Origin: Bradymonadales bacterium
GTDB lineage: Bacteria; Myxococcota_A; UBA9042; PWKZ01
Direction: 5' to 3'
Assembly (NCBI GenBank): GCA_003559575.1
Contig: PWKZ01000005.1
Span: 1 to 38,144 of the forward strand
DNA length: 38,144 nucleotides
Positions 1 through 38,144 of the stretch are shown piece after piece. The notes under the pieces were generated by a model. The model saw nothing but the letters and a program-made list of their open reading frames with translations. It was not told the origin of the DNA and made no database searches. How positions within the stretch are numbered: the first letter of the stretch is position 1; every line of letters begins with the position of its first letter. A program made the position numbers and the translations under genes.

Positions 1-1195
1 AGCGGACCCGCCGCGGCCCATCACGCCGCTGGCCGGTCCGTTTCGCGTCGGCGGCCGGGATCATCCGCGATTCGGTGACCACCACCGCACGATCGTCGAG
101 CAGCTCGCCTGTGATCTGGTCCAGCCAATCGTTACCCAGCGGCTCGAGTTCCTGCGAGAGAAAGATCACCATCTCGCCGACAGTCTCCTCGAACGCCCGC
201 CGCATGAACTCCATCGCCCCGTGCGACTTGTGTGGGAGCGAGACAGTCCTGATCCCCTTGAGCTCGAGGACATCCAACGTACCGTCCGTCGAGCCTCGAT
301 CAAGAGCGACAATCTCAAAGGGGTACAGGAGTCGCTGCGAGGTCAAGCGCTCCAGGAGCTTAGAGATCTGCTGCTTTCCATCGGCTGTCCTGACCACCAC
401 CGAAATGTCGGCCTGCTCGCCCTGCAGCATCTGGCGGATGGTCCCCGCGGCGCGGTTCAAGTGTTTCCGGCGCTGCACTGTTTCACCCGGTAGAGCGCTC
501 TTGTCGGCGGCCGGCGGCGACTCGGGCGCGGGCGATTGGGGCGCGGCAGCTCGCGGCTCTCCTTCAACGGGAGGGTCGGGCTTGCGCGCGTCATCGCGCG
601 GAGCACGCTCTCTCTTGCGCTCGTCCTCGCGTGGCGAATGTTTGGCCTTGGGCTCTTGCGCGCGCGAAGCGCGCTCGGGGCGTTCTCTCCCGCGACGCCC
701 GGAGTCGCTCGCCTCGCCACTGGGACGAGGGCCTTTGGAACTCCCGGGCAATCCGAGGGGCTCCCAGGGGCCATCCGGGCCATGTGCGAGAATATTGACG
801 GGCGCCGGCGGCAGGGAATCTGCCGATTGACTGGTGGGCTTCTCCTGGCCGGCGGGGACCCAGTGCGGCAAGAAGCGAGTCGATGACTTGACCCGCTTAC
901 CGTCCAGCCGGTAGGTAGTGCGCGCTTGAAAACGGCGCACCAACGGCGCGGAGTGAGGCCGCTCCTCGACCGCCGGAGCCTTCTTCGCCGGTTTGGCCGC
1001 GGCGGGCTCTGCGGCGCTCTTCTTCGCCTCAACCTTCTTCGCCGGTTTGGCCGCGGCGGGCTGTGCGGCGCTCTTCTTCGCCTCAGCCTTCTTCGCCGGT
1101 TTGGCCGCGGCGGGCTGTGCGGCGCTCTTCTTCGCCGGGGCTGATTTCTCTTCCTGACGGCTTGAGTCTTGCTTCTTGGGTTGTTTTCTCGTCAT
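1..1195 (-). CDS. Family-2-like glycosyltransferase with Lys/Ala repeat tail (3' end outside window)
   Basis: The reading frame is open from an ATG at 1195 to the window edge: 398 codons with no stop, so the C-terminus is missing. Residues 1-75 are lysine/alanine-rich and contain three 18-residue repeats (21-74). Residues 75-260 are low-complexity, with charged Arg/Glu and Pro/Ala stretches. From about residue 262 the sequence looks like the start of a GT-A family 2 domain. A beta strand (ISVVVRT) is followed by EIVALDRGSTDGT, where family 2 enzymes usually have VDSGSTDxT, and then by FLSQELEPLGNDWL, resembling the acceptor-side strand. It probably transfers a sugar to a surface glycan, but the first acidic motif is D-R-G-S rather than D-S-G-S and the catalytic part is not visible. 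No strong ribosome-binding site precedes the ATG, so an upstream non-ATG start is possible. It follows the AMIN gene by about 105 bp on the same strand. The domain call is by eye. Confidence 0.72.
   Translation of the reverse strand, partial: MTRKQPKKQDSSRQEEKSAPAKKSAAQPAAAKPAKKAEAKKSAAQPAAAKPAKKVEAKKSAAEPAAAKPAKKAPAVEERPHSAPLVRRFQARTTYRLDGKRVKSSTRFLPHWVPAGQEKPTSQSADSLPPAPVNILAHGPDGPWEPLGLPGSSKGPRPSGEASDSGRRGRERPERASRAQEPKAKHSPREDERKRERAPRDDARKPDPPVEGEPRAAAPQSPAPESPPAADKSALPGETVQRRKHLNRAAGTIRQMLQGEQADISVVVRTADGKQQISKLLERLTSQRLLYPFEIVALDRGSTDGTLDVLELKGIRTVSLPHKSHGAMEFMRRAFEETVGEMVIFLSQELEPLGNDWLDQITGELLDDRAVVVTESRMIPAADAKRTGQRRDGPRRVR
974..1135 (-). repeat. Three 54-bp in-frame tandem repeats
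   Basis: Three consecutive 54-bp units encode residues 21-74 of the truncated glycosyltransferase-like protein. Each unit reads approximately AKKSAAxPAAAKPAKKxE. The copies differ at only a few bases, so they are either a recent expansion or kept homogeneous. The encoded tail resembles the C-terminal tails of histone H1 and bacterial DNA-binding proteins, and such basic tails can bind nucleic acid or anionic polymers. Confidence 0.9.
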
Positions 1196-1300
1196 GGCCT
1201 TTTTCGTCTGTGACCGCTTGCCGCACTCCGTGGGCGAGCTTGTCGTCGAAGGGATTGGGTTCGCGGACCAATTGGTGGAAGATTCTTTCGCTGGCGCTTA

Positions 1301-1876
1301 CTAACGCTCCACATCAATGAAAATGTAGTTGCCTTCCTGCTTGTACAGATAGCCCACCGGTTGTTTCAGGCTTATCACGATCCGAATCTCATTCCCCTTC
1401 AACTCGCGAACATCGATGTTGTCTATCTGCGTTTTGAACTCGTGCGTCAACATCGGCCTTCGCTCTTGCCGAGTCCTCGTGCGCACTCCGGACAACTCTA
1501 CCACAATATGCAACGGATCGGGCTTGAATATCGTGTAAGTCGGTAATCGGTCGGTCTGGACGAAGATACGCGAGAACAACGCCTTCTGCTGGAACCCGAC
1601 CCATGTGAGCTCCACCGGGCCACGCTGACGCACCTTGCCGGTCATCTTGTCGTGTAGCGAGTCGCGATGTTGCGGGATGATTCCACTGTAGGGTCGGTCG
1701 CGGTAGATCTCGCCTTGCGGGTCAACGACCTGCTCGTCGACACCCTCCGCCTCCCAGTACTTCATCGGCCTGACACCGGGGCGCGACTCCCCCTCTTCGG
1801 TGAGCGCCACCCCCATCGCGGGACCGGCCAGCAACACAGTCAGTGATCCCAACAGGATCATTAACGCACGCACCAT
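1301..1876 (-). CDS. Exported AMIN-domain protein
   Basis: This is a 191-residue protein. The ATG at 1876 is chosen because GGAGG lies 6 nt upstream; an in-frame GTG at 1882 would overlap that site. Residues 1-24 form a signal peptide: a short basic start, a leucine-rich core and AGPAMG near the cleavage point. Residues about 85-191 match the AMIN domain pattern (beta strands such as SRIFVQTD, PLHIVVELSG, EIRIVISLK and NYIFIDVER). AMIN domains are found in periplasmic AmiC-type amidases and secretin (PilQ) proteins, where they bind peptidoglycan or localise the protein. There is no amidase or secretin domain here, so this is a stand-alone AMIN protein, likely periplasmic. It is the first gene of a leftward pair with the glycosyltransferase-like gene. 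Its promoter must lie in the divergent gap to the right. Confidence 0.8.
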   Translation of the reverse strand: MVRALMILLGSLTVLLAGPAMGVALTEEGESRPGVRPMKYWEAEGVDEQVVDPQGEIYRDRPYSGIIPQHRDSLHDKMTGKVRQRGPVELTWVGFQQKALFSRIFVQTDRLPTYTIFKPDPLHIVVELSGVRTRTRQERRPMLTHEFKTQIDNIDVRELKGNEIRIVISLKQPVGYLYKQEGNYIFIDVER

Positions 1877-2200
1877 CGGCACCCTCCGCGCCTGCCCTTG
1901 ACGCCGCGCCTATGCTAGCAGCGCAACGAGCGGCGAACCAAGCTATAATTTCAATCCACGAAAGAACGAGCGCACATCTCCTCACAGTGGATCTTCGGTT
2001 ATCGACGCCCCCATGTCAAAAAACGAAAATAATTCCTCATTGAGATTGCGAGCCATCCAATCCGCGAAAGGTGTTTCGTGGATATCGGCGGGATAATCTC
2101 CACTCGTTTTCGGGATCGTGAGAGCACGTCGTGATCGCAGTCGAAAATCGCCGTATCCAGCCGACTTCTCAAGCTGTTATTGGGTGTTGGCGGTGCCCCC

Positions 2201-2363
2201 CATAATCGTCGGTCCATCCTGGGAAACGCGGACGGATTCACGCACATCTGCGGCGTCACCTGCAGAAGAATTAGTGCTCGACGTAGGCGCTGCGTTGGCC
2301 TCCGCCTAAGAACGTCTTGTTTCCTTGCACATGCACGCGACTCCACACGCTCGCTCCTCAGAA
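2201..2363 (+). repeat. Dispersed intergenic repeat, copy 1
   Basis: This copy shares an ordered series of blocks with 28508-28656: CATAATC, then exactly 42 bp later CACATCTGCGGCGTCACCTG, then GCTCGACGTAGGCGCTGCG followed by TTGGCCTCCGC, AAGAACG, TTGTTT, CTTGCACA and CCTCAGAAC. The first 42 bp are poorly conserved and the core (2243-2330) is nearly identical. This copy carries extra GC-rich bases before CCTCAGAAC. The repeat lies just upstream of the TPR gene. It encodes nothing recognisable and looks like a non-autonomous intergenic element. Confidence 0.85.
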
Positions 2364-2382
2364 CAGCTGATAGCTGATAGCT
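2364..2382 (+). repeat. 19-bp CAGCTGATAGCTGATAGCT repeat, copy 1
   Basis: An identical 19-mer occurs at 38095-38113. It is itself a short tandem (GCTGATA units) and abuts the end of the larger dispersed repeat. It lies 22 bp before the TPR gene start. Confidence 0.9.
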
Positions 2383-2404
2383 ATTAGGGTACGCTTGAGG
2401 GAAG

Positions 2405-4090
2405 ATGATGGAATCATCTCCCGCCACCCCGGCTTCGGGTGGCGAGCGAATGCGGGAATTGAGATTGGCCTGGGTGACGGCGTTGCACACCGAGACCCGT
2501 GAGTACCGTGTGTTCTTGGGCTTGCCGCCCTCCCTCGCGACGCAGAACGCGCGAGGGCCGGTTGTGCTCGCGCTCGAGAGCGACGAAGGTCGAATCGATA
2601 TTCCGGAGCGCGCCGCGCGCGAGATCCTTGAGCGCGCCGCGGCGCGTCTCGAGGACACCCCCGACCGAACTCCGGGGTTGGGGCTCTATGGCGATCTCCT
2701 GGCCGGTCCGTTCGGATCGCTCGTGGAGCCCGCCCTCGCCTGGGCCACGAGCGCCCCCAACCGCTGTCTTCATCTCGTTTTTGTCTGCTCCGACCCGGCG
2801 CTGATTGACTGGCCCATCGAGAGCCTCACGCACCATTTGCACGGCGTGCTGGGAGCACAACCGTGGTGCCGTCTATGGCGGTCTCCCGCACCCGAGGTGG
2901 AGATCGACACGAATGAGTCTCGCGAGCTTCCGGCGCGGCTGCTCGAGCGCGCCTCACGAGCGTGTCGGCGCGGGCACCGGATGGAGGCGATCGCAGTTCT
3001 GCGCAGCGCGCTGGCCTGGGCCACCTGGGAGAGACGGTCGTCGGTGCCGCCGGCGCGGCTCCGATCCAACCTGGCGCGGCTACTTGCGGACACCGAGCAG
3101 AAGGCCGAGGCAAAGGAGCTGGCGCGCGCCGCCGTCGCCGAGGCGTCCCGAACCAATGACACCCTCTCGGAGCGTTCGGCGCGACGCTTTTTGGCCGAAC
3201 AAGCTCATCTGGAGGGGCGCGCGAAGGAGGCCGCGCAGCTACTCGACGAGTGCATCACGCTTGCCGCGGCGCGCTCGGACGACGAGGCCGTGGCGCTCGA
3301 CCGGACAATACAGGTGCTCGTGCTCTTCGCCGCCGGCCACGACCTCGCGGCGGTCGAGCGCGCGCCCAGAGCCCGCCGCGCCCTCCGCCGGGCCGGCCTG
3401 TCGGTAGCTGAGGCGCACCTGGACGTGGCGCTGGGACGCGGCGCCTCACGTCACGGTCACCCCAGGGCGGCCGTCAACTTACTGCGGCGCGGGATACGCC
3501 GCTTGGCGGCCGCGGGCCGCCCGCGCGACGCCGTCGCCGCCGCAACTCATCTGGTTTTCGAGCTGTTGCACCAGGGCCGCGACGCCGAAGTGGTCGGGTT
3601 GGTTGTGGCGTGTCTGGTGACCTCGTTCGCCGAGCCCTCCCCATCCCGTGAGCCTGTCGAGCAATTTGCCGACCTCTTCGACGACTCGCCCGGAGGCCTC
3701 GAGGGGGTCGTCCTGGAGGGTCTCCTCGCTCCCCTCCTGAATGATATTGCGCCAACGCTCTTGGATCATGGACGACCTCGGCTATTGGTGATTCTGGGCC
3801 TCCTGATGCTGCTCGCCGCGGGCATCGAGGAGCGCGGGAGCAGTTGGCGACCCGTGCCGGCCCCGCTCCCCTTGTGCGCCGCCTGGGTGGGCCGCTATGT
3901 GCGCCTGATCGGGTGGCTGGCGATGGCAAGCAACGTCAACGCGCCCGACGAGGAAGAACGCAAACGGACCACCGAGCGCCTCTCGCGTCGCGCCCTGCAT
4001 CTGGGACGCACTCTGGACGGGTTTTCCGGGGGAGTGCTTGGCGCGGTTCGCCTCCTCCACCGGTTGACATCGAGCCCCGAAACGGGCTAG
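2405..4090 (+). CDS. Unknown protein: CHAT-prodomain-like N-terminus plus TPR-like helices
   Basis: This is a 561-residue soluble protein that I do not recognise as a named family. AGGG lies just upstream and fits the second of two tandem ATGs (2408) at least as well as the first. Residues about 30-160 have the layout of the region that precedes the caspase-like core in CHAT proteins. LGLYGDLLAGPFGSLVEPAL is followed by a hydrophobic strand (LHLVFV) and DPALIDWPIESL, where CHAT proteins have an LPWE motif, then a strand ending WCRLWRSP. The His/Cys catalytic half that should follow is absent. Instead, residues 172-400 are alanine- and leucine-rich amphipathic helix pairs of TPR type. A hydrophobic stretch (LLVILGLLMLLAAGI) near residue 460 may be one membrane or buried helix. 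It leads a plus-strand cluster with the TPR/HEAT gene (141-bp gap), a secreted peptidase and yigZ. The CHAT relation is my inference. Confidence 0.7.
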   Translation: MMESSPATPASGGERMRELRLAWVTALHTETREYRVFLGLPPSLATQNARGPVVLALESDEGRIDIPERAAREILERAAARLEDTPDRTPGLGLYGDLLAGPFGSLVEPALAWATSAPNRCLHLVFVCSDPALIDWPIESLTHHLHGVLGAQPWCRLWRSPAPEVEIDTNESRELPARLLERASRACRRGHRMEAIAVLRSALAWATWERRSSVPPARLRSNLARLLADTEQKAEAKELARAAVAEASRTNDTLSERSARRFLAEQAHLEGRAKEAAQLLDECITLAAARSDDEAVALDRTIQVLVLFAAGHDLAAVERAPRARRALRRAGLSVAEAHLDVALGRGASRHGHPRAAVNLLRRGIRRLAAAGRPRDAVAAATHLVFELLHQGRDAEVVGLVVACLVTSFAEPSPSREPVEQFADLFDDSPGGLEGVVLEGLLAPLLNDIAPTLLDHGRPRLLVILGLLMLLAAGIEERGSSWRPVPAPLPLCAAWVGRYVRLIGWLAMASNVNAPDEEERKRTTERLSRRALHLGRTLDGFSGGVLGAVRLLHRLTSSPETG

Positions 4091-4231
4091 CTCGGACCGG
4101 ATCTCATGCCCTGCCTCGGCCACCCCGAGCGCCGGGTTTGAGAGGCCTAAATGGCCCTGTGCCTCAATCCAACCGACGCTTCCGGGCACCAAACGCCGAA
4201 CGTCGCGACGGGGTTGGGGAGGAGTTCGGTG

Positions 4232-7042
4232 GTGAGTGGTTCCCGTAGAATGAGCGATCGCCAATGGGTACGCGATCTTCTGGCGCGCCTCGAGCGCGCC
4301 GCGGACGCCGCGCAGTCCGGCGACCCGGCGGCGGCGCTCGACACCTATGCGTTTGCGCTCCAAGCCCTCTTTGCCCGCTGGCCGAGCCATCTCGACACCG
4401 AAGACACTCTTGATGAGTGGTTCGAGCAACTCGCCGACGGGAACGAACAGGCCTACCTTACGGGGAGATTGGCCGACGTACTGTGGCTGCGCGCGGTGCT
4501 GGACCTCGAGGATCAACGCCGCTCCGCGACTCTGCACGATCTGGCCGGCGAGATCGCCGCCCGTCTGGACGAAGACGAGGAGCTTCACCGTGACGCTCGC
4601 CTGACCCAGGCGATGATGCAGCTCGTCGAGGGCGGCTCCAAGAATGTCTCCGAAGCCATCCGGCTGTGTGACAAGTTCTCGGACGACCCCTGGCTGCCGC
4701 TCGAGCTGAGTCGCGTTTGCGGCTTGCTGAGAACCCCTGAGAACCGCGATTTGGGGCTCGCCAGCTACTTCTCGGAGCGCGCGCTCAACACCGGCGGCAA
4801 CGAGGTCGACCTCCACGTCTACGGAGATCGTGTCGCCTTGCTGCAGATGTCGGATGAAAAACATCGGATCGAGGAGTTCGATCTCGAGTTCTGGACCCCC
4901 GAGCGGATTTGCCGCGCTCTGGCCTCCTATGGCCCCACCCTGCCGGCCGGCACCATCAAAGCGGCGCTCCGCCTGAAGGATCGACTCCGCGAACCATTGG
5001 TGGCGCTCATTGAGGAGAGTGTCGGTAAGCTCACAAACCCCTTGCTCGGGCCTGAGCACGAAGAGCAACAAGAGCTGTCCCTCTGGGAGGCGATCCACGG
5101 CTTCAGATTGGCGGCCGCGTTCGGCCTCGGGGAGGTGGCCGCCAGCCTGGCCCATGCGCTCGATTGTGACGCCGCCGAGCTTCGCGAGGTTCTCCCGGTG
5201 GCCGCGGCCGGCCTCCCCGACAGCATCCCCCACCTGCGGCGCGCTCTGCTGGATCACGAGCGCGGGATCATGGCGCGCATCGACTCTATCCGCTGCCTCA
5301 CCGCGGTCGCGGCGGCCAATACGCAACCACGCGACAACGTGAAGCGCATTCTGCGGCGCACCACCTTTGACGCTTCGATGCCGCGGGCGCTGCGCTCCGA
5401 GGCTGCGTTCGGCCTCATGGGGCTGCGGGACGATTCCTCTCGCGCGACCGTGGTCGAGCTGCTGGCGGCGGGAGAACTCGACCGCGACCGATTCGACGAG
5501 CAAGACATCGACGAGGCCTTCGCCGACGACGCGCCGCCTCTCAAGGTGGAGCTTGGGCTCGACGAGTCACCTCTCGGATGTTACTTCGACAGACCCCAGA
5601 AGTTCCCGTGGTCGGAGACCGAGGAGATGGAGACCGAGCGCATTGCCGAGCTCGTCATCCACCTCTCGGAGCAGATGATGGCGTCCGAGCTGGGCGAGAC
5701 CGCGGCCGCCCCCCTCGGCGCCGAGTTCGCGCGCGCGCGCGCGCGTATCCTCGCGGTGCTCATCGGTGATATCGATCTGCCGATCTGGATCGAAGCCGCC
5801 AGGAGCTTCATGGGACCCGGTGGGATCCCTGCCCACCACATCCAAAGCCTTGAACTGGAACGCGATTTCGCCGACTTCATGGCGCTCGATTTCATCCTCG
5901 AAGAGACCGGCCGGAGTGTCGTCCAGCGGCTCCTCGTCGAGCCACCCCTCATGAGCGCCGATGAGCTGCAGGCGCTGCACGCGCTCGCCGAATCCCAGGT
6001 GTCGCTACTCGACGTGCTCGACTCCCCCGAAGAGCGTGGCCCCGGGGGGAGAGCGCGCTGCCGGGATCTGTTGAACGACAGCACGGCCTTCATCACCCTG
6101 CCGCCCGGCCTCGTTCCGCTGCGATGGGACGTGCTGGTGGGGCGAGTGGCCTGCCACCCGCGCGAAGGCCACATTCTGCTCTATGGGAGCACCTATCCGC
6201 GCGTCCACCTCCCCGCCCTTTTGTCCAGCCTGGGGACGCTGCTCCACGACCTCATCGCCGTCCTGCCCGTCAACGCCACCACCGCCGTAACCCTCCGGGT
6301 GGCGGCGGCCTGCATGTACGCCCGGCGGCAGCGCGCCGAGGCTGAATCGGGCGGCCCCGTCCCACGCAACATCGAGGGAGAGGTGGTGTTGGCGTGTGAG
6401 GCGCATTACCACGTGGCGGCGTCCGAAGAAGCGGCCGCCAAGCTGGCCGCCCTCCCCGAGCTGACCTCCGTTTCGGACGAAACCGCGGAGGCTGGCCAAA
6501 GAAATGGCCGAGGAGGCGCATGTTTCCGCTGGCTCGGCCGCGAGGGTGACGTGGCCGCGTTGCCGGACGCGCGCCGGATTTATGGCGAAGTTCAGTTGCA
6601 TGGCGGGCGCCTCGTGCTGTCGTGCCACAGTCGGGAGTGGCTGGCGCGCGGACGCACGCTGCTCGAGGAGAACCTGGGCACCACCCTGCAACACCTCGCC
6701 GACACCGTGGCCGATCCCGAACTCTCACCGGCCGCCATGCCGCACGAGCGGCCTATCGACACCGAAGAATCCCGCCGGATCGAGCAGACGCTGATCGAAC
6801 ACCACTATGAGAAGTGGCTCGATCAGCCGTCGCCGGCGCTCGGGGGCAAGTCACCGCGCGAAGCGTCCAAGGAGCGCGAGGCGCGGGACACTCTGCTCGA
6901 TCTGTTGCGGACCATCGACAACCTGGAGGCCCATCGCGGGCGGTTGACCGGCGTCACGTGCGACACCACCTGGCTCTACTCCGAGCTGGGGCTGGCAACC
7001 CGCAAGCAGCCGAAATCAAGTCCCAAAGGAGGAGGAGGGTGA
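4232..7042 (+). CDS. Large unknown TPR/HEAT protein with SEC-C-associated C-terminal region
   Basis: The protein is 936 residues from a GTG at 4232, chosen because GGGGAGGAG (4216-4224) lies 7 nt upstream. An in-frame ATG at 4151 with a weaker GAGAGG site would add 27 residues. Residues 1-250 are TPR-like helices. A HEAT-like segment lies near 383-420 (ALRSEAAFGLMGLRDDSSRA). Around 570-640 a helix is followed by RDLLNDS and a beta-rich stretch (DVLVGRVACHPREGHILLYG), a pattern I associate with proteins carrying SEC-C zinc motifs. The last 90 residues include W862 and PALGGKSPREA (868-878), resembling the toxin-binding fold of MbcA/ParS/Xre antitoxins. No enzyme motif and no SEC-C cysteines are seen. 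The stop overlaps the peptidase start (GTGA), so the two genes are probably translationally coupled. Function unknown; it looks like a scaffold or recognition protein. Confidence 0.78.
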   Translation: MSGSRRMSDRQWVRDLLARLERAADAAQSGDPAAALDTYAFALQALFARWPSHLDTEDTLDEWFEQLADGNEQAYLTGRLADVLWLRAVLDLEDQRRSATLHDLAGEIAARLDEDEELHRDARLTQAMMQLVEGGSKNVSEAIRLCDKFSDDPWLPLELSRVCGLLRTPENRDLGLASYFSERALNTGGNEVDLHVYGDRVALLQMSDEKHRIEEFDLEFWTPERICRALASYGPTLPAGTIKAALRLKDRLREPLVALIEESVGKLTNPLLGPEHEEQQELSLWEAIHGFRLAAAFGLGEVAASLAHALDCDAAELREVLPVAAAGLPDSIPHLRRALLDHERGIMARIDSIRCLTAVAAANTQPRDNVKRILRRTTFDASMPRALRSEAAFGLMGLRDDSSRATVVELLAAGELDRDRFDEQDIDEAFADDAPPLKVELGLDESPLGCYFDRPQKFPWSETEEMETERIAELVIHLSEQMMASELGETAAAPLGAEFARARARILAVLIGDIDLPIWIEAARSFMGPGGIPAHHIQSLELERDFADFMALDFILEETGRSVVQRLLVEPPLMSADELQALHALAESQVSLLDVLDSPEERGPGGRARCRDLLNDSTAFITLPPGLVPLRWDVLVGRVACHPREGHILLYGSTYPRVHLPALLSSLGTLLHDLIAVLPVNATTAVTLRVAAACMYARRQRAEAESGGPVPRNIEGEVVLACEAHYHVAASEEAAAKLAALPELTSVSDETAEAGQRNGRGGACFRWLGREGDVAALPDARRIYGEVQLHGGRLVLSCHSREWLARGRTLLEENLGTTLQHLADTVADPELSPAAMPHERPIDTEESRRIEQTLIEHHYEKWLDQPSPALGGKSPREASKEREARDTLLDLLRTIDNLEAHRGRLTGVTCDTTWLYSELGLATRKQPKSSPKGGGG

Positions 7043-9204
7043 CTCGCGACCACAGACCGACCACCAGTCTCGCGCTCGCAACGTTTCTCGGGCTGCTAGT
7101 GTCGGCGGCCGCAATCGCGGCCCCCGACACATCGCTGCCCCCCATGTCCGAGCATGACATCGAAAAAATCGTCCAGGTAGTGGCCGCTGATTTGTCGCAC
7201 GACGGGCGGACAGCGGCGTTCATTCGCGACGTCCCGCGCCGCGCCGACGAAGAGAACGGCCCGGCCTGGCGCCACCTGTACCTCGTCGACTTGGATGCCC
7301 CCGAGGAGCGGCCCTTTGTCGTCGGTGAGGAGCGGGCCTACTCACCCCGGTTCTCACCCGACGACCGCTTCGTGGGCTTCATCGCCAAACGCCATGGCCA
7401 CTCACACGCCGAGGTGTGGGCGATCCCCACGGGCGGTGGCGAGGCGCGACGGCTCACCGACCACGGCGCGGACGTCAGAGCGTTCGTCTGGCTCTCGGAC
7501 GGGCGCCTGGCCTATGTGGCCGCGGCGCCGCGCGGCAAGCGCGAGGAGGCCCTCCGCGAGCGCGGCTACGCGCCCGAGTTCTTCGAAGAGGACCTGCGTG
7601 AGCAGGCTGTCTGGATCGCTCCAGGCGATCCCGCCGACGGTCCCGCCAAGGGCGATCGTCTCACGGAGGGGCGCTCGGTGTGGCAGCTCGCGACCGACCC
7701 CACCGGGCCGCGGCTGTTTGCCGGCGCTTCGAAGCGGCCTCTGGTGGACGAGATGTATATGGAGCAAAACATCTACTCGGTGGAGGTCCCGGCGCCGAGC
7801 GAAAAAGTAACCCCGCGGGAGTTCGACCTGGTGGTCGATGTGCCGGGCAAGCTGGGCACCTTTCAGGTCGCGCCCGACGGGTCACGGGTGGCTTATACGG
7901 CCGCTTATAGGCGCTCCGATCACGCCCCGAGCAACGTCTACGTCATCGACAGCGGCGGAGGCGAACCTGTCAACCGAACCCCACCGAACTTCGAGGGCCA
8001 CGCCGTCGAGGTCACCTGGTGGGACGCGCGGACAATCCTCTACCTGGCGGAAGAGGGGGTCTGGCAGACCTGGAGCCTCATCGGTCTCGAGGGCGATGCC
8101 GCGCGGCGGCGACTACAGTTCGAGCCCGGGCAGGCCGATCTCGTGCCGCGCCTGCCGGTGGTGCGCCGGGGAGGGCGGAGGTTGCTGTTCATCGCCGACA
8201 GCGCGCGCCACCCGGCGGAGCTGTTCCTGAGCGCCCGCGACGGCCGACCGACGCGCCTGAGCGACTCCAACCCGTGGCTCGCTGAGCGACGACTCGGCCG
8301 CCAAGAGATCATTCGCTACGAAGCCCGCGACGGGCTGTTGATTGAGGGGCTTCTGATCCATCCGGTGGACGAAAGTGCGGTCGCCGCCGAAAATCCTGAG
8401 GAGCGTCCGCCACTGCTGGTGGACGTCCACGGCGGGCCGGAGATGGCGATGACAAACGGCTGGCTGACGAGCTACTTCCGGCCGGCCCAGGTGGCCGCCG
8501 GGCGGGGGTTCGTGTTTTTCACCCCCAACTATCGCGGCAGCACCGGGCGCGGGACCGACTTCGCCTTCTCCTCGTTCGGCGACCCCGCGGGCGCCGAGTT
8601 TGAAGACGTCGCCGACGGTATCCGCTTCCTCACCCGCGAAGAGGGCGGGCCGACCTCCCCGGCGCGGGTGGGCATGATCGGTGGCTCTTATGGCGGCTAT
8701 GCGGCCAACTGGTTCGCCACCCGCAAGAGCGAGTTGGTGCGCGCGGTGGTCCCCTTCGTGGGCATCAGCCATCTCATCTCCAAGCGTCTGCTGACCGATA
8801 TCCCGGTGGAGGACGAGGATGTCCACATGGGCGCCCCGGTGCACGAGCAGTGGGACTTGATGCTCGAGCGCAGCCCCATCCGCCATGCCACCGAGAGCCG
8901 CACCGCGGTGCTGCTGCTTCACGGCGACAGCGACACAAGAGTTCACCCCACCCAAAGCATGGAGATGTTCAGGGCGCTACAGCGCGCCGGCAACCCTGCG
9001 CTGCGGCTCGTTTTCTACCCGGGAGAAGGGCACGGCAACCGCCTCCGCGCCTACCGCCTGGACGCGGCGCTACGCACTCTCGCCTGGCTCGAGTGGTATG
9101 TGCAGGACTTGCGCCCACTCGACGGCCCGCTCCCGCCGCTCGACCTGAGCGCCCACTACGGCCTCGAGCTGCCTGACGCCCCGGCACTCGTCCAGGAAAA
9201 CTGA
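7039..9204 (+). CDS. Secreted S9-family serine peptidase (prolyl oligopeptidase type)
   Basis: The protein is 721 residues from a GTG at 7039, which overlaps the previous stop. AAAGGAGGAGGAGG immediately upstream is a near-ideal ribosome-binding site. Starting here also gives a clean signal peptide (residues 1-28, hydrophobic core LALATFLGLLVSAAAIAA), so it acts outside the cytoplasm. Residues about 40-430 form a WD40-like beta-propeller with repeated strands such as PRFSPDDRFVGFIA and FQVAPDGSRVAYTA. Residues 450-700 are the alpha/beta-hydrolase domain. The triad is Ser550 in GGSYGGY, Asp632 in HGDSDTRV and His665 in GEGHGN. The family cleaves short peptides as dipeptidyl- or acylaminoacyl-peptidases; the exact specificity is not readable. 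yigZ starts 2 nt after its stop. Confidence 0.93.
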   Translation: MTRDHRPTTSLALATFLGLLVSAAAIAAPDTSLPPMSEHDIEKIVQVVAADLSHDGRTAAFIRDVPRRADEENGPAWRHLYLVDLDAPEERPFVVGEERAYSPRFSPDDRFVGFIAKRHGHSHAEVWAIPTGGGEARRLTDHGADVRAFVWLSDGRLAYVAAAPRGKREEALRERGYAPEFFEEDLREQAVWIAPGDPADGPAKGDRLTEGRSVWQLATDPTGPRLFAGASKRPLVDEMYMEQNIYSVEVPAPSEKVTPREFDLVVDVPGKLGTFQVAPDGSRVAYTAAYRRSDHAPSNVYVIDSGGGEPVNRTPPNFEGHAVEVTWWDARTILYLAEEGVWQTWSLIGLEGDAARRRLQFEPGQADLVPRLPVVRRGGRRLLFIADSARHPAELFLSARDGRPTRLSDSNPWLAERRLGRQEIIRYEARDGLLIEGLLIHPVDESAVAAENPEERPPLLVDVHGGPEMAMTNGWLTSYFRPAQVAAGRGFVFFTPNYRGSTGRGTDFAFSSFGDPAGAEFEDVADGIRFLTREEGGPTSPARVGMIGGSYGGYAANWFATRKSELVRAVVPFVGISHLISKRLLTDIPVEDEDVHMGAPVHEQWDLMLERSPIRHATESRTAVLLLHGDSDTRVHPTQSMEMFRALQRAGNPALRLVFYPGEGHGNRLRAYRLDAALRTLAWLEWYVQDLRPLDGPLPPLDLSAHYGLELPDAPALVQEN

Positions 9205-9206
9205 AA

Positions 9207-9851
9207 TTGGTCTCCTGGACTCCGGCCTCGCCGGCCGAGGCCTCGCTCGAGGTCAAGGGCAGCCGGTTTCGGGCCCACGCCGTCCATGTGGCCACCCCCG
9301 AAGAGGCGGCGGCCTGGATCTCCACCCACAGCGTCAAGGACGCCACGCACAACACCTGGGCGTGGCGCGTCGGGCCGAGATACCGGTTCTCGGACGACGG
9401 CGAGCCTGGAGGCACCGCCGGGCGGCCAATCTTGAGCGCGATCGACGGCCAGCGCTACGATCAGGTGGCCGTCCTGGTGACGCGTTGGTTCGGCGGTCAA
9501 AAGCTGGGGACCGGCGGGCTTGCGCGGGCCTACGGCGGTGTCGCCGCGCGATGCCTTGAATTGTCCGCCAGGCTGGAACTCTGCGCGCGGATTGGACTGC
9601 ATCTGGCGGCACCGTTCGAGGCGGCAGGGCCGCTTTTCAACGCCCTCGATCGGATGGCGGCGCAATCCGATCACCCGCTCGCGCGCGGCCCGGAGCAGTG
9701 GTCGGACGAGGGTGTCACGCTGACGATTGAAATCGACGAGCGCGCCTCCCGGGAGGTGATCCAAGCCCTCCGGAACGCCACCAGGGGCGCGGTTGTTCTC
9801 TCTCAGACGTTGAAACGGAAGTTGACCACGTCACCGGAGCGCATGCGGTAG
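9207..9851 (+). CDS. yigZ: YigZ/IMPACT family protein
   Basis: This 214-residue protein is the usual size for bacterial YigZ. It starts at a TTG 2 nt after the peptidase stop, with AGGA about 9 nt upstream; there is no nearer ATG. Residues 15-120 are the UPF0029/IMPACT domain: KGSRFRAHA, then THNTWAWR, DDGEPGGTAGRPIL (63-76) and TRWFGGQKLGTGGLARAYG (92-110). The C-terminal part fits the DUF1949 ferredoxin-like domain. The family is related to the eukaryotic GCN2 regulator IMPACT and is thought to bind ribosomes or nucleic acid; the exact bacterial role is unsettled. Its last 49 bp overlap the end of the convergent ychF gene, and both ends look like genuine family C-termini. Confidence 0.92.
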   Translation: MVSWTPASPAEASLEVKGSRFRAHAVHVATPEEAAAWISTHSVKDATHNTWAWRVGPRYRFSDDGEPGGTAGRPILSAIDGQRYDQVAVLVTRWFGGQKLGTGGLARAYGGVAARCLELSARLELCARIGLHLAAPFEAAGPLFNALDRMAAQSDHPLARGPEQWSDEGVTLTIEIDERASREVIQALRNATRGAVVLSQTLKRKLTTSPERMR

Positions 9852-10867
9852 GACTTGCCCTCGAGTCGCACCTTGCCCTTCTTGCGCGCGTTTTCGAAGC
9901 CGGCGAGCGCGATCAGGCTCTCGCAGCCCACCACCTCGGCGCGGATGAAACCGCGGGCGATGTCCGTATGAATCACCCCCGCCGCCTCCTCCGCCGTCGC
10001 CGCACTCGGGATGGTCCAGGCGCGCACCTCATCCGCCCCCACCGTGTAGAACGGCATCAGCCCCAGCATCTCGAAGCTCTCCCGAATGACCAGCTCGCGC
10101 GCCGGCTCGTCAATCCCGAAGTCGGCCAGAAATGCGCGCGCGTCCTGGGGCGCCAGAGTTGCCAGCTCGGCCTCCAACTCGCCACAGAGCGCGACGAAAC
10201 GCCCCCAAGCGCCTTCTCGCGCTCGCCGCACCTTCTCCGGGAGACAGCGCGGGTCGAAGTGGGGCTGGGATTCGGCGGTGTTGACGACCGTGACAACCGG
10301 CTTGGCCGACAACAAGGAAAACGATCTCAGCTCCGGGGAGTTGGCGATCTCGGGGGTCAAACGAAGCGGCCGGCCCTCTGAAAGCTCCACCGCGGCGCGC
10401 ACCAACGCGACACGCTCCAGCGCCTCCGCGCCACTCTTGGTGCCCTCCTTGTCGAGCCGGGCGATCCGCCGCTCGCAGACTTCGAGATCGGCTATCGCGA
10501 GCTCCGTGTCCACCTCGTGGATGGCATCCTCCACCAGCTCACCAATCGCCTCCGGTATTGAAAAACCGTCGACCACATGGACCAGCGCGGCCGCTGAGCG
10601 GACGTTCGCGAAGAAAGTCGCCACGTGCTCGCCATTCGACCGCTTGCGGCGCGCGCCGCCGGCGAGATCGACGTACTCGACCCGCGCGAAGGTGGTCTTC
10701 TTGGGGCAATACAGCTCACTCATCACCTGGACGTGGCTGTCAGGCACCTCGACCGCGCGCACCAAAGCCTCCGACGACGACGCGACCCAATCCAAAGAAG
10801 CCCCGGTGAGAGCGCGAAAGACTGTCGTCTTCCCCGCTCCCGGCTGCCCAATGATGCAAATCCTCAA
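9803..10867 (-). CDS. ychF: YchF/OLA1-type GTPase, divergent
   Basis: This 354-residue protein is close to the usual 363 of YchF. It starts at a TTG (10867) with AGGAG 6 nt upstream. The G1 loop is GQPGAGKTT (7-15), where typical YchF has GxPNVGKS. G3 is DLAG (67-70), and G4 is the YchF-specific NxxE form NTAE (196-199), which in this family favours ATP over GTP. A charged helical insertion spans about 105-165. The C-terminal 80 residues form the TGS domain (EVRAWTIPSAATAEEAAGVIHTDIA, given in two parts with FIRAEVV). YchF associates with the ribosome and affects translation and stress tolerance. The altered G1 and the sequence after DLAG suggest a separate subfamily. It converges on yigZ with a 49-bp overlap and lies 126 bp downstream of the acyl-CoA ligase gene. 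Confidence 0.9.
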   Translation of the reverse strand: MRICIIGQPGAGKTTVFRALTGASLDWVASSSEALVRAVEVPDSHVQVMSELYCPKKTTFARVEYVDLAGGARRKRSNGEHVATFFANVRSAAALVHVVDGFSIPEAIGELVEDAIHEVDTELAIADLEVCERRIARLDKEGTKSGAEALERVALVRAAVELSEGRPLRLTPEIANSPELRSFSLLSAKPVVTVVNTAESQPHFDPRCLPEKVRRAREGAWGRFVALCGELEAELATLAPQDARAFLADFGIDEPARELVIRESFEMLGLMPFYTVGADEVRAWTIPSAATAEEAAGVIHTDIARGFIRAEVVGCESLIALAGFENARKKGKVRLEGKSYRMRSGDVVNFRFNV

Positions 10868-10950
10868 CCCTTGCTCCTCCCTGCGCGCTCAAAATCATCT
10901 CGGTGCCGGCTTGAAGGAGCCAAGCACCGCCGAGCGGCGAGGGAACAAAC

Positions 10951-10969
10951 ACTGATTGGGATGATCAGT
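10951..10969 (-). terminator. Weak terminator-like stem-loop after the acyl-CoA ligase gene
   Basis: On the minus strand ACTGAT, a 7-nt loop and ATCAGT are followed by GTTTGTT. It lies 25 bp past the ligase stop. The stem is only 6 bp and the U-tract is interrupted, so it may at most attenuate transcription into ychF. Confidence 0.25.
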
Positions 10970-10993
10970 CAAGAATTAAATGAAGAGCGACGA

Positions 10994-12760
10994 TTATGGC
11001 TTCCCCGCGGCCTCGAGCCGGGCAAGCTCCTCCTTCTCGAGATCGTTGAAAGCGACTTTGCCCACCAGCGTCCTCGGAAGCTCGGCGCGAAACTCGATCT
11101 CTCGTGGCGCCTCCCATTTGAGAAGCCGGCCGAGGCTCCAGGCCTTGATCTCCTCGCCCATCTCAGGGCTCGCCTTTGACGGGTCGCTCAAAATCAAGAA
11201 CGCCTTGACCCTGGTCACCTGCTTTTCGTCCGGCACTCCGATGACGCACGCGTCCTGTATCTCGGGGTGCTCCCGGAGAGTCTCTTCCACGTGGGTTGGA
11301 TAGACGTTCACCCCGCTGACCTTGAGCATCCGTTTCAGCCGGAGAGAGAAATAGAACCAGCCGTCCTTGTCCATCTTGCCGAGGTCGCCGGTGTGTAACC
11401 AAATCCGACCGTCCGAGTGCTCGCGGAGGGTCTCACGGGTGGCCGCGGGATCGCCCAGATAGCCTTTCATCACATCGGGGCCCGAGACGCAGATCTCGCC
11501 GACCTCGCCGCAGGGGAGCTCATCCTGGGTCCCCTCCTTGCAGATCTTGGCGAGCATGTCCGGGAAGGGGACGCCGATGCTGCCCTCGCGGTAATCGTCC
11601 ATGGGCGTTGCCATCATGGCGGTGACCGCCTCGGTCAACCCATAGCCCTCGAGCAGCCGCACGTCGCCGCCACCCTCACGAACGACCGCCTCAAACCGCT
11701 CCTTGGTCGCGCGGGGCAGCGTGTCGGCGCCGCTGAACGTCGCCGTCAGACAAGACAGATCGGCCTTCTGAAAGCCGGGGTTGTTTGCCAGCGCCTCAAA
11801 CAAGGTCGGGACCCCGACCACGACGTTGGGTTTCTTTTTGTTGATCAGTTTGGCCACCGATTCAGGGGTGAAGGTTGGAATCAAGAAGATCTTGCCCCCC
11901 GCCATGAGAGCCGCATTGACGCACACCCCAAGGCCGAAGCCATGAAAGATCGGGAGGATCGCGAGGATCGACTGGCCGTCCTCGAGTTTGCCCCAGGCGG
12001 AGACCTGCATCCCCTCCGCGATCATGTTGAGATTAGTCAGCTCGATCCCCTTGGGGGTCCCAGTGGTGCCGCCCGAATAGAGAACGATGGCGGTGTCGTC
12101 GGGGCCTTTGCCTGATTTGGGAGCCTGAGCGCTGCTCCCCCTTTGTAACTCCGAGAACCAGACGACCCTGGGATCGGGCGGGACCTTGGGGATCTTGCGC
12201 CCCTTGCTCAGCCAGAACAAGAGCTTGAAACCACGCGGCAAGAAATCGCCCAGCTTTGAGATCACCAAGCGCTTGACGGGGGTCTCGTGAAGCACTTCGT
12301 CGAACTGCCTGTAAAAGGCGTCCAGCGTGAGCGCCCAAGTCGAACGGGACATGTTCAAGTACATCTTGATCTGGGGTGGGGGGCTCAGGGGGTGAATCAT
12401 GGAGGCGACCCCACCCAGCTTGTTGACGGCATAGACAGGAATGATCCCCTGCGGGCTCGTGGGCATGGAGATGGTCATCACGTCATCTTCCTTGAAGCCC
12501 GCGGCGGCGAGGCCGTCGGCGAACGCGTCCACCTGAGCGAGGAACTCCCTGTAAGTGGCCGTCATGCCGCCGACCGTAAACTCCCAGGCGACCTTGTCGG
12601 CGTTCTCTCGCGCGGTCTTTGCCAGACGCTCATAGAGGGTCACTCGCGGGTAGTCGATTGTCTCGGCCACGCCCGCATAGGAGCGCAGCCACGGCCGCGT
12701 CTCGGCGGCGTCCAGGATCTCACCGGTGAAAAGCTCGGAGTGTTTCGAAGCCTCTTCCAT
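10994..12760 (-). CDS. AMP-forming fatty-acyl-CoA ligase
   Basis: The protein is 588 residues from the ATG at 12760, which has GGAGGGG 7 nt upstream; a longer frame to 12856 has no comparable site. It belongs to the ANL adenylate-forming superfamily. Motifs are the P-loop YSGGTTGTPKG (228-238), GYGLTEA (372-378), TGDLGKMDKDGWFY (457-470), the hinge/A8 region RLKRMLKVSGVNVYPTHVE (474-492) and the catalytic Lys568 in LPRTLVGKVAF. It activates a carboxylic acid with ATP to an acyl-adenylate and then forms the CoA thioester. Length and sequence fit medium- or long-chain fatty-acyl substrates, but the chain length cannot be read. There is no signal peptide; it is cytoplasmic or membrane-associated. 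The HIT gene is 102 bp upstream, and HIT proteins hydrolyse aminoacyl- and acyl-adenylate type nucleotides. A functional link is possible but unproven. Confidence 0.92.
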   Translation of the reverse strand: MEEASKHSELFTGEILDAAETRPWLRSYAGVAETIDYPRVTLYERLAKTARENADKVAWEFTVGGMTATYREFLAQVDAFADGLAAAGFKEDDVMTISMPTSPQGIIPVYAVNKLGGVASMIHPLSPPPQIKMYLNMSRSTWALTLDAFYRQFDEVLHETPVKRLVISKLGDFLPRGFKLLFWLSKGRKIPKVPPDPRVVWFSELQRGSSAQAPKSGKGPDDTAIVLYSGGTTGTPKGIELTNLNMIAEGMQVSAWGKLEDGQSILAILPIFHGFGLGVCVNAALMAGGKIFLIPTFTPESVAKLINKKKPNVVVGVPTLFEALANNPGFQKADLSCLTATFSGADTLPRATKERFEAVVREGGGDVRLLEGYGLTEAVTAMMATPMDDYREGSIGVPFPDMLAKICKEGTQDELPCGEVGEICVSGPDVMKGYLGDPAATRETLREHSDGRIWLHTGDLGKMDKDGWFYFSLRLKRMLKVSGVNVYPTHVEETLREHPEIQDACVIGVPDEKQVTRVKAFLILSDPSKASPEMGEEIKAWSLGRLLKWEAPREIEFRAELPRTLVGKVAFNDLEKEELARLEAAGKP

Positions 12761-12862
12761 GAGCCGTCCCCTCCACGAGATTGTGTCCCAATGGTTGAAA
12801 GACCGTCGCGATCGCGGCCGGCGACACAAGGGCAAAGAGCTAGCGCCGACAGACAACGGGCA

Positions 12863-13225
12863 TCACTCGCGCCCCACCATGCGGCCGATGGGACGCCCGG
12901 CCAGCACGTGGAAATGGAGGTGGGCGACCTCCTGCCCTCCGTCACGGCCGGTGTTGACGATGGTGCGATAGCCGCTCTCCGCGATCCCCAAGAGCGCGAC
13001 GACCTCCGCGAAAGCCCGGAAAAAACCGGCCATGAGCTCGGCCGGCGCCGCGCCCGCGAACTCGTCCAGGGTCGTGTACTCTCCCTTGGGAATGACGAGC
13101 ACATGGACCGGCGCTTTCGGATTGATGTCGCGAAAGGCCAGCGCGTAATCATCCTCATAAACCTTTTCGCACGGGATCTCCCCCTCGAGGATGCGCGCAA
13201 AAATGTTGTTCGGTTGGTACGCCAT
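12863..13225 (-). CDS. HIT-family (HinT-like) nucleotide hydrolase
   Basis: This is a 120-residue protein. The ATG at 13225 (MAYQPNNIFARI) has AGGGAGG 5 nt upstream; further upstream codons look non-coding. The histidine triad HLHFHVLAG uses His102, His104 and His106. Upstream landmarks of the HINT branch are present: IFARILEGEIP, E-DDYALAFRDI and PVHVLVIPK. Family members hydrolyse adenosine 5'-phosphoramidates and related AMP conjugates through a nucleotidyl-histidine intermediate. Cys19 replaces one of the zinc-ligand positions seen in some homologues. It is likely co-transcribed with the downstream acyl-CoA ligase. Confidence 0.93.
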   Translation of the reverse strand: MAYQPNNIFARILEGEIPCEKVYEDDYALAFRDINPKAPVHVLVIPKGEYTTLDEFAGAAPAELMAGFFRAFAEVVALLGIAESGYRTIVNTGRDGGQEVAHLHFHVLAGRPIGRMVGRE

Positions 13226-13360
13226 GAAAGCCTCCCTTTGATTGAAAAATCTTGCACCCGCCAGAGCGCCGGTCGACGCTAAAATCAAAGCCCCAATGGC
13301 ACTCCATCTCCCTTCTTCTATAGTGGCAGACGCCGCGCGCGTCCAGCCTCAAGAATCGTC

Positions 13361-13411
13361 GGTTCGTTCTGAGGAGGGCCCGCTAAGTGGAGGCGCGTGT
13401 GTGATGCAAAC
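13361..13411 (-). repeat. Dispersed intergenic repeat, inverted partial copy 3
   Basis: Read on the minus strand this stretch carries TTTGCA, CACACGCGCCTCCAC, then CCTCAGAACGA and ACC, the same order as the right end of the copies at 2201 and 28508. Like copy 1 it has GC-rich extra bases between CCAC and CCTCAGAAC. The core left half of the repeat is not recognisable here. It lies in the 210-bp gap between the DRTGG gene and the HIT gene. Confidence 0.55.
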
Positions 13412-13435
13412 TCGGTGAGGGGGAGAGAGCGGAGG

Positions 13436-14473
13436 TCATTTGAGCAACTCCTCCGTTCTCACATACTTCGCCACGAGCTGCTCCAAGAATCTGTTGCTTT
13501 CCTCGTTTTCGACAGTGGCGAGCGCCTCCAGGCGGTCGATCTCTTTCGCGGCCTGGAAGGTGTCGCCCGGAACCAGGAGCAGCGGAATGTTCTTCTCCGT
13601 CGCCCTGGAAATAATATTGGCGGGCGGGAGGAGGTTGTTGGTGAGCAGGATCCCTATGGAATCGCTGTCAAGCGCCGCCAGTATCATATCGCTGCGGTCG
13701 CCGCTCGTGATGAGGAATTTATTCTCCTTGTTGAAAACGGGATTCCGAATGGATTCCTCCGTGGACATGGCCCCCAGGAAAATGTGCCTGACGGTCTTCT
13801 CAAGCCCCTTTTCACCAGCAATTACCCTTGCGAAAAGGCGGTCCGCCAAAAAACTCACAGTGAACCACGTGAGCTGTTCCTTGAGGGGGATTACACCGAG
13901 TAGGTTGACTCCCAAATCCCGGATATGACCGGCGAAGCTGTTTTCAAAATCATCCACATCGGGAACCTTGTTGGCTATCACCCCGGCGAGGTCGAGTCCG
14001 TCCATTCTGCAGTATTTGACCAGGTGGGCTATCTCGTCGTAGACAACATCATTTTCGCCCGAAACCACGACAACGAGGCGCCCCCCGAGATAAGACGCCA
14101 GCGAAAGCGAATCGAGATCAATGGAAGCCCCGTAACCAAGGCTCTTACCGCCCTCGACAAAAAGTATGTCCTTCCCGCGGCCGACTTTTTCAGCCATTTC
14201 GATCACAGCTTCACGGGTCGTCTCCCGGTCGTATACGTATCTAAGCTTCGCGTGGTTGAAGCCAAGTGAAATATCTTCGGGTTCCTGCTCAAGTCCCAGC
14301 ATTTGAACCAACAGACTGGCGTCGTAATCCCAGTTTTTCTTCTTGCGGTAAATCAGCCTGTCGCCGAGAGGCTTTACATAGCCTGCCTTCCCGCCCATGG
14401 TCCTCGCAAGCCCAGTGATGACGCTGGTTTTGCCGGCGCTTGCCCCGGTTGAGGCGATTACTATTTTATTCAT
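13436..14473 (-). CDS. BioD-like P-loop/DRTGG protein (phosphotransacetylase N-terminal type)
   Basis: The protein is 345 residues from the ATG at 14473, with GGGAGGG 5 nt upstream. Residues 1-205 are a BioD/CobQ-like P-loop domain: STGASAGKTS (8-17), the strand ILFVEGGKSLGYG (103-115) and ANKV (167-170). Residues 212-315 are a DRTGG domain, with TSGDRSDMILAAL (256-268) and GILLTNN. This pair forms the N-terminal regulatory half of long phosphotransacetylases (Pta), but no acetyltransferase domain follows. Stand-alone versions are thought to be nucleotide-sensing regulators, though their function is not settled. The start overlaps the stop of the ADP-forming acyl-CoA synthetase gene by 8 nt, so it is translationally coupled. 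A role in sensing energy or CoA-ester status for that enzyme is a reasonable inference. It shares the lower G+C of its two upstream neighbours. Confidence 0.88.
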   Translation of the reverse strand: MNKIVIASTGASAGKTSVITGLARTMGGKAGYVKPLGDRLIYRKKKNWDYDASLLVQMLGLEQEPEDISLGFNHAKLRYVYDRETTREAVIEMAEKVGRGKDILFVEGGKSLGYGASIDLDSLSLASYLGGRLVVVVSGENDVVYDEIAHLVKYCRMDGLDLAGVIANKVPDVDDFENSFAGHIRDLGVNLLGVIPLKEQLTWFTVSFLADRLFARVIAGEKGLEKTVRHIFLGAMSTEESIRNPVFNKENKFLITSGDRSDMILAALDSDSIGILLTNNLLPPANIISRATEKNIPLLLVPGDTFQAAKEIDRLEALATVENEESNRFLEQLVAKYVRTEELLK

Positions 14474-16604
14474 GGTGGCCCTCCCTGCTGTGCGCAATTA
14501 AGATCCTGGCGTCTACTGCTTTCAGTCCCTTGCCCTGCTCGTAGACAACAATGGGATTGATTTCAATGTCGGTGATGCCGGAGCATCGTCTAATTATGGT
14601 AGCCACTTTTAGTATCGTCCCGATGACCGTGTCGATGTCCTTGCGGGCTTCTCCCCTGACGCCCATCAGAAGCGGGAAAGACCTGATCTCCTTCAGCATT
14701 CGCATGACTTCGCGGCGGTTGAGCGGCAGCGCCCTGAAAACCACGTCCCTCATGACCTCAACGTAAATGCCACCCAGGCCGCACATTACGATGGGGCCGA
14801 AGGATGCATCGCGACGAGCCCCCACGATAAGCTCGGTGCCAGGCTTCACCATCTCGCAGATTTCGATGCCGTTGATGACGGCATCGGGTTTATAGGCCTT
14901 GGCGTTTTGCAGTATCGCCTCATAGGCGTCGATTACTTCCGTTTTATTTTCCAGGTTGAGCGCCACGCCACCCGCATCGCTTTTATGCAGTATATCCCTG
15001 GAAACCACCTTCATAACGACAGGGTAACCGATTGATTCGGCGAACCCCACCGCCTCCGTTATGCTATTCGCGATTCTGCTCTGCGGTATCGTAATCCCCG
15101 CGGCTCTCATGACCGCCGACCCCTCAGACGCCAGTAAGAATGACCTGCCGTCCGCCAGCGCCTTTTGAATGACGGATTCGATGGCGGCGGCATCAATTTC
15201 ATCCTCCTCCACCTCATCGCTCTGCTCTCTCAAGTAATTCTTGTACCGGTAGGCAGCTCCGAGGCTCGAGACAGCCTGATAGACATCACTGTATACCGGG
15301 ATGCCGTCCCGCTGGAGCGACGCCATAGCCTTCTCCACCGACTCTCCCCCTATAATGGCGTAGGAGATAGGCTTCCCGGCCGCACAGTGCGCTTCATAGG
15401 TCTTTTTGACCATTGGGGCCATGTTGTCTGAATCAAAGGTGGCGGTGTCACAGTAAAGCGCAAGCGTGGCGTCCATGGAGTCGCTGCGGGCAGGAGCGGA
15501 CAGCGCCAAGTGGTAGTCAGCGGAATTGGCGCCCCCCGTTATGTCCACGGGATTTTTGGTGGAGCCGAAGGAGGGAGTGGCAGGACCGAAGACCTCCTTG
15601 AGTGTCTCTTGATCGTCCAAAAGCTCAATGCCGAATTTCTCACACGCATCGGTGGCCATTACTCCGACACCACCCCCGTTTGTCACGATGACGGCCCTGT
15701 CTCCGGCGGGAAGCCGGGTTCGTGCGAGGAACTTGCACCAGTTAAATGCCTCTTCAAGACCCTCGGCTCGCAAGACACCGCACTGGCGCATGATGGCATC
15801 AAAGATCTCGTCGGACCCCGCCAGCGACCCGGTATGTGAAGCGGCCGCCATGGCACCCCTTTTGGAACGGCCGGACTTGATAACCACCACTGGTTTGTAT
15901 GCGGTGGTTCTTTTGAGGGCTTCGATCAGGCGCTCGCCATTTTTTACGCCCTCAATGTACATCAAGATGACCCTCGTCTCATCTTGCGAGACGAGGTAGT
16001 CGAGCAGGTCGGCCTCGTCCAAGTCACATTTATTGCCGAGGGACACTATTGCCGAAAGGCCGATATTATCGACGGCGGTCTTGCCAATCATTGCGATCCC
16101 GAGGGCACCGCTCTGGGTCAAGATGGCGACATTGCCCGGCATGACGCTTGTGCCGGAGAACGTGGAGTTGAGGGACGAAGTGGCCGAGTAAAGCCCGAAA
16201 ATATTGGGCCCCAGAATACGCATGCCGGCCGACCGCGCGGTGGCCACAATTTGTTGTTCCGCACCGGTATTGCCCACCTCGGAAAACCCGGAGGTAATTA
16301 TCTGAACCGCCGGAACCCCCTTGCGCGCGCAGCTCTCGATCGCCTCCAGCACGAATTTCGCCGGGATGGCGATCGTGGCCTGATCGATCTGATCGTCAAC
16401 CTCCTCAATAGAGGCATATGCTCTGTGCCCGAGGATTTCACCTCCGCTTGGACTTATCGGGTAAAGCCGCCCCTTGTATCCCCCGGCGAGGACATTCTTG
16501 AAGATATTGTGCCCAATTTTCGTTGGGTTCCGTGATGCGCCGATGACCGCGAAGCTCTTCGGTTCAAAGAGGCGCCGAATCGTGTCATCCTGTTTCCGGT
16601 TCAT
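14466..16604 (-). CDS. ADP-forming acyl-CoA (acetate-CoA) synthetase, fused alpha-beta
   Basis: The protein is 712 residues from the ATG at 16604, with GGAG 6 nt upstream; an in-frame TTG at 16616 is less likely. Domains in order are: CoA-binding Rossmann domain (FEPKSFAVIGASRNPTKIGH, residues 13-32), succinyl-CoA-ligase-like domains with TQSGALG (164-170), the phospho-histidine loop ASHTGSLAGSD with His257, and a C-terminal ATP-grasp domain from about 480 to 700 (GYPVVMKVVSRDILHKSDAGG, given to its core; then GVRGEARKD and DIEINP). The enzyme interconverts acyl-CoA, ADP and phosphate with the free acid, CoA and ATP, so it can make ATP from thioesters. Many organisms encode alpha and beta separately; here they are one chain. 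The start lies inside the 3' end of the CoA-transferase gene (20-nt overlap). The substrate (acetate, propionate or another) is not readable. Confidence 0.93.
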   Translation of the reverse strand: MNRKQDDTIRRLFEPKSFAVIGASRNPTKIGHNIFKNVLAGGYKGRLYPISPSGGEILGHRAYASIEEVDDQIDQATIAIPAKFVLEAIESCARKGVPAVQIITSGFSEVGNTGAEQQIVATARSAGMRILGPNIFGLYSATSSLNSTFSGTSVMPGNVAILTQSGALGIAMIGKTAVDNIGLSAIVSLGNKCDLDEADLLDYLVSQDETRVILMYIEGVKNGERLIEALKRTTAYKPVVVIKSGRSKRGAMAAASHTGSLAGSDEIFDAIMRQCGVLRAEGLEEAFNWCKFLARTRLPAGDRAVIVTNGGGVGVMATDACEKFGIELLDDQETLKEVFGPATPSFGSTKNPVDITGGANSADYHLALSAPARSDSMDATLALYCDTATFDSDNMAPMVKKTYEAHCAAGKPISYAIIGGESVEKAMASLQRDGIPVYSDVYQAVSSLGAAYRYKNYLREQSDEVEEDEIDAAAIESVIQKALADGRSFLLASEGSAVMRAAGITIPQSRIANSITEAVGFAESIGYPVVMKVVSRDILHKSDAGGVALNLENKTEVIDAYEAILQNAKAYKPDAVINGIEICEMVKPGTELIVGARRDASFGPIVMCGLGGIYVEVMRDVVFRALPLNRREVMRMLKEIRSFPLLMGVRGEARKDIDTVIGTILKVATIIRRCSGITDIEINPIVVYEQGKGLKAVDARILIAHSREGHHE

Positions 16605-18486
16605 TGGTTGCTCCAAATGTCATAGTAAGATTATACGCGCCGTCTTCAATCCTCCTCTGAAGATCCGGGAAGGTCTTTTGAAAAACATGCATCATCGGCC
16701 TGTTCTCGGCCAGCACATCTGCCGTGAACCCGTGGAGCCCCTCTTTTTTCGCGAGGAGGGAGAGATAGCTCACCAGCTCGAAACCTATCCCTCTGTTGTG
16801 GTATTCGTCCCTCACGGCAAAGGCCACATCAGCCGAATGGGACTTCTCTTCCTTGGTGAACTGCCCCATCCCCACCACTTTCTCGACTTCCCTCTCGACG
16901 ATGCAGGCAAGTATGACCATTTCTCGTGTGTAGTCGATCACCACGAAATTCTGGCGAAGCTTGTGTGGGATATCCCTACGTATCGACATGAAGCGCCTCT
17001 GCAAACTCGTGTCTGAGAGCGAATAAAAGAACTCCTTTATCAGAGGCTCGTCGTCAATCTTAACCGGCCGGAAGTAAAGCTGAAACCCCTTCTTCGTAGT
17101 GCGCACGGACTCAAGATGTTCGGGATATTCGCCTTTCTTGCCGGGAACGAAGGCCTGGTCGGGGTAAATCAGATTGAGTTCCTTTGCTTTCTCGATCAGC
17201 CATGGCCTAAATCTAGGATGGGCAATGGAGATTAGAGCCATGGCCCGTTCTCTAATGTTTTTCCCGTGAATGTATGCAATCCCGTATTCGGTCACCACGT
17301 AATAGATATCACCACGATTGAGAGTAACGCCGGCGCCACTGTCGAGAAATGGGACAATCCGCGAAACGGTGTCATCGAGCGCAGTTGATCGGAGGACCAA
17401 TATGGTTTTCCCATCCGGCGCGAAGGTGGCGGCCCGCATGAAATCGGCGCTCCCGCCGATGCCGCTGAAAAAGGTGTTGCCGATGGATTCGGCCGTCGCC
17501 TGACCCGTAAGATCGAGCTGAAGGGCAGCGTTAATCGCAGTCATATTGTTGATGCCTGAGATTATTCGCGGCAGATTCGTGTAGTCAATAGACTTGAATT
17601 CGATGGCGGGATTGTCGTCTATAAAATCATAAGTCTCATTTTTGCCCATACAAAAAGACGCGACGCTTTTGCCGTGGTCGATATTTTTTCTGGAATTGTC
17701 GATGACGCCTTCTCTTATGAGATCGACCAGGCTGTCAGTCAAGAGCTCCGAATGTACTCCGAGGTGCTTCTTATCGCGCAGGTTGGAAAGAATCGCGTTC
17801 GGCATGCTCCCGTACCCTACCTGAAGGACATCGCCGTCTCTCACGATGCGAGCGACATATTTCCCGATCTGGTGGGCTATCTCATCTTCAACAGGAGGAG
17901 CGAACTCGAGGAGCGGCTCATCCTGATGAAGGATGAAGTCGATCTTGTCAATGTGAACGAATGTGTCGCCATGAACGCGGGGCATAAAACGATTCACCTG
18001 CGCAATCACCACCTGCGCGCTCTCAAGGGCAGATTTGGTGATATCCACGCTTACTCCCAGGCTCACGAATCCGTTTTTATCCGGCAAGGATGTTTGGATG
18101 AGCGCGATATCAATTGGGATTCGTCGGTTGCGAATAAGCGCTGGGACCTTGGACAGGAAAATGGGCGTGTAGTCAGCCATTCCCTTGTTCACGGCATTCC
18201 GGGTGTTGTTCCCCACGAAAAATGAGTTGTGCCTGAAATTGTATGTGTACCTTTTGTCGGCGTAGGGCGCTACTCCCAGTGTCCAAATATGGAAAACTTC
18301 CGTCTCCGCGAAAGCCTTGGGATGCGCCTCAACGTAGCCCATGAGAGCTGTTACCAGGTACTGCGGTTCCCCGCAGGCGGTGCTTATGAAAATGCGATCT
18401 CCCCTTCGGATGTGACTGAAGATATCCTCTTCCTTTGCGAATTTCTCGGGAGCCGATTGTTTCCATTGTTCAAGAATTAGAGACAC
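16585..18486 (-). CDS. Acetyl-CoA hydrolase/CoA-transferase fused to a GNAT acetyltransferase
   Basis: The protein is 633 residues from a GTG at 18486, chosen because AAGGAG lies 6 nt upstream. An in-frame ATG at 18510 would add 8 residues but has no such site. Residues 1-460 are a class I CoA-transferase of the 4-hydroxybutyrate CoA-transferase/acetyl-CoA hydrolase group. Landmarks are GDRIFISTACGEPQYL near 30, YGSMPNAI, and GVHSELLTDS with the likely catalytic Glu247 that forms the glutamyl-CoA thioester. Residues 470-615 are a GNAT acetyltransferase: VRDEYHNRGIGFELV has the acetyl-CoA loop RxxGxG. The first half would move CoA between acids; the second would acetylate an amine, possibly a protein lysine. 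The downstream ADP-forming synthetase overlaps it by 20 nt. The lower G+C (28/60 in 16621-16680) sets it apart from flanking genes. Confidence 0.92.
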   Translation of the reverse strand: MSLILEQWKQSAPEKFAKEEDIFSHIRRGDRIFISTACGEPQYLVTALMGYVEAHPKAFAETEVFHIWTLGVAPYADKRYTYNFRHNSFFVGNNTRNAVNKGMADYTPIFLSKVPALIRNRRIPIDIALIQTSLPDKNGFVSLGVSVDITKSALESAQVVIAQVNRFMPRVHGDTFVHIDKIDFILHQDEPLLEFAPPVEDEIAHQIGKYVARIVRDGDVLQVGYGSMPNAILSNLRDKKHLGVHSELLTDSLVDLIREGVIDNSRKNIDHGKSVASFCMGKNETYDFIDDNPAIEFKSIDYTNLPRIISGINNMTAINAALQLDLTGQATAESIGNTFFSGIGGSADFMRAATFAPDGKTILVLRSTALDDTVSRIVPFLDSGAGVTLNRGDIYYVVTEYGIAYIHGKNIRERAMALISIAHPRFRPWLIEKAKELNLIYPDQAFVPGKKGEYPEHLESVRTTKKGFQLYFRPVKIDDEPLIKEFFYSLSDTSLQRRFMSIRRDIPHKLRQNFVVIDYTREMVILACIVEREVEKVVGMGQFTKEEKSHSADVAFAVRDEYHNRGIGFELVSYLSLLAKKEGLHGFTADVLAENRPMMHVFQKTFPDLQRRIEDGAYNLTMTFGATNEPETG

Positions 18487-18607
18487 CGCATTCTCCTTCA
18501 AAGTGCCCATCAAAAGATTGGTCAAAGGCCCCGGACCACTCCAGGAGGTCCGAGACGAGGCTGACATCATCGGTGTCGCGGGGCATCAATGCTTTCAACG
18601 CCATCAT
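18470..18607 (-). CDS. Possible 45-residue leader ORF overlapping the CoA-transferase start
   Basis: The reading frame from tandem ATGs (18607, 18604) encodes an acidic 45-residue peptide, beginning MMALKALMPRDTDDV and ending ECGVSNS. Its stop falls 14 nt inside the CoA-transferase gene in another frame. A purine-rich GGAAAGAG lies about 11 nt upstream, a little far. The amino-acid composition is protein-like and unlike neighbouring non-coding frames. It could be a translationally coupled leader or a small partner protein. No family is recognised. Confidence 0.33.
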   Translation of the reverse strand: MMALKALMPRDTDDVSLVSDLLEWSGAFDQSFDGHFEGECGVSNS

Positions 18608-18767
18608 GCCACCGGCGACTCTTTCCAAGGGAGATCATTCGCCAACGCGGATTCCTTCGCCCGCCAAGCGCTACCGTCGCCTACTTGCCCACCGTTTTTT
18701 TTAAACACCATCGGACGCGGCGAGTACTGCCGACAAGATGATGAGGAGATGTCCGCGCTTGAGTTTG

Positions 18768-18926
18768 CTAGCGCCGCGACTTTCGCCCTTGACGGGCAGA
18801 CGTCGCGGGGTCGGGTACGAAGAGCTTGAGATCCGGCAAGCGAACCGACAATTCGACGACCGCCGCGGGCTGCCGGAACTGCAGGCAGAACACCACCCTG
18901 AGGGCAAGAAGAGTGGCCAGCATCAT
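18768..18926 (-). CDS. Possible 52-residue small ORF with hydrophobic N-terminus
   Basis: A frame from tandem ATGs at 18926 begins MMLATLLALRVVFCLQF, a hydrophobic stretch, and ends with a basic tail GRKSRR. Its start overlaps the stop of the 74-residue frame upstream (AAATGATG). No ribosome-binding site is visible and no family is recognised, so it may be chance. Confidence 0.22.
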   Translation of the reverse strand: MMLATLLALRVVFCLQFRQPAAVVELSVRLPDLKLFVPDPATSARQGRKSRR

Positions 18927-19156
18927 TTAGCGAAAAGCTGAGCGTGACGGGACTCCGTTTCCGCAGACCCAAGCCGACATTCGCTCCAGTTACCGATACC
19001 GATACGGAATTGCGTTTCGTAGGGCGGAGTGATCAGTCTGGACCTGCTGTGTACCGGCATCGGCACGACGCCCCTGAGCAATGTCCATCGACGAGTGTCC
19101 AACAGATTCTCATAGGGATCAAGCGAGATCGCCCAGGGCCTACGCATCTAAAGCGC

Positions 19157-19417
19157 TCATTCGGTGTAAAGAACAAGGGTCTGAAGGCCGGGCGGGACGA
19201 GAAGTATTTGCTGAAAGTCCTCAGCGCCGCAGATCTCTAGGTGCCGCCGCATGAACTGTTCGAACGAAACCGCGCGCACGGCGGAGACAACGCCCGTGAG
19301 CAAGCGAACGTTGAGAGAAAGTTTGTCGCAATAGGTCGCACTGGCGGCCGGTGCTCCACAGCGTGAGCCCGGATCGTGCCCGTCCCGTGCCCGTCCCGTG
19401 CCCGTCCGGTAGCCCGA
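19157..19417 (-). pseudogene. Possible C-terminal remnant of a lost gene
   Basis: On the minus strand, one frame ends at a TGA (19157-19159) after a protein-like stretch: LSLNVRLLTGVVSAVRAVSF, then FMRRHLEICGAEDF and ILLVPPGLQTLVLYTE. It has no good start codon, and upstream it runs into the 11-bp tandem repeat and an in-frame stop. This looks like the tail of a gene whose 5' part was lost. The family is not recognised. The call rests on composition only. Confidence 0.3.
19375..19407. repeat. Three perfect 11-bp tandem repeats
   Basis: CGTGCCCGTCC is repeated three times without a mismatch. It sits between the gene remnant and the stem-loop cluster. Confidence 0.92.
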
Positions 19418-19440
19418 CCAGCCCCGTAGCGCCTAAGACG

Positions 19441-19500
19441 GTCGGTTGAACCCGACCGCGGATGAGGTGCTCCACCTCAGCTCGCGGGCAAAGCCCGCGA
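19441..19500. other. Three consecutive stem-loops upstream of the GlpA-like operon
   Basis: Within 60 bp are GTCGG/CCGAC near 19441, TGAGGTG-CTC-CACCTCA (19463-19479) and TCGCGGGC-AAA-GCCCGCGA (19482-19500). The last two are perfect with 3-nt loops. They lie about 70 bp before a TATAAT box, so they are upstream of, not within, the predicted transcript. They could be a protein-binding array, an end-of-gene element of the lost upstream gene, or a structured mobile repeat. Confidence 0.6.
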
Positions 19501-19544
19501 CCAAAAGAATAAGATGCGATTGCCCTGCCCCCGGCCCCCGGCCC

Positions 19545-19574
19545 TGTGGCGCGGATGGCGCGTGTGAGTATAAT
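19545..19574 (+). promoter_or_regulatory. Likely sigma70-type promoter of the GlpA-like operon
   Basis: A perfect TATAAT -10 box lies at 19569-19574. The -35 region (TGTGGC at 19545-19550, 18-bp spacer) is weak, so an activator or an unusual sigma factor may help. Transcription would start near 19581, giving a leader of about 55 nt before the ATG at 19637. Confidence 0.5.
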
Positions 19575-19636
19575 CCTAGCCGGCGGCGGGGCCGGGCCGG
19601 CCTTCGGAGCCTTGATTCAATGTGCGGGAGAGAGAC

Positions 19637-21094
19637 ATGTTCGACGTTGCCATCATCGGGGGAGGAGTGGTCGGCTGCGCTGTCGCGCGCGAGCTGTCAC
19701 GCTACCACCTCCGCACCGTTCTCATCGAACGTTACGCCGAGGTGGGCTTTGGGACGACGAAGACCAACTCCGGCATCATCCATGCCGGCCAGCAGACGGC
19801 CCCCGGCACCCTCAAAGGGCTCTTGGAGGTGCGCGGCAACGCCATGTTCGACGAGCTACAGCGAGAGCTCGGCTTCGGCTTCAGACGCTGCGGCGAGCTC
19901 GTGGTGGCCTCGTCGGAAGAAGAGATCGCCACACTTCACCGCATGAAATCCGACGGAGAGGCCAAAGGAGTGCGCGGCCTCGTCATGTGGGACAGGGAGA
20001 AACTGAAGCGCGAAGAGCCCAACCTGAGCTCGCATCTCGTGGCGGCGCTGTTTGCACCCACCGCCGGTGTCATCAACCCATACGAGTTCGCCTTCGCGCT
20101 CGTCAAATGCGCCGAGCAAAACGGCGTCGAGTTGCGGGTCGGGAGCCCTGTCACCTCCATCGCGAAAGGACCGGACGGTTTCGTGATCGAAGCGGGGGCA
20201 GAGACTCTCAAGGCGCATTTCGTGCTGAACGCCGCCGGCGTCCACGCCGATCAGGTGGCGGCGATGGTGGGCGCGGCCGACTTCTCAATCCACCCGCGAC
20301 GCGGCGAGGAGTACCTGCTCGACAAAAGACTCGAGGGGATTGTCCAGCGCCTTATCTTCCCCGTCCCCACGCCCGCCTCGAAAGGGATCCTGATTATCCC
20401 GACCTTTGACGGCACCATCATGGTAGGCCCCACCGCGCAAGACCAGGAGGATCGCTTCGACGTACCGACCACCTTCGAGGGCAGCGAGGCGGTCTTCTCG
20501 TCGGTGCGGCGTATCTGTCCGGCAATCGATCCGCGCGCGACCATCGCCGAGTTCGCGGGGCTGAGGGCCGTCTCCAACACCGGGGACTTCATCATCGGCC
20601 AGTCCGCGGTCCCGGGCTTCTTCAACGTCGCCGGCATCCAATCGCCGGGGCTCACGGCCTCTCCCGCCATCGCCACCCACGTGGTCGACTTGCTGGGCCG
20701 GAGTGGGCTGTCGCTCGTGGAGCGCGCCGACTTCAACCCTGAAGTGGCGCCGCCCTTCCGGTTTGCGCAACAGTCGAACGACGCGCGCCAAGCGCTCATC
20801 GCGACCGACCCCCTGTTCGGCAAGCTCGTGTGCCGCTGCGAACTCGTGACCGAGGCTGAAGTGAACCAGGCCATCGACCACGGCGCCTGCACCCTGGACG
20901 GAGTCAAGTTTCGAACCCGCGCCGGGATGGGGCGCTGCCAGGGAGGTTTTTGCACCACCCGGGTGATGCAGATCCTGGCAGATCGCCTGAAGGTCCCTTT
21001 CCACGAGGTGACGAAGCGCGGGGGCGACTCCTGGATAGTGCGCCCCATGCCGGCGCCTGGGCCGGCGCCCGACGACCAAACGGAAGAGGGGTGA
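19637..21094 (+). CDS. GlpA-like FAD oxidoreductase with BFD-type [2Fe-2S] domain
   Basis: The protein is 485 residues from the ATG at 19637, with GGGAG 6 nt upstream. Residues 3-35 form an FAD-binding Rossmann motif ([18 protein letters not shown], then LIERY). [10 protein letters not shown] (43-52) is typical of the DAO/glycerol-3-phosphate dehydrogenase family. GDFIIGQS with [16 protein letters not shown] is the C-terminal FAD contact. Residues 395-450 are a bacterioferritin-associated-ferredoxin-like domain with Cys399, Cys401, Cys434 and Cys439 (CRC and CQGGFC). It oxidises an alpha-hydroxy or glycerol-phosphate-like substrate; the natural substrate is not certain. It heads an operon with an NAD/FAD oxidoreductase (4-nt gap) and a DUF1667 protein. 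This arrangement is known from anaerobes, where it accompanies glycerol kinase. No glpK is present here. Confidence 0.9.
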
Positions 21095-21098
21095 GATC

Positions 21099-22367
21099 GT
21101 GTTTGGGAGGATGAGCAAGAGCTATGACGTGGTCGTGGTGGGCGGCGGACCGGCGGGGCTGGCGGCCGCGCTGGGCGCCCTCGAGAGCGGAATCTCGCGG
21201 GTGCTGATAGTCGAGCGCGAGCCGGAGGCCGGCGGCATTTTGCGCCAGTGTATCCACTCGGGCTTTGGACTCCACCACTTCAAGGAAGAGCTGACCGGGC
21301 CTGAGTACGCCGAGCGGTTCATCACCAAAGTGATTGATCGGGATATCGACGTGGTGCCGCAGAGCTACGTCACCGGGCTCGCGGTGGACAGCGAGGGAAC
21401 CCGCCTCGTTCGCGTCTTGAGCGAACGCGGCGGGCTCAGCACCATCGAGTGCCGCTCGGTGGTGCTGGCGATGGGCTGCCGTGAGCGCACCCGCGGCGCC
21501 GTGCGGATTCCGGGCTCACGACCGTCCGGGATTTGCACGGCCGGCCTCGCCCAAAAGCTCGTCAACCTGGACGGCTATCTACCGGGCGAGCGGGCCGTCA
21601 TCCTCGGCTCAGGAGATATCGGGCTCATCATGGCGCGACGGCTGACCCTGGAGGGCTGCAAGGTCGAGGGGGTCTTTGAGCTGATGCCGTACAGCAACGG
21701 CCTGACGCGCAACGTGGTGCAGTGTCTCTCCGACTTCGACATTCCCCTTCACCTGTCCACCACGGTGGCGATGATCCACGGCCGCGACAGGCTCGAAGCG
21801 GTGACCGTGGCGCCCGTCGATGAGGCGGGGCAGCCCATTCTCGAGAAGGGCTGGGACGTACCCTGCGACACGTTGCTTCTGTCAATCGGGCTCATCCCCG
21901 AGAACGAGCTCTCCCTGAACCTCGGCATTGAACTCGACGTGGTCACCGGCGGGCCGGTGGTCACCTCGACCATGGCCACCAGCCTGCCCGGGGTGTTTGC
22001 CTGCGGAAACGTCTTGCACGTCCACGACCTCGTGGACTTCGTCACCGAAGAGGCCCTGCGGGCCGGCCGGTTTGCCGGCGAGTACGCGCGCCACATCCGG
22101 CGCCCCCAAGACACCATCTCGCTCGTGCCGGGACAAAACGTGCGCTACTGCTTGCCGCACACCCTGTCGCCGGACCGCACACACACGATCTATCTGCGCA
22201 CCAAGAAGAAGCTCCAGCCGTGCCTGCTCAAAGTCGGAGACCTGCTCGAGCGCAAGCTGCGCTTCGTCGTGCCGGCCGAGATGATCCACTTGACTATCAA
22301 GCCCGAGCTACTCGAACGATTCTACGAGGATCGGTTGCAAATCGATCTCATCCCCCTCACGGAGTGA
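21099..22367 (+). CDS. NAD/FAD-dependent oxidoreductase of the GlpA-like/DUF1667 module
   Basis: The protein is 422 residues from a GTG at 21099, with AGAGGGG 7 nt upstream; the ATG at 21111 has its GGGAGG directly adjacent and is too close. FAD binds at [13 protein letters not shown] (12-24). A conserved [10 protein letters not shown] (48-57) follows the second FAD strand, and the NAD(P)-binding site is [14 protein letters not shown] (167-180). ACGNVL near 305 is the usual C-terminal FAD motif. A roughly 90-residue C-terminal extension is typical of this subgroup. It likely takes electrons from the GlpA-like subunit to NAD or another carrier. The three proteins probably form one complex, as in anaerobic glycerol-3-phosphate dehydrogenases, although this is not GlpB itself. 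Confidence 0.9.
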
Positions 22368-22372
22368 TAGCG

Positions 22373-22786
22373 ATGACAACCCGCCGGGTACAAAACTATG
22401 TCTGCACAAGCTGCCCCATCGGCTGCCCGCTGCAGCTCGTCCATGAGGGTGACGAAATAGTGGAGATCGAGGGGCAAGAGTGCAATCGGGGAGCCAAGTA
22501 CGCGAAACAGGAGTTCGTCGATCCGCGCCGGACATTCGCGACCACGGTGCCCATCGAGGGCGCGCTCTACGCGCGGTTGCCCGTCAAGCTGTCGGCCCCG
22601 ATCCCAAAGCACCTCATGATGGCCGCGATGGGCGAGATCCGAAAGCTCTCGGCCCGCGCCCCCGTCGCGCTCGGCCAGGTCATGCTCCGCGATGTGGCCG
22701 GGGTCGCGGGGGTCGATGTGGTGGCGAGCCGCACGATCCCAAGAACCCTCTGCGCTCCCGACCCTCGCGCTGAGAGCCGCGCCTAG
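22373..22786 (+). CDS. DUF1667 cysteine-rich protein
   Basis: The protein is 137 residues from the ATG at 22373, with GGAG 8 nt upstream and only 5 nt after the previous stop. Residues 9-40 hold four cysteines (Cys11, Cys14, Cys18, Cys37) in the pattern CTSCPIGCPL with GQECNRG, resembling the N-terminal iron-sulfur segment of molybdopterin oxidoreductases. The rest (RTFATTVPIEG and VKLSAPIPK) matches DUF1667. It probably carries an iron-sulfur cluster and serves as the third subunit of the oxidoreductase module. Its stop codon shares three bases with the stop of the convergent sbcC gene (CTAG at 22783-22786). Confidence 0.9.
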   Translation: MTTRRVQNYVCTSCPIGCPLQLVHEGDEIVEIEGQECNRGAKYAKQEFVDPRRTFATTVPIEGALYARLPVKLSAPIPKHLMMAAMGEIRKLSARAPVALGQVMLRDVAGVAGVDVVASRTIPRTLCAPDPRAESRA

Positions 22787-25700
22787 GCCGGCACCCGGAG
22801 TTTGCTCGCGCCGGGGCCCGTTTTATGCACCTCGACCCTCGCTCCGATCCTCTCGGCGAGGCCAGGGACGTGAGAGATGACCCCCACCTGACGCCCCTCC
22901 GCCTGCAATGTGTCGAGGACGTGCAGCGCCGTATCGAGGGTCTTGGGGTCGAGGCTGCCGAACCCCTCGTCGATGAACAGCGACTCGATCCGAGTGCCCG
23001 TCGCCGAGAGCGCGGAGAGCGCCAGGGCCAGCGCCAACGAGACGAGGAAGCTCTCGCCGCCCGAGAGGCTGGCGACACCTCGCACCTCGTCCCCCATGTG
23101 CCGGTCCAAAACCTGCAACTCGAGCTGGGTGCGGGGCACACGGACAAGCTCATAGCGCTCGGCCAGCCCCTCTAGCTGCGCGTTGGCCTCGTCGAGCAAG
23201 ACCTCCAACGTCAGGCTTTGGGCGAAGGCGCGGAACCGCTTGCCGTCGTACGAGCCGATCAGATCCGCAAGCTCGCGCCAGACCTGACAGCGTCGCTCCT
23301 GGGCGGCGACGTCGGGCGCCAGCGCCACCCGCTTCGCGCGCGCCCGGTCGTCCGCCTCGAGTACGGCGCGACAATCGGCGCGACTGGTCTCCGCCGCCTC
23401 TCGCCGCCCGCGCGCTTCCGCCTCGGCCGCTTCCGCGGCGGCGCGAATCCGAGTCGGCTTGCGCTCTGAGGCTTCATGGTGCTCGCGCTGCTTGCGGCTC
23501 GCGCTGTGCTCGCCGCGCGCCTCGGAGACGGCCTCATCCAACCGCCTCAAAGCCTCTCGTTGCGCGGTGAGCCACTCATCGCCCATAGCGAGCCTCCGGC
23601 GCAGCGTCGCCTCATCGACCTCGAGCCGCGCGAGCGCATGGTCGAGCGCCGCCCGCGCCGACGCCTCCTCCTCTTGGGCCTCCGCGCGCGCCTTGCCAGA
23701 TGCCTCGCACGCCGCCCGCGCCTCCGACGCCGCGCTCTGCTTGACGTTCAAGGTCTCTTGCGCGCTCCTCGTTCGCGTCTCGGCGACCTCCACCGCCTTG
23801 TCCAGGCGGCGCGCCACATCTCCCGTGGCCTCACCGCCAAAGAGCGCCCGCCGCGACTCTTCCAACTCAGCCGTCCGGCGGCGCGCCGCATCGAGGTGCG
23901 CATTGTGCTCGCTGAGCGCGCGCGTCCGCTCCACCGCCGCTTGCGTGAGCGTATCGAGTTCGCGCTGGTGGCCGCTTAAAACCTCGCGCGCCGCATCGCG
24001 CGCCGCGACTTTCGCGTCCCAGGCGGCGACGTCATCCGCCGCGCTCCCGGCGAATTTACGCGGGTCATCGCGGAGCCGCTCGCGCCACGGCGCCGTGCTC
24101 CCCGAAAAAGCCGGCACCAACGCCTCCATCGCGCGCTCGGCGGCCTTGCGCTCCCTCTCTCGCTCCTCGCGCGCGCGAGTGAGTTCCCCCTCGGCGGTTC
24201 TCGTTGCGAACTCGGCGCGCTGCGCCTCCTCCCGCGCCCGAGAGGCTCTCTTGCCGGCCTCCTCGACCACTCGTTGCGCCTCGAACTCGGCGGTGAGGAG
24301 CCCCTCTGTCCGTTGCTCCTCGGACTCCAGCGCGACGAGCGCCTCATCAACCTCCTCGCGCCCCCGCGCCAGCTCGTCCTCGGCCGTGGTCGCGAGCGGC
24401 AGGGCGGCCACCTCGGGGCCATCCGGCAAGGCCGCGAGCGCCGCGCGCGCCTCCCGCCACCCCTCCTCCGCCGCCGTGAGCGCCGCGGCCCCCTCCTCGA
24501 GGGATCGCGCGCAAGCGGCGCCCCGCTCCCGGGCGACGCCCCGCTCGCGCTCGGCCTGGTGGGCATCAGCGACGATCCGCGCCCGCACCGCCTCGAGCTC
24601 CCGGACCCGCTCGTCCTGCCCGGCCAGCGCCTCCCGCCCCGGCGCGCCCTCGGTGGCCCAAGGGTGCTCGGTGGCGCCGCACAGGGGACAGGGCGCGCCG
24701 GCCGCGAGGGTCGCCCGACGCTCCTCGAGCGAGAGCGCGGCCTCGAATGTCGAGAGCGCCCGGCGCGCCTCCTCAAGCTCCCGCGCGACCCCCTCCGAGA
24801 GCCGCTCAGTCTCGGCGATCTTGGCGTCCCCGTCCGCCACCGCCTGAGCCATCTCGTCGGCCTCCGCGCGCGCCTGCGCGCACTTCACCTCGGCGGCGAG
24901 GGCGGCCGCGCGCAGCCCGACGAGATCTCGGTAGGCGTCCCGCCGCCGCTCGACAGCGCCGCGCCGGGCGCGCAGCTCCTCCCGCGAGGGCGCCGCCACC
25001 CGCGCCGCCTCGGCCGCTCGTCGCGCTGTCTCGGCCGCCTCGGCCGCTTCCTTTGCCTCTGCCGCCTCAGCCGTGAGCTCTTGAGCGGTCGTTCGGGCGG
25101 CGTGCGTCTTTTGAGCGCACTCTTTTTCCGTCGCAGTGGCGCGCTTGAGCGCCGCCGCGGCCTCGCCGTAGCGCGCGATCTCCTGCTCAAAACGCGACCA
25201 CCCGGCGGCGAGCGGCGCCAGCTGTGAGTTCTCGTTGAGCCACTTCTCGGCGGCCTCCCGATCGCGCGCGGCGGCCGCAAGGCGCGCCTTCTCCTCATCC
25301 TCGGCCCGGCGGGCGTCTTGAGCGGCCGTCTCCGCCGCGGCGACCCGCGTCCGCACCTCGCGCTCCGCCTCACGCGCGGACTCGAGGAGCGTGTCGAGCC
25401 GCTTGGCCTCATCGAGCATCGCGCCCGCCTCGTCCCGCGCCCGCGTGGCCCTGTCAAGCTCCTCGCGCGCCGCGGCGTGCTCACTCTCGGCGCTCGTGAG
25501 CGCCGTTTGCGCCGTTTGCGCCCTCTCTTCGCCGGCCCGAAGCTCTTTTGCGCGTCCCTCCGCGGCCGCGACCGCGCGGTCGTGGCGTTCGAGGATCCCC
25601 CGCTCCCGCACCGCCTGCTCGATGGCCAACAGCTCGGCGCGCTCGGCGGCGCTCGCCTCGACCTGCCGCTCCCTCTCGGCCAAGACCCGCGAGGCCTCCC

Positions 25701-26529
25701 GCTCGGTGGCCAGCAGCTCGTCCATCCGCTCGTACCAGGCCACCTCCATTCGCGCGCGGTCCGCGTCCCGACGTGCCGCGGCGGCCGCCCCCTCGGCCGC
25801 TTCAAGCGCGCCCTCCCGCTCGGTCCGCGCCTCGCCGGACAGAATCTCGAGCTGGACCACCCGCTCCTCCAACTTCTCGAGCGCCTTCTGCTCCTCGCGC
25901 GCCCGCTCGTGGGCGAGCCTGGACACCTCGCCGTAGCAGGACCGCATCATCGCCTCGAGGAGCTTGGAGCGCTCGACCTCGTCGGCGTCGAGGAAAGCAC
26001 GAAACTCCCCCTGAGCCAGCAAGACCGACCGCCGAAACTGATCGAAGTCGAGCCCGACACGCTCCTCGATGGCCTGAAGCGTCTCGCTCTTCGTCCCTCC
26101 GAGGGCCTGGCCGGTGTCGCGCGCGCGCAGCTCGACGGTCGAGGCCTGCAGTCGCCCATCGGGCCGCCGTCGCGCGCGCCGAACGCTCCAGCGGGCGCGG
26201 TAGGGGCGCCGGTCGCGGCCGACGAAGTCCACCTCGGCGAACCCCTCCGCGCACCCGCGCCGCAGCATCTGGCGGACGTCGTTGCTCTTGATGAGATCCG
26301 TCTCCTCCTCCTCCTCGTGCCCGATGAGCACCCCACCACGAGCGAAGAGCCGCGGCGTCTTGTCGAACAGCGCGAGACACATGGCGTCGAGCAACGTGCT
26401 CTTGCCCGACCCGGTGGGGCCCGTGATGGCAAAGAGCCCCGCCTCGCCGAGCGGCCCCTTGGCGAGATCCAGCTCGAACCGTCCATCGAGGCTCGCGAGG
26501 TTCAGCCCCCGAATCGCCAAAATACGCAT
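22783..26529 (-). CDS. sbcC: Exonuclease subunit SbcC (Rad50-like ATPase)
   Basis: This 1248-residue protein is slightly longer than E. coli SbcC. Its ATG (26529) shares one base with the sbcD stop. The N-terminal ATPase half has Walker A GPTGSGKST (37-45). Two very long Ala/Glu/Arg-rich coiled coils flank the zinc hook CPLC (Cys614, Cys617). The C-terminal half has the ABC signature SLSGGES (1154-1160) and Walker B with D-loop LFIDEGFGSLD (1184-1194). With SbcD it forms the Mre11-Rad50-type nuclease that opens hairpins and processes blocked DNA ends. The third-position GC is very high, so the opposite strand shows long spurious frames. It is co-transcribed with sbcD and a methyltransferase gene. 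Confidence 0.97.
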   Translation of the reverse strand: MRILAIRGLNLASLDGRFELDLAKGPLGEAGLFAITGPTGSGKSTLLDAMCLALFDKTPRLFARGGVLIGHEEEEETDLIKSNDVRQMLRRGCAEGFAEVDFVGRDRRPYRARWSVRRARRRPDGRLQASTVELRARDTGQALGGTKSETLQAIEERVGLDFDQFRRSVLLAQGEFRAFLDADEVERSKLLEAMMRSCYGEVSRLAHERAREEQKALEKLEERVVQLEILSGEARTEREGALEAAEGAAAAARRDADRARMEVAWYERMDELLATEREASRVLAERERQVEASAAERAELLAIEQAVRERGILERHDRAVAAAEGRAKELRAGEERAQTAQTALTSAESEHAAAREELDRATRARDEAGAMLDEAKRLDTLLESAREAEREVRTRVAAAETAAQDARRAEDEEKARLAAAARDREAAEKWLNENSQLAPLAAGWSRFEQEIARYGEAAAALKRATATEKECAQKTHAARTTAQELTAEAAEAKEAAEAAETARRAAEAARVAAPSREELRARRGAVERRRDAYRDLVGLRAAALAAEVKCAQARAEADEMAQAVADGDAKIAETERLSEGVARELEEARRALSTFEAALSLEERRATLAAGAPCPLCGATEHPWATEGAPGREALAGQDERVRELEAVRARIVADAHQAERERGVARERGAACARSLEEGAAALTAAEEGWREARAALAALPDGPEVAALPLATTAEDELARGREEVDEALVALESEEQRTEGLLTAEFEAQRVVEEAGKRASRAREEAQRAEFATRTAEGELTRAREERERERKAAERAMEALVPAFSGSTAPWRERLRDDPRKFAGSAADDVAAWDAKVAARDAAREVLSGHQRELDTLTQAAVERTRALSEHNAHLDAARRRTAELEESRRALFGGEATGDVARRLDKAVEVAETRTRSAQETLNVKQSAASEARAACEASGKARAEAQEEEASARAALDHALARLEVDEATLRRRLAMGDEWLTAQREALRRLDEAVSEARGEHSASRKQREHHEASERKPTRIRAAAEAAEAEARGRREAAETSRADCRAVLEADDRARAKRVALAPDVAAQERRCQVWRELADLIGSYDGKRFRAFAQSLTLEVLLDEANAQLEGLAERYELVRVPRTQLELQVLDRHMGDEVRGVASLSGGESFLVSLALALALSALSATGTRIESLFIDEGFGSLDPKTLDTALHVLDTLQAEGRQVGVISHVPGLAERIGARVEVHKTGPGASKLRVPA

Positions 26530-27803
26530 CAGCGGTCCTCTCGTGTCGCCAGCTCGACTAATTCGTGGTACGCCTCCAGGAGCGCGGCGGAGAGTTCGCC
26601 CTCTCGCCCCGACTGCTCAAAGCAACGCCGCAGGACATCTTCCGGGGAGAGATCGACCAGGGTCTTGGCGCGCTCGCCGTCCGCGAGAGCGCCGCGCCGA
26701 CGCGGAGTGTCGACCCGCAACGACACGAGCCGTGGGTGCCGCCCCTCGAGCGCGGCGGCGACCTCGCTCCTCACCCCTCGGGGATTCTCCACGGAGACGC
26801 GCACCTCGAGATAGGGGCGCGTCTCGAAAGCAACAGTATGGTCGAGCGGCGGCAACGCTCGCAGGGCGCAAAGTGCCTCGTCGAGGGGAGCGAAGCCCTC
26901 GTCGGGGATCCGAAGAATATCAACGACCCTCGGCACCCGCAGCGAACGCACCTCGTGGAGTTCGGCACCCTTCAATTCCACGAGACAGACCTGGTGGGGG
27001 TAGCGCTCCTCGTCGATCGCCAACGGGATCGGGGAGCCGGCGTAGCGCACGTTCCGACGGTCGCCCACCTTTTGGGCGAGGTGGAGGTGGCCGAGCGCCG
27101 CGTAGGTCACCTCGTCTCCAAAGATGTCGACCGGAAGTGCGTGCTGGTTGCCGCCGAGGATCTTGCGCTCGGAGAGATCCGAGAGCTTGCCCCCGGTCAT
27201 GTAGCAGTGCCCCGTGACGAGGAGCGCCTGATCCGGCGAGCGCCGGGCAAGCGCGGCCGCCACCCCCTCCGAGTAAACCTCGCGCACTCCCTCGATGATC
27301 GGATCGCCCGAATCGGCTGAATCGGCGTCACCTTCGAGTTCAAGGGGGCGGCGGCGCAAATCGCCCGGCCGGAGATACGGCACGGCCGCCACGAGCGCGC
27401 CCACTCGGCCCGCGTCGTCGTGGAGCGGCAGGATGAGGCGCGAGACGTCGAGGGAGCCGTCGGCGCGGCGCGGGAGCGCGCCCACGAGGTGGACACCGAA
27501 GGCCTCCAGAATGGGCGCCGGCGCCGAGAGCCGCGCGCCGGAGTCGTGATTGCCGGCCACGGCGACGATGTCGAGTGTCGGGCGGCGCGCGCGGGCCCGC
27601 CCCAGGAACTCGAACCACGCGCGCTGGGCTGTGGCCGATGGGTTGGCCGTGTCGAAGATGTCGCCGCTCACGATGAGCGCGTCGACTCTCTCCTGCTCGA
27701 TCTGGTCGAGCAACCAGGCCAAAAAGCGTTCATGCTCATAGGCACGCGGCAGATCGAACCAGGCGTGCCCGAGATGCCAGTCGGCCGTATGCAAAACCCG
27801 CAT
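26529..27803 (-). CDS. sbcD: Exonuclease subunit SbcD (Mre11-like nuclease)
   Basis: This is a 424-residue protein of ordinary length. The calcineurin-like phosphoesterase motifs are in order: DWHLG (Asp8, His10), GDIFD (47-51), GNHDS (84-88), GHCYM near 195, and GHLHL near 240. The C-terminal third has the capping region (VRVSVENPRG and similar) and a helical end that should contact the SbcC coiled-coil base. It is the Mn-dependent nuclease of the SbcCD complex. The stop overlaps the sbcC start by one base. The methyltransferase gene ends 20 bp upstream. No strong ribosome-binding site is visible before the ATG, suggesting translational coupling to that gene. Confidence 0.96.
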   Translation of the reverse strand: MRVLHTADWHLGHAWFDLPRAYEHERFLAWLLDQIEQERVDALIVSGDIFDTANPSATAQRAWFEFLGRARARRPTLDIVAVAGNHDSGARLSAPAPILEAFGVHLVGALPRRADGSLDVSRLILPLHDDAGRVGALVAAVPYLRPGDLRRRPLELEGDADSADSGDPIIEGVREVYSEGVAAALARRSPDQALLVTGHCYMTGGKLSDLSERKILGGNQHALPVDIFGDEVTYAALGHLHLAQKVGDRRNVRYAGSPIPLAIDEERYPHQVCLVELKGAELHEVRSLRVPRVVDILRIPDEGFAPLDEALCALRALPPLDHTVAFETRPYLEVRVSVENPRGVRSEVAAALEGRHPRLVSLRVDTPRRRGALADGERAKTLVDLSPEDVLRRCFEQSGREGELSAALLEAYHELVELATREDR

Positions 27804-27823
27804 GATCGTAGTCCATGTTGTCG

Positions 27824-28426
27824 CTAATGACGACGCCAGCGATAGAAGCGCATCGGGGGAACATTGAGGAGCTCGGTTTCGACCTCCGGCTCGCCCAAGA
27901 GTTGGCGCCCCAACACCGCGACGCGGTCACGCACCTGATAGGCCACGAAGCAGCCGCCCGCAGAAAGGGAATCGTAAGATTCGGAGATCACCCGGCGCCC
28001 CAGCTCGCGCGGCATGGTCGAAAACGGGATCCCGGAGACCACCACATCGGGCGCCGCCGACTCGTGCTCCGCGAGGATTGAGCGGATGTCGGCGGCGCTG
28101 CCCAGATGCACCGTGAGGCGCGGGTCGGGGTGGCGGCGCAAGACCTCGACGAACTCGGGCGTCAGTTCGATGGCGAGGAGCCGCGCCGTGGGCCGCATGG
28201 CGTCCAAAATGGCCTGGGTGGTCCCACCGGTCCCGGGCCCCAGCTCGACTATGAAATCGGCCGCCCCGATCTCGGCGAACCGCACGAGCCGCCGCTCCAG
28301 AAAGCGAGAACTCGGCACGACGGAGGCCACTTGCTCGGGGTGGCGCAAAAATCCGCGCAAAAACGCAAAATTGCCACGCCCCTTGAGTTTCTGATGTTTC
28401 GCAGAAGATCCGGCCGGCGCAGTCAT
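27824..28426 (-). CDS. SAM-dependent methyltransferase (PmtA/rRNA-dimethylase-like)
   Basis: This is a 200-residue protein; AGGAG lies 8 nt before the ATG at 28426. The class I methyltransferase motif I is IVELGPGTGGTT (59-70), followed by LLAIELTPEFVEVLRR as motif II and PDVVVSGIPFSTMP as the motif IV region. The N-terminal FLRHPEQVASVVPSSRFLERRL is characteristic of small phospholipid N-methyltransferases (PmtA type) and relatives often annotated as rRNA adenine methyltransferases. Phosphatidylethanolamine methylation is a plausible activity, but a nucleic-acid substrate is not excluded. It is the first gene of the operon with sbcD and sbcC, an unusual partner for a lipid enzyme. Confidence 0.85.
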   Translation of the reverse strand: MTAPAGSSAKHQKLKGRGNFAFLRGFLRHPEQVASVVPSSRFLERRLVRFAEIGAADFIVELGPGTGGTTQAILDAMRPTARLLAIELTPEFVEVLRRHPDPRLTVHLGSAADIRSILAEHESAAPDVVVSGIPFSTMPRELGRRVISESYDSLSAGGCFVAYQVRDRVAVLGRQLLGEPEVETELLNVPPMRFYRWRRH

Positions 28427-28497
28427 AATTGACTCTCCTGAGTTGGTTTATCGACAAAACTCACCCGAAGGATACCTGCTTCGAGCGTGAAGTCGAG

Positions 28498-28515
28498 CCA
28501 TAATCCCCATAATCC
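28498..28515. repeat. Two perfect 9-bp direct repeats upstream of the methyltransferase-sbcDC operon
   Basis: CCATAATCC is repeated back to back, 72 bp upstream of the methyltransferase ATG. It coincides with the left edge of dispersed repeat copy 2. It may be an operator half-site pair, or simply part of the repeat. Confidence 0.6.
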
Positions 28516-28656
28516 ACCACCTGCGCCGGCATTCGGCTGCCGATTCAGGCACATCTGCGGCGTCACCTGCACCGAATTATTGCTCGACGTAGGCGCTGCG
28601 TTGGCCTCCGCACAAGAACGGTTTGTTTACTTGCACACGCGCCTCCACCTCAGAAC
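28508..28656 (+). repeat. Dispersed intergenic repeat, copy 2
   Basis: This is the same block order and spacing as 2201-2363, beginning at CATAATC with CACATCTGCGGCGTCACCTG 42 bp on. The core from 28550 is nearly identical to copy 1. Its right edge overlaps the last codon and stop of the topoisomerase-helicase gene. It occupies most of the 223-bp gap between that gene and the methyltransferase gene. Confidence 0.85.
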
Positions 28657-31600
28657 GAGCCAACGATTATGGCCAGTAGCCGCCGCCCAAACTTTTCATT
28701 CATCTTGGGGCCGAACCCACGCACCGCCAAAAGCTCGGCCTCGCTGGAGGGGGCGGCGGCGGCGATGGACACGAGCACCCTGTCGCTCATGATGTGAAAC
28801 GCCGGGCAACGACGTCGTCGCGACTCGCCCCGCCGCCACTCCTTGAGCGCCGCCACGAGGTCGGGCGCCGCATCAGCCAGGGCGAGCGGTCGTTTCTCGA
28901 CCTTCTCGGCCCGCGCCGGCCTCGGGGCAGCGGAGCGCTTGCTCGAACGCCTGGGCGCCGCGCGAGACTTCTCTGTCCCGGTCTCGGCAACGATCAGTGA
29001 CACCTTCGCGAGAAGCTCCTTGCGAGTCCGCAGGCGTCGCCCGGCCGCCGACAGGTGGACCCGACGAAACGAGATGGTGCGGCCGTTTTTTTGAAACGAG
29101 TCGTCCACCAGAGAGACGAGACCCGCGCCCTGGAGCGCGTCCAAGAGCCTCTCGAAAGTTCGCCGCTCACAGAGGCCTTGGAACTCCTCCCGAAACACGT
29201 TCCCCACCGACTGCCCGGAGCGGTTCTTGAGGGTGGTCACGAGTCCGCTGAGGAGCACCGTCTCGCGTTTCGAGGGCGGCCGGTGACACTTCACCAGACA
29301 GGCGGTTGGAGCACAGACATCACAGACCCCACAGGGATCGCGGGAGTCGTGTTGGTCCCCGAAATGATCGATTATCTGCAACATCCGACAGCGCGAGGTC
29401 TCCGCGTAGCGCAGGACGGCGTCGAGCTGCGCCGCCTTGTGCGCCCGCTGGGCTTCGTAGGAGGCCGCCCAGTCGGGCCGCCCCCGTTTGACGCGCTCCT
29501 CCTCGTCGATGAGCGCTCCTCCGTGTACCCACAGGGACTCGAGCGTCCGCTGAAAAGTCTCGTCGTCCATCGAGAGCGACTCGGCCACCGCGGAGATCGG
29601 GGTGAACTCGTCCGACAGCGCCCGGTAGACACCCTCGGGGACACCTCGATCCGGGTAGTCGCGCTCGTGGAAAAACAGGTGCGTTCGCCTGTCGGCCCAA
29701 GAGTGCAACAAGACGGCCCGCGACGGAAATCCGTCACGCCCCGCGCGCCCAATCTCCTGGTAGTAGCCCTCGAGCGAACCCGGCAGGGCGGTGTGGACGA
29801 TGGTGCGCACATTGGCTTTGTCGATCCCCATGCCGAAGGCGATGGTGGCCACCACCACGTCGTAGCGACCTTGCAGGAAACCAAGCTGCGCCTGATCGCG
29901 ACCGGCGGCGTCCATCCCGGCGTGGTAGGAGACGGCTTTCAGCCGCTGCTTCAGGAGCTCGGCCAGCGTCTCCGCCTGTTTGCGGGTCGGCGCATAGACG
30001 ATGGCAGGCCGGCAGGCGGGGGGCGTGAGCAGCCGCAGTGTCAGCGGGCCCCGCTCGGGGACCGGAGTCTGAACCACTTCGACGGCGATGTTGTCTCGGC
30101 GAAAGCCGAAGATGAACCGTCGCGCGCGGGGAATGTTTAGTTCGGCGATGATGTCCTTCTGGACCGCGACGGTGGCCGTGGCGGTGAGCGCCACCACCGG
30201 GACCCGCGACTCACTCGCCAGAAGCGGCAGACGATCTTTCAGCATTCGATAATCAGGACGAAAATCGTGGCCCCAGTGGGAGATACAGTGCGCCTCATCG
30301 ACCGCCACCAGCGAGAGACGCCGACGAGCCAGAAACTCAACGAACCCCGGTACGCGCAGCCGCTCAGGCGCGATGAACAGATAGTCGAGCGCGCCGCGCA
30401 GGTATGCGCGACATACCTCTCGTGACTCTTCGCGCCCACGGCCGGAGTGGATCCGATCGGCTCTGAGCCCCTGGGCCACAAGGGCGGCCACCTGATCTTC
30501 CATCAACGCGATGAGTGGGCTCACCACGAGAGTCGTCCCACCACGCGCGACGCCGGGCAGCTGATAGCAGAGGCTCTTGCCGGCTCCCGTCGGCATCACC
30601 AGCAAGGCATCCCGCCCATGAGCCACCGCCATACAGACCGACTCCTGATGTGCCCTGAAAGATTCGAACCCAAATGAGCATCGGAGCAGCTCGCGGAGCC
30701 TCGCCGGAGTCACCTCGCCCACCTGCGGCGGCACCGTGTCGCGACCTGCCACCGCCGGCGCAGCAACCTTTGGCGGCGGGCCATCCGGCGGAGTTGTCGG
30801 TTGATTATCTCGCACCACCCTGCTCGGCAATGACGGGCTCTCTCCCCCCGTCCCGCTGTCGAGCGCGCCCATGATCGCCACCAGCCACGCCCGGACATCT
30901 CGCATGAACTCTTCGAGCGCGCCGCGCCCGCGCTCGATCTCGCGGAGGCGGTACTCCCACTGCCCGGTGAGCGCCGGGCGGCGGACGTCCTCGTGCACCG
31001 CGGCGATGAGCGCGATACCGCGCTCGGACGCCCGTAAAGCGCGCCCCTGCCGAACGACATAGCCTCTCTTCAGGAGCGTCTCGATGATGGCCGCGCGGGT
31101 CGCCGGAGTGCCCAACCCGCGCTCGCGCATCGCGTCGGACAGCTCTTTGTCTTCAACCGTTCGCCCGGCGGTCTCCATCGCCGTCAACAGGGTCGCCTCG
31201 GTAAACGCCCGCGGAGGGCGGGTGCGCTTTTGTTCGCACCGGACATCCAATACCTCCTGGGCGTCACCCACCGCCAGGCCGGAAGGCAAAGCCGGCAGTT
31301 CGTCCTCTTTTTTTCCTGATCCCGACTTGTCCGCGCCGCGGCCTTCGGCGCGCTTCGCGGGCGTCTTGAGGGGCTCGAGCACGCGCCAGCCCTGTTGTTC
31401 CACCATGCTGCCACGCGACAAAAACAGATCCCTCTCGGGCGCCTCCACCGAGGAGTGAACTTCGGTTATGAGCCTGGTGGTCGCCCACTTGTGATCACGG
31501 TGCCAGGCAGCCAACAGCCGGCGGCAGACGAGATCGAAAATCCGGGCCTCGGCGCTGCCGTCCGGGAGCAAGTGATGGCGCGCCCGGCCGGTGGGGATGA

Positions 31601-32792
31601 TGGCGTGATGGTCGCTCACTCGGCTGTCATCGACAAAACGACGGCCAAGCGGACGAGTGCCGGTCTCCGGCGCGAGAAGATCCTCATACGGCCCGGCTAT
31701 CGAGGCCACGATTGCCGGCAAGGTGCGGGCCACGTCGCTTGTCAGGTGGCGGCTGTCCGTGCGCGGATAGGTGATGAGCTTGTGGCGCTCATATAGCTTC
31801 TGAGCCACCGCCAGGGTGCGCTCGGCGCTCAATCCGTAGAGCCGATTGGCGTGCCGCTGCAGCTCGGTCAAATCGTACAGCAACGGCGGCGGACGGACGC
31901 GGCGCCGTTTGTCGATGTCGACCACGACCGCTTGACCACGCTTGACCCGCCGCGCAATCTTCTCCGCCTCGGCGCCGTCGGGAGGCAGCCGAGTCGGGTG
32001 GTTGACCGCCTCCTCGCAGTCCTCCTCCAAGCGCGTCGCGCTCTTGGCCACGGGGCCACGAAACCAGACCCCCTGATAACTCTCGTCGGCCTCGGCGGAA
32101 GAGCGAAGCGGCGCGAATCGGGCCACGACTTCCAGGTAGTCCTCGGGCACGAAATCACGTATCGCGTGCTCGCGCTCTACCAACATGGCGAGCGTCGGGG
32201 TCTGCACCCGCCCCACGGACAACACCTCGCCGCGGTCGTTGTCGTCGCGCATGAGCAGTGTGTAGGCCCGCGACAAGTTCATCCCCACGAGCCAGTCGGC
32301 CCGCGAGCGCCCCTTGGCGGCATCCGCCAGGTGATCGTAGTCGCCGCCCGGCCGCAGGCGCTCAAACCCTTGGGCGATGGCCTCTTCGGTGAGCGACGAG
32401 ATCCAGAGCCGCCGCGTCGGTTTGCGGCATTTGGAGTGTTCATAGAGGTAGCGAAAAATGAGCTCGCCCTCGCGCCCGGCGTCGGTGGCGCACACCACCT
32501 CGGTCGTGGCGCGCGCTCGAAGAAGCCTCCTCACCACCCCGTACTGGGCGGCGGTCTTTTCGACCATCATGAGCGGCCATTGATCGGGGAGGAGAGGTAA
32601 ATCGGCGCGCCGCCAGCGCCGCCAGGCGGAGTTCATCTCGTCGGGCTCGGCCAGCCGAACGAGATGCCCGAGCGCCCAGGTGACCGCATAGCCGTTGCCT
32701 TCGAAATATCCCTGCGCTTTGTGCTCCGCCTTGAGCACACGCGCGATGTCACGCGCCACCGAAGGTTTTTCGGTCAACACGACAGTGGTCAT
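28650..32792 (-). CDS. topB: Topoisomerase III-RecQ helicase-HRDC fusion protein
   Basis: The protein is 1380 residues from the ATG at 32792 ([15 protein letters not shown]), which overlaps the pcrA stop as ATGA. Residues 1-640 are a complete type IA topoisomerase of the TopB class: [15 protein letters not shown] (7-15) and TDAGREGEL (103-111), [13 protein letters not shown] (194-206), and the catalytic Tyr342 in TYPRTDS. A proline-rich linker spans about 645-695. Residues 696-1170 are a RecQ helicase: Walker A MPTGAGKS (733-740), DEAH (832-835), GRAGRDG (1015-1021), and zinc ligands Cys1135, Cys1154, Cys1157 and Cys1160. A winged-helix region follows, then a basic low-complexity linker and an HRDC domain (about 1310-1378). 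RecQ and Topo III normally act as separate partners to decatenate and dissolve recombination intermediates; here they are one chain. All key residues are present, so both activities are expected. Confidence 0.95.
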
Positions 32793-35020
32793 GAGTTCAA
32801 CAGCTCGAGATAACGAATCATGATGCTGCGCTGCCCCACATGCGGGAAATCCACCAGGACGCAGTCTTCTCGCCCGCCGACGATGGTGCCGATCCCGAAG
32901 CTCGAGTGGCGCACTCGCCGCCCGCGCGCCTCCTCGAGCGTGAGCCCCTCGCACGGCTCAATTACCTCCGGAACAATGCCCTCCGGATCCCCATCAACAT
33001 CGCGAGATCTTCTCTCGGCGCCCATCTTGAAGCTCAGGCTGCCCGGCGCGATGGCGACAAGCCCGGCCGGCAGCTCGTTCAGGAACCGCGACGGCGCCTG
33101 GTAGGCAAGCTCATCCCAATGGCGTCGCGACTGCGCGAAGGTAATAAAAACCCGCTTGCGCGCGCGGGTCAGCGCCACGTAGAACAGGCGCCGCTCCTCC
33201 TCCACCCCGCCCTCGTCAAGCCGAGAGTTGGAGTGAGGAAAGATGCCCTCCTCGAGCCCGCTGACGATGGCCACCTCGAACTCGAGCCCCTTGGCGGCGT
33301 GGACCGTCATCAAAGTCACGCGCTGCTCTTCTTCGGTCATCGTATCCAGGTGGGTCAGGAGCGCGACCTCGTCGAGATATGCCTTGAGCGAAGGATCCTG
33401 GGCGCGCTCACAGAACTCGGCCACCGAGCTGACGAGCTCCATCAAGTTATCGTGTCGGCCCTGGGCTTCGACGTCCTCGCCCGCGTGCGACAAATACTGG
33501 CTCAGGTAGCCGCTCCGATCGAACAGCGCCTTGACCACCTCCAGTGCCGTGGCGTGGCTCTGGAGCGCGCCAACCGAGGTCAGCATGTGGTGAAAGTCAC
33601 GCAAGCGCGTCTCGCCGCGCTTGATGGCCGAAGCGCAGGTCGGGATGGCCTCGAAGGCCCCCACCCCCCGCGCTCCGGCCAGCTCGAGAAGCCTCCCGAC
33701 GGTGACCGGGCCGATGCCGCGTTTGGGCTTGTTGACCACCCGCGCAAAGGCGATGTCGTCCTTGGGATTGACCAGCAAACGCAGGTAGGCGAGCACATCC
33801 TTGACCTCGGCGCGCTCGAAGAAGCGGATCCCGCCGACGACCCGATAGGGGATGCTCTCGCGCCCGAGCGCCTCTTCGAAGAGGCGACTTTGGGCGTTGG
33901 TGCGGTAGAGGACGGCGATCTCGTTCAGGGGCGTCGCCACTCCCTCTGAGCGCACCAACGCGGCCACACGAGCCGCCTCCTCCCGGTCGGATTGGCAGAG
34001 ACAGAGGCTTAGCTTCTCCCCGGGCGCCGTGGAGGTCCAGAGGCGCTTGGCGTGGCGCTTGCGATTGCGGGCGATCAATTCGCCGGCGGCCTCCAGGATG
34101 ATTCCCGTCGAGCGGTAGTTTTGCTCGAGCCTCACGATGTGCGCGGAATCGAAGAGATTGGGAAAGTTCAGGATGTTCTCGATCCGCGCGCCGCGCCAAC
34201 TGTAGATCGACTGATCGTCATCGCCGACCACCGTGAGCCCCGCGCCGCTCCCGCGCTCTGAGTCCGCCACCAGCATTCGGATGAGTCGCCCCTGGATCTC
34301 GTCCGTGTCCTGGAACTCGTCCACCAAAACGTAACGCCAGCGGCGCTGATAATCGGCCAGCAGCAGCGGGTAACTCATAAACATCTTGACCACCCGCCAC
34401 AGGAGGTCGCCGAAATCAACCGCGTTCATTGCGCTCATCCGGCGCTCATAGCTCGGATAGAGCCGGGCCGCGAGATGCTCACTGGCCGATTGCGCGCGCC
34501 CGGACTCACCAACCCAGTCGCCGGCCGACACCTCTTCGGGGCCGAGGCCGCGTCGTTTGAATTGCTCGATCAGATTAGCTATCGCCGCCGGGCGAATTCG
34601 CTGGGGGTCGACGTCGTTGTCGATCATGACCCGCTTGATGACCGCCTCCTGATCGGCCACGTCATAGACCACGAACCCCGGTCGCAGCCCGGCAAGCGAA
34701 GAGTGGCGCCGCAGCACTCTCAGCCCCACCGCGTGAAACGTCCCGATCGTGGCCCGCTCGGCCCGCTCACCGAGCAACCGCACCGCCCGGTGGCGCATCT
34801 CGCGCGCCGCCTTGTTGGTGAAAGTGAGCGCCAACAGTGACTCGGGTGGATAACCGCAGCGCGCGGCGAGGTAGGAGAGCTTGTGCGTGATGACCCGTGT
34901 CTTGCCGCTGCCGGCACCGGCGAGCACCAACACCGGACGATCGACGGTCTCGACGGCGTCGCGCTGCGCCGCGTTCAAATCGGCCAGAAGATCGCCATTC
35001 AATGTCTCGTCCGCGATCAT
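32789..35020 (-). CDS. pcrA: UvrD/PcrA-type superfamily 1 DNA helicase
   Basis: The protein is 743 residues from the ATG at 35020, whose last template base is shared with the glmU-like stop; a TTG one codon upstream is less likely. Motifs are the Q-motif region LNAAQRDAV (15-23), Walker A AGAGSGKT (34-41), FTNKAAREM (67-75), GTFHA (93-97), DEFQDTD (234-240), [13 protein letters not shown] (266-278), and [11 protein letters not shown] plus VALTRARKR in the C-terminal half. Residues 699-743 form a Tudor-like end ([13 protein letters not shown]...), as in PcrA, where it contacts RNA polymerase. It unwinds DNA 3'-to-5' in repair, replication-fork rescue and removal of recombinase. Overlaps on both sides couple it to glmU and to the topoisomerase-RecQ gene. 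Confidence 0.96.
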
Positions 35021-36048
35021 CAACCCTTACTCTCCAGGCGAACTGTGAGCGGCGAGACCTGCGCGCCCGCCGGCACGAGCGCGCCGTGCAACACTGCGTT
35101 GGCTCCCACTCGGGCCTCTTCGCCGAGCACGGTGTCGACCAGCACCGCCCCGGGGCCGACCGACGCGCCCGTGGCAAGGCGGGTGGCGCCCCGTAGCATG
35201 ACGCCCGGCCCAACGACACAGTCTCGCGCAAGCTCCACCTGCGGCTCGATCCATGTGGTGCGAGGATCTTCGAAGGTCACCCCGGCCAGCATCCACTGTT
35301 CAAGCAGCCGTCGGCAGAGCACGCGCGCCGCCGACGCCAACTCGACCCGGTTGTTGACCCCCTGCATCTCGCCCGGGTGGTCGAGCGTCGACGCGAAGAC
35401 CTTGCGCCCCCGCGCCACCATCCACGCCACAATGTCGGTCAAGTAGAGCTCCCCTTGCGCGTTGTCGTTTCGCACCTCCGAGAGCGCCTGAAACAGATCG
35501 CTCCGCCGCGCCAGATAGGCGCCCACGTTCACCTCCCGCACACGCATCTCCTCCGGCGACGCGTCGCGCGCCTCACGGATGGCCCGCACCTCGGAGTCGG
35601 CCCCGCGCAACACACGGCCGTACTGTCCGCCGTCGGACAACTTGCAGGAGGCGAACAAGAGATCCGCGCACCGCTCGCGGTAGGTCTGCACCAAGCGTGC
35701 CAAGCTCTCAGCGCGCAACAGCGGCAGGTCGGCGTTCAAGAGCAGCAGGTGATCCCACCCGCGAGTGGCCTCGCGCGCCGCCAGCACCGCGTCGGCGGTG
35801 CCGCGGGGCGCGGCCTGCACCGCGAAGGTGAGATCCGGCGCGCCGACGTGCTCCGCGAGCGTCCGCGCGACATCGTCCTGATCGGGGCCGATGACCATCA
35901 CAATCGGCCGCGCCCCGACCTCGGCGGCGAGGGTCGCCGGCCATAGGGCGAGCGGTCGGCCCAACAACGAGTGAAGCGCCTTGGGACGCCTGGAAGACAT
36001 GCGGGTGCCCCGGCCGGCAGCCAGGACCACGGCGCCCAAACCATCCAT
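35020..36048 (-). CDS. glmU: GlmU-like nucleotidyltransferase, shortened acetyltransferase half
   Basis: This 342-residue protein compares with about 455 for normal GlmU. The ATG at 36048 has a G-rich site 8 nt upstream. The pyrophosphorylase domain is intact: VVLAAGRGTRM (7-17) with Lys23, QAAPRGTADAV (78-88), NADLPLL (105-111), GQYGRV (141-146), and GELYLTD (199-205) followed by GVNNRVEL. It should form UDP-N-acetylglucosamine from GlcNAc-1-phosphate and UTP. From about 253 a left-handed beta-helix begins (WIEPQVELARDCVVGPGVML...). It stops after a few coils, so the acetyl-CoA site and catalytic histidine of the second domain are missing. The stop overlaps the pcrA start by one base, and nothing suggests a frameshift. 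Glucosamine-1-phosphate acetylation must be done by another protein, or the substrate differs. Confidence 0.88.
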   Translation of the reverse strand: MDGLGAVVLAAGRGTRMSSRRPKALHSLLGRPLALWPATLAAEVGARPIVMVIGPDQDDVARTLAEHVGAPDLTFAVQAAPRGTADAVLAAREATRGWDHLLLLNADLPLLRAESLARLVQTYRERCADLLFASCKLSDGGQYGRVLRGADSEVRAIREARDASPEEMRVREVNVGAYLARRSDLFQALSEVRNDNAQGELYLTDIVAWMVARGRKVFASTLDHPGEMQGVNNRVELASAARVLCRRLLEQWMLAGVTFEDPRTTWIEPQVELARDCVVGPGVMLRGATRLATGASVGPGAVLVDTVLGEEARVGANAVLHGALVPAGAQVSPLTVRLESKG

Positions 36049-36091
36049 CGTTCAAGCCCCCCTTGTCATTAAAAATTCGGAGAAAATGTGC

Positions 36092-37834
36092 TCAATCGTT
36101 TTCAGGCACCCTGTCATTAGTCCAACGGTGGGTCATCGGAAAACGCCGCTCCTTGCCAAAAGCTCGTGGAGTGACCTTGGGCCCGATGGCGCCTTGGCGA
36201 CGCTTATACTCATTTTGTTCCACGAGCCCGACAATCCTCCCCACCAACGCGGAGTCGATCCCGTGGGCCTTGGCGATGGCGGAGGGGCGTCGATCCTCCT
36301 CGAGATAGTCGGTCAGGATCGCGTCGAGCACGGGATAAGGACAAAGCGCGTCCTCGTCGCGCTGATCTTCACGAAGCTCGGCCGAGGGCGGCCGCTCGAT
36401 TGTGCTCGTGGGAATGAGCGCGCGCCCGGCGCGCTCGTTCACATGGCGCGCCAGCTCGAAGACGGTGGTCTTGTAGACGTCCTTGAGGGGCGCGAATCCG
36501 CCCACCATGTCGCCATAGAGGGTACAGTAACCAACAGCCGACTCGCTCTTGTTGCCGGCGGCCAACACGAGGCGGTGCCGCTTGTTGGACAGTGCCATCA
36601 GCAGGGTCCCTCGGGCACGCGCCTGGAGGTTCTCCTCGGTGACGTCGCGCGGCGCGGCGCCAAAAAGCGGAGAGAGCGCCTGCTCGAACGCGTCTGTGAC
36701 GGGCTCGATGGGGAGGGAGAAAAACTCGATCTCGAGATTATCCGCCAGCAAACGCGCGTCATCACGAGTGGCCGCGCTATTATGGCGCGACGGCATGGTC
36801 ACCCCGGTCACTTGCGCGCGCCCCAGCGCCTCGACCGCAATCGCCGCTGTCAGCGCCGAGTCGATCCCGCCGGACAGGCCGATCAAGACGCCGCCGAAGC
36901 CATTTTTCGCCACATAGTCGCGCACCCCGAGCACCAACGCCTGATAGAGTTCTTCAAGCGGCGCGAGCGGCTCCGTGACGCTCGGCGCCGGCAGCGGCGG
37001 GAGGGGGTCGGCCGCGGCGCCGGAGTCGAGCGTCGCCGCCTCCAGGGTGAGCGCTCCGGCGCGCGCCACTTGCCCGGGTCGCGCGCGATGCTGGGCGCCC
37101 AAAGTCTGCTGGTCGTCGAGATCGACGACCAGCAGCTCCTCGGCGAAGGACGCCGCCCGCGCGAGCACGCGCCCATCCGCGCCGAAGAAGGCGCTCCCGC
37201 CGTCGAAGACCAGCTCGTCCTGACCGCCGACCAGGTTGACGAAGGCCACCGGCACGCGGTTCTCATAAGCCCGCACGGCGAACAACTCCTCGCGGCGGGC
37301 GCGCTTGCCCAAGTGGTAGGGCGACGCGCTCAGGTTGACCAGCAGCCGCGCGCGACCGCCAAGGGTGGCGTCGGCCCAAGGCCCGGCCGGTTGCCAGAGA
37401 TCTTCACAGACGGTCACCGCGAACGGGATGTCGTTCAGGGTGTAGACCGGCACATGCGCACCAGGCTGGAAGTAGCGCCGCTCGTCGAAGACACCGTAGT
37501 TGGGCAAATGGATCTTGCGGTAGATGTGCCGCACCCGCCCATGCTGAATGACGGCGGCGGCGTTGTAGAGATCGGCTTGCCCCACCACCGTGCCGACTAT
37601 CACGACCATCTCGCCGACCTCGGCGGCCACGAGCCGAAGCGCGCGCGCGCAGTCGTCGATGAACGCCGGCGCGTGCAACAGATCCTCGGGGGGATAGCCA
37701 CACAGCGCCAGCTCGGGGAACACCAGGAGCTGGACTCGCGCCGCCGCCGCGGTCTCGATTTGGGACAGGATCTTGGCGCTGTTGCCTGCGAAGTCTCCCA
37801 CCGTGGCGTTGATCTGTGCCATCGCGACACGCAT
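36092..37834 (-). CDS. nadE: Glutamine-dependent NAD+ synthetase
   Basis: The 580-residue two-domain enzyme starts at the ATG at 37834 behind a GGGGG stretch. The N-terminal nitrilase-type glutaminase domain has the triad Glu41 (FPELALCGYPPEDL), Lys107 (YRKIHLPNYGVFDERRYF) and Cys143 (TVCEDLW). The C-terminal synthetase domain has the PP-loop LSGGIDSAL (320-328), followed by VTMPSRHNS, ATP contacts NKSE and YGDMVGGF, and the C-terminal EYKRRQGAIGPKVT. It amidates nicotinic-acid adenine dinucleotide with ammonia tunnelled from glutamine. It is the first visible gene of the leftward nadE-glmU-pcrA-topB/recQ chain, with 43 bp to glmU. Confidence 0.96.
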   Translation of the reverse strand: MRVAMAQINATVGDFAGNSAKILSQIETAAAARVQLLVFPELALCGYPPEDLLHAPAFIDDCARALRLVAAEVGEMVVIVGTVVGQADLYNAAAVIQHGRVRHIYRKIHLPNYGVFDERRYFQPGAHVPVYTLNDIPFAVTVCEDLWQPAGPWADATLGGRARLLVNLSASPYHLGKRARREELFAVRAYENRVPVAFVNLVGGQDELVFDGGSAFFGADGRVLARAASFAEELLVVDLDDQQTLGAQHRARPGQVARAGALTLEAATLDSGAAADPLPPLPAPSVTEPLAPLEELYQALVLGVRDYVAKNGFGGVLIGLSGGIDSALTAAIAVEALGRAQVTGVTMPSRHNSAATRDDARLLADNLEIEFFSLPIEPVTDAFEQALSPLFGAAPRDVTEENLQARARGTLLMALSNKRHRLVLAAGNKSESAVGYCTLYGDMVGGFAPLKDVYKTTVFELARHVNERAGRALIPTSTIERPPSAELREDQRDEDALCPYPVLDAILTDYLEEDRRPSAIAKAHGIDSALVGRIVGLVEQNEYKRRQGAIGPKVTPRAFGKERRFPMTHRWTNDRVPEND

Positions 37835-38063
37835 CTCACCCCCAACTCAAATGCGCTCGGCTACCGCGCCACCGGCAACCGGAGAGGGTCTTCTCCGATG
37901 GGCGAAACCTCGCTCATGGTAGAGGAGCCCCGCCTCGACCGCAATCCCTATGCATCTGGCCAAATGAGCGGCCACCTTTGCAGCCGACACTCCTCCGCCC
38001 GGGCCGAATCAGGCGTTTCACGACAACGATCACGAGGTGTGCCCGTGACGTGCCCTGAGGCGC

Positions 38064-38098
38064 GCTGACCCCCGGCAGCTCTGCTGCCGGGGGTCAGC
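38064..38098. other. Perfect hairpin, 16-bp arms
   Basis: GCTGACCCCCGGCAGC, a TCT loop, and its exact reverse complement. No U-tract follows on either strand, so it is not a classical terminator. It runs directly into the 19-bp CAGCTGATAGCTGATAGCT repeat (3-4 bp shared), suggesting both belong to one repeat element. Confidence 0.85.
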
Positions 38099-38113
38099 TG
38101 ATAGCTGATAGCT
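38095..38113 (+). repeat. 19-bp CAGCTGATAGCTGATAGCT repeat, copy 2
   Basis: Identical to 2364-2382 and in the same orientation. It follows a strong hairpin here and the dispersed repeat there. Confidence 0.9.
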
Positions 38114-38144
38114 CAAAGCTTTGAATTCAACGAGGCGCGCGGCG

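Follow-up and report, generated by a model that had tools for sequence, protein, structure and literature searches.

Gene organization at the locus

The window analysed herein, a stretch of 38,144 nucleotides from contig PWKZ01000005.1 of a Bradymonadales genome, carries on its reverse strand a gene in which a topoisomerase III (Topo III) is joined to a RecQ helicase. Translation of 28650-32792 (-) gave 1380 residues in an uninterrupted frame with a single, terminal stop, and the Pfam domains follow one another in the order Topo III, RecQ and HRDC, in agreement with the earlier note, which had proposed one continuous frame for these three parts. A stop or frameshift between residues 640 and 700, named there as what would speak against the proposal, was looked for, and none was seen in the translation. 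The features are listed below.

28650..32792 (-), gene of the Topo III-RecQ fusion (1380 aa); start codon ATG at 32792, stop codon at 28650-28652
30873..32792 (-), Topo III half, residues 1-640; Toprim 4-133, Topoisom_bac 152-630
31767..31769 (-), codon of catalytic Tyr342 (YPRTDSR), the first Tyr of the YPR motif, in 64/64 of the alignment rows listed
30702..30872 (-), tether rich in Pro and Ala, residues 641-697, with predicted disorder after about residue 650
28653..30701 (-), RecQ half, residues 698-1380; helicase core, four zinc cysteines, winged helix, HRDC
30162..30653 (-), DEAD/DEAH domain (RecA1), residues 714-877, from Pfam
29730..30008 (-), Helicase_C (RecA2), residues 929-1021, from Pfam
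29469..29660 (-), extra domain of about 64 residues, residues 1045-1108; helix-helix-helix-strand-strand in the model, winged-helix-like
29313..29462 (-), RecQ zinc-binding domain (RecQ_Zn_bind 1111-1160), Cys 1135/1154/1157/1160, from Pfam and alignment
29052..29270 (-), winged helix occupying the RQC position (residues about 1175-1247), seen in the model
28665..28862 (-), HRDC domain, residues 1311-1376, from Pfam
32789..35023 (-), upstream UvrD/PcrA-like helicase gene, context outside the fusion; its stop overlaps the fusion start

The start at ATG 32792 is plausible because it shares an ATGA overlap with the stop codon of the upstream UvrD-like gene; a longer listed frame from GTG at 32954 is mechanical and was not taken as the gene start. 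Downstream of the fusion, the same strand carries SbcD and SbcC, and the region 22783-35023 (-) thus forms a one-strand row of UvrD-like helicase, fusion, methyltransferase, SbcD and SbcC. This row looks like an end-resection set and is not kept beside other fusions; a conserved UvrD/SbcCD neighbourhood was rejected, since none of the neighbours in the window was found beside another fusion. The Pfam family PDDEXK_1 (AddB/RecB-type nuclease) had no match in the 92% complete genome of the window. A triple fusion with an upstream protein was likewise rejected after inspection of the long N-terminal frame extensions in L057, L147, L017, L018, L013 and L140, which by eye are low-complexity GC-rich translation and carry no domain.

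The topoisomerase III half

The fusion protein passed the curated cut-offs for topB (TIGR01056, 562.6 against 515.75 bits; PRK07726, 647 against 597 bits), with a Pfam Topoisom_bac match over residues 152-630 at E 5e-103. Residues 5-637 align with E. coli Topo III (TopB; PDB 1D6M, 1I7D) near full length at E of about 1e-99, and a Foldseek search with this half of the AF2 model of residues 1-700 (mean pLDDT 85.6; the two halves of the fusion were modelled separately) ranked E. coli Topo III first among the PDB matches, with TMt of 0.77-0.86. The catalytic Tyr is conserved, together with Glu8, Asp104 and Glu108, which represent Glu8 and the first Asp and the Glu of the TOPRIM motif of the E. coli enzyme in the alignment.

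The fusion differs from E. coli Topo III at three points. The TOPRIM motif reads DAGREGE, with Gly106 in place of the second Asp of E. coli DPDREGQ; the decatenation-loop region, aligned at about 245-268, is of other length, varies in length among the fusions and is poorly modelled; and the C-terminus runs on into the tether and RecQ. The Gly of DAGREGE was found in all aligned fused members and in 20/22 free TopB rows, indicating a family trait and not decay. The earlier view that both halves keep all key residues thus stands for Tyr342, Walker A, DEAH and the zinc cysteines, and has to be given up for the second TOPRIM Asp.

The linker

In the AF2 model of residues 1-700, pLDDT falls to 32-47 over residues 651-700. 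Among the fused proteins, the linkers range from 32 to 137 aa (median 59), consist of P/A/S/T/G by 59% and exhibit no evident conservation. Since the linker is disordered and unconserved, it argues for tethering of the two enzymes rather than for a rigid channel between them.

The RecQ half

Key RecQ motifs are in place, including Walker A MPTGAGKS at 733, DEAH at 832 and a 12-residue motif at 1012, as are the aromatic-rich loop and the four zinc cysteines, and the alignment shows these features to be conserved in the fused relatives. The AF2 model of this half has a mean pLDDT of 91.5, the top PDB matches by Foldseek are the cores of BLM and bacterial RecQ, and the solved relatives of residues 698-1041 are again bacterial RecQ/BLM. 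With bacterial RecQ (E. coli 1OYW, Deinococcus 4Q47) and human BLM the fusion shares the SF2 core, the aromatic-rich loop after DEAH, the four-Cys zinc site, the winged helix and HRDC; unlike these enzymes, it carries Topo III at the N-terminus of its RecQ and an additional winged-helix-like domain of 64 residues ahead of the zinc domain. Pfam RQC gave no match in the fusion protein, and HRDC is missing from some complete fusion relatives, for instance that of Polyangium (L027).

The fusion passed the cut-off of the RecQ family model recQ_fam (TIGR00614, 364.8 against 219.8 bits) and failed that of the E. coli-type RecQ equivalog TIGR01389 (460.1 against 640.2 bits). Because of the latter score, the RecQ half is classified on sequence as a divergent RecQ subfamily and not as a simple E. 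coli-type RecQ. The extra domain at 1045-1108, between RecA2 and the zinc domain, measures about 64 aa in almost every member of this subfamily, fused or free, gave no Pfam match, and is absent from the E. coli RecQ row as aligned; as the RecQ rows were trimmed to BLAST matches, distant RecQs may hide inserts of their own. The extra domain is therefore a trait of the RecQ subfamily and no product of the fusion.

A fusion of helicase and type IA topoisomerase is already known in the form of reverse gyrase (PMC8185306). Both proteins combine a type IA topoisomerase with a helicase module of SF2, which raises the alternative that the present fusion is a reverse-gyrase-like enzyme coupling ATP hydrolysis to supercoiling. 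We consider this highly improbable: the order is reversed, with the topoisomerase first, the Topo half belongs to another topoisomerase subfamily and is closest to bacterial Topo III, the motor is a canonical RecQ, and the score against the reverse gyrase model TIGR01054 is 91.7 against a cut-off of 471.7.

Distribution of the fusion

The genome of the window (3.95 Mb, 306 contigs, 91.9% complete) carries the fusion as its sole Topo III and as its sole RecQ over the family cut-off; the free topB and recQ genes, whose absence the earlier note had suggested checking, are both absent at this completeness of 92%. The other type IA topoisomerase of this genome is a TopA-like frame of 770 aa on contig 59, with 33% identity to fusion residues 91-622.

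The same domain order was sought in related genomes, as the earlier note had proposed, and was found in dozens of independent assemblies. We identified a total of 44 distinct fused proteins with the topoisomerase followed by RecQ, both halves in frame, at an average identity of about 58% for the Topo half and 55% for the RecQ half. Many assemblies contributed to this set, among them those of the isolates Enhygromyxa salina SWB007 (L031) and Polyangium sp. 6x1 (L027). An assembly or frameshift artefact joining adjacent topB and recQ, for which one might point to the fragmentation of the window's genome into 306 contigs, is thereby reduced to a negligible chance, the frame itself having neither stop nor frameshift.

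About a third of the best 80 loci in the search of genome contigs were full or contig-cut fusions, labelled mainly as Myxococcota and Acidobacteriota; the few labelled as Chromatiaceae, Verrucomicrobia, FCB and Bdellovibrionota may represent mis-binned or misnamed MAGs. The fusion was detected in 11/53 genomes of the class of the window, in 18/142 genomes from seven families in an even sample of its phylum, and in 5/119 genomes of the phylum of an acidobacterial genome. A plasmid-borne fusion was also considered and rejected, no plasmid site covering 80% of the protein among the matches listed.

Five class-mates (G005, G026, G033, G041 and G031) carry neither the fusion nor a close match to free RecQ or Topo III; in the first four of these only a TopA-like match was found, G033 being 82% and G041 68% complete. 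Separate recQ and topB genes were observed on the same strand within about 1.5 kb in Listeria portnoyi (L061, 5977-11397), and the same linkage within about 1.5 kb was seen in Listeria monocytogenes among the matches listed. In Listeria the two enzymes are thus linked in a second way, by proximity of their genes.

Evolutionary history of the two halves

In a tree of 41 fused Topo III sequences and 19 free ones, from which four long or contig-cut rows were left out, the fused Topo halves formed one clade with support of 100/100, and within the sampled genomes no free Topo III was found inside this clade (L102, cut by a contig end, was scored neither as free nor as fused). The fused RecQ halves do not form one clade: free RecQs, defined by at least 1.2 kb of upstream sequence without a topoisomerase, nest among them, and monophyly was rejected with AU p = 7e-7 after removal of the contig-cut free RecQ rows. 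Many deep branches of the RecQ tree are poorly resolved. The distances of the two halves are correlated, with a Mantel r of 0.765 as against 0.189 for the best of 2000 permutations.

Because the Topo halves form one clade while free RecQs nest among the fused RecQ halves, the simplest reading of these trees would be a single ancient fusion, after which the topoisomerase half was lost repeatedly. Given the weakness of the deep RecQ branches, multiple fusion events or transfer may also have taken place. That related topB and recQ genes fused several times, instead of once with later losses, would agree with the lack of a single clade of fused RecQ halves and with the poor resolution of many deep RecQ branches, and is nevertheless judged unlikely in view of the single, fully supported clade of Topo halves and the lack of free Topo III within it.

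No topoisomerase remnants were found beside 23 free RecQs. Both states occur in genus g60, G123 being fused and G080 having a free RecQ, and the match between the two is limited to the RecQ part without surrounding synteny. The enzyme content of the genomes agrees with one fusion and repeated losses. In 19/21 fusion genomes the fusion is the only enzyme of Topo III type, accompanied by a single further type IA enzyme, which is of TopA type; among the free-RecQ genomes (n=11), 7/11 have a single type IA enzyme and no Topo III, and 4/11 have an extra Topo III of another clade. In 10/18 fusion genomes the fusion is also the only RecQ over the cut-off, a second RecQ being present in the remaining 8/18. 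We see balanced chances that this Topo III is an ancient clade of single origin that survives across Myxococcota and Acidobacteriota only when fused to RecQ, and is otherwise lost, while RecQ can be freed again.

Two genomes of family f39, G122 and G155, carry the fusion (L136, L137) plus a second Topo III-like enzyme. TopA was not found in them with PF01131, and they may live without canonical topoisomerase I.

Proposed function

Known RecQs are 3'-5' helicases. The fusion would act as a natural single-chain bacterial dissolvasome, a reading to which we give a probability of about three in four, with the coupled activity and its substrates proposed on the basis of homology. The C-terminal RecQ motor would unwind or branch-migrate joined DNA such as D-loops, double Holliday junctions and converging forks, exposing single strands for Topo III; the tethered N-terminal Topo III would cut one strand via Tyr342, pass the other strand and reseal; and the joined molecules would separate without nuclease cleavage. 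The disordered linker of 32-137 residues would hold both enzymes at one site with no fixed geometry. The fixed stoichiometry and the channelling of intermediates that the earlier note ascribed to a fusion are likewise putative effects.

Support for this reading comes from the intact catalytic motifs of both enzymes and the good modelling of the halves on E. coli Topo III and RecQ/BLM, from the 44 fused proteins that keep both halves in frame with correlated divergence, and from the single clade of Topo halves together with the lack of any other Topo III in most fusion genomes and of any second RecQ over the cut-off in 10 of 18, all of which are consistent with coupled function. The interpretation as dissolvasome, already put forward in the earlier note, is consistent with established enzymology: purified RecQ-family helicases and Topo III act jointly in the dissolution of double Holliday junctions and of late replication intermediates (reviewed in PMC8191776). 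Compared with the dissolvasomes Sgs1-Top3-Rmi1 and BLM-TOP3A-RMI1/2, the fusion employs the same two enzyme classes, probably for the same reaction, and differs in joining them covalently in a single chain; no RMI-like domain was among its Pfam matches.

Some observations point the other way. The variable length of the decatenation-loop region among the fusions may count against the dissolvasome reading. In E. coli, a 2026 study reported that Topo III works with RecG and not with RecQ, and noted that a physical interaction between RecQ and Topo III has not been observed there (PMC13244152), indicating that the pairing is not universal; the frequent survival of RecQ without the Topo half indicates that the partnership is dispensable in many lineages. 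It might accordingly be argued that the chain carries two independent enzymes, merely co-expressed and acting on different substrates at different times, as would suit a long, disordered and unconserved linker and a RecQ half viable alone in many lineages. We hold this to be quite unlikely, inasmuch as the arrangement is kept with both active sites intact over a large divergence in Myxococcota and Acidobacteriota, and the biochemical pairing of RecQ with Topo III is well established.

A role of the fusion as a replacement for RuvC was also considered, and was rejected after RuvC was found in 20/20 genomes checked. Owing to this coexistence, dissolution by the fusion would be an added junction pathway and not a substitute.

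Novelty and implications

The same two enzyme types have been joined by engineering in artificial Top3-Sgs1 fusion proteins of yeast. Those are laboratory constructs in a eukaryote, whereas the present fusion is natural and ancient. In the open-access literature we came across no account of a naturally occurring Topo III-RecQ fusion, an earlier mention elsewhere being possible, and database annotators may already have met this domain order. The fusion is real, is widespread beyond the genome of the window, and consists entirely of known enzymes whose joint function is predictable.

The cooperation of bacterial RecQ and Topo III in cells is disputed, though their cooperation in vitro is known. 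A fusion that apparently formed once and was kept over large divergence indicates that the two enzymes do cooperate in some phyla. It also offers a dissolvasome in one polypeptide for structural and single-molecule work, and the relatives that have lost only the topoisomerase half represent a natural experiment. If the restriction of this Topo III clade to fused forms is true, it would provide evolutionary evidence for an obligate RecQ-dependent bacterial Topo III, the opposite of the situation in E. coli.
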